Source: a virus. From it: DNA of 64,000 nt. The stretch is from positions 62,001 through 126,000 of the IMG/VR virus record IMGVR_UViG_3300042520_001980; one strand, given 5' to 3'. Below are positions 1 through 64,000 of the stretch, one piece after another (position 1 is the stretch's first letter; each line of letters starts with the position of its first letter). The notes under the pieces are model-generated. The model was not told the origin of the DNA and did not search any database. It saw only the letters and a list, made by a program, of their open reading frames with translations. Made by a program: the position numbers and the translations under genes.

Positions 1-546
1 GGTGCTGCTCATGAAGCCCAGCACGTTCTCGTGGATGAGATTGTTCATCGCCCAGTTGCGCCACTGGTTGAAGTCCGGCTGCATCTCCAGAATTACAAAG
101 CGATTGCGGAGAGGAGCAGACAGCGGATTGACGTGAGCCTTGTGGCTGGACTTGTTGCCGCAGGCCACGATCCACCAGCCGTCACCGAGCTTGTGCGGAC
201 CACAGCGACGATCCAGGATGAACTGCAGTGCCGCATTCTGGACGCTGGGGTCGGCGGTGTTCAGCTCGTCGAAGAGAATGATGCCCTTGCCGTCCTTTGG
301 CAGGAAGTCGGGCTTGGCCCACTCGACACTGAACTCGGAGCCGTCTCCCTTGCGATTGACGACCGGCATGCCGCGCATGTCGACAGGCTCGAGCATGCTG
401 AGTCGGACGTCCTTGACCTCGTCGCCATCGGCAGCAGCCTTGCAGATCTCGGACTTGCCGATGCCGGGACCACCGAAGATGAGCAGAGGGACATTTGCGT
501 TACGATACTGCTTGAGCTTTTCTACGTAGTTGATTGATGCGGCCAT
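1..546 (-). CDS. MoxR-type AAA+ ATPase, C-terminus beyond left edge
   Basis: The first 182 residues are in the window and the reading frame is open to the left edge, so the gene is partial. It has a Walker A motif GGPGIGKS (residues 25-32) and a Walker B motif IILFDE (D93, E94), in the arrangement of MoxR/CbbQ-type AAA+ proteins. These commonly remodel partner proteins, often with a VWA-domain protein, which I cannot look for outside the window. The ATG start is preceded by AAGGA about 10 bases away. The fold is clear; the role in this phage is inference. Confidence 0.85.
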   Translation of the reverse strand, partial: MAASINYVEKLKQYRNANVPLLIFGGPGIGKSEICKAAADGDEVKDVRLSMLEPVDMRGMPVVNRKGDGSEFSVEWAKPDFLPKDGKGIILFDELNTADPSVQNAALQFILDRRCGPHKLGDGWWIVACGNKSSHKAHVNPLSAPLRNRFVILEMQPDFNQWRNWAMNNLIHENVLGFMSST

Positions 547-570
547 TTTCGTGTTTTCCTTGATTTAAAC

Positions 571-828
571 TCAATAGACGTGGTAGGTGAAGTCTTCCGG
601 AACCCAGTTGGAGGTGGGGATCAACGTCCCCTCTAGCAAGAGGAAGTAGTGCTCTTCGTTCTTTTGTTCTTTGTACTGATCTACGTACTCCTTTGCCTGC
701 TCCTTGGAGGTCATCGGCAGTATCAGATGAGGAGACTTTTCTTTATCCCAGTGATACGGTATTTGCAGCAGCCACAGGCTACTCTTTTTACTGTTGGTCT
801 TCGCCGTCGTCGGTTCCGTCATCGTCAT
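571..828 (-). CDS. Hypothetical protein, 85 aa
   Basis: Not recognised. It is a small soluble protein with an aromatic-rich C-terminus and no membrane segment. The start is well placed, with AGGAG 5 bases before ATG. It begins inside the last 41 bases of the upstream gene, which suggests coupled translation. Confidence 0.7.
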   Translation of the reverse strand: MTMTEPTTAKTNSKKSSLWLLQIPYHWDKEKSPHLILPMTSKEQAKEYVDQYKEQKNEEHYFLLLEGTLIPTSNWVPEDFTYHVY

Positions 829-1237
829 TTGCTCCTGTGTCCTTGATGATGGAGATCAGCGTATCGCAGGTCTCCAGGAAATAAGCACATTCTTTGGTGT
901 AGTTCAGGCTGCTGATCGGAGACTTAGAGGTAGTGGTGTACACTCCTGCCACGTTGATCAGCAGCTGCTCGTCGGTATCCAGACCCTCCCAGGTTTTGTA
1001 CTGCGAGTTGCTGGACACAAATGACTCCTTGACAAAGCCAGAACTGAAGATACCCATGCCAAAGAACTCGACCAGCCGGTCGACGTTCTCTATGCGGATA
1101 TGCTGGCCATTGGTTCCCTGGATGACTCTATCGTAGGTGTGGGGATCCAGGCCGGTCACCTTTTGAATCTGTTCGACCGGCATCACCTTAGCCTTGTCAA
1201 GAGCTCTGATCACGTGTGCAATGTAGTTTGAAAGCAT
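788..1237 (-). CDS. Hypothetical protein with acidic tail, 149 aa
   Basis: Not recognised. The N-terminal part (residues 1-60) is helical, with a LDPHTYDRVIQG stretch loosely like a helix-turn-helix repressor. The last 15 residues are mostly Asp, Glu and Gln. It is the first gene after the hairpin at 1289-1334 and overlaps the next gene by 41 bases. A DNA-binding role is only a guess. Confidence 0.7.
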   Translation of the reverse strand: MLSNYIAHVIRALDKAKVMPVEQIQKVTGLDPHTYDRVIQGTNGQHIRIENVDRLVEFFGMGIFSSGFVKESFVSSNSQYKTWEGLDTDEQLLINVAGVYTTTSKSPISSLNYTKECAYFLETCDTLISIIKDTGANDDDGTDDGEDQQ

Positions 1238-1288
1238 GATGTCCTTTGATTGCTAAAAGCAGGGTAGTACCTGCGGTTAAGAGACAAA

Positions 1289-1334
1289 ACCTACCCGGGA
1301 CCACCTGTAATCAGCAGGTGGTCCCGGGATAGGT
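1289..1334 (-). terminator. Strong hairpin, probable rho-independent terminator
   Basis: Perfect 14-bp arms CCCGGGACCACCTG (1294-1307) and its complement (1315-1328) flank a 7-base loop. The stem extends by 5 bp (ACCTA/TAGGT) after a one-base bulge. Read leftwards, the stem is followed by TTTGTCTCTT, a moderate U-tract. It lies between the 1359-2429 gene and the next gene in the transcription direction. Confidence 0.65.
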
Positions 1335-1358
1335 GGGGTGTCAATAATCGTGTTAGGA

Positions 1359-2429
1359 TTATGATGTGACAGCTGCCGGCGTCGAGGGTTTGACCTCAAC
1401 TATCTCCGGCGGCTTTTGCCTGGGTGCGGTTTCGGCAGGATGCATCTGCTGCCGAAGTTCATCCAACACAGGCATCTTGAACCCCAGCTGTTCAGCCGGA
1501 ATGTGCTTCTTGTACTTTAGCTGGTAGGTGTCCATCCTACGCGCCATCAAGAAGCATTCCTCATGCTCTGGCACCGAGTAGTTGTCCTGATCGACAACGA
1601 ACCAGGGCACGGAATTCCGGAAGTCTCGCTCTTGCTCACGAGACAACAGCTTAGGCAGGGACTTCTGATCTATTCCCAGCATTTCGAGTGGATGCTCGAT
1701 CATGTCGGAAATGATCTTGATTAGCTGTCCAAGCATACCGCTCTTCTTGCTGATATCCATCATCAGGATATCAGGCCGGCATCCCGCATTGGCGTACATC
1801 TGCCAAGGAGTTAGCCCGTACGCCTTCTGGATCAGATCCCTGACTCTGACATGAGTCGGAGTCATGATTCCGCCCATACCCGAGCAGATGAAGCTCAGGA
1901 AGGGCTCTATGGCATTGGTGGCGGTATCCACCCCCTGCCGAGGAACCCACAACATGGGTTCGTTGCAGTAAAGCCTGTTGTTACAACAGGCCTCGTCGAT
2001 TAGGTGAACCTTGTACGCCAGAACACCTAGTGCTGGAACGCCAGAACAAACCATGCGGGCAGCATTTGCTGCTTCGCTGTTTTTGGTCTGGACCAGCTGG
2101 GCCAGATCGACTTCTTCGCCGTCGAAGATCCACCGAGGCTCGAAGTCCTCGATGTCGACTGCGAACTCCACGCTGGTGCTGAAATCCAGATGGCGATTGC
2201 TGCCTTCGCACCAGTGGTGCAGTAGGCAGAACATCTGACTTACAGTCCCATCCTGCATGCGCATGATTAGCGCACATGCCGTGGTATCGGCTGGTCCGAT
2301 GAACAGGGAATTCCTATTCCGGAACCTCTCGGAATAAGTTGGTCCCCATTCGTTGATGTAGCCGTAGGCTTTGGTTATTGCCACAGGCTCGTTGACGACT
2401 GCTTCCTTGCAGTGCCTCATTTCATACAC
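1359..2429 (-). CDS. Hypothetical protein, 356 aa
   Basis: Not recognised. It is a soluble protein with a paired-cysteine segment near residue 150 (ACCNN) and a proline-rich, probably disordered last 30 residues. There is no signal peptide or membrane segment. It starts with ATG after AAGGGG, only 11 bases downstream of a canonical terminator, and is followed by another strong hairpin, so it is probably a monocistronic unit. Expression would need read-through or regulated termination. Confidence 0.75.
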   Translation of the reverse strand: MYEMRHCKEAVVNEPVAITKAYGYINEWGPTYSERFRNRNSLFIGPADTTACALIMRMQDGTVSQMFCLLHHWCEGSNRHLDFSTSVEFAVDIEDFEPRWIFDGEEVDLAQLVQTKNSEAANAARMVCSGVPALGVLAYKVHLIDEACCNNRLYCNEPMLWVPRQGVDTATNAIEPFLSFICSGMGGIMTPTHVRVRDLIQKAYGLTPWQMYANAGCRPDILMMDISKKSGMLGQLIKIISDMIEHPLEMLGIDQKSLPKLLSREQERDFRNSVPWFVVDQDNYSVPEHEECFLMARRMDTYQLKYKKHIPAEQLGFKMPVLDELRQQMHPAETAPRQKPPEIVEVKPSTPAAVTS

Positions 2430-2440
2430 CCCTTACAAGT

Positions 2441-2466
2441 AAAAACCGCCGACTGCAGATCGGCGG
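2441..2466 (-). terminator. Rho-independent terminator
   Basis: Arms CCGCCGA (2446-2452) and TCGGCGG (2460-2466) flank a 7-base loop. Leftwards the stem runs directly into TTTTT (2445-2441). This is a canonical terminator for the 3784-2543 gene series, yet it ends only 11 bases before the ATG of the next gene. Confidence 0.85.
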
Positions 2467-2542
2467 AGGTTCTTTTGGCATCCGTGCACCATGACCGGTT
2501 CATGGCGAAACGGTACCAAGATATTTTAACTCATTTATGGGC

Positions 2543-2803
2543 TTATTTAAGCGCCGGAGTATCCACGTCTAGCTTGCGCGGTTCGCCTAGATCTTCCAGT
2601 ACCAGCTTGCCGGTATCGGTTGCCTTGAGCCTATACCTATGCAGCCACTTTCCGTTATTACTGGTACTGGTGACTACGCATACCATGGCACTCTTTGACT
2701 TGCCGTAGAACGCCGGCTCTACGATCATCGCTATGCCCTTGCTATCCTTGGGAAACGAGGACTCTGCTTCCATCGGATCTGTTTCGTGAAAGTTGATTCT
2801 CAT
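2543..2803 (-). CDS. Hypothetical protein, 86 aa
   Basis: Not recognised. It is predicted to be a mostly beta small protein. Its ATG overlaps the stop of the upstream gene (ATGA, 2800-2803), so translation is probably coupled. It is the last gene before the terminator at 2441-2466. Confidence 0.75.
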   Translation of the reverse strand: MRINFHETDPMEAESSFPKDSKGIAMIVEPAFYGKSKSAMVCVVTSTSNNGKWLHRYRLKATDTGKLVLEDLGEPRKLDVDTPALK

Positions 2804-3447
2804 ATTACTTCTCTCAGCTTCTTGAACAGGGCTGCAGCTTCTCCTGCGCCGGGGCCATTTCTAGCTACGTAGACACAGCTAAACGGAGGTCCGTTCTTCT
2901 GGTTAAGGTATAGCCTGCCAGAAAGGTTAGACGGCATGAAGAATGTGATGGGTACAAATTCCTTTATACCGACCACCTGCATGGTCTGCAGTTTTACGGG
3001 ATCTCGTACCTCGATGTCTTCCGGTTCACAGCCGTATAGAATCTTTTCTCCTTCTGCATTCTGCGCCAACCATTTTGAATTGGTCAGCCAGTGCTTGAAG
3101 TGAGGCCAATCTTCCTTCGGCATGCCGTGCAGAAACCGGCTCCAACCTGGCTCAGGGGTTGCAAATCCCACCGGCGGCATGACGTCCTCCACCAATAGAG
3201 GTTCAGGCAGTACAAAATGCATTATTCGAAGCTGCTTGTTGAACTCCTTTGCATAGAGCTCAAAAAGACTAACTGGAATACGCAGGTACATGTGCAAAGT
3301 GTTTACAAAGAAAAGATCGTAATCTTTGGTCCAACTTTGCAGCTCGTCCTTTGGAGCGACGGCATCCTCCAGCACCAGCTCCGTACTCATTGGAGCCAAT
3401 GCGGCAGCAGCCGGCGTGAACACTCTATTGGTGGAGGAGTCGGACAT
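2800..3447 (-). CDS. Hypothetical protein, 215 aa
   Basis: Not recognised. The N-terminal 30 residues are Ala/Ser/Thr-rich and probably flexible; the rest looks globular and aromatic-rich. The Shine-Dalgarno site is weak, and an internal ATG at 3390 is a possible alternative start. It is followed by a coupled small gene. Confidence 0.7.
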   Translation of the reverse strand: MSDSSTNRVFTPAAAALAPMSTELVLEDAVAPKDELQSWTKDYDLFFVNTLHMYLRIPVSLFELYAKEFNKQLRIMHFVLPEPLLVEDVMPPVGFATPEPGWSRFLHGMPKEDWPHFKHWLTNSKWLAQNAEGEKILYGCEPEDIEVRDPVKLQTMQVVGIKEFVPITFFMPSNLSGRLYLNQKNGPPFSCVYVARNGPGAGEAAALFKKLREVI

Positions 3448-3451
3448 GCTT

Positions 3452-3784
3452 TTATTCGCCTGCGCCGACTACTTCAAGCGAAGGGCTAGCTGCGCTCTTC
3501 TCCTGAGTAGAGGCCTGAGGTGCCTGATCTGCCTCCTGCTGAGCCTTCATTAGCAGCAGCTGAAGGTTGTTGTGAATGACTCGGAGGGAAGCCAAGGTAT
3601 CAGATGCGTCCTGGCCACTGAGCACAAAGCTCTGCGTGGTGTCATGCATGATCCCCAGTTGGGTACGGACCTTGGTGGTCACCTTGACCTCCAGCAGTTC
3701 ACCTTCTCCCTCTGGATTGGGAATGCGCGTAAACGTGGTGCTTTCGTTGAGCAACGATACTTGCTTAGAAACAGTCTCTGCCAT
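3452..3784 (-). CDS. Hypothetical protein, 110 aa
   Basis: Not recognised. I chose the ATG of MAETVSKQ because AAGGA lies about 8 bases upstream; the longer frame back to 3844 would run deep into the RuvC-like gene. The C-terminal third is Ala/Gln/Ser-rich and probably disordered. It overlaps the 3' end of the RuvC-like gene by 20 bases. Confidence 0.7.
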   Translation of the reverse strand: MAETVSKQVSLLNESTTFTRIPNPEGEGELLEVKVTTKVRTQLGIMHDTTQSFVLSGQDASDTLASLRVIHNNLQLLLMKAQQEADQAPQASTQEKSAASPSLEVVGAGE

Positions 3785-4361
3785 TTTTAAGTTCCTTGTA
3801 GGATTTGGTGGTGGTTGCTGCCATGTAGACGGACAGCGCGTCATATACGTGTTCGTTGCGCCCTTCCAGGACTTGACCTCTCTTGCCTACTATCCAACCG
3901 TCAAAGGTTGGAAACTTGGCACGCATGGCTTTCTTTACATCCTGTTTACTAGCGGCGCTAACTCCTGTAGCTGCCTTCTTGGCTTCAAAGGGAGTAACTA
4001 GCGTGACTGGAGTCCTAAACCCGTCTATTACAGCGCAAGCGGCACCCCTGGCTAAGGCCATGCTTTTGGCTGCCTGTGCGCTCTTGGATCCTCCGGTTGG
4101 ACACTCTATGAATATATGGCATGGAGACCATCTCATGAGTGCCTGCTCCAGCGATCTGACGAGTTCGGTAACTCTTCTCCATTCGTCGTCCGAGACCTTC
4201 ATCTTGCCTTTCCGCATAGTGGCTTTGTCCGACTTCTCTGTGTGGATCGTATCCACCCAGAGGAGGTCGTCTTTGTCCGGACTAAGCGCAAGAACAGCGA
4301 CTCCGGTATTAGCCAGAGCCAGGTCGAGGCAAACGATATGGGGAAGGGTTTTGTCAGTCAT
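3765..4361 (-). CDS. RuvC-like Holliday-junction resolvase
   Basis: RNase H-fold nuclease of the RuvC type, expected to resolve branched DNA during recombination and before packaging. The acidic residues fall where the family needs them: D13 in IVCLDLALANTG, E86 in HIFIECPTGG, and D174 in EHVYDALSVYMAA. The length (198 aa) is close to bacterial RuvC. It is coupled to the upstream gene by a 1-base TGATG overlap. The family is fairly certain; the exact DNA substrate is inferred. Confidence 0.85.
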   Translation of the reverse strand: MTDKTLPHIVCLDLALANTGVAVLALSPDKDDLLWVDTIHTEKSDKATMRKGKMKVSDDEWRRVTELVRSLEQALMRWSPCHIFIECPTGGSKSAQAAKSMALARGAACAVIDGFRTPVTLVTPFEAKKAATGVSAASKQDVKKAMRAKFPTFDGWIVGKRGQVLEGRNEHVYDALSVYMAATTTKSYKELKNGRDCF

Positions 4362-4810
4362 CAGTCGACATCTTCGTCGTCTGCTTCGTTCGTGTCAATT
4401 TTGAAGTCGTCAGATTCCGGTGGTTTCATCGGATTGTTTGGCTTCAAGTAGTTGAAGAAGTCCTTTAAATCCTTCTCTGGATTGAAGCTAAAGCTTACCC
4501 AGTCCGGAGGTCCTCCAAAGTTGGCGCCTTGGATATTGATGTGGCCGGAGGGAATGTTTAAATCCTTGTTCTCGGTCATCTTTCCAAACACCTTGTTTGG
4601 CGGAGCAATCTCCATGACGATGTCCATCAGGGCACTGGGGCATGGTTTCTCTGCAATGATCTGCGGATTGAGAGAAATCCAAATGGGTGCATCGCTTATG
4701 GGAATGCCTGTATAGGCGATCTGAGATCCCAGGGTATGCTGCTCTACGATGTAGCCTAGCTGGCCATTTTCATTTACAGCAAACTTTCCTACGTGGGTTT
4801 CTGCGGTCAT
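4361..4810 (-). CDS. Hypothetical protein with acidic tail, 149 aa
   Basis: Not recognised. It is predicted to be beta-rich, and the last 20 residues are strongly acidic, as often seen in DNA-mimicking or partner-docking tails. It lies directly upstream of the RuvC-like gene and overlaps both neighbours by 1-4 bases, so it belongs to the same translational unit. Confidence 0.75.
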   Translation of the reverse strand: MTAETHVGKFAVNENGQLGYIVEQHTLGSQIAYTGIPISDAPIWISLNPQIIAEKPCPSALMDIVMEIAPPNKVFGKMTENKDLNIPSGHINIQGANFGGPPDWVSFSFNPEKDLKDFFNYLKPNNPMKPPESDDFKIDTNEADDEDVD

Positions 4811-5313
4811 TCCAATCCTCTGTTGAAAGACTTGAGTACGTTTTCGGCAGCATTGTTAACCGGCGAGTCCATGTACTGCTTGAAGTCGCTGACACGGGCA
4901 ATGGCGGCTTGATGCCACATTCTAACCATGATGTCGCCCAGGTTCTTGAGAACCCAGGTACGTGCCTGCCATGACAGGTTGGTAAAACCCGAAGCCTTGT
5001 ATGCGTCCTCGGGAGTAGCGTGGTGCAAGCCCTCGCGAGACAGCACGTATCGTAGGGCCAGCACTGCCTTGCCCATCTCTTCCTCGGAGATCTGCAGCGT
5101 CTGAGTAGACGTGTAGGTATCCACATGCTGAATCAGATTGCACATGCCTACGAAAGCACCAGGCACACAGTTGATCATGTCGTGCTGAGGAACATAGCTC
5201 TCATTGGCAGACATGACTCCGCGTGGGCTAACAGAGAGCATGTGTCTCGGGTTGAACGGCAGAGCCATGTTGACTGGGATGTCTAGGCTTCTTCGGAAAT
5301 CGTCTTCGGACAT
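4807..5313 (-). CDS. Hypothetical protein, 168 aa
   Basis: Not recognised. It is largely helical, with no membrane segment. It starts within the 3' end of the 5283-6209 gene (31-base overlap) and ends in an ATGA overlap with the next gene. It is part of the GroES-to-RuvC operon. Confidence 0.7.
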   Translation of the reverse strand: MSEDDFRRSLDIPVNMALPFNPRHMLSVSPRGVMSANESYVPQHDMINCVPGAFVGMCNLIQHVDTYTSTQTLQISEEEMGKAVLALRYVLSREGLHHATPEDAYKASGFTNLSWQARTWVLKNLGDIMVRMWHQAAIARVSDFKQYMDSPVNNAAENVLKSFNRGLE

Positions 5314-6209
5314 AGGTTCTTTCCTTGAATGGTGATGCTTACACTAGCAGGCAGTTGAACTTCAGTGTTAGGTTGAGTACCTCTAGGGCACGAATCATAC
5401 CCAACCCAGCATTTGGAGCAATCCGTTGTAAGAAATCTTATGCAATTTTTCTTACGGTCTTGCATCAGCTTAAGGTTGAACTTCTTCTGTTTTGGCGTAG
5501 CTCGCAGCAACCCAACTGAATTATCTTTTATGTTGAGCCTTGCGGTAGTGTGCCCAACGTGAGGCTCAAACTGCAACAACGGAATGGAGTCTGGATATAC
5601 CAACATTTGCATCTGAACTGCTTGCCGGGGATCTGCCAGCTTTATGCGCTGCTTGTCCACCTTGTAGCAGGCTCCCACGGCATAAGACATGCGACTGAAG
5701 GACTTAGGTACCTTCATGTACATATCAAATCCAGCGGCAGGTCCGTCCAAGACTTTCAGGCGGTAGCAGCCTAGGACGTTAGTAGGGTCTTCCAGATGCT
5801 CGGCTATGGCGCAGCTCATCCAGCCCAGCTCTTCAGGCTTGCCGGAGTAGAGCAGTACCGTCCGCTCCTTTGCCAGCTTTCTATTGCCGGCCACCTGCCA
5901 ACAGATAAGGTCCTGGATTCTCTTGGTTATAAGGCAGTTGAGAAAGGGCTGTAGCAGACCTCGGCCTATCTCAGGTTCGCAGCCTGTTACCTCTCTCATT
6001 GCCCGTATCAGAGCTGCCAGGTTCTCCTGGCTCAAAGGCTTACCTATCAGCTGCAGCTTTTTTCTAGCTATAATGTTCTGCATGGCCGTCAAGACCTCGA
6101 TGCACTGGTCTGGACGGTTATAGACAGGCTTTTTTGGAGGCTTGAAACTGCCCTCCATATCGGCCAACTTGTAGTCCTTGCTGACCGGCATGAAAGTCTT
6201 GTTGTACAT
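5283..6209 (-). CDS. Hypothetical protein with C-terminal Cys cluster, 308 aa
   Basis: Not recognised. The C-terminal part holds four cysteines (CIRF..DCSKCW...SC) that could bind zinc. The start is the ATG at 6209, sharing TGATG with the end of the GroES-like gene; a TTG one codon earlier is possible. The basic stretch before the Cys cluster (PKQKKFNLK) would fit nucleic-acid binding, but this is inference. Confidence 0.75.
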   Translation of the reverse strand: MYNKTFMPVSKDYKLADMEGSFKPPKKPVYNRPDQCIEVLTAMQNIIARKKLQLIGKPLSQENLAALIRAMREVTGCEPEIGRGLLQPFLNCLITKRIQDLICWQVAGNRKLAKERTVLLYSGKPEELGWMSCAIAEHLEDPTNVLGCYRLKVLDGPAAGFDMYMKVPKSFSRMSYAVGACYKVDKQRIKLADPRQAVQMQMLVYPDSIPLLQFEPHVGHTTARLNIKDNSVGLLRATPKQKKFNLKLMQDRKKNCIRFLTTDCSKCWVGYDSCPRGTQPNTEVQLPASVSITIQGKNLCPKTISEEA

Positions 6210-6538
6210 CAAGGCTCCAATACGCCTAGGATCTCCCCTATGCGCATGATCAGATATCCCTCAGGCATGGGAATTTCCGAGCCTGCAAATGCGCTAAACA
6301 GAACCTCGTCTCCTACCTTGATGTCTGGAATAGGCAACTTGTTGGCCTTTAGATTGCTGCAGTTGCCTACCTTGATCACGGTGCCTCGCTTGGACTGATA
6401 GTCCTTGCGATCTTCCGGAACGATAATTCCAGCCGTTGTGGTTTCAGGGGCCTTCCACTTTCGGATGACCACCATGTCCTGCAGGGGCTGAAAGTTGTTT
6501 AGCATTTCCTGCTCTTCAAGTCGTGGGACTATTGCCAT
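6209..6538 (-). CDS. GroES-like co-chaperonin (Cpn10)
   Basis: A 109-residue Cpn10-fold protein. The core LQDMVVIRKW, a mobile-loop region near residues 31-49 with the hydrophobic tripeptide IIV (IVL in E. coli GroES), the RGTVIKVG strand and the DIKVGDEVLF strand all align with GroES. Phage co-chaperonins such as T4 gp31 replace host GroES as the lid of GroEL to fold capsid protein; the same role is inferred here. The start has AAGGA 8 bases upstream. No chaperonin (GroEL) gene is in the window, so it would act with the host one. Confidence 0.9.
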   Translation of the reverse strand: MAIVPRLEEQEMLNNFQPLQDMVVIRKWKAPETTTAGIIVPEDRKDYQSKRGTVIKVGNCSNLKANKLPIPDIKVGDEVLFSAFAGSEIPMPEGYLIMRIGEILGVLEP

Positions 6539-6550
6539 CGGTTTGTTCCT

Positions 6551-7462
6551 TTACGCTGGTTTTGCGTTTTCTGTCTTTACTTCTTTAAGTGTTTTAAAGC
6601 CGTTTTTCTCTCGGATCTTTGCAACCAGCTGCTTGGTGAAGTCAGACTGCACTCTGGAGACCACACCGTCCGGACCAAAGATACGGTCCTTCTCGCTGTC
6701 TGTCATGGACTCCTTGAGTATCTCCACGATTTCGACAACTTCCTTTATGGCTTCGTCGGTGCGCTTGGCTTTAAAAACTTCCCAGCTGATCATTCCAACT
6801 CCAACCAGGAATCCCGCAATCAGCAGCACTGCACCCACCTGGGCTATTTGCTCCATGTAGTACTGCGATGCCGAGGCAAACCCGACCATCAGCAGACCAA
6901 GTAGAACAATGGATGCACCGTACGCCTTATTGAGAAAGAAGGCTACGGCAGCCCCTATTGCAAGTAATGAAAATCCGATTACCCAGAACATCGTTATATA
7001 CCCGTAGAGTTTTTCCAACGCTTTGCCGCGACTAGTCTCGACGGCACTATTGAGCTTAATCAGTTGATCTTCCAGCTGATCGACCTGCTCTACTAAAGTT
7101 TCTAGCTTTTGCGTTTCTTTGTCAAGATCCGCAGCAGCCTCTAGTATGTTGTCTGCCTTGCTGTCTATCTCGTGCAAAGAGTTTATCGCGGAGTCTACGG
7201 CAGGCTTGTGTTCCGGTTCCACGACAGGGTAAACAGTATCCAACGCCTGTACTGCTGTAGCGGACTCTGCGATGATTATCTTGGAGTCCCGCTCAATGTC
7301 CTGCACGTTGTCCTTGGTATTGTCCAATAGAGACTGCAGGCCAGTCGAACTAGACGCAGGCTTGATAGGATCCTTGGGGATCTTAGGTGCGCTTTCACAG
7401 CTGCATAGTACAAATAGCAGAGTCAGCGCCACCCATTTAACGATGCGATTAATGTTGCCCAT
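6551..7462 (-). CDS. Predicted lipoprotein or membrane protein with coiled coil
   Basis: I chose the ATG of MGNINRIVKW because a typical lipoprotein signal follows: a basic start, a hydrophobic stretch and a lipobox-like VLCSC with a candidate lipidated Cys near residue 22. Upstream starts at 7498 and 7561 are possible, and none has a strong ribosome site. A long coiled-coil region (about residues 100-150) precedes three clustered hydrophobic segments and a charged cytoplasmic-looking C-terminus. Function unknown; a role at the cell envelope, such as superinfection exclusion or lysis control, is speculative. Confidence 0.7.
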   Translation of the reverse strand: MGNINRIVKWVALTLLFVLCSCESAPKIPKDPIKPASSSTGLQSLLDNTKDNVQDIERDSKIIIAESATAVQALDTVYPVVEPEHKPAVDSAINSLHEIDSKADNILEAAADLDKETQKLETLVEQVDQLEDQLIKLNSAVETSRGKALEKLYGYITMFWVIGFSLLAIGAAVAFFLNKAYGASIVLLGLLMVGFASASQYYMEQIAQVGAVLLIAGFLVGVGMISWEVFKAKRTDEAIKEVVEIVEILKESMTDSEKDRIFGPDGVVSRVQSDFTKQLVAKIREKNGFKTLKEVKTENAKPA

Positions 7463-7520
7463 AGCAACACTATACCTATGGCTTTGAGAAGTTGCCATTT
7501 GGGTTTTTGCATTAGAATTA

Positions 7521-7958
7521 TTACCTATGCAGCTGCATGCTGAAAACCTCGGCTTTAACAACTACGGACTCTCCATGTCTATCTTCGGCGCATTCGGCAT
7601 TGGCTAGGCCGTCTTCTAGACTTTCTACCAGCTCTTCGGCATCATCGCCATTTTTAAAGACCTGCTCTACGCACCAGTCTTCTAGGACGCCAGTCCTATG
7701 ATTGTTGTATCTAACAACTACTAGGTGTAGAGTTTCTCCAACCTCGGCCTCAAACTCAAGCTCCAGTTCCACAGAGTCTCCTCGCGGTTCCTTAGCCGTA
7801 AGCCGTATAGGATTAAATTCTATGAAGCAGCGTTCTTCGCTATCTTCGTAGTCAAAATCGTCGGAGTCTTCGTCTCTCTCGTCGTCTGAGTCGTCGTCGT
7901 AATCCGGGTCGTCGTTTCTACTTTCAGAGTATTGCAAATAAACAGTGGTGTAAGGCAT
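7521..7958 (-). CDS. Highly acidic hypothetical protein, 145 aa
   Basis: Not recognised. Residues 11-42 are almost entirely Asp, Glu and Ser, followed by a beta-rich domain. Its ribosome site (AAGGAG) and ATG sit in the hairpin at 7939-7982: the start codon is in the loop and the first codons form one arm. Such acidic proteins may mimic DNA, but nothing here proves it. Confidence 0.75.
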   Translation of the reverse strand: MPYTTVYLQYSESRNDDPDYDDDSDDERDEDSDDFDYEDSEERCFIEFNPIRLTAKEPRGDSVELELEFEAEVGETLHLVVVRYNNHRTGVLEDWCVEQVFKNGDDAEELVESLEDGLANAECAEDRHGESVVVKAEVFSMQLHR

Positions 7959-7982
7959 ATTAGCTCCTTACACCACTGTTTA
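7939..7982 (-). promoter_or_regulatory. Hairpin enclosing a translation start
   Basis: Perfect 17-base inverted repeat: TAAACAGTGGTGTAAGG (7939-7955) and its complement (7966-7982), with loop 7956-7965. In the leftward mRNA the 5' arm runs into the Shine-Dalgarno, the loop carries AUG of the acidic protein, and the 3' arm is codons 2-7. Weak U-richness downstream argues against a terminator. It probably controls translation or RNA processing. Confidence 0.75.
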
Positions 7983-8007
7983 CCGCATTTATGAATTTAG
8001 TGCAACT

Positions 8008-8373
8008 TTACTTCTTAGACTTTACCCCGGTCTCTGGCACGAATTGCATTGTTTCGGTAATGCTGGAATCCGACACGCCTCTGACGTACGTCATCGCATA
8101 GGTGGCCACTGCGTACAGGTATCCACCAGAGACAGGCATGCGACGAGTGACACGCTGGAACTTGTTAGCGATCGTCTCGCCAAGTCGATTGTCCGCCCAG
8201 CGCTCTTCGCTAACAGTTTCCCAAACAGATTCTGCTTGCGGCTGCGCCTGAGTTACAGCGTCTGTGATCTGCGACTCAAATGCTGCTTTTTCTGTGGGGC
8301 TCATAACTCCGACATTTGCCTTGAGCGGAGTATTTGCGATATTTCCGGTAGACACTGCTTCAAACTTACTCAT
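8008..8373 (-). CDS. Hypothetical protein, 121 aa
   Basis: Not recognised. It is a small soluble protein starting after a good AAGGA site. It lies directly downstream of the ribonucleotide reductase gene with a 15-base gap, so it is probably co-transcribed with it. A link to nucleotide metabolism is only positional. Confidence 0.7.
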   Translation of the reverse strand: MSKFEAVSTGNIANTPLKANVGVMSPTEKAAFESQITDAVTQAQPQAESVWETVSEERWADNRLGETIANKFQRVTRRMPVSGGYLYAVATYAMTYVRGVSDSSITETMQFVPETGVKSKK

Positions 8374-8388
8374 TGCTTTCCTTTCAAA

Positions 8389-10890
8389 TTAACCACACTT
8401 GCTGCTGCCGCAGGACTTACAGGTAACGCACCCTTCCTGTCGCACCAGACTTTCCGACTGACACGAGCTGCATGTCTCTCCCTTGACTTCAGTTCCGTCG
8501 GGAATGAACTTCTTCAAGGTGCGGGCAACGGTCTTGGAGAAAGAGAACATGTCTCCAGTGACCTTTTCCAGCTGATGGACAATGTAGTGAATCTCTACTC
8601 CGTGGCGTAGTGCGGTAGAGATAAGTCTCGTAATTGCGCCTTCTTCGCTGGACACCAAATTACCAAGCCTGTTAAGAGTGAGGATCTCACCTTCGTTCTT
8701 ATTGTCGATGAACTCACCCTTATAGTGGCCTCTGGCCATCTTCGTCAAAGTACCGCCCTTAAATCGCTTGGGGATAATGGAGTCTCCGTCTTCGTTGTGA
8801 TTGACTCCAGCGAAGATCTCATAAGGAGCTCCATTCCTAGTGCTTACCAGGACGAAGTAAGGCACGCCTCCCACGGTGTGGTGGTGCACCTCGCAAGGCA
8901 AGATCTCGGGACGCTTGTAGCTCACGTCCTTCTTCTTTTCCTCCTTGGCCACCAGAACTCCGGTACGGCATCCGTCTCTGTAGATCGTCATGCCCTTGCA
9001 GCCAGACTTCCAAGCCTTGAGGTAAATCTGGTTTACCGTATCCACGGTAGTATCGGCAGGTAGATTTACCGTACTGCTGATGGCGTGGTCAATGTGTCGC
9101 TGCGCAGTAGCCTGCAGCTCCACTCGGGCCTCCCAGTTCAACTCAGGTGCAGTAGAGCCAGCCCAGGGACTCTTGTCCAGGTCGGACTCTCCGGTGATCT
9201 GCATCCACTCAGAGACCTTGGGTGGATATACCGTAAATTCCATCCAGTGGTCTCCATTCTGATCCACAAAATCAGATCGGAAGTTCTTGTCGCCAGGATT
9301 GCCCTTCTTGCGTCGGGTGTACGGCTTGATCATGAACTGCGGCTCAATGCCCGAACTGGTCTGCGTAAGGATCGACACCGAGCCGCACGGAGCAGTGGTA
9401 AGCAGTGCGATATTGCGTCGGCCGTACTTCTGCATGTCGGCATAGAGCTTCGGATCCTCCTGTGAGATTCGCAGCAGGAAGGGATTCTCCAGCTCTCTTT
9501 CTGCGCTGTAGATTGGGAAGGCTCCTAGCTCCTTAGCCATGTCTACAGAGGACCGATAGCAGGAAAGCTTGAACTCCCGATAGATGCTATCGATCATGGA
9601 GATGCCTTCCTTGGAGCCGTAGCCGATGCCCAAGGCTGCCAAGGTGTCGCCAATAGCTGTCTGTCCGGAGCCGGTGCGTCGGCCGTTTCTAGCGGCATTA
9701 CGAACCTTGATCCAAAGTGCGGTCTCCCGGGTCTTCAGCTCAGCGTCCTCAGGGTCGTTGGCGATCTTGTTGAGAATGCGATCAATGCACTCCAACTCCA
9801 GATCCACCATGTCGTCCATAAGTCTCTGGCACATGTATGCGTCCTGCCGGAAGGAATCAAAGTCAAACTTTGCTTCCTTGGTAAACGGCTTGGACACATA
9901 TGAGTAGGCGTTTACCAACATGAGTCGGCAGGAGTCGTATGCCGACAAAGGAATCTCCGAGCACGGATTGGTGCATACAGTCTTAAATCCCTGGTCTGCA
10001 TAGCAGTCAGGAATGCTTTCCCGGAGGATGTTGTCCCACATCAGCATGCCTGGTTCGGCCGTTGCGTGAGCAGCCTCGATGAGCATGTTCCAGATGTCTC
10101 GAGCCCGTACCTTGTCTTCCACCTTGGCCTTACCTGCGTCTGGCCAGTACTGAGTGTACTCCTGGTCCTGCTCAACGGCATTCAAGAAGGAGTCCGTGAG
10201 GCGCACCGAAATGTTGGCTCCGGTTACCTTTGTGAGATCTCTCTTGCACTTTATGAACTTTTCAACGTCGGGATGGTGAATGGACTGCGTGAGCATCAGA
10301 GCTCCACGACGACCGTTTTGACCAACCTCGCGAATCGAGTTGGAGAAGCGCTCTGCAAACGGAATTGTACCGGTGCTGGTTCTTGCAGCATTCTTGGTCA
10401 AGGAACCTTCGGGACGCAGAGTGCCCAAGTCGATTCCACAGCCTCCTCTACGCTTGCTGATCTGCACCAGCTCCTCGTCTGCACGGCAAATTCCGGCATA
10501 CGAGTCTTCCGGGCTTTGAAGCACATAGCAGTTGCTGAGACTGATGACCTGATAGGGGTTGCCAATGCCGTACATTGGGCTGCCTTGAGGAACGATTCTT
10601 GCGAACTTGTGCAAGGCATCGAAGATCTGGTCTTCGGTGTAGGGCTTCGCAAACTTGCCTGCTTCTATTCTGGCAAACTCTTTGGCAATTCTGCGATGCA
10701 TGTGCTCCGGAGTCGCCTCCAGGAGATTCTGCTGTCCATCTCGAAGAGCATACTTGTCGATGAAGACTCTAGCGGCAAGGTCATCGCCTCCAAAGTATTC
10801 CGTAGAAGCTTCTAAGGCCTGCTCGTAAGTGTAGTGCTTTTGAGTTGCGGGCTTGTTGGTGTTAACTGGGGAAATAGTCTGTGGGCTCAA
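8389..10890 (-). CDS. nrdJ: Class II (adenosylcobalamin-dependent) ribonucleotide reductase
   Basis: Converts ribonucleotides to deoxyribonucleotides with a B12-derived radical. The 833-residue single-chain enzyme shows the NPCSEI active-site motif (C310, E312), a candidate redox pair at C121 and C321, the QNGRRGALML segment and TAPCGS. A C-terminal Cys-rich tail (about residues 808-833, CSSC...CVTCKSC...C) would re-reduce the active site. No small-subunit partner is needed. The start is TTG at 10890, preceded by AGGAG, since no ATG lies upstream and the family N-terminus YEQALEAS begins right after it. The host must supply cobalamin. Confidence 0.93.
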   Translation of the reverse strand: MSPQTISPVNTNKPATQKHYTYEQALEASTEYFGGDDLAARVFIDKYALRDGQQNLLEATPEHMHRRIAKEFARIEAGKFAKPYTEDQIFDALHKFARIVPQGSPMYGIGNPYQVISLSNCYVLQSPEDSYAGICRADEELVQISKRRGGCGIDLGTLRPEGSLTKNAARTSTGTIPFAERFSNSIREVGQNGRRGALMLTQSIHHPDVEKFIKCKRDLTKVTGANISVRLTDSFLNAVEQDQEYTQYWPDAGKAKVEDKVRARDIWNMLIEAAHATAEPGMLMWDNILRESIPDCYADQGFKTVCTNPCSEIPLSAYDSCRLMLVNAYSYVSKPFTKEAKFDFDSFRQDAYMCQRLMDDMVDLELECIDRILNKIANDPEDAELKTRETALWIKVRNAARNGRRTGSGQTAIGDTLAALGIGYGSKEGISMIDSIYREFKLSCYRSSVDMAKELGAFPIYSAERELENPFLLRISQEDPKLYADMQKYGRRNIALLTTAPCGSVSILTQTSSGIEPQFMIKPYTRRKKGNPGDKNFRSDFVDQNGDHWMEFTVYPPKVSEWMQITGESDLDKSPWAGSTAPELNWEARVELQATAQRHIDHAISSTVNLPADTTVDTVNQIYLKAWKSGCKGMTIYRDGCRTGVLVAKEEKKKDVSYKRPEILPCEVHHHTVGGVPYFVLVSTRNGAPYEIFAGVNHNEDGDSIIPKRFKGGTLTKMARGHYKGEFIDNKNEGEILTLNRLGNLVSSEEGAITRLISTALRHGVEIHYIVHQLEKVTGDMFSFSKTVARTLKKFIPDGTEVKGETCSSCQSESLVRQEGCVTCKSCGSSKCG

Positions 10891-10891
10891 C

Positions 10892-11857
10892 TTACTTTAC
10901 TCCTGTTCCAAAAAACAGAACTTTCTTTTTACTTCTTACCGCCGTTCTAAACTCCTCCACAGTATGTTGCAAAATACTGCTGGAGAAGCCTTCTGGGGTA
11001 AGCCCCAGTAAGTAGATCGGACTAGCATCATATAGCTCGACAGATATGTTGTCGAGCCCTTCTACGCTGTGGATGCTGACTCTTTTATGAGGTTCGTGTT
11101 TTCGCAGATATTTTTGAAATTTAACTAACTGGCTGTTCATTTCTTTTTCTTTGCCATCAGAAGAAATTAGTGCAATCCTAACAGATACGTATGGCACTTT
11201 ATCTAGTATCGATGCACCTAAAGTCTTGCACCCAATGTAGTTAAATTTCTTCAATCGCCGGATTATCTTTTGCAACAATGCGTCGTCGATAACCGGAGTG
11301 TAGCCGTAGCGTTTTGCTGTAAAAGGAATGTCTATCTCTACAATCTTTGCGTGTAGAGTTTTAAGATCTCTTCCTTCCAGGTTTTGTTTAAATTCTTGAT
11401 ATGTTTTGTTTGCAAGTCGCATTCTGCAGTTTGGACAAAACATGCTGCGACAAGGCCAGGTTGTTTTGCAGGTCCCCAATGCTGGACACTTATACATTCG
11501 ACTGGTTTCTGCTGTTTCTGCGCTTGCTAGTTTGCCAAAACACTTTCTTGTTCCTCGCTTAAAAACCTTGGTCAAAGCGAGCCTACGAACAATTGCACGT
11601 ATCTCATAGTTTGGCAAAGTGCTGCTGATATGATTTTTCCAATTTCTAGCCAGGTGGTCCATGGATTTTGTTTCGTAGTACAGCTTCAGGGATTCCCCGA
11701 GCCCGTAACCAATATCCATCCCACCCAGCTTTATCAGAGTGTCTATCTGAGCGTCCATCAGCTTGACCAGGTATGGAGCCATTCGATAAGGCGTGTAGTT
11801 TAAGTCGATAACATCCCGGAACGCTTTTGCGTCCTGGGCGGACATTGTGTTTTGCAT
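10892..11857 (-). CDS. Zinc-finger protein of unknown function, 321 aa
   Basis: Not recognised. The central part has a Cys cluster, CPALGTCKTTWPCRSMFCPNCR, which would bind one or two zinc ions and resembles the Zn motif of some rolling-circle Rep proteins. I see no HUH motif to support that assignment. The flanking regions are basic and Lys/Arg-rich, fitting nucleic-acid binding. It ends one base before the RNR start and its last codons carry the RNR ribosome site. Confidence 0.75.
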   Translation of the reverse strand: MQNTMSAQDAKAFRDVIDLNYTPYRMAPYLVKLMDAQIDTLIKLGGMDIGYGLGESLKLYYETKSMDHLARNWKNHISSTLPNYEIRAIVRRLALTKVFKRGTRKCFGKLASAETAETSRMYKCPALGTCKTTWPCRSMFCPNCRMRLANKTYQEFKQNLEGRDLKTLHAKIVEIDIPFTAKRYGYTPVIDDALLQKIIRRLKKFNYIGCKTLGASILDKVPYVSVRIALISSDGKEKEMNSQLVKFQKYLRKHEPHKRVSIHSVEGLDNISVELYDASPIYLLGLTPEGFSSSILQHTVEEFRTAVRSKKKVLFFGTGVK

Positions 11858-11868
11858 GGGGGCTTATC

Positions 11869-14412
11869 CTAGCCAGGTAGGTGTATAGTTACAACCTGTC
11901 CGACTGATAAATTGTAGTTTAGTATGATCGACCTAGGCGTACCGTAGGTTACTTCTCTCACGCCGCTGGTCCTTGCCATCTTGACCAGGCGAAGATTATC
12001 CAAGTATACCTGACAGTCAGGATTAGTGGAGAAGTCTGATGGCACTACAACTAGTTTATTATCCGATGCTGATTCGTACGTCAGCACTCCGGTAGCGCTG
12101 CTGAATATAAGCGCCTTGTCGTAGATGGATAGGATTATGGCCGAGCCTGAGCTCCAGCCAACCGGCAAACTCTGCACAAGAAAGCTTAGCTCCTTGCGTG
12201 GTTTTACCATCGTGTCTACGTAATTTTTTGTAGCCACATCAGAGGACTGGACAGGATCCGCCACCGCAATAACTCGATTGTTGTGGGCACTAAGTCCATT
12301 TGTTCCTGCTGACAGCTTGGCAGCGCCGTTGACTATCAGGCTTACGCTTTGTACCTGAGTTTGGCCAACTCCGGTCTGAGACTCTCCTGCAAAGGCGTAT
12401 GTTGGAACGCCGGTGCTCAGCACGGAGGAGTAGTTGCTTATGGTGTTAGACAGGCGAATGTACGGGGCGTTGAACGAATCCGTGGCGCCCACCAGCGCAT
12501 CAGTAGATGCATTTGCCTCAAGCAGTCGTTTACCGCTGGCCGAGAATCCCACCTTTACGGAGCTTTCCGTCGAGGCGTACATTCCCGTACCGGATTTGCC
12601 TATCAGGGGATTTGCTGGAGCGGAATCAGAACTAATGTTCAAGCCCTTGCTGAGCTGAACAGTTCCGTCCGCCTTAAGGACATTTGTTGTTAGTGAGTTT
12701 ATGTCCACCCATTGAGTGCGTCCATTGACGCTCTGCAGGACGCCATTGTTCAAAGAGTTGCTGGGCAACTCGAACACTACATTATTTACTGTACTTGGCG
12801 CCTTTATGATGGCAGCGCCGCCACTGGATGAGTTCATCCTAAACGATGCAGGGGCAGAGGAGCTTCCTATTTCCAAAGTGCCGTTTAAGTACTTTGCATC
12901 GCTCTGTACGTATTTTGAAGTCGAACCAGAGGAGACTATCGGCAACGATCCAGGAGTAGTGCCTACAGGTATTCTGGCATCTACGTATTCTTTATTGGCG
13001 GCATCAGCAGGTTCAACTGGGGCGCCCACGTTTGATACCTGGCTGCCTTTGACGTTTACCTTGGCCTCTGAGAACTCTATGACAGCCTGGCCCTTTACGG
13101 CAACTGCCAGTGCATCCGTATTGGACCTAAACACTCCTAGTCCTTCCGATCCAGAGAAGGCATATGTTGGCTTAGCAGGATTGTTGATTCCTACAGAGTC
13201 AGTGAGGACGACTTTTGCTGTGCCTGTGGCCAATGCATTTGCAGAAGCAAGACCTTCCGACGAGATCTGAGCAATTGCTGTATTTTGAACTATGATCTTT
13301 AGGCTTGAGTTGTCGGAAGTAAGACCCGCAGTTCCGATGTTAAGTGCTGGCTTTTGTTCAGTTCCTGCATCGACAGACAGAGTGGATGCCGGCTGAAGGA
13401 CAAAGTCTTTTGACTCTTCCGTATTTACAGAAGCAGTCAACGACTGACTGCTTATGTATTTTCTTCCACTTGCCGTATTTACTACAAGTCCTTCAATGCC
13501 TGAGTCGTACCATAGCCCACCTATTGGATTGCTCAGAGGGTCTATGTTGCTAGAGCTAGCTAGAGCCAACGCTCCCGCCATTTGAACGTACGGCTTTACA
13601 GAGTTGCCCGATACATCCTGCGGCTTAACTAGCTGCATGACGGGCTGTCCAGCTATGTCAAAGTAGAGCCTAGCGCTGTTATCTGTCCAGGCGGAGGTAT
13701 ATCCCAGACCTGCTGATGCTGCAAAATCAATGTTGTAGACTGGATATACTACTTCTTGGAAGCCTAGTGGCTTTTTTGTAGCAAACGCGTACTGGCTTCC
13801 ATCGAAAGTTACAGGCTGAAAAGGAGTTTGGAACTCCAAGTTTCCAGATGCATTGGCCTGCAGTATTTGGTTTACTGTCGGTGCATTTGTAGGCAGCTGA
13901 TATGTAGCCACCTGCAGAGCATTAACCTGGAAGTAGCCTGTAGATACGGTAAGAGATGCGTTGTTGGCCGTTACTTGAAACTGTTTGACGGTATGCAGTT
14001 CCTGCATATCGCCAATGCCGCTAAGTTGTTTAAAAACAACTTTGTCTTGTACCGTTCCTCCTGGCAGCGTGGCAGCTATGACGTACTCATTTGCCGCCTG
14101 TGAAGATGCCAGCAAACCTATGGTCAGATTGCTATCCAGCCGCAGTTGCTGGGGGCCTGAGGCTAGGAACGCAGAAAATACTGACTGTACGCTTATTAGC
14201 GTGTTTAAAGATTCGTAGCCCAGCGTAAAGCCGGGCTTGATCGTCAGTACGTCGTTAACTGCTCCTAACGCAGGATCAGGTATAGGGCTAGAAACCTGGC
14301 CTAACGTAAAATCAAAGTTGGAATTTAAAGCATCAACTAATAGATTGTAGTTATCTATTAGCTGTTTTTCCGAAATGATCTTGTACAAACCAAGGTCTAT
14401 TAGCGAAGCCAT
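11869..14412 (-). CDS. Tail-fibre-like structural protein, 847 aa
   Basis: A long, Ser/Ala/Gly-rich, beta-type protein typical of phage fibres. Two motifs of the form D(A/V)A(N/T)K(E/N)YVD, well known from tail-fibre repeats, occur near residues 480 and 755. Repeating units around (P)TYAFSG..GVG suggest a trimeric shaft. It has no obvious catalytic motif. A terminator precedes it and its ribosome site is poor, so it probably has its own promoter. Its location, away from the other virion genes, suggests a host-recognition fibre; this is inference. Confidence 0.75.
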   Translation of the reverse strand: MASLIDLGLYKIISEKQLIDNYNLLVDALNSNFDFTLGQVSSPIPDPALGAVNDVLTIKPGFTLGYESLNTLISVQSVFSAFLASGPQQLRLDSNLTIGLLASSQAANEYVIAATLPGGTVQDKVVFKQLSGIGDMQELHTVKQFQVTANNASLTVSTGYFQVNALQVATYQLPTNAPTVNQILQANASGNLEFQTPFQPVTFDGSQYAFATKKPLGFQEVVYPVYNIDFAASAGLGYTSAWTDNSARLYFDIAGQPVMQLVKPQDVSGNSVKPYVQMAGALALASSSNIDPLSNPIGGLWYDSGIEGLVVNTASGRKYISSQSLTASVNTEESKDFVLQPASTLSVDAGTEQKPALNIGTAGLTSDNSSLKIIVQNTAIAQISSEGLASANALATGTAKVVLTDSVGINNPAKPTYAFSGSEGLGVFRSNTDALAVAVKGQAVIEFSEAKVNVKGSQVSNVGAPVEPADAANKEYVDARIPVGTTPGSLPIVSSGSTSKYVQSDAKYLNGTLEIGSSSAPASFRMNSSSGGAAIIKAPSTVNNVVFELPSNSLNNGVLQSVNGRTQWVDINSLTTNVLKADGTVQLSKGLNISSDSAPANPLIGKSGTGMYASTESSVKVGFSASGKRLLEANASTDALVGATDSFNAPYIRLSNTISNYSSVLSTGVPTYAFAGESQTGVGQTQVQSVSLIVNGAAKLSAGTNGLSAHNNRVIAVADPVQSSDVATKNYVDTMVKPRKELSFLVQSLPVGWSSGSAIILSIYDKALIFSSATGVLTYESASDNKLVVVPSDFSTNPDCQVYLDNLRLVKMARTSGVREVTYGTPRSIILNYNLSVGQVVTIHLPG

Positions 14413-14439
14413 GGGGCTATTTTACCTGATTTAGAGTAA

Positions 14440-14473
14440 AAGGGTAGGGCTGTCTTTCAACAACCCTACCCTT
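14440..14473 (-). terminator. Rho-independent terminator
   Basis: Arms AAGGGTAGGGCTGT (14440-14453) and ACAACCCTACCCTT (14460-14473) pair with a single non-Watson-Crick position. Leftwards the stem continues into TTTTACTCT. It would end transcription of the replication operon after the ThiF-like gene. Confidence 0.75.
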
Positions 14474-14489
14474 AAAGTAAATGCCGTAA

Positions 14490-15047
14490 TTAGATTATCG
14501 TGAGCTCGTGTCCCGAGGAGACCTGCATAGCAAATGCTTTTGCGGCAAGCTTCTTGCCCTCTTCCGGCAATTCTCTACCTGCTGGTATTTCTTCTAAGGC
14601 TTTTTCAGCATTATAGTTATTTGCGGTGAGGCGCACGACCTTGCCTGCCCCATCAGTATCCTCAAAGCCGAAAAAGTAAATTGCCTGGCAGCAGTTCTTC
14701 ATCTCTGCGCAGATGTGCTGTCTGGCCTTTGGGCTCATGCTGTCGCAGCAGAGCAGAACGGTATTTCCGTTTATCTTGGAGGTCAGGCTTTCCAATGTGT
14801 CGTCGTCTAAACGCATTTTCTTGGAAATTTTTGCCTTTGGGTTTATCTCCTTGATTGCGTCAGCAGTGGCATCCGTTCGATACTGGCCCACGTCAATGTC
14901 CAGGTATCCCGAGGTTACGCACTTGGCAGACACCTTTTTATCGTCCACCAAAGTCACGGAGCCCAGCTCGCTAACCGAAATCAATCCTGCTAAAGTTCGA
15001 CCTATAGAGTTAAGGCCGACTACTACAAACTCGACTTGCTCATTCAT
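14490..15047 (-). CDS. ThiF/MoeB-like E1 adenylyltransferase fold protein
   Basis: A Rossmann-type protein of the E1 family. GLNSIGRTLAGLISVSELG matches the nucleotide-binding loop, VTLVDD the acidic strand end, DVGQYRTDATADAIKEINP the MoeB segment VGQPKVESARDALTRINP, and LCCDSM (D102) the metal-binding Asp. The catalytic Arg and Lys columns look altered, with Arg where Lys is usual, and no catalytic-Cys loop is evident at 185 aa. It may bind nucleotide without adenylating a ubiquitin-like partner. ATGA overlap with ThyX. No ubiquitin-like gene is visible nearby. Confidence 0.75.
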   Translation of the reverse strand: MNEQVEFVVVGLNSIGRTLAGLISVSELGSVTLVDDKKVSAKCVTSGYLDIDVGQYRTDATADAIKEINPKAKISKKMRLDDDTLESLTSKINGNTVLLCCDSMSPKARQHICAEMKNCCQAIYFFGFEDTDGAGKVVRLTANNYNAEKALEEIPAGRELPEEGKKLAAKAFAMQVSSGHELTII

Positions 15048-15928
15048 GGTTGTTTTTCTCTTGCTAACAAGAACCGCTTAACTAATCCTGATTGTAGCAC
15101 TCGAAGCTTTTCTTCAAACTCTGCAGCTTCCGTTTTGCTTAAGAGGCTTATGGCTTTGTTGGATTTTTCCGAAGCCTCACTGTTGTTTAAAAGTTCTTTT
15201 AAACAAGCTATGTCCACTTTGGACAAAGTCACTGCATTTAAAACATAATCTTCAAATGCCTGCATAGTCACAGGGACCAGCGGAGCAATCAGGCTATGGC
15301 AGGCTTTTGCAAAGTCTTGAATTTCTTTTTGAGCATGCGAATCCATTCGCAGCTTCAAAAAGTTTAAAAGATTATGCAGGTCTATCTTCCAGTAGAACTC
15401 AGTGTACATGTTTTGAGGCAAGATCATTCGTGCTTGCTCTCTAGCCACGCCTGCATTCAAAGCCTCGGTATAGGCGCCATAAGCCTGCTTATAGAGCAGC
15501 TTCATCTCGTCTACAAAGGCACTTGCCTCATTACCAGGAAAGTCAAGCAGGTCGGAGCCCTGCTTATTTACGTAGGATTGAGTGCGAATGTCTGTGACCT
15601 TGGGAATGGCGCAGGCATCAGGAACTGCAGAATACCGAGCACTGTATTCATTAATGCTGGCCATTCTGTGTCTCATCCATTGCCTAGCCACAAAGATAGG
15701 CATTTTAAGATGAAACTTAAACTCCACCATTTCAAACGGTGAGGTATGCCTATGTCGCATCAGATAGCGAATCAAGGATTGATCGCTCTCCGGGCCCTTG
15801 CTGCCTGCACCATTGGAGGTGCGGGCAGCTTGGACTATAGCGACATCTAAAGTGCCGCTTTGCATTCCAGGCATGGTGTCTACCAGTCGTACCCAGCCAG
15901 CAGGCCCTACAGAAATTTCATTCTTCAT
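15044..15928 (-). CDS. thyX: Flavin-dependent thymidylate synthase
   Basis: Makes dTMP from dUMP using FAD, methylene-tetrahydrofolate and NADPH. The signature RHRxxSxNExSxR is intact as RHRMASINEYSAR (residues 86-98 from this start). I chose the ATG at 15928 (MKNEISVGPAGW) because the longer frame to 15994 extends through the upstream small gene. The 294-aa length is somewhat long for the family, due to a helical C-terminal extension. With the RNR it supports phage DNA synthesis. Confidence 0.93.
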   Translation of the reverse strand: MKNEISVGPAGWVRLVDTMPGMQSGTLDVAIVQAARTSNGAGSKGPESDQSLIRYLMRHRHTSPFEMVEFKFHLKMPIFVARQWMRHRMASINEYSARYSAVPDACAIPKVTDIRTQSYVNKQGSDLLDFPGNEASAFVDEMKLLYKQAYGAYTEALNAGVAREQARMILPQNMYTEFYWKIDLHNLLNFLKLRMDSHAQKEIQDFAKACHSLIAPLVPVTMQAFEDYVLNAVTLSKVDIACLKELLNNSEASEKSNKAISLLSKTEAAEFEEKLRVLQSGLVKRFLLAREKQP

Positions 15929-16058
15929 TGGGTTCAAATACTTCTTCTGGAATTTCCGAAAGGAAGGAGTCTTGGTCGTCGACCTTATTGACAATTGGAA
16001 TTAGGCTTAGCTTGAAGTCCAGGGCGTCTAGATTTATGTCTTTAAAGGGCTTTTCCAT
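15918..16058 (-). CDS. Small acidic hypothetical protein, 46 aa
   Basis: Fills the gap between the pyrophosphohydrolase-like gene and ThyX, overlapping ThyX by 11 bases. ATG at 16058 starts an acidic peptide; a GTG at 16115 would give 65 aa but overlaps the previous gene. The ribosome site is weak. Probably real because otherwise the operon would have an unusual gap. Confidence 0.5.
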   Translation of the reverse strand: MEKPFKDINLDALDFKLSLIPIVNKVDDQDSFLSEIPEEVFEPNEE

Positions 16059-16068
16059 TTCGCTTTCA

Positions 16069-16584
16069 TCATTCGTACTTAGGAAGATCGTTGTATTCGG
16101 CTGGCCAAAGTCCACGGCGAATCATCTCCTGTCCGTGCATAATTGCATCAAGGTTAAATGCGCAATGTGCCAAATGATCCTCGTCTGTAGCACCCATCAT
16201 AAACTGAATGAAGTGCCTGTTTGCCGAGGCTGCAAACACGCTCAGAGGCATGCCCTTTTCCCAGTTCCGATCTCCGTACTTTCTGGCTCCTAGTTCCATA
16301 ACTCTACCACGACGCATGGTAGCGAATGGAGATAGGAGATCCGGTCTAGGCTTTCCTGCTGCGGAATCGCGCTTGGCTCCGGATCCAAAGGTGCGATTAT
16401 CGTTTGCGAAGTTAAACCCGTATTGGTCTTCGTCAGTTTGTGGCTCTAGGCTTTCTGCCTCGTTTTCTGGCGGGAGTTTCTGGCGTCCCGATATGTAGCC
16501 CGCCAGTCGACCCGTTGCCTTTCCCAGGCACGTAATCTTCGGCTCTCCAGTGACTTCCGATTGTGATTCCGTCGGTGTAGACAT
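16069..16584 (-). CDS. dATP/dGTP pyrophosphohydrolase-like protein (DUF5664 type)
   Basis: From about residue 67 the sequence matches the phage family annotated as dATP/dGTP diphosphohydrolase N-terminal or DUF5664: GAKRDSAAGKPRPDLLSPF, then RGRVMELGARKYGDRNW and HLAHCAFNLDAIM, an all-helical fold with His/Asp/Glu metal ligands. It may trim the dNTP pool. The first 60 residues are polar and lie in a 152-base overlap with the upstream gene; no later start lies before the domain. Catalysis is inferred from family naming. Confidence 0.7.
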   Translation of the reverse strand: MSTPTESQSEVTGEPKITCLGKATGRLAGYISGRQKLPPENEAESLEPQTDEDQYGFNFANDNRTFGSGAKRDSAAGKPRPDLLSPFATMRRGRVMELGARKYGDRNWEKGMPLSVFAASANRHFIQFMMGATDEDHLAHCAFNLDAIMHGQEMIRRGLWPAEYNDLPKYE

Positions 16585-17005
16585 GATTTTCAGTGTCCAG
16601 TAAGTAGTACCCTAGTGCGGGAAATTCCTTGGTCAATCCGGCGATTGACCTCTTGGCAAATATAACGCCTTCTTCCCGAGTTTCAAAGTGCTTTACTGCA
16701 AGTCCGCTTTTAGAAATGTTCTCGTCTCCAACCACTAAAGCATACCGATGCTGGCCTTCAGCTGGAGTGTAGTGGAATTCTGGAGACGGGGGAGAGAACC
16801 TAAAAGGCTTGACTTCTGCTTCTTTATCTTGTTGCTTTTTGGCCCAGGTCTTGAGGAAACTTACCGGCTTGGCCTCGTAGTGCTTGGGATGTACCGTTTC
16901 GTCGGCTATGACTCTGCGTACTTCTTTTTCTTCGTCTATGAACGGAGTGTTGCCATCCATCAGGAATGAATCCATTCCTGGGATATACGCTACGTATTTT
17001 GCCAT
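16433..17005 (-). CDS. Hypothetical protein with AT-hook-like tail, 190 aa
   Basis: Not recognised. The middle (residues 85-150) looks like a compact alpha/beta domain, and the C-terminus ends in RKRGRKPR, like an AT-hook that could grip DNA. Its last 50 codons overlap the next gene in another frame. The start shares TGATG with the upstream gene. Confidence 0.7.
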   Translation of the reverse strand: MAKYVAYIPGMDSFLMDGNTPFIDEEKEVRRVIADETVHPKHYEAKPVSFLKTWAKKQQDKEAEVKPFRFSPPSPEFHYTPAEGQHRYALVVGDENISKSGLAVKHFETREEGVIFAKRSIAGLTKEFPALGYYLLDTENHVYTDGITIGSHWRAEDYVPGKGNGSTGGLHIGTPETPARKRGRKPRATN

Positions 17006-17220
17006 CAGGAGAAGTCTCTTAAAGGTGCGACGAAAACATTGACTAGCTTTATATGAGCAAAGGCCTTGCTCAGCAATACTTGAGCGTCGGCCTTTCTCTC
17101 GTAGGCTAGTTCTATGTTATCGAAGATGAAGTCAGGGTGGCGTAGGTAGTCCACCAGGAAGCCGTCTTTCTCGTAGGCTATTACCCACTTGTCTGGACGT
17201 TTTCTGGGGCTTGGACTCAT
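17005..17220 (-). CDS. Hypothetical protein, 71 aa
   Basis: Not recognised. The ATG at 17220 follows AAGG with about 10 bases spacing; a longer version from 17241 is possible. It overlaps the end of the upstream gene by about 90 bases in another frame, and its stop overlaps the next start. Confidence 0.6.
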   Translation of the reverse strand: MSPSPRKRPDKWVIAYEKDGFLVDYLRHPDFIFDNIELAYERKADAQVLLSKAFAHIKLVNVFVAPLRDFS

Positions 17221-17674
17221 GGAACTCAACCTTATCTGCATGCTCTAGCAGCCACTTTGCTCTTTGTTTAAGCTGCTCTAGTCTCTCCCTGTCTACCAAT
17301 ACAAAATTTGAATTCTTTTTGGCAGACGTTTCAAGCTTGCAGATATCATACCCTAAATCGATGAATTCCCGAAAGTTAACTCTCGGCTCTTCGTTTAGAA
17401 TATGATTTTTAAATGCAGGTGGTCCTACCTCGATGCTGAGTATAGAAACTCCGGTAATGGTAGGAGTATCTAGCCAGCCGCAGATTTCATCGTAAAGGCA
17501 GTTTTCCAATGTATGTTTGGCAGGGCTTTTGCTTATTGCCAAAGGACCTTGGCACTTGGGGGCATATTCTTTGAGCACGTACTGACTAAACGCAGATGCA
17601 TCTGTGATTGCTGCTTTTATCGTAAATGCCAAAGAATCCCTTAGAGGAATTCGTTCTGGTTTGCTGTCATTCAT
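17132..17674 (-). CDS. Hypothetical protein, 180 aa
   Basis: Not recognised. It is mixed alpha/beta with a charged helical segment near residues 125-150 and a basic, proline-ending tail that lies in the overlap with the next gene. ATGA overlap with the upstream gene. Confidence 0.7.
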   Translation of the reverse strand: MNDSKPERIPLRDSLAFTIKAAITDASAFSQYVLKEYAPKCQGPLAISKSPAKHTLENCLYDEICGWLDTPTITGVSILSIEVGPPAFKNHILNEEPRVNFREFIDLGYDICKLETSAKKNSNFVLVDRERLEQLKQRAKWLLEHADKVEFHESKPQKTSRQVGNSLRERRLPGGLPTPP

Positions 17675-18039
17675 TTTTTAATCTTTCTGGTAGGTGGCCT
17701 GATCCAGTCTGAAACTCCATTAAGCTTCATTCGGAATCCTACTACCTCCAAGGGCATGGTGTCTATGGATATCTCCACAAAATCTGCATCTCGGATGTTA
17801 CCTTTGATTATCTCTGCGGACTTGGTACTGAGCAGCCAAAGATAGCGCCCGTATCTATCCCCATAGTGCCAGATGTAGTCGCGACTATCATGAGCATCAG
17901 CCACAGTATCATATGGGCCGAGAATCAATTTATCGCAATTAGGGTCTAGATCCAACATCCAAAGACCAGGATAGACTCTTGGTAATTCTTGTTTTAGGCG
18001 TTCGACGGTTTTATCTTCCAACAGCGTCGTGTATTGCAT
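17671..18039 (-). CDS. Hypothetical protein, 122 aa
   Basis: Not recognised. It is a small alpha/beta protein rich in Tyr and Asp. Overlaps of 1-4 bases with both neighbours place it in the recombinase operon. Confidence 0.7.
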   Translation of the reverse strand: MQYTTLLEDKTVERLKQELPRVYPGLWMLDLDPNCDKLILGPYDTVADAHDSRDYIWHYGDRYGRYLWLLSTKSAEIIKGNIRDADFVEISIDTMPLEVVGFRMKLNGVSDWIRPPTRKIKK

Positions 18040-18557
18040 TAATGTCCCGCGATTAACTCCATGAAGCCGTCCAGAGTGTCAATGACTACTCCACCGTCTC
18101 CTGAGGTTGAAGTTCTCATTAAACGAAAATAGCCATTAGGCATTTTGGTATTGAGGCCGGTATGAATGATCATATCCTGCCCTATCACCGAATTGTAAAA
18201 GGCCATTGCAGGAATTTGCTTAGGGTCGCATTGCTCTACTTTTGCTGCAAATTCTTGCCAAAGAGGTAGTTGCGCCATCTTAGTCGGAGGTCCGAGTAGT
18301 TCGTTGATGCTCCAGCTCTGCAACCTATGCGTAGTAAGGCAGAACGGGCTCATAAGATCCTGGACCTCGGCCAGAGGCTCACTGCTCGCCTCCAGCCGAG
18401 TGGTCCAGTACTCTCGCTCCGAGCTACCCTTTTCAAACAGCCGCGTGATCAGCTTTCGGCAGATCTTATTTTCATAGACCACCTGTCGTCCTGTTTCACG
18501 CTTTTGCTTGTATTCTTCAAACGTATCGAAGAAATCGGGTTTCTCGTTTTCCTTCAT
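18039..18557 (-). CDS. Hypothetical protein, 172 aa
   Basis: Not recognised. It is a charged N-terminal helical segment followed by a mixed domain. The AGGAG ribosome site overlaps the stop of the RecA-like gene, so it is probably coupled to recombinase synthesis and could be an accessory factor; this is positional inference only. Confidence 0.7.
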   Translation of the reverse strand: MKENEKPDFFDTFEEYKQKRETGRQVVYENKICRKLITRLFEKGSSEREYWTTRLEASSEPLAEVQDLMSPFCLTTHRLQSWSINELLGPPTKMAQLPLWQEFAAKVEQCDPKQIPAMAFYNSVIGQDMIIHTGLNTKMPNGYFRLMRTSTSGDGGVVIDTLDGFMELIAGH

Positions 18558-18559
18558 CG

Positions 18560-19801
18560 TTACTCCTGTTCGGAGATATCTGCTTCCTTGGGAGCCTGTG
18601 CCTTGGAGTACCTAGTCTCCTCGTACACAGACTTGTCCTCGATTTGAAGCATTGGGTAAACCTTCATGCGATTGATGCCCAAGGCATCGGAAAGTCTTTC
18701 TCGCATTTCCACGTTGCGTCGAATCGCAGCACCCATCTCTGAGTCCGTAACGGCAACCAAACCCAGCTCCTTGCAGCTGTACTTGTTGCTGTTTACGGTC
18801 ACGTTGACGATGTCCTTCAATCGACTCTTTACGCCAGTCGGACTATCGTCCGTAAGCAGCATGGCCGTAGCGGCATCCCAGTCAAACCAGCATTCGCCAA
18901 TCTGATTGGTCTCCTCATCGCCCTTCCAGCGATAAGGAATCTCGATGTTACGCTTGCTGGCACCCATGGAATTCTTGTTTACGGTGATCTTGAGGATTTT
19001 TTCCGTAAAGCCACGAGTCGCCTTGTAGACAGGAGTACCCTTTACGACCGAGAACCAAAGGTCAAGTACTGCATGGTAGTCTTGACCAGTACCTCCGGGC
19101 TTCCGCTTAGCACCTTGAATAGGGCTATTGGGGTCGTCCGACAAGTGATTGATGTAGACCAAGGCGTATGGCTGCATGTACAGGTGCTTGTTCACGTGCC
19201 GGAAAAACTCGTTGTGAGACTTGCACTTGATCATGCCGCCGGTATTGCGAGGATTGATGCCGCCTTCCTTTTCAATGCGGGCATCGGTCTCCTTGGTGTC
19301 AACACCGCCCAGTGAGTCAATAACGAACATCACTGGCCTGTCCTGCAGAGATGCCTCTGTGGACGAGAAACGAAGAGCGTCCAGAACCTGCTCCTGCCAT
19401 TGCTCGGTGCTGAACGCTACGTACTCCAAGGTACGTAGAGTGTTGGCAGCCCCGACGACGGCTTTGTAGAGAGCAGGACTCTTCTTGTTTTCGGTGTCGA
19501 CATAGATGCACATGCCACCTAAGTCCATCCACACCTTGGCCAAGGTCATCGCAAATGCAGACTTACAGCTCTCCTTCATTCCGGCCACGCCGATAATTCT
19601 GCTCATTTGATAGCAGGTATTGTCGCAAAGCCAGCGATAGGAGAGGTGATCGCAAGGAATGCCCCATACCCGGTCGGCCAGGTCTGCCGCAAGGCAGACC
19701 TGGTCGTTACCGGCTTTCTTAGCATGGGCCATCAAAGCCTCGATCCCAGGATCGAGGTTTGAGGGGTTTTCCTTTTCTTCGTCTTTCTTCTTTTTTGCCA
19801 T
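18560..19801 (-). CDS. RecA/UvsX-like recombinase
   Basis: Strand-exchange ATPase of the RecA fold, 413 aa. The P-loop reads GMKESCKS (residues 74-81), with Cys at the usual Gly before Lys; phage UvsX proteins are also known to vary here. The catalytic Glu is in YVDTENK (E104) and Walker B is VMFVIDS (157-163). INHLSDDP and KPGGTGQDYHAVLD match the strand and DNA-binding loop region. The N-terminus is Lys-rich. It lies between a putative DNA-binding protein and small unknowns in the replication block and would drive recombination-dependent replication. Confidence 0.85.
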   Translation of the reverse strand: MAKKKKDEEKENPSNLDPGIEALMAHAKKAGNDQVCLAADLADRVWGIPCDHLSYRWLCDNTCYQMSRIIGVAGMKESCKSAFAMTLAKVWMDLGGMCIYVDTENKKSPALYKAVVGAANTLRTLEYVAFSTEQWQEQVLDALRFSSTEASLQDRPVMFVIDSLGGVDTKETDARIEKEGGINPRNTGGMIKCKSHNEFFRHVNKHLYMQPYALVYINHLSDDPNSPIQGAKRKPGGTGQDYHAVLDLWFSVVKGTPVYKATRGFTEKILKITVNKNSMGASKRNIEIPYRWKGDEETNQIGECWFDWDAATAMLLTDDSPTGVKSRLKDIVNVTVNSNKYSCKELGLVAVTDSEMGAAIRRNVEMRERLSDALGINRMKVYPMLQIEDKSVYEETRYSKAQAPKEADISEQE

Positions 19802-19819
19802 TGAGTTTTATTCCTTTCT

Positions 19820-21247
19820 TCAGCCGTTCTTATTGACGCTTCCCTGAAGCTTGTCCATCATGGCCTTCATCTGCGCGGAGAGGTTGGTTCCGCCAGGTGC
19901 CGGAATGCTGGGAGTTGCAGGGCTGGGAGTAGCTGAAACTGGAACAACTGGAGTCGGCGTTGCCAATCCGGGACGCTGTGCGGCTGGAGCAGCCACAGGG
20001 CGAGCGGATACTGCTGGAGCAGCAATCGGGGCTCTAGCAGGAGCAGGCACTGGAACCGGCGCCGGAGCTGCAGCAGGTGCCGGAGCTGCAGCAGGAGCTG
20101 CAAATCCGTTCATAGCCACTCGGTTGCTGCCATCAGAGATGATTCCGGCTTCGATCATCGCCCACTCATCACCGGGGAACAGCTCAAGCAGCCACTGAAT
20201 CTGCAGCTTCTCGTTGTTCTCCAGGATGTAGTCGCTGAACGGACGGACCTTGGAAAGGACCTCATCGGGCAGCGAATACGCCGGGCCGAAACGATCCGCC
20301 AAGTTCTGCACCGAGCAGCTGTAGGTGGCGATGCCGGCAGGACCGGAGGCATAGCTGCTGAAGGTGACCAGCTTCTGCACAGACGCAAAGTCTCCGTGCT
20401 TGAATCCAGCCTCCCAAGCCATCTGAGCCTCCAGGCTCTGAGAGATGTCGCCGTAGGTGTCGACAACGGTCTCAGGATCCATAGGCATTCCGTCGACTCG
20501 CTCAAACCATGCGTCGTAGAAGCCTTCCTTGATACGGGCATCCTCACGAGACTTGATTGCCGAGACCTGATTGATCATCAGGATCTTGTGGCGTGGCCAG
20601 CAGGGCTGGCCGTCCTCGTCCTGCGTGTAGTTGATGCCAGCATTGCTGATGACGAAGCCCTGCAGGAACAGCGTACGAGCAGCACGACCAAGTGGAGCAT
20701 TCAAATCATTTGAATCCACCGGGACGAGTTCCAGAGCACGACGATACTTTGCCGTGCTGGTGTCGACATTGATGGTCGGAATCGAACGACGAGCCGACTT
20801 GTCGTACTTGTGACCGCCGCCGGCCTTCCAGAGGTACTCGCGGAGCTTGTACATAGGGCTCTTGTAGCCATTGCCCCAGTCACGCTCGGTCTGCACGGTC
20901 ATGCCATCAGGACCCTCGACCATGTTGATGGCCAGGATGTCCTTGCGCTTGCGCATATCCGGATCATTGCCGACCTTGCGGTAGACCATGACCCAGTCGA
21001 TGCCGTACTGGCCGAGAGTCGGGACCACTCCACGCAGCTGATCCTGACGGAAGCCGCCCGAGGTCATAGCGGTGCTGGCTCCATAGGTGGGGTGGGGAGG
21101 AACGATGATGAACTCGCACGGCGCCTTGCTGGACACGTAGCCCAGGCTTGGAGCATCGTCGGTGAACATCTTCTGATAGTCTGAGCTGCGAGAGCCAGTG
21201 CCGGTCTTGCTGTCCTGATGGACAGCCTTGTTGAAGTCGAAAGCCAT
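19820..21247 (-). CDS. Putative ssDNA-binding protein with Ala-Pro linker, 475 aa
   Basis: The N-terminal 370 residues form an unrecognised globular domain. They are followed by about 75 residues of almost pure Ala, Pro and Val and a short helix (SAQMKAMMDKLQG) at the end. A globular DNA-binding body with a flexible linker and terminal tip is how many single-stranded DNA-binding proteins are built. The position between the RecA-like and polymerase genes agrees with that role. I see no OB-fold signature, so the assignment rests on architecture and synteny. Confidence 0.5.
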   Translation of the reverse strand: MAFDFNKAVHQDSKTGTGSRSSDYQKMFTDDAPSLGYVSSKAPCEFIIVPPHPTYGASTAMTSGGFRQDQLRGVVPTLGQYGIDWVMVYRKVGNDPDMRKRKDILAINMVEGPDGMTVQTERDWGNGYKSPMYKLREYLWKAGGGHKYDKSARRSIPTINVDTSTAKYRRALELVPVDSNDLNAPLGRAARTLFLQGFVISNAGINYTQDEDGQPCWPRHKILMINQVSAIKSREDARIKEGFYDAWFERVDGMPMDPETVVDTYGDISQSLEAQMAWEAGFKHGDFASVQKLVTFSSYASGPAGIATYSCSVQNLADRFGPAYSLPDEVLSKVRPFSDYILENNEKLQIQWLLELFPGDEWAMIEAGIISDGSNRVAMNGFAAPAAAPAPAAAPAPVPVPAPARAPIAAPAVSARPVAAPAAQRPGLATPTPVVPVSATPSPATPSIPAPGGTNLSAQMKAMMDKLQGSVNKNG

Positions 21248-21290
21248 TTGTGTGTTTTTCCTTAGGGTTTGTGAATAAAGAGTTTGCAGA

Positions 21291-24179
21291 TCACTTCTTG
21301 TACTTGCCTAGAACAGGATAGGTAGCGACGTCCTCGTCTGTCAAGGGTTCGCTCCAACGAATGCAGACCTCCGGATCAATGCCAAGTACCAAGTCATTGT
21401 TCGGAATCCTGCATCTTTCGCACATTGCCATTCTCATGACCTCCATGGTCTCCTCAATCTGCTCTACGGGGCAGCTGACGATAACCTGATCGTGCACGCT
21501 CATGAGAACCCTGTACTGAAGGTGAGGACGCTCGGCCTCACGGATCATGTATAGGTTTACCAGGGCCAACGACATTAAGTCGCCTACCGTGCCCTGAATC
21601 GGTGCATTCATCGCCTGACGCTTCTGATGAGCCAGCAGCTCGTTGTCCTCGGTATGCTCGAACCGACGACGTCGGCCGAATCCGTTTTCGACATATCCCT
21701 GGCTGCCGACCTTTTCCTGCTGCGAAATCAGCCAATGTGCAAGCTGAGGAAAAGTCGCTTTAAACTTGTCCACAGCCTCTTGAGCTTCTTCCAGCGTAAT
21801 GTTGACTCCTTCCATATATACCGCTTCTTTGATGGCCGCTCCGCCACGACCGTACGCAATTCCGAAGGTGATAGTTTTCGCAATGGTTCTGTACTTTGTG
21901 TTTCCGGTTTCCTTCAGCCAATCTTTCTTGCCTTTGGCATAGTCCGCCGGTGGCTTATCCAGGCGGAACATTTCTATGGCGACCTCGGAGTGGAAGTCCG
22001 ATCCGGGATCGCTAAGCTTCTGCTGCATGTTGGTGTCTCCGGAGAGCCACGCCATGACGAAAAGCTCGGCCTGCACCCAGTCGCAATCCAGCAAGGCCCA
22101 ACCAGGATCCGCTCTGAAGCAGGAACGGATTGAAGGTATCTGCTGCTGCTTGTCCTTGAAGGCCTTGCTAACAAGGTCCTCCGCGGTCTTTGGCAGCTGA
22201 GCCATGTTGGGATCCGAGTGTCCGTAACGCCCAGTCTCGACGGTCTGCCTAATGCGAGTATGGACTCGGCCATCACACCACAGCTTAGGCAGAATACCGC
22301 CATCCACCGAGTGACCGCCATCGGGCAGCTCCACGAACTCTCCCGTGAATGTCTTCACGGTCTGAGCTACCGCAGTGTACAGCAGCATGGTGTTAACCAG
22401 CTCGTTATCTTTATGAATTAGCAGCAAGCTGGTAAGAACAGAACGATCTGTAGACGGAGTATACGACGCCAGTTTTTCCGGCTTTTCCAGAAGCTTGGAC
22501 CACTTTGCGTCATTTGTAGCCTTGATGGGCTCAAACCTACATAGAGTGGCAGTTGGTGGAAAGCTGGGCTTGCTGCCTTGCTTTACCCAGCCGAACAAAG
22601 CCGCTGCCTTCTGCACCGGAGAATCGGGATTGAAATCCGGCCAGTTGAGCAGACCTCGGAGCTTTTCCGTAAGTTCAGTGCGCTTAGCAGTGTACTTGTG
22701 AGAAAGCAGCTCCAACCGGTCTCTGTCAACGTTCATGCCAGTAGTCTCGATCTCAAGAATCGGCAGAGTGGCAGGCATGACCACGGTCTCGAACAGCGTC
22801 CGCACTCTCTCGTTCTCATGGCGCATCATTTCTGCATATTGAATCAGGAATATGCGGAAAGTGGCATCTGCGTCCTGAGCAGCATACGGAAACAGCACGT
22901 CGTCCGGAATTCCTCCGTAGCCGTGCTCGTCGACGTCGTACTTGCTTTCCTTGATCCAGGCATTCAAGGCAAGTTCATACCTGCCCATCTGAGTGTGCCT
23001 GGCTGTGTATACCTCCAGACCCTGTGCCCAGTTCTCGTCCAGCAAGTGCCCAGCCAAGGCAGTATCCCAGCCTGTGAGTGCAGGTAGGGTGACGTTTACT
23101 CCGTTGTGCTGAAGCCACGGCAAGTCGGCTCGTATGAAGTGGCCTATTAGCTTTGTCTTGCCGTTTTCCACAAATTGCTTTATCAGACTCCAGGCCTGCT
23201 GCTTGTTCTGGCCAAGAGGACTGGGCTGCATGTTGGCGTGATTGAATACCGCTACCAGCGCCTTGCCTGGAGCCCAGCTGAACTGAATGCACCGCAGTTC
23301 GCCGCTGAGGTGGTTTCCGCCGCCCCATTCGCAGTCCACGGAAACCCAGCCTGAGTACTCCTGCTCAATTGTCTGCAGGTGTTGCTGCAACTGGTCCAGC
23401 GAGTACACGCAGGTGTAGGAGATATGAGTGTCGTCCTTTACGGTTACCTGTCCGCTAGCCAGTTCGTTGGCTATCCGAGTCATGTCCAGGGCTATTGCTG
23501 CACGTACTTCAGGCATGTGGATAATGGCGGAGAAGTCAGTCATGATGGCCGTCTTTATGCCCAACGGACTTTCCTCTGCCGACATCGTACGGTTCTTGTA
23601 CTTCTCAACCGTAGCTCTAGCGCCCAGGACGGCCTTCAGCACTTTTGCACCCAGCAGGATTACAAGTTCTGGCTTGGCCAGCTCAAGCTCCTTCTTGAAC
23701 GCAGCGGAGTAGTCCTCGACCAGATCTTTTGGGATCGCCGTCTTTTTGCCGTCCACATAGTGTTTGACGTAAGTGGTGTAGTAGCAAGCAGATACTGGAA
23801 ATCCTGTCTTAGCGACCAGATCCTCGAATTCGGAAACCCACTCTCCGCAGTACAGCCGAGAGTTGTCGTTCTCACGAGAGTTTGGCCAGCAACCTACCAG
23901 CATTATTCTGCAAGGAGCAGGACCCAGCTCAGGAGTTGGCAGCAAATGCGCATTTGTCTTGCCCTGAGGAGCAGTAGTATTGAACACAGACTTGAGGTGA
24001 ATGCCAGGCAGCAGCTGAATAGGAGAGCTGATTCCATTTACGTTCAGGCAGATCCTGCTTCTACTCATGAGCATCTCTTGAAAGGAGTGCTCGATTGTCT
24101 GACTGTATTGCAAGGCTCTGGCCACGGCCATAGAGCCGTACTTCTGTACGTTCTCTTCCACAGTTGTTTGTATTGTCAT
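21291..24179 (-). CDS. UDG-like domain + 3'-5' exonuclease + family A DNA polymerase
   Basis: The replicative polymerase, 962 aa from the ATG of MTIQTTVEEN, 2 bases after the ClpS stop. Residues 85-235 look like a uracil-DNA-glycosylase fold (VGCWPNSREN, LLGAKVLKAVLG). The exonuclease has D282/E284 in VDCEW, D352 and Y432/D436. Polymerase motif A is DWVQAE (D700), motif B KTITFGIAYG (K768, F772, Y776) and motif C VHDQ (H896-Q898), where most relatives have HDE. I believe UDG-PolA fusions occur in some other large phages. Whether the UDG domain is catalytic is unclear. Confidence 0.92.
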   Translation of the reverse strand: MTIQTTVEENVQKYGSMAVARALQYSQTIEHSFQEMLMSRSRICLNVNGISSPIQLLPGIHLKSVFNTTAPQGKTNAHLLPTPELGPAPCRIMLVGCWPNSRENDNSRLYCGEWVSEFEDLVAKTGFPVSACYYTTYVKHYVDGKKTAIPKDLVEDYSAAFKKELELAKPELVILLGAKVLKAVLGARATVEKYKNRTMSAEESPLGIKTAIMTDFSAIIHMPEVRAAIALDMTRIANELASGQVTVKDDTHISYTCVYSLDQLQQHLQTIEQEYSGWVSVDCEWGGGNHLSGELRCIQFSWAPGKALVAVFNHANMQPSPLGQNKQQAWSLIKQFVENGKTKLIGHFIRADLPWLQHNGVNVTLPALTGWDTALAGHLLDENWAQGLEVYTARHTQMGRYELALNAWIKESKYDVDEHGYGGIPDDVLFPYAAQDADATFRIFLIQYAEMMRHENERVRTLFETVVMPATLPILEIETTGMNVDRDRLELLSHKYTAKRTELTEKLRGLLNWPDFNPDSPVQKAAALFGWVKQGSKPSFPPTATLCRFEPIKATNDAKWSKLLEKPEKLASYTPSTDRSVLTSLLLIHKDNELVNTMLLYTAVAQTVKTFTGEFVELPDGGHSVDGGILPKLWCDGRVHTRIRQTVETGRYGHSDPNMAQLPKTAEDLVSKAFKDKQQQIPSIRSCFRADPGWALLDCDWVQAELFVMAWLSGDTNMQQKLSDPGSDFHSEVAIEMFRLDKPPADYAKGKKDWLKETGNTKYRTIAKTITFGIAYGRGGAAIKEAVYMEGVNITLEEAQEAVDKFKATFPQLAHWLISQQEKVGSQGYVENGFGRRRRFEHTEDNELLAHQKRQAMNAPIQGTVGDLMSLALVNLYMIREAERPHLQYRVLMSVHDQVIVSCPVEQIEETMEVMRMAMCERCRIPNNDLVLGIDPEVCIRWSEPLTDEDVATYPVLGKYKK

Positions 24180-24181
24180 TT

Positions 24182-24469
24182 TTAGTCCGGCTCGATGGTG
24201 CAGGTGAGGCTTAAGGACACTAGCTGATCTTTTAGCAGTTCCGCCCGTTCTTTGTGCGTTACTTCGACGATAGAAAAACCATTTTTGTCTACCTCTGTGG
24301 TCTTTACTAGAGCCATGTGAGGGTCCATTCTGAGAATCTGCATTAGACATTTGATTACGTGTATGTACGTGTTTACGTCATCGTTGTGGACCAACACCTT
24401 CCACATCTTCAACGGCTTGGTTTCGGGAGGAGTGTTGACAGTCGTAGTATTTGAATTTGATTGTTCCAT
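24182..24469 (-). CDS. clpS: ClpS-like N-degron adaptor
   Basis: A 95-aa protein matching ClpS across its length: a flexible polar N-terminus, then MWKVLVHNDDVNTYIHVI (substrate-pocket NDD at residues 29-31), a helical core and the terminal SLTCTIEPD (CTMEPE in bacterial ClpS). ClpS hands proteins with destabilising N-terminal residues to ClpAP. At the column of the pocket His that contacts the substrate amino group (H66 in E. coli) this protein has Asp61, so specificity may differ. It sits between the primase and polymerase genes, 4 bases from one and 2 from the other. Confidence 0.88.
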   Translation of the reverse strand: MEQSNSNTTTVNTPPETKPLKMWKVLVHNDDVNTYIHVIKCLMQILRMDPHMALVKTTEVDKNGFSIVEVTHKERAELLKDQLVSLSLTCTIEPD

Positions 24470-24473
24470 TGCC

Positions 24474-25604
24474 TTACCTTGAGTTTTCTCTTTGCTTGTT
24501 AAGCACAGCTTCCATGAGTTCCGAAGTCGTCATGTTGGCTGGATCCTGGCCCTTCGGCAGTTCTATTGCAAGACATCCTTTTGCAATCTTTTGATTCAAA
24601 GACGCAATTATGTCAAAAATCTTGCCATTAACTGCTGCTTCGTGCTCGACCATGAAGACTATTTGTCCATCCTTGAACGATTCTGCCAGCATCTCCTGCT
24701 GCATTGGCCTTGGATACATGCCAAAGGTGCAGACTCCTGCAAATCCACAGGCAATGGCAGATAGGGCCCCTTCACAAACAATGCAAAACTTTCCGTCTGT
24801 GAATTTTTGCGCAGCCTCCAGCCTGTACAGCGTGGAGCCAAACGAGTAGCCGGGAGCATTCAAATACTTTTGAATGACTGCCTTGCCGGTATTGGGATCC
24901 TTGGGAATGTCTCCTATATATCTGGCAAGCCAGCCATTCCATACGCCTTGCTGTACGTTTGGAATTATCAATCTGTGCTCAGGAGTCACCGTGTGCCAAT
25001 TGCCTGCAGAGTCCGTGAATCTTTTATGCCATGGGCTCTTGCTGCAATAGCAGAACTGATATTCATTGGCCAACATGTCTATGTCGGCAAAGTTACGAGA
25101 CACCAGATACTGTATGACCGGATGGTCATCGCTAAGCTGGTTTATCGGAATTAGATCTTCTACTGCCCCAGGCAACTCCATTCTTCGGACCTCGGCATCC
25201 ATGCCCGTCTTTAGGTCCTCTGACTTTTGCGTCGTTGTCGGATCGTAGTCAGCGCCGTAAAGCACGTTCCACAGATCTCCCCAGTAGCAGCTTTCGTTAT
25301 GGCACTTTACGCAAGAGAACAGCTTTCTACCCGCTTGCTCGCAATAGGTGCCCCATAGATGACTGATGTACAGCCGAGATCTCTTGTCGTTACAGCGAGG
25401 ACAATTTACCGAATAGGTTTCGCCCCAGTTTATGAGATTGATTCTCTTGGAGCTTGCTTCCGGATTGCCGCTTCTTGCAGAAGCCCATGCCGCAATCTTG
25501 TCCTCTACGACATGGTATTTGGCTTCGACTCCCGCGTTGGTGACCTGCACTTTTCCAAACTTTTTCTTCAGAGCCTTTACAAGGATATCGTTTATGTACT
25601 TCAT
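24474..25604 (-). CDS. DnaG-type DNA primase
   Basis: Makes RNA primers for replication. The N-terminal zinc-binding region holds CPRC (about residue 68) and CVKC plus C further on. The TOPRIM core starts at CIVCEGALSAIA, carrying the conserved Glu, and continues to IVFMVEHEAAVNG, where the usual DxD is replaced by EHE. At 376 aa it is shorter than bacterial DnaG and lacks a clear helicase-binding domain. Its start overlaps the end of the DnaB-like gene (ATGA), fitting a primase-helicase pair. Confidence 0.87.
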   Translation of the reverse strand: MKYINDILVKALKKKFGKVQVTNAGVEAKYHVVEDKIAAWASARSGNPEASSKRINLINWGETYSVNCPRCNDKRSRLYISHLWGTYCEQAGRKLFSCVKCHNESCYWGDLWNVLYGADYDPTTTQKSEDLKTGMDAEVRRMELPGAVEDLIPINQLSDDHPVIQYLVSRNFADIDMLANEYQFCYCSKSPWHKRFTDSAGNWHTVTPEHRLIIPNVQQGVWNGWLARYIGDIPKDPNTGKAVIQKYLNAPGYSFGSTLYRLEAAQKFTDGKFCIVCEGALSAIACGFAGVCTFGMYPRPMQQEMLAESFKDGQIVFMVEHEAAVNGKIFDIIASLNQKIAKGCLAIELPKGQDPANMTTSELMEAVLNKQRENSR

Positions 25605-27070
25605 CCCAGATGAGACCTCACGGTTTCGTTGAAGGCCAGCGGATCACGACGACGCTTCCCGGTGGAGGGTGCGTCCTCTTCTTCCGACTGAGCTCCAGAC
25701 TTCTGGTTGTACAGCTTCATGGTCTCGGTGTTCACTTCCGACTTGTCCACCAGCTTCCAACGGGACAAAGCGCCGTCCATCTGGATTAGAGAATCCATGA
25801 AGGGGGCACCATTGCGAACCTTTGGAGCATTGACCCAGGCCATGTTGCTTTCCTTGTCGCGATTGCCTACGCAGATCACCGTATCCATGTAGTGGTGCAG
25901 AGTGCGGCACATGTAGGCATCGGTGGCTTCGGGCTTTCGCTGGGGGCCACTGGCCGAAGCCGTGGTGCCCAGCTGATGGTACACAAATATGTTCACTTTC
26001 AGATTGCTGCCGACCTTGCGCAAGTCGTCGGCCATCTGATTCATGATCTTGGTCTGCTCTGAGGTGTTTATTCCCCGTACAGCCATATAGTTGTTTGCCA
26101 TCGGCCCGAGCCAGTCGATGCCTACATACCGTGGTTCCTTTCCGGAATCTCGTGCCTGCTTGACGATCAGCTCGACCTCGTTAGCGCCACCGCCGCCGCC
26201 ACCGTTGTTCTGTGCGGCTTCGAGCATGTCAACGATCATCAGCCTTCCAGCAAGCCTCTCCCGCACCTTGTCATACTTGGCCTTCAGTCCTTTGTTGGCC
26301 TCGAATCCCTCTTTGCTAAGTCCCACAAATGAGGAGATCGGTATTCCCATGGCAAATGCGTAGATACGGTTGGTGATGCCTTCCGCATTTTGCTCGTAGG
26401 TGAGGATCAATGAGTCCTCTCCGTTCAAGGCCGCAGTCGTGGCCAGCTGAATGTTGGTCAGGGTCTTGCCGCCACCGGATGGAGCCAGGAACAAAGTCGT
26501 CTCTCCGGTGGTTGCACCTCCGCTAGTCACAATATCGACCCAGTCTACACCCCAAGGTCTCCGTACTGCATTGGAGAGCATGGGAGTTGCGCTCATGAAT
26601 GGATCTATGAACTTGGCCCGGCTGATGGAAGTGCTGGCAATAGTCCTGGTCAGTTCCTGCACCTTGTCCACGATGTCCTCGGCACGATCAATGCCAAAAG
26701 CAGCGGGACGGACCTTGCGGTCAATCAGAAACTTATGCAGGAATTCCAGCACATAGGCTTTGTGCTCGTCGAATTCCGCCACTGAGTTGTAGGCCCAGTG
26801 CAGGATATCTCCAAAATGCAATGCCTCGGCATCGTTCAGCACCCTGTTCGGAACCAGCTCGTCCATGAACGCGCTGACTGCGACTTCGTAAGGAACGGGG
26901 GTCTTGCTGGTGGCGTGCCATCTGCTGCCAATGATGAAGGCTACGCGCAACGGAGTCTCGTTGTCGCGAAAGTCCTCCAACTTCAGGCGCTGGACGATCA
27001 TTCCCATTACTTCGCTTGACCTGAGCATGCCCAGGACAAGCCACTTGTTGTTAGCGTGACTCAGGTCCAT
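25601..27070 (-). CDS. DnaB-type replicative helicase
   Basis: A hexameric 5'-3' helicase of the DnaB/RecA-like family, 489 aa. Walker A is APSGGGKT (residues 196-203), followed by the DnaB-type SLILTYEQNAEGI segment and Walker B VGIDWLGP. A conserved Arg/Gln-containing YHQLG segment follows. The N-terminal 150 residues are helical. It precedes the primase gene with a 4-base overlap and overlaps the upstream gene by 10 bases. Confidence 0.9.
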   Translation of the reverse strand: MDLSHANNKWLVLGMLRSSEVMGMIVQRLKLEDFRDNETPLRVAFIIGSRWHATSKTPVPYEVAVSAFMDELVPNRVLNDAEALHFGDILHWAYNSVAEFDEHKAYVLEFLHKFLIDRKVRPAAFGIDRAEDIVDKVQELTRTIASTSISRAKFIDPFMSATPMLSNAVRRPWGVDWVDIVTSGGATTGETTLFLAPSGGGKTLTNIQLATTAALNGEDSLILTYEQNAEGITNRIYAFAMGIPISSFVGLSKEGFEANKGLKAKYDKVRERLAGRLMIVDMLEAAQNNGGGGGGANEVELIVKQARDSGKEPRYVGIDWLGPMANNYMAVRGINTSEQTKIMNQMADDLRKVGSNLKVNIFVYHQLGTTASASGPQRKPEATDAYMCRTLHHYMDTVICVGNRDKESNMAWVNAPKVRNGAPFMDSLIQMDGALSRWKLVDKSEVNTETMKLYNQKSGAQSEEEDAPSTGKRRRDPLAFNETVRSHLG

Positions 27071-27630
27071 GGAATGAACAGCTCCTCGGGAACGATCTCC
27101 TTGAACTTTTCAGCATATACTGGCATGCAGTGCACTTGGTGCTTTGCCTTGAGCAGTATATCTTGAGGAAGCTCATGATGGCGCTCCACCTTTCTTGCAA
27201 TCACGTACATGAAGAACGGATCAAATGTATTCAAGGGATCTACTAGACACTCTACGAGATCAGCAGTCTCGCATAGTCTTTCTAGTCTCTTGACCATCAA
27301 CTCGTACTTCAACTTCAATTTTGAATACTCTGGATCTGGCTTTCCGGCATTCAGGTATTCACGCTGAAAGCCGACAGATGCAAACTTTGACGGCATCGGA
27401 TAGCCGGGAAATTCTTTCTGAAAGCACCAATCTACGTAAGCTCTTGGATCGACATCGTTTATAAGTGCCCATCGGGCTATGTCCATCCATCGGCTGTTGT
27501 ATGTTTTGTTGGTGCTGTGGACTGCCACTTGGTAGTCCTTTTCAGATCCAGTAATTGATTTTTTAGTGAGGCCGTAGTAATGCTTTAGCTTTTTAGCTAT
27601 TGCTTCAAATTCACTGGGAGTATATCCCAT
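27061..27630 (-). CDS. Hypothetical replication-operon protein, 189 aa
   Basis: Not recognised. It is helical and basic. Its position directly upstream of, and overlapping, the DnaB-type helicase would suit a helicase loader, but it has no AAA+ motif, so this is a guess. Confidence 0.7.
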   Translation of the reverse strand: MGYTPSEFEAIAKKLKHYYGLTKKSITGSEKDYQVAVHSTNKTYNSRWMDIARWALINDVDPRAYVDWCFQKEFPGYPMPSKFASVGFQREYLNAGKPDPEYSKLKLKYELMVKRLERLCETADLVECLVDPLNTFDPFFMYVIARKVERHHELPQDILLKAKHQVHCMPVYAEKFKEIVPEELFIPWT

Positions 27631-29042
27631 TGCTTGGCCTCGTAGCTTTCAAACCGAGTCTTGGACCGTCTAGCCGTCCAAACATCGTAGTTGTCTGCAA
27701 AGTCAACCAGAATGCCCTTGCTCTTGCCTGTCGCTATTCGGCAGACTCTTCCAGGCATCTGAATGTCCTTGATGGCGCTTGCTCCTCCATCGGCACGAAT
27801 GATGACCGACAGACTGGGGAAGTCCACTCCAGTGCTCCATATACCTGTAGCAATCGCTCTCTTCAAGGTTCCTGCAGAGAACTTACTGCGAATCTCATCT
27901 GCCTGCTTTCTGGTGATTGGATCGCCATCAAGTAACTTAGCCTTCTTGAATGCCTGTGCCGTAGCGTCATCCATCTCGCCATAGACACAAGTAAAATCCG
28001 GCAGGTACTTCTTCAGTTCCAGGGCATGTTCGATCTTGTCTACCAGAATTAGAATCTGGGGATCCTGCTCGGACACCCGTGCAGGGATCTCCTCATAGAC
28101 CACTCTGGCTATCGCGTTGTTGCGAGCCAGGTTAGCCCAGTAGCCTAAGCGAGCACGCTTCACGTCATTTTTGAAGCTTCTGAGTACGTCGACCGGCTGG
28201 CAACCCCAGTTTACTTTCCATACTTCAATGGGAACAACCAAACCTAGTTCGACTCCTTCCTGGTAGTCGACCTTGGAAATCTTGTTTCCGAAGTATGCCT
28301 CCATGGCCAATGCGGAATTGTCCATGCGCTGGTCGGGAGACGCAGAGTAGGAGATTAGCTTGCATCCGCTGAATAACGGATAGTACTCCAGAAACGAAGG
28401 AGTCAGCAGTTCGTGCACCTCGTCCAACTGAACTACCTCGAAGGTCTCCAGAGGAAGGCTACCTAGAGATCCACTGGTTGATACCAACGGATTTCCTTCC
28501 AAATGCTTATCGGAGTTCCAGACTCCTGCCTTTGGAAACACCTTCTTGAGTCGATCGTACAGCTGATTGCAGACGCTCTTCGACTTGGTAATGACGGCAT
28601 GCTTTTGCCTTGGGTACAGCTCGATGACCTTCTCGATCACCACGCCCTTGCCGAAACCTGTCAGGGCGTCCACTATGCCGAAGTCCGCTCTCACGATTTC
28701 CTGGATTACCTCCAGCTGGCCGGGCCGAAGCCCGACCAGCTTAGAGGCATCCGGAACGGGAAGCTTGCCAGGTCTTAGGTCGGAGTACTCCGGCGTAAAC
28801 CCAGCTCTAGCCAACACTTGTAGGCAGCGCTCCTGTAATCCACACGGAAAGTACATCCAGCCATCCTGCATGGCATACAGATCCACGGGAGTGCTGACAA
28901 TCCTGGGGGCACGACCGGGTTCACGAACCTGGCTTCTGTGCAGATACCGAAACTCCTTCTGCAGTACGTCCAGGTGTGGGCCGTCCGGAGTGCGGATAAA
29001 CCGCATAATTCGCTGCAAAACTACCTTTTTATTGTTGGCCAT
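27597..29042 (-). CDS. SF2 DNA helicase (UvsW-like)
   Basis: A superfamily 2 helicase, 481 aa, expected to remodel branched DNA or R-loops as T4 UvsW does. It has motif I TGFGKG (K132, with Gly instead of the usual Ser/Thr), motif II LDEVHE (D207, E208), motif III SYSAS and motif VI QMPGRVCRIATG. The start has an excellent site, GAGGTGA 3 bases before ATG. It overlaps the next gene by 34 bases. Confidence 0.9.
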   Translation of the reverse strand: MANNKKVVLQRIMRFIRTPDGPHLDVLQKEFRYLHRSQVREPGRAPRIVSTPVDLYAMQDGWMYFPCGLQERCLQVLARAGFTPEYSDLRPGKLPVPDASKLVGLRPGQLEVIQEIVRADFGIVDALTGFGKGVVIEKVIELYPRQKHAVITKSKSVCNQLYDRLKKVFPKAGVWNSDKHLEGNPLVSTSGSLGSLPLETFEVVQLDEVHELLTPSFLEYYPLFSGCKLISYSASPDQRMDNSALAMEAYFGNKISKVDYQEGVELGLVVPIEVWKVNWGCQPVDVLRSFKNDVKRARLGYWANLARNNAIARVVYEEIPARVSEQDPQILILVDKIEHALELKKYLPDFTCVYGEMDDATAQAFKKAKLLDGDPITRKQADEIRSKFSAGTLKRAIATGIWSTGVDFPSLSVIIRADGGASAIKDIQMPGRVCRIATGKSKGILVDFADNYDVWTARRSKTRFESYEAKQWDILPVNLKQ

Positions 29043-29051
29043 ACTTCACCT

Positions 29052-29342
29052 CTATTGAAGAATTACGACTACGCCGCAGTCATGCTGATGGGCATCCGCA
29101 AACTCATCTGCGATTTGGGTCAGCAAAGCGTTACTTTCGATGAGCTCCTCCAGATTGTAGTAGCTCATGAACTTAGTGTACTCGTCCCGGTTGCGAACAG
29201 TCAAGAAGTTCCTAATCTTCTTCGCCAGAGTGTAGGCTTGGGCCGACGGAACGCACTGCGTGTTCTGAAAATCGACCTTCGTGATGAGCTTGATCGCCTC
29301 GACGCAATCAGCCGAAAGAGTGACATGGGCAATGGTAGGCAT
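29052..29342 (-). CDS. Hypothetical protein, 96 aa
   Basis: Not recognised. It is a small helical protein sandwiched between the SF2 helicase and the SbcC-like ATPase; its start overlaps the stop of the latter by one base. Possibly an accessory to either. Confidence 0.75.
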   Translation of the reverse strand: MPTIAHVTLSADCVEAIKLITKVDFQNTQCVPSAQAYTLAKKIRNFLTVRNRDEYTKFMSYYNLEELIESNALLTQIADEFADAHQHDCGVVVILQ

Positions 29343-31519
29343 TACTCGTGACCTTCCAAGGAGATGTTCTTGCAGCCTAGTGCCGCAAGAGCGTTGCTGT
29401 GAGTGATTACAATGAACTGGCGTCCGGTCTGCTGGCCCATCTTGGCCAGATAGTTGAACGCCTCAGCCAGATCTCGGGAGTTGGATTCCTGCATCGCGCC
29501 TGAAGGCTCGTCCAGGGCCAATACTCCGAGAGTGCTGGCAAACACATCATTCACGGCCAGGAGATAGCAGACACTAGCCTGCTGCTTCTGACCGCCAGAA
29601 AGTCTCTTGGCGTGGTGAACCAGGCCGTCGGACTTTCGAGCCATGAACTCCAGGTTCTCGTCGATAAAGGCCGAGAAGTCGGCATTGATCGTACGCAAAT
29701 AGAACGCCAGACGCTCATTGAGCTTCTGCATGTACTGCAATGACAGCAGACGAGGCAAGCCATCCTTCATCAGAATGGTGTTGACCTTGTCCAGAATCCT
29801 CCTAAAGTCTTCTATTGGCTTGACCGAGGCTGCTCGCTTTTCCTGTGCGTCAACCTTCGCTTTTGCCCTATCGAGACCCTGCAAGGTAGATTCCTGGCTA
29901 CCCTCTAGCTTTGCTGCTTTCTGCTTTATGGCCAAGCCGTCCTGATTTCGCTTTTCCAGACTGGCGTACTCATTTGCATCAAACCTAGCAGGAGGTATGT
30001 CTGCAAGTTGAGTGTCGATCAAGGACATCATGTCAATCTGAGACTGAATGTGGCCCTTGACGGCGCTTATGCTGTTTTCTGCAGAACTGACACTACGCTC
30101 CAGCATGTCGAAATTGCTAGCCACTCTGCTTAGAGCAGCCTTGATTTCGGGAGTCATCTTCGGCAGATCCTGCATTGTCTGCAGCTCCTGGTCGACCTCC
30201 ATGGCCTTAGCCATAGTAGTCTCAGCGCACTGCGTTGCTTCCTGCACAGCCTTCTCGTAGCCCTGCCATTCTTTTTCTATTCTGCGTACCTCGGCAAGAG
30301 TCTGCACGGCCAAGTTTACCTCAGCCGTCTTTTGTGCAATCGCTTCCTTGATCTGCTCAAGGTCGTGAGCACAGACCGCAGTGCTGGTGCCGCATTCTGG
30401 ACATTGACCCTTTTCGATCAATTCCAGGCGCTTCTGCATCAGCATCAGTTCCTGCTTAAGTTCGGAAATGCGATCAAGCAGCCAAGTGTCGGCGCCAAGC
30501 TGAGGCCTCTCATCTGCAGGTTGCGCCGGCTGGCTAGCCATGCATTCCTGCAGCTTTGCGGCAAGATTGACCGCACTGTCCAACAGCGCCTCCTTGCGCT
30601 TGTTGGCAGTAAGCAACATATCTGCAGAGTACAAAGCTTTCTTGGCTTCTTCTGCCTCTGCAGCCTTCGCAGCACGCTCTACCTGAAGTTGTCCTATTGC
30701 AGTCTCCTGGACTTTCAGCTGCTGCTGCAACTGCGAATAAGCAGACATTGCCGTAGTCCGGTTGGCCTCCAGCTGCGTTCGCTTATCGTCATTCTTCTTG
30801 ATCTTGTCCAGGATATCCAAGCGGGCAGACACCTCCTGCAGCTGCATAGAGTTGTATTGACGAGCCAACTCTGTCAGTTCGGACTCGATGCGATTTGCCT
30901 CGCCTTGCATCAGGTTCAGTTCTGTCTTGGCCTCCAGCAAAGGGCCCTGTACATCCGGAACCGTGACAGACATCATCACATCTCGCACCTGGCCTCTGAG
31001 CGTCTCAAGCTCATTGGTACGGGTGAGAGTATGAATAATTTCCTTAAACTTCGCAGGAGTGGACGACACAGGAGCCGTGATGGAATCCTGGTCCACGATC
31101 AGGTGGCCGTCGATAATGCTGGCTGGAACTGGAATCAGCGCATGAGTCTTTTCCAGAGCTTCCTTGGAGGCAAAGACCTCCTCGACCTTTCCGTCATCGT
31201 GCTCGATTCTAAGTCTAGGAATGTTCAGAGTGCCGAACTTCTTCTCGCCAGAGACCGCCTTTGCAATATGCAGAACCTTGTTTCCGATGCGCCAGGACGC
31301 AATAAAGTAACAGGCCTCCTGGGGTGGTGTACCCCAGGAGGCCCAGCTACCTGCGTTCCCTGGAAACGAGTTGGTGAGGGACGCTCGGATCATCGTGAGT
31401 ATGGTTGACTTGCCGCAGCCGATCGGTCCAGTGATGACCGTCAGTGCGTCGTCGAACTCAAACTCGAAGTCTCCCTTGAGGAGACCGATGTTCCTGCCCT
31501 TCAGGGAGAGCAGCTTCAT
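29342..31519 (-). CDS. SbcC/Rad50-like (T4 gp46-like) ATPase
   Basis: An SMC-type ATPase of 725 aa that works with an Mre11/SbcD nuclease on DNA ends and branched DNA. It shows Walker A GPIGCGKS (31-38), a long coiled-coil middle broken by a zinc hook CPEC, the ABC signature LSGGQKQQ (about residue 635) and Walker B LGVLALDE. The partner nuclease is encoded three genes upstream (32865-33986) in the same operon. Confidence 0.93.
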   Translation of the reverse strand: MKLLSLKGRNIGLLKGDFEFEFDDALTVITGPIGCGKSTILTMIRASLTNSFPGNAGSWASWGTPPQEACYFIASWRIGNKVLHIAKAVSGEKKFGTLNIPRLRIEHDDGKVEEVFASKEALEKTHALIPVPASIIDGHLIVDQDSITAPVSSTPAKFKEIIHTLTRTNELETLRGQVRDVMMSVTVPDVQGPLLEAKTELNLMQGEANRIESELTELARQYNSMQLQEVSARLDILDKIKKNDDKRTQLEANRTTAMSAYSQLQQQLKVQETAIGQLQVERAAKAAEAEEAKKALYSADMLLTANKRKEALLDSAVNLAAKLQECMASQPAQPADERPQLGADTWLLDRISELKQELMLMQKRLELIEKGQCPECGTSTAVCAHDLEQIKEAIAQKTAEVNLAVQTLAEVRRIEKEWQGYEKAVQEATQCAETTMAKAMEVDQELQTMQDLPKMTPEIKAALSRVASNFDMLERSVSSAENSISAVKGHIQSQIDMMSLIDTQLADIPPARFDANEYASLEKRNQDGLAIKQKAAKLEGSQESTLQGLDRAKAKVDAQEKRAASVKPIEDFRRILDKVNTILMKDGLPRLLSLQYMQKLNERLAFYLRTINADFSAFIDENLEFMARKSDGLVHHAKRLSGGQKQQASVCYLLAVNDVFASTLGVLALDEPSGAMQESNSRDLAEAFNYLAKMGQQTGRQFIVITHSNALAALGCKNISLEGHE

Positions 31520-31529
31520 GTTTTAAATC

Positions 31530-32171
31530 TCAGTCGTTGGTCTTGCGACGGCCCTTCGGACGGATGGAGATGTTGTTGCGCTTCAGCGTGTTGATGACGC
31601 AGCTGACCGAAACGCCGAACTTCTCTGCGATCGTCTTTGCTCCGACGCCCTCGTTGTAGAGCCGGCAAACCTCTTCAGCGTGCTCGGTGAGCTTGTACGG
31701 AGCGCCGCGCTTCTTGGCCTCCGTGGAGGTCTTGGTGGTCGACTGCTTGGGAGTGCTCTCTGCGGTGTTGTTGGTGTTTTCAGTAGTCATGTTCTTGTTC
31801 TTGTTGATTTCTCTAACCTTGGACTGCTTGGGTTTTTCCACATACTGAGTCGGCGCAGCCAATGCCGGCTCAGGTTCTTCGATATCCAATCCGTTTTCTG
31901 CTGCGTACTCCTTCATCCATTCGTCTGAGGGGATGTCGGAGTTGGCCTCCATAATAACATCAGGACCCTCGTCGTCAACCTCCTCGGAAGGAATGTCCTC
32001 AAATTCTTCTTCGGTCATGTCGTCCTCTTCGTCCTCCAACGGTTCGTCAGTCGGGTCTGTGTGACGAGGCTTGGTGCCTTCGGATCCACGCATACTGCTG
32101 GTCTTCACGGATGGAACGCTGTCCTGTTCGTCGTCAAAATCGCCGTTGAGAATGCGGTCAATAAGGCTCAT
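31530..32171 (-). CDS. HTH DNA-binding protein with acidic N-terminal region
   Basis: The C-terminal 55 residues form a resolvase-type helix-turn-helix (LTEHAEEVCRLYNEGVGAKT, then IAEKFGVSVSCVINTL), ending in a basic tail. The first 110 residues are very rich in Asp and Glu, then a Thr/Asn/Lys linker follows. It has no recombinase catalytic domain. It could be a transcription regulator whose acidic arm contacts RNA polymerase. GAGGAG precedes the ATG. An internal ATG at the linker has no ribosome site. Confidence 0.75.
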   Translation of the reverse strand: MSLIDRILNGDFDDEQDSVPSVKTSSMRGSEGTKPRHTDPTDEPLEDEEDDMTEEEFEDIPSEEVDDEGPDVIMEANSDIPSDEWMKEYAAENGLDIEEPEPALAAPTQYVEKPKQSKVREINKNKNMTTENTNNTAESTPKQSTTKTSTEAKKRGAPYKLTEHAEEVCRLYNEGVGAKTIAEKFGVSVSCVINTLKRNNISIRPKGRRKTND

Positions 32172-32181
32172 GTGAAACTCC

Positions 32182-32865
32182 TCAATAGTCGATGTTAGCG
32201 GCTTTCAAAACGCCTTCTAGAGTCAAATCCTGTTCGGGAATGAACTTTCCGTTGTTACGCACGATGTTTTTCATTATTGCAGTCAGTCGGTCCTTGTCTT
32301 GAGGAAACTGAGATTCGTAGGAGGCGGATACCAATTCGTTGACGCCATCCATGCTGTCTCCGTACATTCCATGGTGTCCTTCAAAGCACGCTTCGAGCAG
32401 CTCCAACTGATTCACCGAGAAGTAGCGCTTAAGAGGACTGTTTTCCAGCCATTCAAATACGTCATACGCATTCTGCACGTCAGACAGCTTGAAGTCGTCT
32501 CCGATTCGTACCTGGGACACAAAGATACTGCCAAGAGCGCAGACCTTGCAGGCTTTCAACTTGCCTACGTATTCGCTTGCTGAAACAGCCTTGACATTCT
32601 CGTCTTTCTCAAACTGCACGGTGCAGTAGTCGTCAAAGCCGCCCAGCTTCTTGTCCTCCACCCAGCATCCCTGCATGGCGCAGTAGGACTTGGACTTAAG
32701 TTGAGCAAGCACGTCCTTTGCGATCATTACGCGAATTTCGCTCTTGCTCTTACCCTTAAGAGAGTTGGTCGACTGAGGCTTGGTCTTGACCGGAGTCTTT
32801 GACCGAGACTTTACTGCAACAGTAGAGTTCTTTACTGGTCTTTTGGTTTTAGTCTTTGCTGGCAT
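32182..32865 (-). CDS. Hypothetical protein with basic N-terminus, 227 aa
   Basis: Not recognised by function. The first 35 residues are mostly Lys, Thr and Ser; the body has a CKVCALGSIFVSQ segment that recurs in uncharacterised phage proteins. It lies between the SbcC-like and SbcD-like genes with minimal spacing, so it may act with them. Confidence 0.75.
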   Translation of the reverse strand: MPAKTKTKRPVKNSTVAVKSRSKTPVKTKPQSTNSLKGKSKSEIRVMIAKDVLAQLKSKSYCAMQGCWVEDKKLGGFDDYCTVQFEKDENVKAVSASEYVGKLKACKVCALGSIFVSQVRIGDDFKLSDVQNAYDVFEWLENSPLKRYFSVNQLELLEACFEGHHGMYGDSMDGVNELVSASYESQFPQDKDRLTAIMKNIVRNNGKFIPEQDLTLEGVLKAANIDY

Positions 32866-33986
32866 TAGATTCCTACCTTTTTCTTCAAGTTATCCATGGC
32901 GACGTCGAAGCCAAGCTCCATTGCCTGCTTTACGAATTCCGCCGCCTCCTGATCTGTCGGATTCTGCTCATCTACGAGCTTACCGAGTGCGGTACTCAAA
33001 TCTACCTTTTCGTCCAGGGATCCCTTTATCTCGGATAGATCCCTATCGTGAGATGTGTCCACCTTCTCGAATACAAATGCCTTTTCTCTGAATGCGTCTA
33101 GCCCAACGCTGAGCTCGGCAAGCACGTCAGAAGGTATTGTCGCATGCAGTCTGGGTAGCTTGTTGCCCATGTACTGCTGCATGTCCGAAACGTATGGGGC
33201 CTTGACTGCGTTGTCAAGCCACGTTTGAATTCTTTTCAGGTCTTCTGCATTCTTAACATCAGTCCTAAGAAATGGCCGGCATCGCAGCGGCACCTTCTCG
33301 ATGCTGAGATCGTCGTAAACCACCAGGAACGACTTGTTCTCAGGTTCGCCAAGGCGGTGCATCCACATAGAGCCGGAGTACAAGAAGCGAGTGCCCTTGG
33401 ATCCTCGCCACTCCCATTCCATGTGAATGTCGCCCATGAGGACCAAGCGGTACTTTCCGTCAAACCAGTTTAGGTCCATGTCGCACAAAGGTGCCTCGTC
33501 TGGCGGAAGTCCAAGTGCAGGAACGACTTGCGATGCAAAACCGTGCAGCACCAGGATATCGGCATCGACCAGAGTGTTGGACTCCAGATAGGCCTCCCAT
33601 TGCCGCCTAGTTCGCCAGTTGTAGCCGGCTACCGTATAGTTGCCAAGCTTGATCTGCTGAGCCTGCTCAAGGTTGTTGGAAACGGCTGCGCTCCCGCCCT
33701 CGAGACATAGTCGCTTGAATCCCCGTTCGTGATTGCCGTCCACGTACCAGCTGCTTTGAACCGGTAGCCTAGTCAGTATCTTCCGCAGCTCCACGGTATG
33801 CTCGTCGCCAATGGTCGGTGTATCGACCTGGTCGCCGCCGAGAATCAGTGGAACATTCAGCTCCAGGCACTTGTCTACGACCTGAGCCAATGCATATAGG
33901 TCGTCGCCTCGCAATTCCTTTACCGATCTATACGCAGACTCCCTAGCCTGCAGGTCGGCACAAAATGCAAGTATTGGTTTTGGCAT
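32865..33986 (-). CDS. SbcD/Mre11-like (T4 gp47-like) nuclease
   Basis: A metallophosphoesterase-fold nuclease, 373 aa. Motifs in order are CADLQAR (D11, with Gln13 where His is usual), GGDQVD (52-55), DGNHERG (N85, H86), VLHGF and MGDIHMEW. It would form the end-processing complex with the SbcC-like ATPase. The C-terminal 100 residues are helical and probably bind the coiled coil. The His-to-Gln change affects one metal ligand and may lower or alter nuclease activity. Confidence 0.88.
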   Translation of the reverse strand: MPKPILAFCADLQARESAYRSVKELRGDDLYALAQVVDKCLELNVPLILGGDQVDTPTIGDEHTVELRKILTRLPVQSSWYVDGNHERGFKRLCLEGGSAAVSNNLEQAQQIKLGNYTVAGYNWRTRRQWEAYLESNTLVDADILVLHGFASQVVPALGLPPDEAPLCDMDLNWFDGKYRLVLMGDIHMEWEWRGSKGTRFLYSGSMWMHRLGEPENKSFLVVYDDLSIEKVPLRCRPFLRTDVKNAEDLKRIQTWLDNAVKAPYVSDMQQYMGNKLPRLHATIPSDVLAELSVGLDAFREKAFVFEKVDTSHDRDLSEIKGSLDEKVDLSTALGKLVDEQNPTDQEAAEFVKQAMELGFDVAMDNLKKKVGI

Positions 33987-34055
33987 TCGTGTTATCTCGA
34001 CATTTGAAGTAAACAGCCTCCGGACATTCCGGATACGGCTACGATTTAAGTTTGC

Positions 34056-34370
34056 TTATTTACGGTCAGTAAGCGGATCCAGCCGAGTCATCAACAGGGC
34101 TGTCAAGCTGCCAAGCAAGGATATAGATACCCAGCTCCACAATCCAAGTCCGAATACCAAGCAGTGCATAGACGTCAAGGCCAGAGTCATCTGAACACCA
34201 AAGCAGATCGGGCAGGATATCATCTTCTGCAGGAAAGATTCCTGCCTATCTGCCCATGCCATAATGGTGTCAACGGTGATTTCAAAATTGTGCATTCCCC
34301 ATACGGCCATGTAGGACATGGATCCGAGTACCACGGAAGACAAGATTACAGTTAGAGTCCAGTCGATCAT
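34056..34370 (-). CDS. Small membrane protein, 104 aa
   Basis: Has about three hydrophobic segments (residues 6-26, 56-75 and 78-93) and a CPIC motif between the first two. Not recognised with certainty; it resembles small phage membrane proteins of unknown role. It is coupled to the 36-aa hydrophobic gene upstream by an ATGA overlap. Holin-like function is possible given the context. Confidence 0.7.
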   Translation of the reverse strand: MIDWTLTVILSSVVLGSMSYMAVWGMHNFEITVDTIMAWADRQESFLQKMISCPICFGVQMTLALTSMHCLVFGLGLWSWVSISLLGSLTALLMTRLDPLTDRK

Positions 34371-34477
34371 TTTTTAAGTATGCCGTAGCCGATTAAAGCC
34401 AACAAGGCAATTGACAAAGTGAGGCAGGGATTGATGAAGAAGAAGACTAGGAAAATTATGCAAATGAGGGCGAACAA
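34367..34477 (-). CDS. 36-aa hydrophobic peptide, TTG start
   Basis: The frame runs TTG-TTC-GCC to TGA and encodes an almost wholly hydrophobic peptide (FALICIIFLVFFFINPCLTL, then SIALLALIGYGILKK). AAGGA lies 6 bases before TTG, and the stop overlaps the next gene's ATG in ATGA, which strongly supports translation. It would span the membrane once or as a hairpin. Confidence 0.65.
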   Translation of the reverse strand: MFALICIIFLVFFFINPCLTLSIALLALIGYGILKK

Positions 34478-34486
34478 TGCGGTTCC

Positions 34487-34666
34487 TTACTCACAATCTT
34501 TGCAGTCTTTGGATTCTGTTCCGTCCTTAGGCTGGTTTAAAGACTTGATCTTCAGTTTGTCGATTGTAGGCGTAGTCTCTTTAGGAGTAAGGGTTGGATC
34601 GTAGCCAGTGAGTCCGGCATTCTTTAGGAACTCGTCGGGAGATTCTGATCTGATTCTGTTTGTCAT
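34487..34666 (-). CDS. Small hydrophilic protein, 59 aa
   Basis: Begins ATG-ACA-AAC (MTNRIRSESP) with AAGG 7 bases upstream and ends in KDCKDCE. It is Lys/Asp/Thr-rich with a CxxC-type pair. Its ATG overlaps the stop of the 71-aa membrane protein by 4 bases. Not recognised. Confidence 0.7.
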   Translation of the reverse strand: MTNRIRSESPDEFLKNAGLTGYDPTLTPKETTPTIDKLKIKSLNQPKDGTESKDCKDCE

Positions 34667-34878
34667 TGGTTACCTTGTTTTGGAGGGGCACATTCTACAT
34701 ACTTCTTTTCTTGCTGTCTATGCTTGTACTGCTCCACTATGCGATACAAGACATCAAATGTGAATTTACCTACCACGATGAATCCAGTTGCCAGCAATAT
34801 GAAAAGAGTATATGCTGCAATTATGAATTCCCGCACAATCCTGAGAATGACGTCCTCGGGTTTTTGAGCATTTTGCAT
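34663..34878 (-). CDS. Small single-span membrane protein, 71 aa
   Basis: I chose the ATG at 34878 (MQNAQKPEDV), preceded by GGAG at 7 bases, over a much longer frame reaching into the terminase gene. One membrane segment (about residues 20-38, AAYTLFILLATGFIVVGKF) is followed by a charged tail. Its ATG overlaps the terminase ATG on the opposite strand within CATG. Lysis-related function is possible. Confidence 0.75.
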   Translation of the reverse strand: MQNAQKPEDVILRIVREFIIAAYTLFILLATGFIVVGKFTFDVLYRIVEQYKHRQQEKKYVECAPPKQGNQ

Positions 34879-36802
34879 GAACGACTCCAATAAGATTAGC
34901 GAAGAAAAGGCCAAAGTAGACCTCAAGGCTCTTGCGCCTCGATGGGTAGTCGACATGGCCCAGAACATGAAATCGATTTGTGAAGTCGACGACATAGACG
35001 ACAAGATCTTCTCGATGGCGCCGGAGAAGTTGGCCGAGCTCAACAGTAGACTTGATATAAACGAATTTTCAAAGTTCCTCAAGTTCTATCTGGATCTCAA
35101 CAACTCCTCGCCAATTCGACTGACTTCAATGCTGCGATTGAACGGTCGGCCGTTCACTCTGGTAAAGCACAAGTTCTTTGAGCCTCTCTTCTATCCGAAT
35201 CTTCCTGATCGTACTTTACTGGTATGTGCCAGACAGGTCGGCAAGTCCACACACATTGCCGCCCAAGGTGTGTTGCAAGCAGCAGCCATCAACAGGTTTA
35301 AAGTTCTGTACATGGCTCCGCAATTCGAGCAGATTAGAAGATTTAGTCACCAGTACATACGGCAGTTTGTCCACGAGTCCTACATCAAGGACCAACTGAT
35401 GGACAAGAACTGCGTCGATTCCGTCATGCAGAAGACCTTCAAGAACGGGTCGGAGTTGTGGTTCTCGTTCGCCAAGTTGTCGGTGGACAGAATCCGTGGT
35501 CTTGCCGTGGACGGAATAAGAATGGACGAGATTCAGGATCTCAATCCGGAATTCCTGGATATCGTCAGAGAGTGTATGTCTGCATCCGAAAAAAGATCGG
35601 AAATGTATGCAGGCACCAGCAAGACCATCGACAACGTTATTGAACAGCTTCGGCTTCAGTCCAGCCAGGCAGAATGGTTCATGCGTTGCGAAACCTGCAA
35701 TCACTGGAACATTCCTACCGTTGAAGGTTCTGGACCTGGGCTTGGAGTTCTTGACATGATTAGACCTGAGGGGTTCTGCTGCGCCAAATGCCATAGGCCT
35801 TTAGAGCCGGAGAAGGGCTTCTGGGTCCACAAGTACAAGGAGAAGTCGGCTACCTTTCCTAGCTACCATGTTCCTCAGGTAATCGCTCCCGTACACTATG
35901 CCAATCCCAAGAACTGGCGTTCCTTGGTCCTTAAGAGAGAGTTGACCAGCCCAGCCACGTTCATAAACGAAGTCTTGGGTGAGGCTTGCGACGAAGGACA
36001 AAGGCTGGTTAGTCAGACTGAGCTAAAGCAGGTGTGCGTACTGGCCCCTAACTCCAAAGACAATAGCGTAAATGCGCACAAATACGCAGATAGAGTTCTT
36101 GGAGTTGACTGGGGTGGAAAAGGTAGTCGGTTTCAGTCGATGACTGCAGCCGCCGTGGCTTGCTATCTGCCCGTCGAGGACAAGATTGACATTATTTTCG
36201 GGCACGTGTTTCAGGCCATGACCGATTCTGTCCTGGAAACCAAGGAAGTCATCGACATCGCAAATGCATTTAATTGCAGCGCCATCGCACACGACGTTGC
36301 CGTCGCAGGCGAAGTAAGACTCAGCATCATGCGCAGCGTAGGAGTGCCTGACTCTCGGCTGATCAATTGCCGTTATGCGGCAAGTGGCAGTATCAAGTCT
36401 CTGCTGCAGTTTGTTCCTCCGACTGATATCAATCCTACCAGCTACTACAACCTGGACAAAAGCAAGGTCATTGCGGCCGTATGTCTTGCAATCAAGAACA
36501 AGAACATTCGGTTTCCTCAGTACGACAGCCTGGTAGATTCGGCTGGAGAGAACATAATGAATCACTTCTTGGCTGTTTACGAAGAAAGCAGCGAAAGTAT
36601 GTTCGGAACCGAGCGGAGATTCATTCGTCGTAATCCAGGAATGCCGGATGACTTCCTGCATGCCGTGGCTTTTGCCGTCATATCCCTATGGAGAAGATAT
36701 CCAGAACTGATTCCAAACCTGTTGGACGAAGTCCTGGACGGAGACGAGCACGTAAGCATGGGTAGTCCCAACACGTATTACGGCGGGCACGAATTTGATT
36801 AA
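34877..36802 (+). CDS. terL: Terminase large subunit
   Basis: The packaging motor, 641 aa. Walker A is ARQVGKST (118-125) and Walker B MDE (D217, E218). A Cys-rich insert (C271, C274, C301/302, C305) probably binds zinc, as in the GpA-type group. The nuclease domain starts at LGVDWGGKG (D411) and ends near MPDDFLHAVAFA. A stop lies four codons before the ATG in the same frame, so this is the first possible start. The ribosome site is poor. It is the first plus-strand gene and starts divergently from the small membrane genes. Confidence 0.92.
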   Translation: MNDSNKISEEKAKVDLKALAPRWVVDMAQNMKSICEVDDIDDKIFSMAPEKLAELNSRLDINEFSKFLKFYLDLNNSSPIRLTSMLRLNGRPFTLVKHKFFEPLFYPNLPDRTLLVCARQVGKSTHIAAQGVLQAAAINRFKVLYMAPQFEQIRRFSHQYIRQFVHESYIKDQLMDKNCVDSVMQKTFKNGSELWFSFAKLSVDRIRGLAVDGIRMDEIQDLNPEFLDIVRECMSASEKRSEMYAGTSKTIDNVIEQLRLQSSQAEWFMRCETCNHWNIPTVEGSGPGLGVLDMIRPEGFCCAKCHRPLEPEKGFWVHKYKEKSATFPSYHVPQVIAPVHYANPKNWRSLVLKRELTSPATFINEVLGEACDEGQRLVSQTELKQVCVLAPNSKDNSVNAHKYADRVLGVDWGGKGSRFQSMTAAAVACYLPVEDKIDIIFGHVFQAMTDSVLETKEVIDIANAFNCSAIAHDVAVAGEVRLSIMRSVGVPDSRLINCRYAASGSIKSLLQFVPPTDINPTSYYNLDKSKVIAAVCLAIKNKNIRFPQYDSLVDSAGENIMNHFLAVYEESSESMFGTERRFIRRNPGMPDDFLHAVAFAVISLWRRYPELIPNLLDEVLDGDEHVSMGSPNTYYGGHEFD

Positions 36803-37019
36803 TAGCTAAGTCGAAAGTTTTGCTATAGGTTCAAACTTTATTGCACCCATAACCCTAAGCTGCTTATTGTTGAATAAGATTTGCTTAAGATTATGGGTGG
36901 CTTTGTGCCAGGAGTGATGGCGAAGAACCATCAAATTATGTTAACTCGATTTGGCGGCTATTTTACCGAGGCGATTTAGCCGCTAAAGAGCGAATCAGCA
37001 CTAAATTATATTAACACAT
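36803..37019. other. Structured spacer between convergent genes
   Basis: This is the longest gene-free stretch (217 bases). It holds four hairpins: AAAGTTT/AAACTTT (36814-36839); a long stem with internal loops built from CACCCATAA, TAAGC and CTTATT and their complements around a GTTG loop (36844-36899); GATGG/CCATC (36916-36932); and GCGGCTA/TAGCCGC (36954-36983). None runs into a good U-tract on either strand. I find no tRNA or open frame. It may be a non-canonical bidirectional terminator, a small RNA or a replication/packaging site. Confidence 0.55.
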
Positions 37020-39692
37020 TCAGTGCAGCTCTATTAAGCTGGTTAAGGCTGCTCGTCTTAGACTGCGCATTCTCTTGATGGCAGCTACCAGACTATTCCA
37101 AAGAGGCTTTGGAAACACCAGTAATAGATGGTCTTCCTTGTGGGCCTCTATGGCACCTAGGCTCTTTAAGTGACCTACTGCAGACTCCCAGGTAACTACA
37201 GGTAGATTGTAGAAGCGCATCTGGCCCAGGAGGTTAGTTAGGTCTATGGAGACCGTGTCCTCCATTGGGTTCTTTAAAACCACGTATCTCTTCTTGGCAG
37301 AGTCTCCCGTAAACATCTTGAACATGCCCTGCTCTACGCCTTCTTGAATGAAGTTTATAAGCTGGACTCCAGAGGACTTGGTGTTTATGTAACCTTTAGC
37401 CGACAGCATTACCTTGGCGGAGTCCAATACTCCGGGGTTCAAATCAAGGCTCTTTGCTAGATACTTCAAACTGTCCAGCATGGAGTGGGATGACGTGGGC
37501 CTTACGGTCAAAGCGTACTGCATAAAGAACGGAAATACGTTCTCGCTATTGATTAATGCCCGGGTCTCCTCCGTAAACTCTATATCAGCCCTCAGGAACT
37601 CCCAGTCCTTGTCTGCAGCCATAGCCGACGCTACTGTCGAATTGGCCAGCACTATGCTGTTCTTGGCCCCTTCGGCCCACTCAGCCAACAGCTTGGCTCT
37701 AGATCGAATGCCGTCGATGGCTACAGGTACCTGGTGCATTTCCGCAACAGCCTGAGCCATTTCCACGTCGTCTCTTGACGATAGAGTTATATGCTCTAGA
37801 CCTAAATCTATTCTAAGTATGTCGAAGATGTATTCCGCCAAGGAGCCCTTGTTGCCCACCAGCATCAGGTTTGTCCTTGGCTTCTGATCTACGAGGTTGT
37901 TTATTCCTGCCACTAGGCTCGCCATAGCCCCTAGATAGGCTACCGTCTCCGGACCGTGCTCAAATATATTAGATATCTTCTTGACCGTCAGACCAGCTTC
38001 AACCACTACGTTGGAGCATGGGGGCTCGACCTCACTCATTACAAAAGGCACACCTACTCTAATCTGGTCGGTGTCTATAGATACCCGTGGTAGGTTAAAT
38101 CTGCCAGTGTCGGCGTCAAAGCCTACATAGTTCTGCGAGGAGTGGACCTCTGGAGAACTCAGCCTCATTATGATGTCGAGGTATTTTTTAGATATCGAGT
38201 CGGCTACAAATGGCTGCTTAGACAATCCTGCCGAGGCAGCTATGTAGGCCAATACCTTACCGGGCTGCTCCTCTATGTCGTCTTCTGATATCTGAAACGA
38301 TATTTCCTTGCCTTCAAATAACAACTTTCCAAATATGGCAGCCGCACCTCCCTGCTTTATTCTGCAGATGTGAGAAATGCGCACAATTGCATTACATACA
38401 ATCTCGTCGACGACTTCCCGAGATCCCTGGATCCAAAGCTTTCCGTCTCTCTCAAAGAAGATCTTCTTGTCTAAGACTAATGGCTGAGATTCCAATATGT
38501 GATTAAGTAGTGGAGCTAGTTCGGCTCTGACCTCATCCGTACAGGAAGCCAAGATTAGATTCTTTTGAAACTCGGTCAATTCCAGACCATCAATGACGTT
38601 TCTTGCATTGGCTGAACCCATTGTGAGCAGCTCGGTAACCAAGAAATCTAAAGGGTCCAGCAGATTGTTGTCCTTGATCTGTGCGTGAACCGACGGCATA
38701 AAGCTGCCCTCCCACATCTTGGATACCTTTTCTGCCGGTTTCCAGATGTACGGAGTGTCATCTATCATCACCTTGAAGTTTCTTGCCTTGATGCAAGTCT
38801 TCATGAAACTGGAGTCCGGGTCGTCAACCCACATAACAGTTGGCTTGTTGAGCAGCAGTGGCTCCAGCTCTCCAATGGGAGTCTTGGCCACTATTGAAAG
38901 TTTGTTATACCTTTCTACTGCGCATTTTTGAACTATTCTGGCTGCCTGTAGCGGATGAGTCAACACATGCACGGACTCAGACTCATGCTTATGGCATTCG
39001 TTAAGCCCACAGAATCCTCCTCCGTGCCCTTCTAACAAGTTTAGATAGGACATATGGTCTTTATTTCCAATAAATCCAAACCCGCTAATAAAACCAGGCT
39101 TTATATAAAATGGAATTACCAAAAGACCGTCTGGCGATTTTCCAATTCCGGGAATGCTGGATTGAAGCAGCTCCTCTAATTCGTGTTTAAATCCAAATCC
39201 AAACCAGGCAGCCAAGCCTCTGTTAAAGACTTCTTGACCTAGCCATAGGTTTAATTCGTTTAATCTTCCACTAGCAAGTCTGTTTGCTACTGGGTGCATG
39301 GCGGCTTTAGCCACCTGCCAAGTCTTTTGAAGCTGTAAATACTGTTTATTGTAGAAGGTGGAGTATGCTATTTTATCCTCTACATTTACAGACTTTACTT
39401 TGAGATCCTTTGCAACAGCGTCTATTAACTCTTCTGGGTTTGAGATTTTGTACGCTTGGCCGTATAGTTGCAAACCTTCGCATGCTAGTTTGCACTTGTC
39501 GCAGTACATCCAACCCTCAAACGGTAACAGGCTGGAAACTAGCATACTTGCTGTTTTGCACTTAGGACATCGAACATAAGCACCTGCCTTAGCAGGCCCG
39601 TCGTAGCCCAGAAGTTTCAAGATTTTTGTATAATGGAAGGTCGAGTAGAACTCTTCCGAAGGAACACCATCTATGAGTCGCTGGATTGACAT
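37020..39692 (-). CDS. Degenerate primase/SF3-helicase-like protein, 890 aa
   Basis: N-terminal zinc ribbon (C42, C45, C64, C67), then a region resembling a TOPRIM primase core in which VLTHPLQAARI stands where the Glu motif would be and VMWVDDPDSS where DxD would be. The C-terminal third looks like the AAA-type domain of primase-helicases: LMLVGNKGSLAEY at the P-loop without GK(S/T), VPVAIDG at Walker B and NSIVLANST at a sensor strand. It is probably a catalytically altered relative of D5-type proteins. The start at 39692 lacks a ribosome site and overlaps the divergent plus gene by 20 bases. Confidence 0.6.
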   Translation of the reverse strand: MSIQRLIDGVPSEEFYSTFHYTKILKLLGYDGPAKAGAYVRCPKCKTASMLVSSLLPFEGWMYCDKCKLACEGLQLYGQAYKISNPEELIDAVAKDLKVKSVNVEDKIAYSTFYNKQYLQLQKTWQVAKAAMHPVANRLASGRLNELNLWLGQEVFNRGLAAWFGFGFKHELEELLQSSIPGIGKSPDGLLVIPFYIKPGFISGFGFIGNKDHMSYLNLLEGHGGGFCGLNECHKHESESVHVLTHPLQAARIVQKCAVERYNKLSIVAKTPIGELEPLLLNKPTVMWVDDPDSSFMKTCIKARNFKVMIDDTPYIWKPAEKVSKMWEGSFMPSVHAQIKDNNLLDPLDFLVTELLTMGSANARNVIDGLELTEFQKNLILASCTDEVRAELAPLLNHILESQPLVLDKKIFFERDGKLWIQGSREVVDEIVCNAIVRISHICRIKQGGAAAIFGKLLFEGKEISFQISEDDIEEQPGKVLAYIAASAGLSKQPFVADSISKKYLDIIMRLSSPEVHSSQNYVGFDADTGRFNLPRVSIDTDQIRVGVPFVMSEVEPPCSNVVVEAGLTVKKISNIFEHGPETVAYLGAMASLVAGINNLVDQKPRTNLMLVGNKGSLAEYIFDILRIDLGLEHITLSSRDDVEMAQAVAEMHQVPVAIDGIRSRAKLLAEWAEGAKNSIVLANSTVASAMAADKDWEFLRADIEFTEETRALINSENVFPFFMQYALTVRPTSSHSMLDSLKYLAKSLDLNPGVLDSAKVMLSAKGYINTKSSGVQLINFIQEGVEQGMFKMFTGDSAKKRYVVLKNPMEDTVSIDLTNLLGQMRFYNLPVVTWESAVGHLKSLGAIEAHKEDHLLLVFPKPLWNSLVAAIKRMRSLRRAALTSLIELH

Positions 39693-41019
39693 AACTGATG
39701 ACGTCTCTAAAAAGTACTATAATGCCTTCATCAAGCAGGTACCAATGCCAGAGTACGTAAAGTCGGCAAGTGTACTCTCCAAGGAAAACCTGCAAGACAT
39801 CCCATCCGACGCTTTTGCTGACGGCCTCAACAAGAAGTTTGCCTTAAACACAAAGGCCAACTGCTGGTGCTCCGCCCTTTACTTCTACGGCAATCAGTGT
39901 AGCAGCTCTTCGACCAGTAAACAAGCTGAAGCAAAGTTGCTTAAAGCTGCTCAGATCTGGGGCATAGCTGGCGACGTAGAACAGATTAAAAAAGCTTTTG
40001 ACCTGGAAACTATTCCGGCTTCGTACGCAATCTCGTTTGAGTATCGTGGAGCCAGAGTAGAGCGTTGCCCGGATCACACCAAAGAAGCCGCTACTGCCAG
40101 TGCAGAATGGCTCTATCAGAACAGAAGTCGGTTTCCGATTTCAATTCAAAAGCAAGCAGCCGCCAGACTGTTGTCCAAGGCAGATACTTTAAAGTTAGCC
40201 AATCAAACAGCGGTCTACTTGGACAAGCTGGCCAATCCAGAGGTCTACGCAAACATCAACTGCAAGATCGCAACGGCGATTACCGACAGGCTCAGCGCCA
40301 TATCCACCATGCGTTGGGACTCTCTTGAGGACGAGCTGCTGAAGATTGCAAACGATCTCAATGCACGGCCGTTTGATATCTGCCATAGCGGAGAACTTAT
40401 CTCTAGCGCGCTAGAGGCTCTGGATGTCAAGCACGGACTTAACACCAAGTGGGGTTCAGCCATTCAACATCCTGTCGATGCGTGCTTTAGAGTAAATGTC
40501 ACCAAGGCAGCAGCCGTTGCCGATACAGTAATTCATCTTACGACCGGAATGCCTGTCGATCTCACCAAGATCAGCGATCACCAGCTTGAGAAGGGTTTGA
40601 AGATCGCCGGCGATGACTTCCTGTCATACTGCCAGACCGATGGATTCAACGTGGACCGCAGCAAAGCTGCCGAGATACTGCCAACTTTGCCGAAGCCAGA
40701 AGCAAAGCGCTTCGAACAGGCCATCAAGACAGCTGGATATATTCCAGAAACTGCCTACGACTTCGTGGACAGACTGTTCAAGGAAGCTAACATGGGCATG
40801 ATGATGCCTCAGCAGATGCCAGTTGACGACACTAACCCTATGCCTGGCGAAGACGATACTTCGTTCGAGGCTAGAATGAACGAGAAGAAGGAGCAGGCCA
40901 AGCTAGACGCCTTGGATGCTCAGGCCGGATTAGCAGCTGTAAAGGCCAGACAAGCCCGACAACAGCACGAACAGAACGCAGCAAACTCTCAAATGGGCAT
41001 GACCCAAGGAATGCAGTAA
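39673..41019 (+). CDS. Hypothetical, possibly virion-associated protein, 448 aa
   Basis: Not recognised. It is largely helical and Ala-rich. The last 80 residues are Met/Gln-rich and then highly charged and helical, probably extended. AAGGA precedes the ATG. It leads a five-gene plus operon whose later members look like internal virion proteins, and a structural or ejected protein is the likeliest guess. The stop shares TAATG with the next start. Confidence 0.7.
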   Translation: MSRWIDITDDVSKKYYNAFIKQVPMPEYVKSASVLSKENLQDIPSDAFADGLNKKFALNTKANCWCSALYFYGNQCSSSSTSKQAEAKLLKAAQIWGIAGDVEQIKKAFDLETIPASYAISFEYRGARVERCPDHTKEAATASAEWLYQNRSRFPISIQKQAAARLLSKADTLKLANQTAVYLDKLANPEVYANINCKIATAITDRLSAISTMRWDSLEDELLKIANDLNARPFDICHSGELISSALEALDVKHGLNTKWGSAIQHPVDACFRVNVTKAAAVADTVIHLTTGMPVDLTKISDHQLEKGLKIAGDDFLSYCQTDGFNVDRSKAAEILPTLPKPEAKRFEQAIKTAGYIPETAYDFVDRLFKEANMGMMMPQQMPVDDTNPMPGEDDTSFEARMNEKKEQAKLDALDAQAGLAAVKARQARQQHEQNAANSQMGMTQGMQ

Positions 41020-41312
41020 TGATTAAAGTAGCAAGCAACTTAACTGCGCTAGCTTTAATTAAAGCTTCTGCAAACCAAGGAGAAGGTCCTTGGCAATTAT
41101 ATGGTCTAAAAAATAGAAAGAAAATCAATCTAAAGTTTCCATACTCTCCTGACGATTTCTACGAAACAATGAGCGATGATGACTTCTCGCAAAAGTTGAA
41201 CGCAACAATTAACGCTATAGATACAGCGCTTATGAAAGGCAAATTTCCTGAGCCAGCTCGCCAGCAACTCGGCAGCCTCTTGCTCAATGACTTTCTAAGT
41301 AAAGTTAAATAA
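41019..41312 (+). CDS. Hypothetical protein with MIKVA leader, 97 aa
   Basis: Not recognised. It begins MIKVASNLTALALIKA, the leader also found in the 42979-43575 gene, with 16 bases identical at the DNA level from the ATG. The rest is a small charged helical domain. AAGGA precedes the ATG by 8 bases. Confidence 0.75.
   Translation: MIKVASNLTALALIKASANQGEGPWQLYGLKNRKKINLKFPYSPDDFYETMSDDDFSQKLNATINAIDTALMKGKFPEPARQQLGSLLLNDFLSKVK
41022..41034 (+). repeat. Leader repeat, copy 1
   Basis: ATTAAAGTAGCAA directly after an ATG, coding IKVAS. Identical to the start of the copies at 42927 and 42982. Confidence 0.75.
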
Positions 41313-41317
41313 AAGTA

Positions 41318-42019
41318 ATGCCTGTAAAATCCGTAACATCTAAGCAAACCTATGAGCAACTCTGGCGCAGTCGTGATACCGTCGGGACCACGCTCCTCGT
41401 TATGGTCTTGGACTCGTACGGCCAGGAAATCTTTGATATGGACCCAGAAGCCTTCCGCCAAGAAATTGAGGAAGGTTTCGGGGTATCCGATATTCCAGCT
41501 ATCAGTACAGACAAAGTTTGGTCTCTTTGGACTTCCCTTACGTCCGACCTCGTTCACTCGGACGTATCGACATTCATGAACACGGCAAATGTGCTTAACG
41601 GTACTCCGCTAAGCTACGATGTGTTTGATATTGCCGATGTCTATGAATGCGCCTGGGCAATCACCGAATTGACCATGCTGGACAGCAGCACGCCAGAACG
41701 CCTGGGCTCCGATGTCCGTAGGTACATTGGAGAAGTGTGCAAGGAGCAGGGTTTATACCGGCCTCCGCAAGTACTAGCCAAGGTTGCCGATATGGGACCT
41801 GGTGACTACGCAGCAAACGTGGAATCTAACGCGGATACCTCGGAAGCTATGCAGATCATGATTCAGGATCAGCTGGCTTTTCAGGAAGACGTAAAGGCAT
41901 ACGTGGAAAGACGGCTGGCAAAAATGATGCTAGAGCTTAACAACGCTCCTTTGGTAAACAAAGACAACGGAGCTTGGAACAAATTCGTACAGAACTTCGC
42001 CAACGGACTCAGCAAATGA
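41318..42019 (+). CDS. Hypothetical protein, 233 aa
   Basis: Not recognised. It is an acidic, mostly helical protein with no membrane segment. It lies within the plus operon; its stop overlaps the next start (ATGA). The ribosome site is weak, so it may depend on coupling to the preceding gene 5 bases away. Confidence 0.75.
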   Translation: MPVKSVTSKQTYEQLWRSRDTVGTTLLVMVLDSYGQEIFDMDPEAFRQEIEEGFGVSDIPAISTDKVWSLWTSLTSDLVHSDVSTFMNTANVLNGTPLSYDVFDIADVYECAWAITELTMLDSSTPERLGSDVRRYIGEVCKEQGLYRPPQVLAKVADMGPGDYAANVESNADTSEAMQIMIQDQLAFQEDVKAYVERRLAKMMLELNNAPLVNKDNGAWNKFVQNFANGLSK

Positions 42020-42927
42020 TTTCAATTAGCCACAACATTACAACAATGTTACTAAAGCAGGCCGAAGCCAAGCGTGAGGCCAGCAAGGAGAAGTCTCTGC
42101 ACGACTGGTTCAGTCGTAAGGGCGAAAAGGGCTCTAGGGGCGGCTGGGTGGACTGCAATGCACCGGATGGATCCGGAGGCTACAAGGCCTGCGGACGGTC
42201 TTCTGGCGAGGAGCGAGGAGATTATCCTGCATGTCGTCCGACTCCTGGAGCATGCAAGGAAAAGGGCAGAGGTGACAGCTGGGGCAAGAAGTCCGAAGAA
42301 GAAAAGAAAAAGGACGATGCCTGCACTCGTAAGGTAAAGGCCAGATATGACGTATGGCCCTCGGCCTATGCCTCAGGTGCGGTAACCAAGTGCCGTGAGG
42401 TTGGAGCTGACAACTGGGGCAATAAGACCAAAGAGGCCAACACCTTTGCCTCAGATACTATCCTAGATGTACCCATCAAGTGCACTCCTGGATTTGGCTG
42501 CAAGAGATACTTTACGCCAGAAGAGCAGCTTGAAGTCGACAGAGCTAAGGCTCAGATGTTCCCAATGCTGTTTCCCACTGAGGCAGATCCAATCTCCAGC
42601 CAACTGTCCAGTCCAACCTGGGCCGGGCTAGGAACTGGACTCATGGGCGCTCTACTAGGCGCAGGCGCTGGTGCAGGCACTGGAGCCCTACTGGAGAAGA
42701 GTGCTCCTCTAGGTGCCTTGATTGGCGGTACAGCTGGAGGCCTAGGCGGATTGCTGTATGGCTATGGAAGCCGAACCAGAAAGAACAAAGAGATCGAAGA
42801 CCTGATGGAAGATCTTCCTGTAGGAGCCGACCTAGGAGACGTCGAGCTCTTCAGCGACCCTAGACTAAAGGCTCAGATGGCCAGAGACTTCCAGCGCCAG
42901 CTAGTAAGAAAAGGCTTGATGGGCTAA
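42016..42927 (+). CDS. Cys-rich DUF5872-like domain + Gly-zipper membrane protein, 303 aa
   Basis: Starts MISISHNITTMLLKQAEAKR, similar in pattern to the neighbouring MIKVA leaders. Residues 30-150 hold a Gly/Cys/Lys-rich region ending in ARYDVWPSAYASGAVTKC and GADNWGNKTKE, which I recognise as the conserved stretch of a domain (I believe DUF5872) found in large eukaryotic viruses and some phages. A Gly-rich hydrophobic segment follows (about 205-255, LMGALLGAGAGAGTGALL), a Gly-zipper pattern seen in membrane-inserting virion proteins. Probably packaged and ejected; inference. Confidence 0.75.
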   Translation: MISISHNITTMLLKQAEAKREASKEKSLHDWFSRKGEKGSRGGWVDCNAPDGSGGYKACGRSSGEERGDYPACRPTPGACKEKGRGDSWGKKSEEEKKKDDACTRKVKARYDVWPSAYASGAVTKCREVGADNWGNKTKEANTFASDTILDVPIKCTPGFGCKRYFTPEEQLEVDRAKAQMFPMLFPTEADPISSQLSSPTWAGLGTGLMGALLGAGAGAGTGALLEKSAPLGALIGGTAGGLGGLLYGYGSRTRKNKEIEDLMEDLPVGADLGDVELFSDPRLKAQMARDFQRQLVRKGLMG

Positions 42928-42959
42928 TTAAAGTAGCAAACAGTATTCAGCGTCAGCTA
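42927..42959 (+). repeat. Leader repeat, ATG-less relic copy
   Basis: ATTAAAGTAGCAAACA plus TATTCAGCGT matches the 5' end of the gene at 42979 with few changes and would read IKVANSIQRQL before a stop 15 codons on. It has no ATG and begins at the stop codon of the preceding gene, so it looks like a duplicated or abandoned gene start. Confidence 0.75.
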
Positions 42960-42978
42960 ATAATAAAGGACTAATAAG

Positions 42979-43575
42979 ATGATTAAAGTAGCAAACAATA
43001 TTCAGCGTATGCTTAAGAAGGCCGGTAGGCCGCAAGTAGATAACCCCAACAAGGCTCCCGTATATTTCCCTATACTAAATCCAAGTAGCAATCAGCTGGC
43101 CAATTACGGTATTTATGCCGGAGGTGGCGGTTTAGCAGGTGCGGGTATAGGCACTTTGATTAATGCATTGCGAGGACAGTCTAAACTCAAGGGTGCTCTT
43201 ATGGGTGCATTAATTGGAGCTGGTAGCGGCGCAGCAGTTAAAGGCATAGGAGACTACTCCCTAGATAGGCATGTTATCGATAAAGAGGGGAAAAAGTATC
43301 CAAATCTAACTAAGGCCTTGGACTCTCTTGGGGTTTCTCCAAGCCAGGTATACCGAGCTAATAAAGAGCGCATAGACGCTGAACCGGACAAGATCGATAT
43401 GCCGCTAACCCGAGACGAGGAATGGGTAGAGTCTGGGTTTGACCCTGCAACAATGACCTTAATACGTCCCGAGTGGCTACCGAGTTGGGTGCCCACAGCA
43501 GGGATCTATACAGACGAGCACGCCGACTACTATAGAGAAAAGTACGCGCCGAAGGCGAAGCCCAGTCAAGAATAA
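42979..43575 (+). CDS. Gly-zipper membrane protein with MIKVA leader, 198 aa
   Basis: Starts MIKVANNIQRMLKKAGRP with AAGGA about 9 bases upstream. Residues 45-90 have a Gly/Ala zipper (GGGGLAGAGIGTLI and LMGALIGAGSGAAVKG) able to form a membrane hairpin; the C-terminal half is charged and soluble. It resembles its neighbour at 42016 in layout, so the two may act together, for example in a channel made at DNA entry. Last gene before the bidirectional terminator. Confidence 0.75.
   Translation: MIKVANNIQRMLKKAGRPQVDNPNKAPVYFPILNPSSNQLANYGIYAGGGGLAGAGIGTLINALRGQSKLKGALMGALIGAGSGAAVKGIGDYSLDRHVIDKEGKKYPNLTKALDSLGVSPSQVYRANKERIDAEPDKIDMPLTRDEEWVESGFDPATMTLIRPEWLPSWVPTAGIYTDEHADYYREKYAPKAKPSQE
42982..43015 (+). 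repeat. Leader repeat, copy in the 198-aa gene
   Basis: Codes IKVANNIQRML directly after the ATG at 42979. Close match to 42927-42959 over about 30 bases. Confidence 0.8.
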
Positions 43576-43615
43576 TACAAGACCTGCTGGTATAAAACCT
43601 AAGTGCTATATAAAC

Positions 43616-43643
43616 AAAACCCAGGGCTTTGGCCCTGGGTTTT
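43616..43643. terminator. Bidirectional rho-independent terminator
   Basis: Perfect 12-bp arms AAAACCCAGGGC (43616-43627) and GCCCTGGGTTTT (43632-43643) flank a TTTG loop. T-runs follow the GC stem on both strands. It ends the plus operon and the leftward transcript of the Ig-like gene. Confidence 0.9.
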
Positions 43644-43721
43644 GCTATTTGTAGTACCGACATGCGAGCGGAGAGAACGTCTCTCCTAAATAGGACTCAT
43701 CGGCCTACAGTAGTTAGTATA

Positions 43722-44054
43722 TCAGCGGTTTCTGGGCTCGCCAAATTCAAAGTTTGCCACAACGACGCCGGCTTCGGTAACGATGACCTCGGCTTCGCCA
43801 GCTACCGGGAATACGGTCTCTACGCCGTCAGCGGCGACTTGAGCGTATTCGGCCTGGACAAGGACCTTGGCGACGCCAACTGGACCCTTGGAAGCTACTA
43901 CTGCTTTTGCTGCGTCTTCTACGCTTACGGCAACATCAATGATGGTTGCGTCAGAAACGCTCCATACGATATTGCGGACTTGGACGTCTGCGCCACTGGT
44001 GAACTTAAACGATACTGTTACGTCGACTTCTTGAATGTTGCTAATGCTGGCCAT
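43722..44054 (-). CDS. Ig-like small structural protein, 110 aa
   Basis: An all-beta protein with VTVSFKFTSGADVQVRNIVW, SVSDATIIDV and GPVGVAKVLVQAE strands in the pattern of BIG2/Ig-like domains, a common type of small phage decoration or accessory protein. AGGGG 5 bases before ATG is one of the best ribosome sites here, and a strong terminator follows, suggesting abundant expression. Decoration of the capsid is inference. Confidence 0.75.
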   Translation of the reverse strand: MASISNIQEVDVTVSFKFTSGADVQVRNIVWSVSDATIIDVAVSVEDAAKAVVASKGPVGVAKVLVQAEYAQVAADGVETVFPVAGEAEVIVTEAGVVVANFEFGEPRNR

Positions 44055-44055
44055 G

Positions 44056-44223
44056 TTATCCCCTGCTCCTTGGAGTGCCGAATTTGAGAGCTATGGATAT
44101 ATGCGGGCACTTTCGCTTATATCGTGCCATAACTATATCATAAATCATCTCAAATATCACGGCCATATTTAACAGCGTGGTCAAGATCAGCAGGCCCATA
44201 AATACCAAACTCATCGTATCCAT
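44056..44223 (-). CDS. Small membrane protein, 55 aa
   Basis: Frame from ATG-GAT-ACG to TAA. It begins with a hydrophobic segment (MSLVFMGLLILTTLLNMAV) followed by a basic tail. AGGTGA lies 5-6 bases before ATG. Its last codons hold the ribosome site of the Ig-like gene, one base away. Not recognised. Confidence 0.7.
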   Translation of the reverse strand: MDTMSLVFMGLLILTTLLNMAVIFEMIYDIVMARYKRKCPHISIALKFGTPRSRG

Positions 44224-44228
44224 ATGTG

Positions 44229-44528
44229 TCACCTAGGGTTAGCTCTTTTTTGTGGTACTGAGTCTACGTCTATCCGTGCGCCTAGTTTGTGTAAAACTTT
44301 TGCTATGTCGTAGGCTGCCTTATCTATAGCTTCCTCATCCATGTCCCAGAAGCAGCCGTGTAGGCATTCGTGCAACAGCACCTCAAGTACCTCTGCTTGC
44401 TTTGACAACTTGTTTGAAAGCTTTATGCGCTTCTTGACATAGGAGGGCGGATCTATCTCTCCGCGAATATTTGCTTGGAGATCCGTCCTTACCAACTCCC
44501 ACGTGTTGTTACGCAACTTCACTTTCAT
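44229..44528 (-). CDS. Zincin-like (HExxH) protein, 99 aa
   Basis: Contains HECLH (H53, E54, H57) in a helix and a downstream acidic helix (DMDEEAID) that could supply the third zinc ligand, as in small metallopeptidase-like phage proteins. It is very short for a complete protease. Whether it cuts peptides or only keeps the fold is unknown. Confidence 0.7.
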   Translation of the reverse strand: MKVKLRNNTWELVRTDLQANIRGEIDPPSYVKKRIKLSNKLSKQAEVLEVLLHECLHGCFWDMDEEAIDKAAYDIAKVLHKLGARIDVDSVPQKRANPR

Positions 44529-44536
44529 TGTTAGCC

Positions 44537-44830
44537 TCAGAGCCAGAATATTACTGCCATCTTCTTGGCTTCGTTGGGTTGCTCAAACAGCGGTTGAGCT
44601 TTAACCAGATCGTAAACCAAGTCGTGCTTGTACACCAGATACCGGTTATTGACTATTGAAAATTTAGTTGGAAGCACGGACTCCAACTGAAGCTGACGCA
44701 TTATGTCCGCAATGATTGCTATATCAAATCCGGATAGCTTAAGTGCCTCGCAGACAGGGAGCAGCTTGGCCTCCCACTCGGGCTTATGGACGAACAGCTT
44801 CTCTTCGGACTTTGACAACGTGGTGCTCAT
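44537..44830 (-). CDS. Hypothetical protein, 97 aa
   Basis: Not recognised. It is a small helical protein. ATGA overlap with the gene upstream. Confidence 0.7.
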   Translation of the reverse strand: MSTTLSKSEEKLFVHKPEWEAKLLPVCEALKLSGFDIAIIADIMRQLQLESVLPTKFSIVNNRYLVYKHDLVYDLVKAQPLFEQPNEAKKMAVIFWL

Positions 44831-45090
44831 ACGCGAATGGAGTTTCTATTCCATTGGCTTGGCAGCAGAAGCCAGTGGCCTTGGAACGAGTAAGGTCCTT
44901 CGATCTTTGCATCTGCGTTAGGTATAAACTTATTCATGCCGTAGCCCTGAAGCCCAGACTCTTTAACGTAATTAAAGACCATTCTTTGAGCCTCAGGAGA
45001 AGTCAGCGCCAACGAGGACGGACCTTCTACGAAGACGCATAGTCCGTCATTCGTAACTTCGTGCTTTTTATTCGGACAGATTCTGACCAT
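44827..45090 (-). CDS. Hypothetical protein, 87 aa
   Basis: Not recognised. A CPNKKHEVTNDGLC segment at the start looks like a small zinc knuckle. It starts within the last 23 bases of the glycosyltransferase-like gene. Confidence 0.7.
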   Translation of the reverse strand: MVRICPNKKHEVTNDGLCVFVEGPSSLALTSPEAQRMVFNYVKESGLQGYGMNKFIPNADAKIEGPYSFQGHWLLLPSQWNRNSIRV

Positions 45091-45988
45091 TAGATTGCTC
45101 CTTTATCATCGCAGAGATATCGACTTCTGCAGTGACGTACTTCTGTACGGCAGAGTGTACTGCAGGGTTTACTTCCTTCAACTTGCTGTCTAACTTAATC
45201 AGTAGCTCCAGGGTCTTACCTTCTTTCATGGCCTTTTGCTTGAACCCATGCAAGTGCGTGAGCTTAAGGTCACCCTCTCCTCTTTGTATATTCTCTTCCG
45301 TAAGCAGCGTGGTAATAGGTACTTTCATCCTATCTTGAATCAGGTAACTAACCCACATCTGCTCTACCAAGGCAATACTTCTTTCAAAGGCAGATTTCTG
45401 CTGTTCCGTTGCGTCTCGCATATAGTTGCGGTCCTGCAGATATTCATCTATGAATTCAGCGTACTGATTTATTGCTTGCCAGTTCTGACCTCCGAATATT
45501 GCCATGTTTATCGGCATTCGGTTAGTCCAGTGAGTTTCTCTCAATGCAGGTAAGGATATACCTGCCTCTAAAAGCTCTTTTCTATACAGTTCGTACTTGT
45601 ACCATAAGAATGTCTCGGAGTGGAATCCGACTACCTCGTTATCCAAAAACCCCGCTGGTAACGGCTCCCATAGAAATATGTCGTTATCGAAATGTACGAA
45701 TGGCTCTTTGATAGTTTGGTAAGTATGTAGTTTGCTTTGAATCCAAACGCAAGGATCGGAATTAAAAGATTTTCCTACTGATAATATGCTGCTATACGGT
45801 AGCTGGCACTCTTCGGCCAATTCTTTACCTGCGTCGTCCGTGATCAAGGTAAAATCATCATGGTGCTTTCGTATGGTTGCAGCTGACAATGCCATTATGT
45901 AGACCGCTGGCTTTATAAGTTCCCTACCGCCAATCATATCTAGATAAGGTAAGAACTTGTCCGCCCTAAATGAGTGAAATGCCTTCAT
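45068..45988 (-). CDS. Glycosyltransferase-like protein (GT-A type)
   Basis: A 306-aa protein with the layout of DUF6734-type glycosyltransferases: PAVYIMALSAATIRKHH early, then FVHFDNDIFLW with a DND (D101-D103) that would bind metal and sugar nucleotide. The C-terminal 100 residues are helical. It lies just after the Cys-rich structural gene (ATGA overlap), so it might modify a virion fibre or a host glycan. The substrate is unknown. Confidence 0.75.
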   Translation of the reverse strand: MKAFHSFRADKFLPYLDMIGGRELIKPAVYIMALSAATIRKHHDDFTLITDDAGKELAEECQLPYSSILSVGKSFNSDPCVWIQSKLHTYQTIKEPFVHFDNDIFLWEPLPAGFLDNEVVGFHSETFLWYKYELYRKELLEAGISLPALRETHWTNRMPINMAIFGGQNWQAINQYAEFIDEYLQDRNYMRDATEQQKSAFERSIALVEQMWVSYLIQDRMKVPITTLLTEENIQRGEGDLKLTHLHGFKQKAMKEGKTLELLIKLDSKLKEVNPAVHSAVQKYVTAEVDISAMIKEQSNGQNLSE

Positions 45989-47016
45989 AGTTGATTGTAT
46001 CCATATCCAAAAAACAACAAGGTATTTTGTCGATAAGTGCCAGTACTAGGATCGTATATGAGCCCTTTAAGATAGTTGCCTTCTGCGGAGTTTTCCATAT
46101 TACCGTAGGTAGAGCGTTGCTGCGCTTGAAAAGCGGTACATCCTGGAGATGTAGGGGCTAGCGGACATGGACATATATTAGCAGGGGGCCCTTGAGAGCA
46201 TGGAGGCATGCACGCATAGCCCTCACAAGTTCCGGACAGACAATCGTTGCAACATGTAGTTATGCCAGGCGGGCAGGATGCCGCCCACCCTTCCGGAATA
46301 CCATCTCCTGGATTGGGATCTCCGTAGGCGGCTGAGTCCGAATAATAGCAACTAGAACAGCATAGAGTAGTTATGCCTACGCTAAGCTCAGCATCGCACT
46401 CATCGCAGTTGGAGACGGGTCCGCACACCGTTCCATTTTGCCCATTTCCCGAAGTAGGAACTGCGGGGCAAGGCTCACAACTAGCGCTGGTTATACAGCC
46501 ATTCACTATAGTCCTACAGCAGCATAGTTCGATTGGCGGCGGAGTACAGCAGTCTTTCGGCTCACACTGCGGAACAGGAGGACAAGTACCGTCCTCTGAT
46601 ATTACACAGCCGCTAATGATAGGCTCGCACGGTCCGCATATCCAATTAGGACATATCCCCTGACCGCCGCTGCATGCCTCTTCTGCTTCTGGACTATCGC
46701 ATTTTACGTCCGCAAAGTAAGACGCTTGGCAATCAATTACATCTTGCTCCACGAAACCGCCTGGGCCGGGTGTAGCCCCGTCAGGCTGAGGAGTAGTACC
46801 TTGTACAAGTATCTGGCAATTGCAGTCTTCCTCTTTTGCTACACAGTATCTAAACTTTTGAGACCAGGTAACAGTCTGAGGATCCCCGGGCACCATGCCG
46901 CAATTTTCGGGGTCTTCCTCTGAGGTAGGGCAAACTTTAGACAAAGTTACACTTAAACAACACAGGTTCAATCCCTGGTCGCAACAACATACAATTGCCG
47001 GATTAAAAACGCCCAT
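45985..47016 (-). CDS. Extremely cysteine-rich structural-like protein, 343 aa
   Basis: I count 43 Cys (about 12.5 percent) in residues 10-300, many as CC, CCC and CxC, set among Pro, Gly, Asp and Thr. The last 45 residues are ordinary and Tyr-rich. There is no signal peptide. Either many disulphides formed outside the cell or metal binding would be needed. It follows fibre-like genes, so a rigid surface protein is likeliest; not recognised. Confidence 0.8.
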   Translation of the reverse strand: MGVFNPAIVCCCDQGLNLCCLSVTLSKVCPTSEEDPENCGMVPGDPQTVTWSQKFRYCVAKEEDCNCQILVQGTTPQPDGATPGPGGFVEQDVIDCQASYFADVKCDSPEAEEACSGGQGICPNWICGPCEPIISGCVISEDGTCPPVPQCEPKDCCTPPPIELCCCRTIVNGCITSASCEPCPAVPTSGNGQNGTVCGPVSNCDECDAELSVGITTLCCSSCYYSDSAAYGDPNPGDGIPEGWAASCPPGITTCCNDCLSGTCEGYACMPPCSQGPPANICPCPLAPTSPGCTAFQAQQRSTYGNMENSAEGNYLKGLIYDPSTGTYRQNTLLFFGYGYNQL

Positions 47017-47300
47017 CAGCGCTCTATGAAACTAAGTCCGTTTGGAAAAACCAGGACTTCAACCCCTAAGGCTTTCTTAATTCTATCTAGCTCTAGCTCG
47101 GAGGATCCCTGAAGCTGAGCCAGCAGCTGATTTACAGCGTCGCTCATGCGTTTTCTTTTTGCGCAAGCTGAGCAGCCTTGAGCGGAGGTCTCTGTCTCGA
47201 CGGCATCGTAGGCAGCCTTGATGACCGGACTTACGGCTCTTACCTCTGCGTTGTTTAGTAGCCCGTGTACCGTAGAGTACGTCATTGCAAACTTCTTCAT
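47016..47300 (-). CDS. Hypothetical protein with CxxC, 94 aa
   Basis: Not recognised. It is helical, with CSACAKRKR near residue 43, and lies between fibre-like genes. Its stop overlaps the next start by one base. Confidence 0.7.
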   Translation of the reverse strand: MKKFAMTYSTVHGLLNNAEVRAVSPVIKAAYDAVETETSAQGCSACAKRKRMSDAVNQLLAQLQGSSELELDRIKKALGVEVLVFPNGLSFIER

Positions 47301-47309
47301 GTTATTACC

Positions 47310-47714
47310 TTAAAATGAGGGCGAGTTGTGTGTTTCCGATCTTCGGTTTGTGTACTTAGTAAGTATAGATATGTCTTCTGATAGTATGTCTATCTGGTTC
47401 TTCATTAAACTAATTGCATCGTTTAATGTCTGTTGGTTGTAGAAAACCAGATTCCACGCGTTAGCTCTATAGAAATCCTGCCCTGCATTAGGGGCAGCCT
47501 TTCTAAACATAGAGAAATCCACGGCCTTAACAATACCGTAAAAAACGTCTACTGGTCCTTCTAAATCGTTCTTACGTTTAATTAAAAGCAAATTGCCGTC
47601 AACGAAAGAACCCGTAGTGCCGCTGACACCAGTAGTGATCTGAACTCTATAGTGAGGATCTTGATTTCCCTCTCTAACAGTAGTAGTTATGAAATTTATA
47701 GATAGGTTGGCCAT
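47310..47714 (-). CDS. Hypothetical structural-type protein, 134 aa
   Basis: Not recognised. A beta-rich first half is followed by a C-terminal helix (LNDAISLMKNQIDILSEDIS) likely to form a coiled coil. It sits in the fibre gene run; one-base overlap with the upstream gene. Confidence 0.7.
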   Translation of the reverse strand: MANLSINFITTTVREGNQDPHYRVQITTGVSGTTGSFVDGNLLLIKRKNDLEGPVDVFYGIVKAVDFSMFRKAAPNAGQDFYRANAWNLVFYNQQTLNDAISLMKNQIDILSEDISILTKYTNRRSETHNSPSF

Positions 47715-47992
47715 TAATAAGATCCTCCGTCTAGAACGTCTTTAGCCGGAGTTGCTTCGTATCTGCCAGTAGTGGCATTGAATACGAGCAGATCTCCGTC
47801 CAACGATCCAGATAGACTAAATTGACTGTTGAGTGCAGTCAAATCTATGACTGACCCGGTTATATTTAACGTAAATAGTTTTCCGTCAGCCAGGTTTAAA
47901 GCAAGCTCTCCAGGATACAGTTCCGCCGGAGTAGGAACTACTCCAGCTTGAATTGAATATCTCTGAATTGTGCTTTTAAACTCGATTGGCAT
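47714..47992 (-). CDS. Small fibre-type protein, 92 aa
   Basis: Contains YPGELALNLADGKLF, a phrase typical of the start of phage tail-fibre and pre-neck appendage proteins, followed by LDGDLLVFNATTGRYEA. Probably a short adaptor or fibre component. It overlaps the upstream gene by 17 bases. Confidence 0.7.
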   Translation of the reverse strand: MPIEFKSTIQRYSIQAGVVPTPAELYPGELALNLADGKLFTLNITGSVIDLTALNSQFSLSGSLDGDLLVFNATTGRYEATPAKDVLDGGSY

Positions 47993-49100
47993 TGTCGGGC
48001 GATCCGAAGAACATTCCTGCTGAGGTTATAGAACGAGTAGGCAACATGGAGGTGAGGCCAGCATCTGTACCTACGCCCTCTTCACAGTCTCCGTCAAAAG
48101 CCACCTGTTCGCTAAAGAACCAAACCATAGGACACTGACATGCGTCGTAGTTGGGAACAGGTCCGCTTTCTCCCTCAAGTACTCCCCAGGGAATCCAGCC
48201 GTACATAAGCACCTGAGTTCCGTTCATAACAGGTACAGGCTTATACCCCTTTTTAACCTGCGCCTCAAGACTTATTCCAGGCGTTAGATACTTGTCGTAC
48301 ACCATCTCTTTGTTGTTCCAAGCCGCGGTATAAGGCAGCGATGTATTGTAGTTTGCCCAAGAGGCTGGAAAGCAGGCAGGCAAACACATATTTGCAGCCG
48401 TTACGCAGAAGGACGGAGTCCAGGCATACGACCACCCAGTTGCAATAGATCTGCCGGCTATATTGTGGTACGTTTGGGGAACTGAGCCGGTTATCTCTGC
48501 TAACAGAGGCCCTATCAAGTTAAACTTCGCTACCTGCGCCCCATATCTAGATCTAGCGTCACACAGAGGTTCGCAGGCATTGTTTCCCATCTCTCCTAAT
48601 GTTTTAGGTACAAATGCGGCAGCTCCCGTTGCCTTCGCAAAGAACTCCTGAGGAGTTTTGTAGCGATCATTTTGTGTGGGGCCTACTCGTGCACAATCTG
48701 CATAAGTGGTATATCCAAAGCCGCTTATGTTTGGAGAGCCTCCGCCAGAAGCAATGTTGGGCGGCACTACCAAGTTTAAATTCACCTGCGGCAAACAGGC
48801 GTCGCCTGAAATGTAGGATACTCCGCCCTCCAGTCGAATAGTCTGATCTGGATCGTCTTCTGCTGCAGGAGTGTTGGTGACTTGTAAGCTTACTGGGTTA
48901 CAGCCTATCTCTGCAGGGGGTGGAGTCGGCCAAGGACGTCTGGCGTTATCGTTAACGCATTTTGGCCCATCGGGATCTCTTGGATCCGGTATGCATATCT
49001 CAACAGGGATTTGACCTGAGTCACAATCTACAGAGACAGGTAGCGATACGCAGCCCGGTCCAGTAATTGGTGGAATAGGAATGCATTTATCTAGGCTCAT
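47976..49100 (-). CDS. Cys-containing virion surface protein, 374 aa
   Basis: Not recognised by family. I count 16 Cys, a Pro-rich N-terminal region with repeated PDPRDPDGP-like turns, and an aromatic-rich C-terminal half (WSYAWTPSF, YGWIPWG). Composition and location match the neighbouring fibre-like proteins and the Cys-rich protein two genes on. Probably part of the same surface structure. Confidence 0.7.
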   Translation of the reverse strand: MSLDKCIPIPPITGPGCVSLPVSVDCDSGQIPVEICIPDPRDPDGPKCVNDNARRPWPTPPPAEIGCNPVSLQVTNTPAAEDDPDQTIRLEGGVSYISGDACLPQVNLNLVVPPNIASGGGSPNISGFGYTTYADCARVGPTQNDRYKTPQEFFAKATGAAAFVPKTLGEMGNNACEPLCDARSRYGAQVAKFNLIGPLLAEITGSVPQTYHNIAGRSIATGWSYAWTPSFCVTAANMCLPACFPASWANYNTSLPYTAAWNNKEMVYDKYLTPGISLEAQVKKGYKPVPVMNGTQVLMYGWIPWGVLEGESGPVPNYDACQCPMVWFFSEQVAFDGDCEEGVGTDAGLTSMLPTRSITSAGMFFGSPDNANRV

Positions 49101-49108
49101 ATAGATCC

Positions 49109-50026
49109 TTACTGGCAGTTAAATACGTTTGGATTATCTGAACTTTGAGGCAGCCCTACGTATATAAAGCGTATTATATGCGGAAAGCCAGACAAAACCG
49201 AACTGTTAAGGAAGTCAGCATTTACAGCGTTCAGCTCTGCTCTTGTAAACGCACTGACTGCCAATGGACTTTGTGCGACAATCTTTACATCGCCATTTGC
49301 GTCAGGCTCCACTCCAGAAATGCTGTAAATTCCCTCGTTGCACAGTATGTCCTTGGAGTTAATTTTTTCTACCCACGGTCCACACTGCTCAGCCTGAGAG
49401 TCGTTTGCACCCTGCTGAGCGCCTATTATCACAGTGCGAGTATTAGTGAGAACCGAGATAGTGCAATTGTCCCCGGCGACCAACTTCACGTCGCCTACAA
49501 CCGGCTGGGATTCGTCGGTATATCTAAGAGTGTCGGTTTGCTGCAGTAAAGGCAAAGCGCTTCTACAAGTTATCTCATTAACTCGTTGCTTGCACAAAGC
49601 TACTGCCGTGCTTGGCTCAAATGCAGCGTAGACAAATATAGGCTCAGCCGCAGCAAAGGGAGTAAACAGGTTTTGAAGATTGCTAAAGCAGATATAACCC
49701 TCAACGGAGTATGCAGCTAAAGTAGGAAAGTCCTGCGAATCAAAATGGTATCGCACATATTCCTGCGTAGCATAAGCATCGTCTGCAAATTCCAGTACTG
49801 GATTACCTATCACAGTAGGCCCAACCAATAAGTTTATTCTTACCCTCAGCGGCTGACCTGGAGCTTTGTGCAGTGATGCCAGCTCTACAAATGGCGCCTC
49901 TACAAAAGAATCGCCGGTTACATATATTTTAAAGTCAACTAAAGTCTTGCGCAAAGCATCTATTTGACTACTGTTGCCTGCAATGGACGCTAAGGGATAG
50001 GATATGCTACTAAAGGCGTCGTACAC
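49109..50026 (-). CDS. Fibre-like paralogue E, 305 aa, GTG start
   Basis: A member of the tandem fibre set. KINSKDILCNEGIYSISGVE and DANGDVKIVAQSPLAV match the ING..GD..GNV.I.G element of the paralogues; ISYPLASIAG near the N-terminus recalls their YPL motif. The start is GTG at 50026 with GGAGG 5 bases upstream. Likely a trimeric tail appendage. Confidence 0.7.
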   Translation of the reverse strand: MYDAFSSISYPLASIAGNSSQIDALRKTLVDFKIYVTGDSFVEAPFVELASLHKAPGQPLRVRINLLVGPTVIGNPVLEFADDAYATQEYVRYHFDSQDFPTLAAYSVEGYICFSNLQNLFTPFAAAEPIFVYAAFEPSTAVALCKQRVNEITCRSALPLLQQTDTLRYTDESQPVVGDVKLVAGDNCTISVLTNTRTVIIGAQQGANDSQAEQCGPWVEKINSKDILCNEGIYSISGVEPDANGDVKIVAQSPLAVSAFTRAELNAVNADFLNSSVLSGFPHIIRFIYVGLPQSSDNPNVFNCQ

Positions 50027-50027
50027 T

Positions 50028-50861
50028 TTAACCTCCCGCCATGCTAAAGATAATCGAATTGCCCTCGGTAGTTATACGGAAAGCAGGTCTAAGTTCCCTA
50101 GTATCTTGTATCGGGTTGAAGGCGGCTGTCTTCAACGAAAGCACCACTGAACCATCCGCTTTTTGTTTTAACTTAGTTGCAAACGGTCCAACCAAGGAAC
50201 CCTCGAGAGTTTTTACATAGTGCACTAAAGTTATGTTCTTTAGGAATATTCCGTTAAGGTTCAAGACTTCAGACTGAGGGTAGTTGGGATCTACGCACTC
50301 GTATCTAGTGAAGTGAGGATCACCTAGAACGCTAATTTTAATAGTGTTGGAGTCCAGTCGATCTACTCTAATGCCCTCGTTACCCGTCAGAGTGATATCG
50401 CCGGACTTTTCATTCAAAGACTGAACTTGGTTTTTGGGCAGGTACTCGCAAACAGCTGGCAAAAAGGTGGCAGCCTCAGGAGTAAGTTCGTATTGTCCTT
50501 CGTCCACGGATTGCAGCAAGAAGCTTTTACTTGGATCGATTACCAAGCATCCTCCAAGTACGCCTTCGGAGTCAAATATCGATATTTGTTCTTTGGTAGA
50601 GCCAAATTCTATCTTGGCCTCTCCCAGTACGTCTCCAGCTGCTGAGCTTAATTGTAATGCAACCATAGCATCAGTCCTGGTTACTCTGCTGACATAGCAG
50701 GGCTGCTCAGACGCATAGTTACCTCTTGCATATATTCTTGCGTCTACAATCCAGCTCTGAGGCAAAAAGCCGGAGCTAAAAGAAAGAGTGCTGCTATCCA
50801 AAAAGGGATAGTTTCTACTTGCGTTTAAATTACGCCATTCTAAATGCGGAATTGTATTCAC
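50028..50861 (-). CDS. Fibre-like paralogue D, 277 aa, GTG start
   Basis: I chose GTG at 50861 (VNTIPHLEWRNLNASRNYPF), with AGGAG about 8 bases upstream and a GTGA overlap with the preceding stop. The longer frame to 50999 runs through the upstream gene. It has the N-terminal LNASRNYPF motif and the LNEKSGDITLTGNEGIRV element shared with paralogues. Confidence 0.7.
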   Translation of the reverse strand: MNTIPHLEWRNLNASRNYPFLDSSTLSFSSGFLPQSWIVDARIYARGNYASEQPCYVSRVTRTDAMVALQLSSAAGDVLGEAKIEFGSTKEQISIFDSEGVLGGCLVIDPSKSFLLQSVDEGQYELTPEAATFLPAVCEYLPKNQVQSLNEKSGDITLTGNEGIRVDRLDSNTIKISVLGDPHFTRYECVDPNYPQSEVLNLNGIFLKNITLVHYVKTLEGSLVGPFATKLKQKADGSVVLSLKTAAFNPIQDTRELRPAFRITTEGNSIIFSMAGG

Positions 50862-52411
50862 GACGCTGCTCCTGCTACGCCTATCGTTCTTATTCCAGGT
50901 AGGCCATTGCTTCTGGTGTAGTTTTGTACCAGGGTGCCTATTCCTTGGGCTGACAGCACACCTGCCGCCAATACAGAGCCGTTGGACACTATTGCCCAAG
51001 CGTCGTTTGGAGCTCCACGAATTTCCAACATGCAGGCCGGATTCGAACTGTGCTGATACAGGCCGTAACCTACTCTCATGTAAATTCCGGATTCTGGGAA
51101 TGTATCTAGAGCACTAATACCAACAGATATCTCAGTAACGCCGATAGTGTCGTAGATCGTCGTTGGTCCAAGAGTAAGTGCGTAGCTGTCGTTTCCGTAT
51201 ACCACCTCACGATTGGATCTGAGGTTGGTATTCAATCCGCCAAACGCAACCAGACTTACTCCGTCATTTCCATAAAGCTGCCACTCTCCTAGAGCAGCAT
51301 CGACGTGAAGAGCGTTTAAAGTCTCTCCAAAAAAGAATATAGGAGAAGTAGTACCAAATATAGCTACCGAGGGTCGAGTTGGATGCTGCTGCAAATAACT
51401 GAACGAGTAGGAATAGCTGGATACGCCATCAAATATCTCAAATGTAAGCTTGGTATTTGTATTTAACGACACTCTGTCTTGAGCAGGTGGCTGAGAATAA
51501 GTGCTGGTGAATTGAGCCAAGCCTTGGACAGTACCGCAGGTCTCCGGTATTTCCAATCTTCCCTTGCAAAATGCCTCTAATGGCAAATCTGAGGATATGA
51601 CTACAGTCTCTTTGTCTCCGGCACCTTCGTATCTGGCGTACATAGGCTTATCTAGGACTATTACAAGCTCTCGGTCTTCGCCCTGGGGGACTAAGCCGTT
51701 GAGGCTTCTTATGGCATTAAACGCACAAGTGTTAGATTCCGGGCGTCCTCCGCACTGGCCTATAAATGCCTGCAGGCTCTGCCTCACCTCAGACTTAGTG
51801 CCGCTGAATTGAATAGCCAGGCCTTTGGAATCGGACACCACTTCCAATCCGTTCTGGCCCACCAGCTGCACCTTGCCGTCTACTGTGGTGTCGAATCCCT
51901 GCTTTCCTATAGTCGTAACTCCGCCATATTCGTATCTACTTATGCAAGAGTCCGATATCATCGAAGCCTGAGGTCCAGAGAAAGACCAGGAGCCCTCTGT
52001 AAGAACTCCGGAACCGAAAACCACCCATCCGCCAACTCCAGGAACCTCGGGCTGTAAATGCACTATAGAGCCCGGAAGACTGTTAGTTCTCCGCACCTGA
52101 ACAGTGGCAAGTACAAAAGCCCCAAGTACTGAATATTGCTCATTTGAAATAGTGGCAGCAGGAGTATCTGGAGAAAAGGGATGCGTCTGAGATCCCATTA
52201 TTGTGAGAGTTACCAAAGACCGGGTTGTCTTTATGCTGGCTACAAATGCGCATGCAGCCACTGCCCCAGGCACCACGAGCTTCATATCTACCAATAAAGA
52301 GTTTACTGCAGAGACGTCCGTAGAGGCGTAGGGCTCCAGAGTAGCCCTTTCAGCCACGGGATATCGTCGATATTCATTGTCGTTGAGGAAGTCTCTACTT
52401 ACTACTTTCAT
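50858..52411 (-). CDS. Fibre-like paralogue C, 517 aa
   Basis: Starts KVVSRDFLNDNEYRRYPVAE and carries SLLVDMKLVVPG, both shared with paralogue A. IRSLNGLVPQGEDRELVIVL is its version of the ING element. The C-terminal half is Ser/Gly/Thr-rich beta structure. Structural, probably part of a baseplate-attached appendage. Confidence 0.72.
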   Translation of the reverse strand: MKVVSRDFLNDNEYRRYPVAERATLEPYASTDVSAVNSLLVDMKLVVPGAVAACAFVASIKTTRSLVTLTIMGSQTHPFSPDTPAATISNEQYSVLGAFVLATVQVRRTNSLPGSIVHLQPEVPGVGGWVVFGSGVLTEGSWSFSGPQASMISDSCISRYEYGGVTTIGKQGFDTTVDGKVQLVGQNGLEVVSDSKGLAIQFSGTKSEVRQSLQAFIGQCGGRPESNTCAFNAIRSLNGLVPQGEDRELVIVLDKPMYARYEGAGDKETVVISSDLPLEAFCKGRLEIPETCGTVQGLAQFTSTYSQPPAQDRVSLNTNTKLTFEIFDGVSSYSYSFSYLQQHPTRPSVAIFGTTSPIFFFGETLNALHVDAALGEWQLYGNDGVSLVAFGGLNTNLRSNREVVYGNDSYALTLGPTTIYDTIGVTEISVGISALDTFPESGIYMRVGYGLYQHSSNPACMLEIRGAPNDAWAIVSNGSVLAAGVLSAQGIGTLVQNYTRSNGLPGIRTIGVAGAAS

Positions 52412-52419
52412 AGTTGGCC

Positions 52420-54315
52420 TCAGATAATTATGGTTGCTGCCGTCTCGAACTCTCCCGCAGGAATATCTACTTCGTCATCTGAGGCATCGACAGCCTTGCA
52501 CTTAGTGACAAATCCGGCAGGTTGTCCTGTCGGAGGAGGAGTATACTTAGCTACCACTTGAATGGCGCCAGTGTACTCACTAGGTATGCTGCCTAGCAAG
52601 GCATCGTACTGCCCTGTCAGATTTAGCGGAATAGACACACTTCCGGCGTCTGTCCAGGCGTTATCAGCAAACGTACGGTATAGCAGAGACACGGAGGACT
52701 GGCCGTGTACGGCGTCGGAGAACTTCACTCTAACGCTTCTATCAGTTCCGATAAGCAAGTAAGAAGCAGTCGCAGACGGACACGGATTGACGGACTTCTT
52801 GTTAGGCGCCATGGCGGCAGTCTTCTTTATGTTTTCCGCAATCACTCTATTGCTGGCCTGTCCGCAAGGAGATCCCTGAGGAGTCGGAGAGCTGCCAAAA
52901 TACGTAAATGTCAGGTTTATGTCTACATAGCCAGGGCTGGCGTTTAGATTGACTATTTTTCTGAATATAGGATCTACAATGACCAGACCCGAGGTGATCA
53001 TTAGATACCCTGTGCATGAAGGAATATCGTTAGGCTGTTCTTGCTGGCAAGACGTAATTGGAAGCGACGACAAGTCCACGCTGGTCTCTATTACGCCCTG
53101 CGACTCTATATTGAATAGAAGCCCCTTGTTAGTAGGATTTAGATTCTTATAGTAAAGATATGATGCGTCAGATATTGGAATACAGGCAATAGGCTGACCT
53201 TGAGCTATGGAATAAGACACACCATTCTCGTCAGTAGCCTCCATATTGTATTTAGCAGTCACTGCATGCTTCAGCTTCATCGACAGTGCGCGGATCGTAT
53301 GGCCGGTGTTGTTCTCGGCCATGGCCTGAATCTGCAGCTTAAAGTTTTGTTGTGGCCAAAGTCTAAATCTTGGAGTAAACGAGCCGGCAGTCTGACAGCA
53401 TGCAATTCTGCTGTTGAACCGCTGCGTAATCACGTTGTATTCGGTGACCAGCTCGCCTAATCGCTTTACCGCTTTATGGTACAGAACGGCCACACCCTTA
53501 GTGTAATCCGATACGTCTTTATAATCTTGGCATCTGCAGCAGGGAGCACAGTGTGAGTTCAGGGCCACTTGAGGATTAGAGCCATTTATGTACCTGCTGT
53601 CTACGCTGATGCAGTCTGCTGTTTGCGCCTGTATCGAAAATTCGCCTTTATCGTTGGCCTCTTGGCCGTTGATTCTGCGCAGCACCTGCTCGATAGCAGG
53701 AACAGTGTCGCAAGGCTCTACTCCTAGCCCGGCCCCAGGAGATACGCTGAAAGTTACAGCTACAGGATCTTCTGCAGAGTAGTCCAGGGCATAGTTATAC
53801 CCTTCCAATACGTGTACTGGTCTTGCTGGCAGGATAGCATTATCGACATCCAGAGCTACAGTTCCAACCTCCGGCTCCAAGCAAAACGGAGCCAGCGGAT
53901 ATTGATTGATTGGATACGAGCTGAACTCTACCCCATCAATAATTACGTAGGTTATATAGTAGCCTTTTTGAACATTAGCCAGCGTACCGTATACGTATCC
54001 GCCTAGCGACTCCTCCGTCCTGTACAGAGTCTGAGATGTGTCATATGGGCCGTTCGTAGTACTTATTGCGTTTTCAAAATCTTGCCGGCTGAACAGCTGG
54101 CCTGCAGAAGTAATTACGTTACATTTTAGTTTGGGTCCGAGGCCAGGATTCAAGGCTATGCTTACATACTCCAGCATTGCGCTGCTTAAAGCACCGGCTG
54201 CGAATACCTTAAATGCCACTATTGGCGGATTTCCGGTCGGAGCAGTGGACAGGAAGGGCAGTCCGTTGGCCTCGCACTCCTCTAGAAAGCCCGCTGCATA
54301 CTTCGTAGGGCTCAT
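52420..54315 (-). CDS. Fibre-like paralogue B, 631 aa
   Basis: I chose ATG at 54315 (MSPTKYAAGF), preceded by GGAGG at 5 bases. The middle has LRRINGQEANDKGEFSIQAQ, then CAPCCRCQD and a helical stretch with VAVLYHKAVKRLGELVTEYN, matching the CAKPCCGC-plus-helix end of paralogue A. The C-terminal 250 residues are beta-rich. It lacks the LNSN..RNYP N-terminus. Confidence 0.7.
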   Translation of the reverse strand: MSPTKYAAGFLEECEANGLPFLSTAPTGNPPIVAFKVFAAGALSSAMLEYVSIALNPGLGPKLKCNVITSAGQLFSRQDFENAISTTNGPYDTSQTLYRTEESLGGYVYGTLANVQKGYYITYVIIDGVEFSSYPINQYPLAPFCLEPEVGTVALDVDNAILPARPVHVLEGYNYALDYSAEDPVAVTFSVSPGAGLGVEPCDTVPAIEQVLRRINGQEANDKGEFSIQAQTADCISVDSRYINGSNPQVALNSHCAPCCRCQDYKDVSDYTKGVAVLYHKAVKRLGELVTEYNVITQRFNSRIACCQTAGSFTPRFRLWPQQNFKLQIQAMAENNTGHTIRALSMKLKHAVTAKYNMEATDENGVSYSIAQGQPIACIPISDASYLYYKNLNPTNKGLLFNIESQGVIETSVDLSSLPITSCQQEQPNDIPSCTGYLMITSGLVIVDPIFRKIVNLNASPGYVDINLTFTYFGSSPTPQGSPCGQASNRVIAENIKKTAAMAPNKKSVNPCPSATASYLLIGTDRSVRVKFSDAVHGQSSVSLLYRTFADNAWTDAGSVSIPLNLTGQYDALLGSIPSEYTGAIQVVAKYTPPPTGQPAGFVTKCKAVDASDDEVDIPAGEFETAATIII

Positions 54316-54316
54316 A

Positions 54317-55279
54317 TCAACCTCCGTCCTGCGCGCAGCTCGTAGAGTCAACCGAAGACGTCAAGCATATGTTCTGCAGCTGTGCCACAGAGCTGGCAAG
54401 AATGGTTATTTCATTGGCCAAGGTGCTTAGCTTGTTGTTCAGGTTATCTACGTCTCCAACGACCACGTTAAGTTCGTTGCATCCGCAGCAAGGCTTGGCG
54501 CAGGTATCTGAGATCGAGATTCCGTCGCTGCTGGTATTAACAAATACGCAGTCGCCACCCACTATGGAAACGTTGCCTTGTGGGTCTCCGGTAAGGCCGT
54601 TTATTGTTCTGATGCACGGACTTAGCTCTATATCGTTGCAGTCGCATGTTTCTGTAAGTCCACCTCCATCAACAGCATTGAATCTAAGCGAGCTGTATCC
54701 TGAGGAAGAAGTTACGGATATGCTGTGATTAGATCCGCTGGTTAGAGATATCTGTCCAGACAGCACTGGAGTAGTAAACCCAGAGTTTACGACTCTAATT
54801 CCGCTGATTCTCTTAATCCCAAAGGATACTACCGTAGCCTCTACTCTAGTCGCAGCAAGGTTAAAGGTCAGAGTGCCTATAGCGTTTTGAAGTCCGGAGA
54901 TATCTCCTAAAATTGCTACTCCAGATATCTGTGAGAAGTCGTAATCAGAAGACGACGTAACTCCCTTTATGGCTACGGAAGAGTATTGCGAAAATCCTGT
55001 AAAAGCTACAGGCGAGGATACGGCAACACTGGGAGCTTGGAACTCTCCGTCGTATCCGAGCTCAAATACGAATCCTTGCGGATATACGGTAATCGAGCTG
55101 ATGTAAAAGCCGGATGGCTTCAGGCCCGGCATATAAGGCACCGCCAGCTTCATGTCCACAAACACTTCGTTTGGCAGCTCAAACGATGAGTTATTAGCCT
55201 TCTGAGTAGCGAGCTGGCTAAGAGGGTAGTTTCTCAGAGAGTTAGAGTTAAGCCATTCAGTTCCAATAATTGCTGACAT
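54317..55279 (-). CDS. Fibre-like paralogue A, 320 aa
   Basis: Carries the full shared layout: EWLNSNSLRNYPLSQL at the N-terminus, FVDMKLAVPYMPG, IRTINGLTGDPQGNVSIVGG, CAKPCCGC and a C-terminal coiled coil (VVGDVDNLNNKLSTLANEIT). GGAGG precedes ATG by 4 bases and a hairpin lies just upstream. The coiled coil suggests a trimeric fibre tip or connector. Confidence 0.72.
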   Translation of the reverse strand: MSAIIGTEWLNSNSLRNYPLSQLATQKANNSSFELPNEVFVDMKLAVPYMPGLKPSGFYISSITVYPQGFVFELGYDGEFQAPSVAVSSPVAFTGFSQYSSVAIKGVTSSSDYDFSQISGVAILGDISGLQNAIGTLTFNLAATRVEATVVSFGIKRISGIRVVNSGFTTPVLSGQISLTSGSNHSISVTSSSGYSSLRFNAVDGGGLTETCDCNDIELSPCIRTINGLTGDPQGNVSIVGGDCVFVNTSSDGISISDTCAKPCCGCNELNVVVGDVDNLNNKLSTLANEITILASSVAQLQNICLTSSVDSTSCAQDGG

Positions 55280-55288
55280 AAAGCCTCC

Positions 55289-55323
55289 AAGCCAGGAAGC
55301 CTAGTTTACTGAATGCCTGGCTT
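55289..55323 (-). promoter_or_regulatory. Hairpin next to a ribosome-binding site
   Basis: Arms AAGCCAGG (55289-55296) and CCTGGCTT (55316-55323) around a 19-base loop. In the leftward mRNA it ends two bases before GGAGG of paralogue A. No U-tract follows, so it is more likely a translational or processing element than a terminator. Confidence 0.5.
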
Positions 55324-55332
55324 ATCTAAATT

Positions 55333-57540
55333 TTAAGTTGATTTAACGAACTTGTACCTTAAAGACACTATTCCGAGTTTTCCAGAGTATCCATCAGTAG
55401 AGGAGCGAGCCAGCTTAAAGAAAGTCTCTCCGCCTGCATAGGCGGTGTCTAGCTCCACCTGTGTGATAAAGTAGTCTTTAGGGGTGGCTGTACCTGTAAG
55501 TATAGATAGGCCGCCCGATACAGCCCCATTTACGATATTAGCAGCATTCGTAAGGTTGTATTTCGTAGCAGGCGTTGTGGTAGGAGGAGGTTTCATGGTA
55601 ACCCAGCTCAAATCCAATGCCGGCATCTGTACCGCTCCCGACGTATGCAGCGCCAAGAAGGTAATAACTAGATTGAGCTTATAGCTGCCTTCCAAATAGC
55701 CTGGAATATCTACCTTCCCGAGAATGGAGGAGTTCTTGCCCGGAGGCATTGCCGAATAGAATATGCTTGTAACGGCATCCTTCTCTATAAGGATATCGTC
55801 GATTGTCAGAATGTCCGGCTGCCCTTCCAGCTTTCCATCCAGTCCAGCAACTCCTACTGTGACCTCTCCCTGGCCGTTTGCAAAGGTGGAGTTAAGGCTG
55901 ATGTTAGTGCCTGCGATGATGCGTTCTACCACCCGGCCACGCTTCATTGCAAAGTTAGATATATCCTTAACTACTAGGGATCCCGCCTCGGTCGTGGAGG
56001 CATCCGTTACCGTGAACCCAGCCTTTATGATAAGCGGTCCAGTAGTCGCAGGTCTGCCGTCAGGATCTGATATCGTAATAGGAGAGTCTGCAGGAGTCTC
56101 AAGACTAGTTACTACCTTGATACCTCCACTAATTAGCTTGGTGTAAACCAGCGTAAGATCCGTAGGAGCCACTATCTGAGCAGCATCTGCTAAGCTCCAG
56201 TCTGTGAACTTTACGTTGGTATCTGGTAGTACGTGCTTGCCGTTGATCTTGTGCCAAGGCAAGGAGTTAAACGCGTCTTTCCACCATATGCCATTGCTGT
56301 TTACGACAACGCTGATGTCGGTTTGCGCTACACCGTCCTTGAATACCACGTAAGTGCCGACTACCGTCTCCGGAAAGAGTTGATGAAGTCTGGGATCTGC
56401 ATCAAAGTTATATCCGTACTTAGCACCATTTGGAATTGGAACATTTGGAAAGTACTGTCCTGTTGCCGGCAGCCAACCAGGCAAAGTAGGATCTACGTAC
56501 TGCCCCTTTATTAAATATCCTACGGTAGGAGAGGTGGAGTCAATCAAGGATACGTAGGATGTTGCCTGAGCGGCAGTGCTAGAGTTTGCCCCATAGCTAA
56601 CTCTATAGCCTGTAACGGTGCCAGTAACCTTAACAGCAATTCCCAACGAAGCAGCAGCCTTAAACACTAAAGAATAATCAGCGTTATTTAAATTGAGCTG
56701 CTCAATGCCGTACTTGGTAAGAACTACATCCTTGAGCCTAAGCTCTCCTGACGTAATGGAATGCACTACGCCGGTAAGATAGATATTACCTATAGTGTCA
56801 GGCGTAGCGTAGTTGTGACTGTATAGTTGAACCGCCGTGCCTGCAAGTAGAGCAGTTGCTGCCCCTGCTGGAAAAGCCTCGGGGTTAGATCCAAATATAC
56901 GAGTAAGTACCAGCTCGGGAGTTGCCGGACGAGCGGTCAAAGGGAATCTCAAAGCCTGCGTATCTAGGGCAGTGGTCAGCGGAGGACGAACCAGCAAGTG
57001 CGTATCGTCCAGCAAAGTGCATACTGGAACGCTGACTAGTCCTGGCTTAGGAGTGATTGTGCCTGCGTTTAGCGCACCTGAGCTTAGATACAGCACTCCA
57101 CGATCCTGCGGATTCAGCAGCAGATTGCTAACAATTGATTCGCCAGTGCAGTCAATGGCCACGTAGAGAGACGGGTCTACTAAGCCCTCAACTACAATGA
57201 CTCCGGAGTTGGCAGTATCCTTGTATACGACTATACCCGCAACCGTCGAGGACTCGGTAGCTTGCAGGTATCCGTCCTTGTACTCCATGTCTGCATAGGC
57301 GGGAGCAAACTTTGACGCAGTCGAATTAAAGTAAACTACATGGCCTGTTTTTACATCGTCTGTAAAAGGAGCACCAGTAATGAATATAGCGGCGGCAAGA
57401 CTCTGCGCATCCTGGCGATCCTTGAGGTGCTGCGTGCGATAAGCCAGTTGTGCAATGGCGCGATTTGCGACCTCAGCGGTGATTGGCTCACCGTTTTTGA
57501 TAGTCTCGATTACGCTCTGCCAGGGTTGAATTGAGCTCAT
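55333..57540 (-). CDS. Large fibre/baseplate-associated protein, 735 aa
   Basis: A long beta-type structural protein. The helical N-terminus (PWQSVIETIKNGEPITAEVA) is followed by Gly/Val/Thr-rich repeats and, around residue 570, an IIAGTNISLNSTFANGQGEV segment of fibre type. It has no catalytic motif. Directly downstream of the baseplate genes, where P2-type phages keep their tail-fibre gene, so it is probably the main fibre or its attachment protein. Confidence 0.7.
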   Translation of the reverse strand: MSSIQPWQSVIETIKNGEPITAEVANRAIAQLAYRTQHLKDRQDAQSLAAAIFITGAPFTDDVKTGHVVYFNSTASKFAPAYADMEYKDGYLQATESSTVAGIVVYKDTANSGVIVVEGLVDPSLYVAIDCTGESIVSNLLLNPQDRGVLYLSSGALNAGTITPKPGLVSVPVCTLLDDTHLLVRPPLTTALDTQALRFPLTARPATPELVLTRIFGSNPEAFPAGAATALLAGTAVQLYSHNYATPDTIGNIYLTGVVHSITSGELRLKDVVLTKYGIEQLNLNNADYSLVFKAAASLGIAVKVTGTVTGYRVSYGANSSTAAQATSYVSLIDSTSPTVGYLIKGQYVDPTLPGWLPATGQYFPNVPIPNGAKYGYNFDADPRLHQLFPETVVGTYVVFKDGVAQTDISVVVNSNGIWWKDAFNSLPWHKINGKHVLPDTNVKFTDWSLADAAQIVAPTDLTLVYTKLISGGIKVVTSLETPADSPITISDPDGRPATTGPLIIKAGFTVTDASTTEAGSLVVKDISNFAMKRGRVVERIIAGTNISLNSTFANGQGEVTVGVAGLDGKLEGQPDILTIDDILIEKDAVTSIFYSAMPPGKNSSILGKVDIPGYLEGSYKLNLVITFLALHTSGAVQMPALDLSWVTMKPPPTTTPATKYNLTNAANIVNGAVSGGLSILTGTATPKDYFITQVELDTAYAGGETFFKLARSSTDGYSGKLGIVSLRYKFVKST

Positions 57541-57544
57541 AGGA

Positions 57545-58048
57545 TTATGGCGCCGTTACGCTAACAGTAAGAGGGAAAGTTACAAAAAGCTCAGAGCTAG
57601 CCGTCTTGGTTAGGTACTCAGCTCCGCCGGTGAAGTAAGCACGAGCTAGGATAATATCTGAAGTACGCTCATTTTCCACCTCGGCTAATACCAGGGCTGC
57701 CCCATAGCATATGGAGCCTGTGCCGAAGGCGGTTCCACCTAACTCTCCAGCGGAGGTGGCGCTAGACTGCCCAAAGAAATTAGTGGTGGTTGAGTAGGTA
57801 CTTCCAACTACAGTAGAGATGAGATTTGGATCTCTGATTGCTGGTACTCTCAAATAGTTCTTATTTGAAAGTTCGCTGTAGTATGTTTTTGGATTTGAAA
57901 AATTAGATATAGCTGCAGCACTTGTAAAGCCGACAGGAATATTACCGGCATTATTGGTGTACTCTAAGTACAGGTAGATCTTATGCGGCTGCTCAGCTAC
58001 AGCTCGGGCAATACCTAATGGAAGTTCTGCAGTAAATGTGGTGATCAT
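57545..58048 (-). CDS. Putative tail/baseplate protein, 167 aa
   Basis: Not recognised by family. It is beta-rich, Ser/Thr-rich and without signal peptide or membrane segment. It lies between the large fibre-type gene and the gene next to baseplate J, spacing 3-4 bases, hence a virion component by context. Confidence 0.65.
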   Translation of the reverse strand: MITTFTAELPLGIARAVAEQPHKIYLYLEYTNNAGNIPVGFTSAAAISNFSNPKTYYSELSNKNYLRVPAIRDPNLISTVVGSTYSTTTNFFGQSSATSAGELGGTAFGTGSICYGAALVLAEVENERTSDIILARAYFTGGAEYLTKTASSELFVTFPLTVSVTAP

Positions 58049-58051
58049 AGA

Positions 58052-59245
58052 TCAATATCCGTAGATTGAGTATTTTACCTTCGCTGTGGCTTTAACAGAA
58101 GCCTGACTTTCATTTATAGTCAAAGCGGGAACTATCTGGCTGTACGAAGCTTTAGTGTTAAAGCTAAAATTTGCTTGGTTTATTGAAGTCGCTGGAACGT
58201 CTATATTTGTAAATATAAGCACCTTAACATCGACTGGCAGCATGGTCTTAAATGCTTTTAAAGCCGCTGCTTGAGGCCCCTGAATATCGCATTTAATAAT
58301 TACCATCGAGCTGGCTATTGCCGAACTGCGTCCGTATTTAAAAGTCTTAGGATCTCTATATACGGCCGGTATATCGGCTGCTAAGTATATATCCTTATCG
58401 TGGAGTATCTGCAGCCGAGAGTCTAAGGGCGTACCTTGAGGCAGTATCTGGTTTATTTTTATAGGGTTAGACTTGTAGGCAGAGGTTGCATAAGCTCCGG
58501 AGTCTGTAATGATTAGAGCTAAGCCTTGCTGAAGTTCAAAGACCTCGACTGTTTCGTCTTTTTGCGTAACAGGAGTGCCGGAACAGGATCCTAGCATGTT
58601 CAGCATGTCTAAATAGGTAGGTCCGTAAGTACCAAGCCTCCACAGATACTTAAACGGAACTTTTGAGTAGACCTTATCCGACAGCTGAATTCCCAACGCG
58701 TAACCAAGCCTACTGGTTGTAAAGCCTGCCTCCCTAACAACATTTCTGGCATATAGCGTTACTTCCCTATTAGCTCCCTTTTCTGTGTCCTCAATTGTTC
58801 TCAAGGGCTTTTGAAACTTAATGACTCCTGCTTCCAACTTATAGTCTATGCCTTGCGTAAGAACTTTGGTTGGATTACTTACGTCATCGTATAAATAGGG
58901 AATATCCAATACGTCGGAGTCTATGACGTAGGATATTCTGCTGTTGTCCAGCTGTCCATATGCGTACATAACTCCAGACAAACCATACTTTTTATTGAAG
59001 TCTCCGTACACGATTGGACTTTGCGTGTATGCACTAAATACTATTTTAGTCCATACGTGAGTTTGCCCTGCAGGTATTTCCTGGTTGCCTACGGATCTGA
59101 CCAATTCCGTAGCAGCTCGCTCAGACTGTTCGTGGTTTGACAAAACCCCCTGAAATAACTTTTTCAGTAGCTCTTTGCTACCAAATAGCCGACTCCAGAA
59201 TGAGCCTAGTAGAGCCAGAAGTTGTCTAGGGTATAAGCTGTTCAT
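58052..59245 (-). CDS. Putative baseplate/tail protein, 397 aa
   Basis: Follows the J-like gene (ATGA overlap) in the position of tail protein I in P2-type modules, but is longer and I cannot confirm homology. The N-terminal 80 residues are helical with LLALLGSFWSRLFGSKELL; the rest is mixed beta with many Tyr and Asp. Structural by synteny. Confidence 0.65.
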   Translation of the reverse strand: MNSLYPRQLLALLGSFWSRLFGSKELLKKLFQGVLSNHEQSERAATELVRSVGNQEIPAGQTHVWTKIVFSAYTQSPIVYGDFNKKYGLSGVMYAYGQLDNSRISYVIDSDVLDIPYLYDDVSNPTKVLTQGIDYKLEAGVIKFQKPLRTIEDTEKGANREVTLYARNVVREAGFTTSRLGYALGIQLSDKVYSKVPFKYLWRLGTYGPTYLDMLNMLGSCSGTPVTQKDETVEVFELQQGLALIITDSGAYATSAYKSNPIKINQILPQGTPLDSRLQILHDKDIYLAADIPAVYRDPKTFKYGRSSAIASSMVIIKCDIQGPQAAALKAFKTMLPVDVKVLIFTNIDVPATSINQANFSFNTKASYSQIVPALTINESQASVKATAKVKYSIYGY

Positions 59246-61005
59246 CTACGGCATTCCACAACGGCAATGTCGACCAACGCCGACTCTAGGAAGAAGGCTA
59301 CCGTATTCTGAGTCAGTCCTCTGCTGGGCATCTTCGGCGGCTTAAGAGCATCGGACGAGTAGATAATGTCCTTTTCCAGCTTTTGTCCAATTACGACAGC
59401 GTACAGGTGAACTGGCAGATCCACGGTATATCCAGAAGGAATATTCTGGTATGCGGTATGAATTAGTGCACTGGCCGGAATGGATTGGCCCATCTCGAAG
59501 GAGTTAAACTTCGATACAAGGGCGGCCTTCAATGCAGCCATATCTGGATCCTGAGCTCCCGCAGGTTTGATCAATCGCATTTCCAGACTGCACATAGCTG
59601 GAATAGGAGCGTGCACCAGAACGTCGGCACTGAGGCTCCGCTCGGCAGCCGAGTCAACGTAGCCCTGGATCTCAACTATGTTTGGCATCTTGAGATACTC
59701 GACATAGAAGTAGAAGAAGTCTACGAACCCTTCGCCAGTATTTAGAAATAGATTGCAGGGACCCGTTGGTGCCGTAGGGGACGGAACTACACTGGAGGTC
59801 TCAACATACTCGTTGGCCAACCAAGGATTGGGGTTTCCCAGGCTGCCATTCTCTATCAGGCCCAGAGCAAGAGGAGTAGCGGCTTCCTTGATGTGCGGAT
59901 ATGGCACTAGGAATCTAATAGTGGCCTTTTGATAAGCCGTAAATGCTGCGGATTCCGGCCCTTGTACCAAGTGCAGCGAATTACCTTCTAGCGTACGAAC
60001 ATCGGAAACCAGCTCGAGCCCTGCCTGCTGAGAAAGCGTGGACTTAATGTTTTCTACTGAGTACATTCCTGCCGCTTTAGAGGACGGCAGTACGATTTCA
60101 AAGAGAGCCTCCTGATTGCTGACATCGTAGGAGATCATCTGCGCAGCAAGCTTCTCTTGAACTCTGGATGGATATGCGGCAGACTTTACGTACAGGTCTA
60201 TTCTATTGCCAATGTGGACTCCATCCACCAGGTCTCTGGTCATCTCCGGATCAAGGAATCCTACGACTCCAACATCCTTTATTCCCGAGAACTGAGTTTT
60301 CAGCTTGGCCTTTATGTGATCTCTACCGCCAAATACCTTACCTACAATTCCGGTCTTGGCCTTGGATAGCAGAGTCACGTTGTCGTCCTCGTCTGCACCT
60401 CCAGTAAAATCGGAATCAGCCTTTGCTGAAGTAAGAGTGGAAACACTGGGAGTCACTCCGGTGACAACAGTGGTTGCTCGGATGTTTCCGGCAGATCCTG
60501 GCGTAACCGCAATAAGATCTATGACCACCGTGTATAAGGATCCGGACTGTTCAAAGACTCTTTGATTGGAGGCGCCGGTATAGTTCTCTAGCGAGACCAG
60601 GACGTAAGAGGCTGCCGGCTGGAACAACAGGCCTGCCATGGTAAACTGCATGTCCTTGGGGATTACGGTCGAGTTGTTCGACGAAAAGAACATTCTAAGC
60701 GTACCGGACGCCGTCGACCCTTGGGCTCGGGTGACATTGAAGTTAGACAAGACTCTTTCAAGCTGGGTATCGTCCACCGCATCAGGGTTCTTAGATATCT
60801 CCAACAGGCTGCTTGAGATCAACGCTAAGTCGATCTGCTCCTGAATCCTCGTCTCCAAGTGAGCGTACAGCTTTATTACTAAGTCTCGCAACACTGTTCC
60901 AGCCGACAAATCCAAGGTGGGATAAGCCGACTGAACAAATGCTATAATCTGCTCTTCCTTTGAGAACACCGCTTCTGGAGACTGATCTGCTATTGGAGTT
61001 TCCAT
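59242..61005 (-). CDS. Baseplate wedge protein, J/gp6-like
   Basis: A 587-aa protein of the Baseplate_J type. N-terminal helices (TLDLSAGTVLRDLVIKLYAH) precede the characteristic GSAGNIRATTVV and SDFTGGADEDDNVTLLSKAK segments, with KDVGVVGF and a beta C-terminal part after them. It forms the wedge ring that carries fibres and triggers contraction, which points to a contractile tail. The partner gp25-like gene is one base upstream. Confidence 0.87.
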   Translation of the reverse strand: METPIADQSPEAVFSKEEQIIAFVQSAYPTLDLSAGTVLRDLVIKLYAHLETRIQEQIDLALISSSLLEISKNPDAVDDTQLERVLSNFNVTRAQGSTASGTLRMFFSSNNSTVIPKDMQFTMAGLLFQPAASYVLVSLENYTGASNQRVFEQSGSLYTVVIDLIAVTPGSAGNIRATTVVTGVTPSVSTLTSAKADSDFTGGADEDDNVTLLSKAKTGIVGKVFGGRDHIKAKLKTQFSGIKDVGVVGFLDPEMTRDLVDGVHIGNRIDLYVKSAAYPSRVQEKLAAQMISYDVSNQEALFEIVLPSSKAAGMYSVENIKSTLSQQAGLELVSDVRTLEGNSLHLVQGPESAAFTAYQKATIRFLVPYPHIKEAATPLALGLIENGSLGNPNPWLANEYVETSSVVPSPTAPTGPCNLFLNTGEGFVDFFYFYVEYLKMPNIVEIQGYVDSAAERSLSADVLVHAPIPAMCSLEMRLIKPAGAQDPDMAALKAALVSKFNSFEMGQSIPASALIHTAYQNIPSGYTVDLPVHLYAVVIGQKLEKDIIYSSDALKPPKMPSRGLTQNTVAFFLESALVDIAVVECRR

Positions 61006-61006
61006 A

Positions 61007-61462
61007 TTACACCGTGGAGATGGTCACAGGGACCAAGATTGTTGAAGAGTCTTGAAATGTGAAGCGCAAGGACATTACCGCAGAGTCCAGAGTGACACTG
61101 AGTCCCTCTAGGGCGACGTCCTCCAACGCCTCGTCGACACTAGGAGCAAGCACAGAGCTCTTTATGTAGTTGATTATGTCGTTCTTTTCAGAGTAAAAGG
61201 CAAAAGACAAAGCCAGGGAGGTATGTATCTGTCCGCCAAAAAGCTTTGTTACAAAAGAAGTGCCGTACTCTGGCTCGCTGGCCACAGATCCTTTATCGGT
61301 CATCAGGCACTTAAAGAACTTTTGCACTACTTTGTACGGACCGGATATAGCAGAGCCCGAGTCAGATATGGCGATATTGACTGGCGCTATACCTCCATAG
61401 CTAGGAGTCTCTAGCACGCATACATCTACAGCTTTTCCTATGTAGGATTGGGATACGGCCAT
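61007..61462 (-). CDS. Baseplate wedge protein, gp25/W-like
   Basis: A 151-aa gp25-like protein. SEPEYGTSFVTKLFG and the helix SFAFYSEKNDIINYIKSS, then the VSVTLD/FTFQD strands, match the EPR-type core of gp25/W baseplate proteins, with EPEYGT where EP-R-GT is typical. It starts sheath assembly at the baseplate. The order gp25-like then J-like is the usual one. Confidence 0.82.
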   Translation of the reverse strand: MAVSQSYIGKAVDVCVLETPSYGGIAPVNIAISDSGSAISGPYKVVQKFFKCLMTDKGSVASEPEYGTSFVTKLFGGQIHTSLALSFAFYSEKNDIINYIKSSVLAPSVDEALEDVALEGLSVTLDSAVMSLRFTFQDSSTILVPVTISTV

Positions 61463-61878
61463 TAGTCCTTACCCTCCTCTACTGCCAGGAACTTCTCGAC
61501 ATTGGCTTGCATTGTCGCCAGCATTCCGGAGTTCTCGCGCTGAATGTTTTTGCGACGACCTGCCTCATCAAGAATTCTGTGTATTCTGTTTGAATACCTG
61601 AAAGCCATATCTCTATGTGCGGCAGCCACCATGTCGTGTTGCAGCTGGGCCTTCATGGCATCAAAGAATTTGAACTTGTCCTTGCCTACTGCGTCAAGAA
61701 ACTCCTGGGCCAGTTCGTTTCTATCAAACTGCTTTACCAGGTCCGCTGGAGTGTTGTCGTACTCTTTAGGCTCCCAAAGCAGTCTGAACGACCCAGAAGA
61801 CAACACACCTCCGCCGCTGGCAGAGTTCTTGGTTGCCTCCTTGATGGCGTCAAATATCTTTTGAGCCGCAGAATTCAC
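61462..61878 (-). CDS. Hypothetical virion-module protein, 138 aa
   Basis: Not recognised. It is helical and charged. It overlaps the stop of the sigma-like gene by 4 bases and the start of gp25-like by 1 base. Possibly a chaperone or minor baseplate part. Confidence 0.7.
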   Translation of the reverse strand: MNSAAQKIFDAIKEATKNSASGGGVLSSGSFRLLWEPKEYDNTPADLVKQFDRNELAQEFLDAVGKDKFKFFDAMKAQLQHDMVAAAHRDMAFRYSNRIHRILDEAGRRKNIQRENSGMLATMQANVEKFLAVEEGKD

Positions 61879-62624
61879 AAGCCTCTCCTGTTCAATTGAG
61901 CGTATTCATCTAATCTTGCTGCAATGGACGTCGTGAGCTGACTGACTCTGCCTGGGCTTATTTTCAGTTTTTTGGCAATGTCGTTATTGCTCAACATCTT
62001 CTTATTGTTGTAGCCTAGCTTGTGTTCGAGAATAACCTGCTCCTGCGGAGTGAACGAGCTATACATGGTGTCCAGTACGTCTTTTTGAAATCCTGGATTC
62101 TGGGCTACGGTAATCTCCTGAGAGGTCACTGGATTATCTCCGGAGAACGCCGTAGAGCCTTCGCTGAAGACTCGTTTGTCCATTCCACGAATTTTATTTA
62201 GCTGTCGGACGGACATACCTGTCAGATCAGCGAGCTCTCCGTCGCTGGCCACTCTGCCTTTGTTCTCATAGAACTCGGCCTCGTATCTCTTAAGTGCACT
62301 GATCTGCTGGTAGGCCCTTTCAGGAACAGGAGATGGGGTGAGCTCTCTAGAGTATCTGCTGAGAGGCTGTAGCTGCGTATAGACCCAGCTGCGCAAAGAC
62401 GACCCCGAATTAGGAGCGTATTTCTTTATTGCCTTGGCGGCCAATAACTTGGCTCTGGTCTTTACTGCAGGCCCAGCATTGAGTCCTGAGTAGGCGTACA
62501 CAGCCTTATCGATATCTGGACCGAGCTGATCCAACATCGCCTGCATCTGCGTAGAGTTTTGGCCTTTGGACCAGACTGCGTACATATCATCAAGAGATTG
62601 TTTTTTAATTGGAATAGGGTCCAT
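61875..62624 (-). CDS. Sigma-70-family-like transcription factor
   Basis: 249 aa. The middle (about residues 118-150) looks like sigma region 3 (YENKGRVASDGELADLTGMS, then VRQLNKI), and the C-terminus (190-240) like region 4: a FTPQEQVILEHKLGY helix, then LSNNDIAKKLKISPGRVSQL as the helix-turn-helix. Region 2 is not evident, and the N-terminal third is unusual. It probably redirects host RNA polymerase to late promoters. The location among baseplate genes suggests late synthesis or even packaging. Confidence 0.8.
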   Translation of the reverse strand: MDPIPIKKQSLDDMYAVWSKGQNSTQMQAMLDQLGPDIDKAVYAYSGLNAGPAVKTRAKLLAAKAIKKYAPNSGSSLRSWVYTQLQPLSRYSRELTPSPVPERAYQQISALKRYEAEFYENKGRVASDGELADLTGMSVRQLNKIRGMDKRVFSEGSTAFSGDNPVTSQEITVAQNPGFQKDVLDTMYSSFTPQEQVILEHKLGYNNKKMLSNNDIAKKLKISPGRVSQLTTSIAARLDEYAQLNRRGL

Positions 62625-62633
62625 AAGGCTATT

Positions 62634-64000
62634 TTACACTTTTTTCAACGGAGATTCAGCATTGGTTGGCTTGTTTAGAAATAATCCTGCAGGCTCGCCA
62701 GAATCAGACACTCCAAACATATCTAAATCCTGACTTTCCATTAAATGCCGCAATCTATAGGAGGTCATTATTTTATTGGATGCTGCTGAGAGGGTATACG
62801 TAACGGCTTCTACAATGCCGCGCTTTATCCAATTTTTAGCCAGTCCTGATACGTTTGCTCCTGACGCAGAACCAGCGGAGCGGTAAATCTTTACGCAATC
62901 CCCAGGAGCTACATCAAGTCTAAATCCGCACATTACGTCCTGAGTCTTGGTAGAGAACACCTTGGAGAAGTAGTATGACTTGGCTAGTTCGTCCGCAAAA
63001 CCCTTTGGTACAGATTGCTGAGTAGCGTTCGTATTTGGAGCCTTGGGGCTGGTAATCGGCACTATGCCTACCTGGGACTTAAACTGCCCATCGGGGACTT
63101 GGCTACCTCTAACGTTGCTTAAATACTCTGGGGTCGGAAACACTATAAACGGACCTCCATCCACCTTGCCTTGAAATGGAGCCACGTATTGACCTGTGAA
63201 GTTGCCCTCAACTACGCTCTTGTCGATGTTTACAATGGAAGAGCCTGTGCCTCCACCGTACATGATTGCACCTATAGGTAGCTGTGCAGGATTTGCAGAA
63301 CTGCCTCCAAAGTCGCACTCCGAGTCCGGAATAAAGACGTCCACTGGAGCGAGTGGGTTGTAGGACATCATCAGGCACTCATCTACTCTTGGAGCCAGCA
63401 CGGCGCCAAAAGCAGACGATAAAGAAACAAATTTCTCAAAAGCGCTGCTTCCACCGCTGCCGGTAAATATCACGGTTCCGACTAAATCATTTATGGCGTG
63501 GGTGACCAGAGTTGCCGACCCCAACGCACTAGAGGCCTTGGAGTTAAGCTTCATCTTGCCTTTGGAGTATATTCTCTCCATGGCGGCAATGGCTGCCCCG
63601 TTGTTTGAAGGAGTATCGCTAGTTCGGAATCTCCTCAGAGGCTGACCTGCCTTGTATATTGCCGCAGGCCTAATGATGTCCTCCCACCAATCCTGCGACA
63701 CATAGGCACTGTCTGCTACCACCTGCCCCTGACCTATGTATGTAGGCTGGACATGGTCTTTGTTCGGCAAAGAAGAGTCTTGAACGGTAAACCAGGAGTC
63801 AGGTGCGTTTTTGTCGAAGTCGCCAGATGCAAATGAAGCCAGGTCCAGATCGTACATCCAGTGCACTAGTACAACGGTGGTAGCCACTCCAGTAGTGCTG
63901 AAATCCGCTGAACTTGACAGCACGTATCCGTCAAACAATACCCATTCGCCATCTCCTTGTGGAGTAGCCTTCGAGCCGTTTGGATGCGGCTTTCCAGAAC
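62634..64000 (-). CDS. Probable baseplate hub-type protein, N-terminus beyond right edge
   Basis: The frame is open to the right edge: before the TTG codon at 63938 it continues upstream as SGKPHPNGSKATPQGDGEWV, so the true start is outside. FDGYVLSSSADFS, then LVHWMYDLDLAS resembles the opening segment of phage hub/late-control proteins, and VEAVTYTLSAASNKIMTSYR their end. Placement before the gp25/J wedge genes agrees. I am moderately sure of a hub role. Confidence 0.6.
   Translation of the reverse strand, partial: SGKPHPNGSKATPQGDGEWVLFDGYVLSSSADFSTTGVATTVVLVHWMYDLDLASFASGDFDKNAPDSWFTVQDSSLPNKDHVQPTYIGQGQVVADSAYVSQDWWEDIIRPAAIYKAGQPLRRFRTSDTPSNNGAAIAAMERIYSKGKMKLNSKASSALGSATLVTHAINDLVGTVIFTGSGGSSAFEKFVSLSSAFGAVLAPRVDECLMMSYNPLAPVDVFIPDSECDFGGSSANPAQLPIGAIMYGGGTGSSIVNIDKSVVEGNFTGQYVAPFQGKVDGGPFIVFPTPEYLSNVRGSQVPDGQFKSQVGIVPITSPKAPNTNATQQSVPKGFADELAKSYYFSKVFSTKTQDVMCGFRLDVAPGDCVKIYRSAGSASGANVSGLAKNWIKRGIVEAVTYTLSAASNKIMTSYRLRHLMESQDLDMFGVSDSGEPAGLFLNKPTNAESPLKKV

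Follow-up and report, generated by a model that had tools for sequence, protein, structure and literature searches.

The window analysed here, a whole stretch of 64,000 nucleotides, comes from a viral record of 174,569 bases that is possibly a fragment. It encodes a small protein resembling the bacterial protease adaptor ClpS, with an aspartate in place of the histidine of the N-degron site. This raises the question of whether the phage has altered the pocket, either to hijack host ClpAP towards new substrates or to block the host N-degron pathway as a decoy, as the original prediction supposed, or whether it carries a pocket that bacteria already possess. We favour the latter. With a probability of roughly 0.6, the protein is a ClpS that Planctomycetota-like bacteria also possess and most likely donated, and that docks on host ClpA or ClpC and delivers N-degron substrates; judged from sequence comparisons, the phage appears to have borrowed a functional adaptor instead of inventing a decoy.

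A ClpS gene within a viral replication operon

The gene and its surroundings comprise the following features.

24182..24469, minus strand: clpS gene, ClpS adaptor of the Asp type, 95 aa (Pfam ClpS, AlphaFold2 model, PDB matches)
24407..24469, minus strand: N-terminal extension, residues 1-21, preceding the first strand of the fold (pLDDT; role from PMC9663308)
24474..25604, minus strand: primase, directly upstream of clpS with a 4-base gap (PHROG 47 DNA primase, E 6.4e-20)
21291..24179, minus strand: DNA polymerase A with N-terminal UDG-superfamily domain and 3'-5' exonuclease, following directly on clpS after a 2-base gap (Pfam and PHROG)
25601..27070, minus strand: DnaB-like replicative helicase, lying upstream of the primase (PHROG 19, E 2.2e-28)

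The clpS frame opens with ATG and encodes 95 residues. These match Pfam PF02617 (ClpS) with an E-value of 4.3e-16 and a score of 58.9 bits (cut-off, 23), which is their sole Pfam match at E 0.001, and a profile search across the whole phage record returned this gene as the one ClpS match (E 7.4e-17). NCBIfam ClpS models match the protein below their equivalog cut-offs (best 56 bits versus 117; 0/10 listed models pass), and in PHROGs it matches an 'ATP-dependent protease' family (E 1.2e-5) and, weakly, two unknowns. The AlphaFold2 model, built from 50 sequences, shows a ClpS fold with a mean pLDDT of 89.5, and all 38 PDB chains that match it at E <= 0.001 are ClpS, 7d34 and 3o2h being among the best; 4o2x, another matching chain, is also named ClpS. 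Family assignment and predicted fold thus bear out the proposed identity and place the protein inside ClpS (PF02617) and not outside it.

Since ClpS and L7/L12 have a fold in common, and L7/L12 reaches a Z score of up to 10.8 against the model, we also considered a relative of the L7/L12 C-terminal domain. We rejected this candidate because of the Pfam match, the PDB matches to ClpS throughout and the higher scores of ClpS structures (Z 14-17 versus about 8-11). This reading, together with that of a neutral hitchhiker, is highly improbable; against the latter stand the dN/dS values of clpS pairs from the Asp-type clade, which are about 0.06 (L028 versus L108) and 0.02 (L034 versus L035). The core of the phage gene is under purifying selection. 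An identical protein is encoded in three IMG/VR contigs, which, together with the low dN/dS and the presence of the aspartate in all six distinct sequences found in the close phage clade, rules out a sequencing error or a chance reading frame.

The N-terminal extension is predicted with less confidence (mean pLDDT 51 over residues 1-10, 78 over residues 11-20) and leads into the first strand at residue 22. It thus spans 21 residues, compared with about 25 in E. coli ClpS as given in passages of PMC12493166; in E. coli, this extension is described in part of PMC9663308 as the segment that the pore loops of ClpA pull.

With gaps of 4 bases to the primase stop and 2 bases to the polymerase start, clpS is closely packed into the replication operon; its place inside the polymerase-primase operon had been correctly noted in the original prediction. 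The polymerase start was taken at the ATG at 24179, and its Pfam and PHROG matches were made on the longer frame 21291-24350. This polymerase begins with a domain of the uracil-DNA-glycosylase superfamily (PF03167, E 1e-7), followed by the exonuclease and polymerase domains. The order primase-clpS-polymerase recurs in L030-L033 and in L034-L035, two further lineages with polymerases that are 68% and 82% identical to that of the window. Neither a ClpP nor a Clp_N gene was detected in the phage record, and the adaptor would therefore use host machinery, provided that the record is complete enough. Scans of the operon gave 4 promoter sites and 10 terminator sites, both below the shuffle means of 7.6 and 12.5, respectively. 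The polymerase revealed no close named phage: 3449 phage records match it, and the 15 matches listed are only 23-26% identical.

Pocket residues compared with E. coli ClpS

The sequence of PDB 1mbu, identical to E. coli ClpS, served as reference. Residues 22-85 of the phage protein align to it without gaps at a constant offset of 5, which defines the following features.

24377..24385, minus strand: Asn29-Asp30-Asp31 loop, E. coli Asn34-Asp35-Asp36 (alignments)
24365..24367, minus strand: Tyr35, replacing the gatekeeper Met40 (alignment; codon tac at 24367-24365)
24299..24301, minus strand: Thr57, replacing Met62 (alignments; codon acc at 24301-24299)
24287..24289, minus strand: Asp61, replacing His66 (alignments; codon gac at 24289-24287)
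24239..24250, minus strand: Glu74 to Glu77, with the ClpA contacts Glu79 and Glu82 of E. coli both kept (alignment; contacts from PMC12493166)

The phage protein is 27% identical to E. coli ClpS and resembles it in fold (TM 0.79 with 3o2h), in the NDD loop for the alpha-amino group (phage residues 29-31, E. coli 34-36) and in Glu79 and Glu82, but differs at Met40, Met62, His66 and Lys84, which are Tyr, Thr, Asp and Leu in the phage. The retained NDD loop, the Thr at the usual Met, the Asp at the His position and a C terminus reading CTIEPD had all been noted in the original prediction and are confirmed by the alignment; Tyr35 at the gatekeeper place had gone unlisted. His66 is usual, though not universal, in ClpS, and its Caulobacter counterpart contacts the alpha-amino group of the substrate according to passages of PMC12493166. 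An alignment shift that masks a displaced histidine was considered and rejected, since the alignment is ungapped there and has no His within three residues of Asp61. The same passages name Glu79, Glu82 and Lys84 of E. coli ClpS as ClpA contacts; Lys84 is a salt-bridge partner of ClpA. Two of these three contacts are kept, Lys84 being Leu79 in the phage protein, and both glutamates are present in all six distinct phage sequences of the Asp clade.

For comparisons of the whole pocket we used 12 positions, namely those listed for Caulobacter in PMC12493166, which we converted to E. coli numbering ourselves with an offset of 13.

The same pocket in planctomycete ClpS

In a scan of species genomes, the best 80 of 177 relatives were kept, and 76 of these 80 loci carry titles of planctomycete taxa. 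They yielded 79 distinct ClpS sequences, with Asp at the His66 place in 15 and His in 64, shares that do not represent population rates because of this selection. Thr is the commonest residue at the Met62 place (49/79). The nearest bacterial relatives are the eight loci L117-L123 and L134, of which six are planctomycete-titled, while L122 is an 'uncultured bacterium' and L123 a 'Bacteroidia bacterium'; as the ClpS of L123 equals that of L120, they represent seven distinct sequences. The phage protein is 62-66% identical to these seven over 79 columns and agrees with every one of them at all 12 pocket positions. We conclude that the phage pocket is the pocket of a bacterial lineage.

The eight nearest loci, from Phycisphaerae and freshwater Planctomycetota MAGs, also share Glu79 and Glu82 with the phage protein but differ from the phage gene in their neighbours and in the sequence of the N-terminal extension. 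None of their neighbours matched the phage record. Read from the sequences without a profile search, the flanking genes are DUF1501-like in five of the loci and MenD/MenF-like in three, L119 has an efflux-like gene, and nothing nameable flanks L123 and L134. By these flanks, the eight loci look chromosomal, and one ClpS was found in each of the eight genomes.

The aspartate as an invention of the phage is thereby rejected, and the proposal that the phage had altered its pocket to hijack or to block the host pathway was not borne out. The shared pocket also bears on a decoy or brake, in which phage ClpS would fill the N-domain and pore of ClpA or ClpC without delivering substrates, and would thereby spare ssrA-tagged, self or phage proteins or block host ClpS. 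In favour of such a role, passages of PMC12493166 report that ssrA degradation is inhibited by E. coli ClpS and by both Leptospira ClpS proteins, and that LinClpS1, the Asp-type ClpS1 of Leptospira interrogans, lowers the ATPase of ClpA by 57% at 10 uM; a high level of phage ClpS in infection would favour it as well. However, a pure decoy needs no pocket, and the phage pocket matches its nearest chromosomal counterparts residue for residue in a core under purifying selection. We therefore consider a decoy unlikely.

Viral relatives

Viral contigs were scanned with four phage sequences and the best 80 of 244 relatives kept, so that the Asp shares do not represent population rates. After removal of L026 and L027, which encode the same protein as L025, and addition of L108-L110, 57 distinct viral ClpS sequences were compared. 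The His66 position is His in 51 of them and Asp in six, and these six all belong to the same clade as the window gene. All 69 relatives outside the Asp clade among the best 80 of 244 have His. In the search of other phages for the same Asp, which the original prediction had suggested, it was present in all six of the close clade and in Vibrio phage 2.275.O, but not in 51 of the 57 distinct sequences.

The same kind of ClpS occurs in a second set of viral contigs (L028, L029, L108 and L110 examined), directly behind a DnaB-like ATPase gene; at least two dissimilar groups of viral contigs would thus have retained clpS. In L028 (5000-8756) and L108, the Asp-type clpS is followed by genes for an AAA_5 (MoxR-like) ATPase and a DUF2201/VWA-like protein, families that were searched for L028. 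His-type ClpS is common in uncultivated viral contigs (L036-L104), some of which exceed 200 kb (L072: 507,910 bases), and the three huge-phage records L005-L007 all have His at this place.

ClpS is also encoded by the isolated jumbo phages PA5oct, Atu_ph07, Phosso, GAP32, Kaldavass and Vibrio phage 2.275.O. It is listed for Atu_ph07 in part of PMC6102473, and passages of PMC7824862 describe jumbo phage ClpS as an adaptor likely to bring targets to host ClpAP. These six proteins are only 13-27% identical to that of the window, and their genes lie near small heat-shock, thymidine kinase or IF-3 genes and not in a polymerase-primase operon. PA5oct, Phosso and Kaldavass have His at the His66 place; Atu_ph07 (L011) has Glu, GAP32 (L015) Lys and Vibrio phage 2.275.O (L012:2992-3348) Asp. 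The histidine has thus been lost in other phages too.

Several candidate comparators were left out. The record of Acinetobacter phage MD-2021a (H8, H9; L017), in which argC, clpS and clpA are close neighbours, probably represents bacterial chromosome, MT838771 and MT835505 are likely bacterial, and the weak matches H4-H7 (34 query residues, E 0.7-1), of which H4 alone was inspected, look like chance.

Asp-type ClpS as the only kind found in a genome

We searched 20 bacterial genomes for ClpS, 15 picked for Asp and five as His controls, and read 27 matches. Thirteen of the 15 Asp genomes are planctomycete-titled (all except L122 and L123). By title the 20 genomes are mostly MAGs, in which a missing ClpS, Aat or Clp_N is no proof of absence. 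Every ClpS found in the 15 Asp-picked genomes was of the Asp type, ten genomes having one ClpS and five having two. Aat, the enzyme that makes Leu/Phe N-degrons, was found in 14 of the 15 (all except G007), and a Clp_N domain likewise in 14 (all except G012). Among the His controls, two have a His gene together with an Asp paralog and three a His gene only. Since these 15 genomes yielded no other kind of ClpS and 14 of them have Aat, the Asp pocket is probably a functional one.

The second ClpS paralog present in 7 of the 20 genomes has Asp at the His66 place in all seven and Asp for Asn34 in six. This Planctomycetota paralog (L197, L198, L200, L201, L202, L209, L212) carries DDDHTYEYV-like and EVDxxGR-like motifs, and its pocket resembles that of Leptospira ClpS1; 19 rows among L286-L313 have the same look. 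ClpS was found in 158 of 294 genomes of the planctomycete phylum. From the matches listed, we took a wider sample of 90 rows, consisting of the 30 best loci and every second row thereafter (60). It contained Asp in none of the 30 best rows and in 19 of the 60 further ones (19/90), and all 19 look like the second paralog.

The best trees imply eight changes between His and Asp, of which well-supported branches alone force one or two; one such switch separates L143 (Asp) from its well-supported sister L153 (His). From these trees, Asp looks like a tolerated state that has arisen more than once. The phage Asp sequences form one group with a support of only 49 in trees of few columns, a value too low to fix the order of transfer.

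There are published parallels to an Asp-type adaptor. As described in passages of PMC12493166, Leptospira interrogans ClpS1 has Asp62 for the His, Tyr36 for Met40 and has lost Lys84, all as in the phage protein, and still binds ClpA with a Kd of 0.44 uM despite the loss of Lys84. It slows ssrA degradation, and its effects on ClpA vanish when the N-domain of ClpA is absent. It differs from phage ClpS in other pocket residues (Trp29, Ala58, Met100 and more), is chromosomal and resembles the second planctomycete paralog. Moreover, both the UBR box and the ZZ domain of p62 bind the alpha-amino group through Asp carboxylates (PMC6098011), so that an Asp at the His66 place is chemically reasonable.

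Co-occurrence of Tyr40 and Asp66

The altered residues may alternatively give the Tyr-Thr-Asp pocket another specificity. In a retargeted adaptor, this pocket would read an N-terminal signal other than Leu, Phe, Tyr or Trp, in phages and Asp-type bacteria alike. Among 229 non-redundant sequences, Tyr40 occurred 37 times with Asp66 and never with His66, and Asp66 occurred nine times without Tyr40. This exclusive pairing fits retargeting, but the tree contains only two to four independent changes to Tyr40, the independent-pairs test lacked significance (p 1, too few pairs), and the Fisher value ignores descent and is no proof. Furthermore, the presence of Aat in 14 of the 15 genomes in which every ClpS found is of the Asp type argues for recognition of Leu and Phe. 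We regard retargeting as doubtful. The pattern fits a Tyr-Asp contact formed after loss of the His, but may reflect descent alone.

More speculatively, and in our estimate improbably, ClpS proteins with Tyr40 and Asp66 could form a distinct class of N-recognin in Planctomycetota (with Leptospira) and their phages, in which Asp would hold the alpha-amino group, Tyr would shape a pocket with its own N-terminal code, and phages would steer the host Clp protease in replication.

A model for phage ClpS and the question of its host

A borrowed, working adaptor is the reading that we prefer, and action on host ClpA or ClpC, as proposed for jumbo phage ClpS, is the likeliest function. The gene would have been acquired from Planctomycetota-like bacteria. 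The core of the protein would dock on the N-domain of the ClpA or ClpC unfoldase and its N-terminal extension would enter the pore. The adaptor would pass on proteins with an N-terminal residue that suits the pocket, and Asp61 most likely stands in for His66 as partner of the substrate alpha-amino group, a role that Asp also has in the UBR box and in p62 ZZ. N-degron proteolysis would thus be raised or redirected during phage replication. Counterpoints to this explanation are the Leu at the Lys84 place, the genome without Aat (G007) and the genome without Clp_N (G012).

From the clpS gene alone we infer a planctomycete host, which is supported neither by base composition (GC 49.6% in the window versus 67-70% in the stretches L117-L122) nor by a CRISPR search, in which a 20-kb piece of the window revealed no link among 298 genomes of the class. 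The same 20-kb query matched the clpS of G005 at the DNA level (120 bases, 75%); its other matches in the 298 genomes were four and weak (E 6.9e-5 to 6.1e-4), and the two shortest of the weak ones (28 bases in G527, 33 bases in G356) fall in loci whose direct repeats form no array. Relatives of the primase were represented by two weak matches among 294 genomes of the planctomycete phylum.

Jumbo phages had already provided examples of phage ClpS, and one Leptospira protein an example of the His-to-Asp change; beyond the reports cited we found no earlier literature on an Asp-type ClpS of phages or planctomycetes. The present analysis adds a phage ClpS whose entire pocket points back to a bacterial lineage; there Asp is the native residue, and the sole ClpS detected in a genome with Aat is often of the Asp type. 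This raises the question of whether a ClpS without His66 can still read Leu and Phe N-degrons, and the answer would show how much change the N-degron pocket tolerates and what benefit ClpS brings to the phages that carry it.
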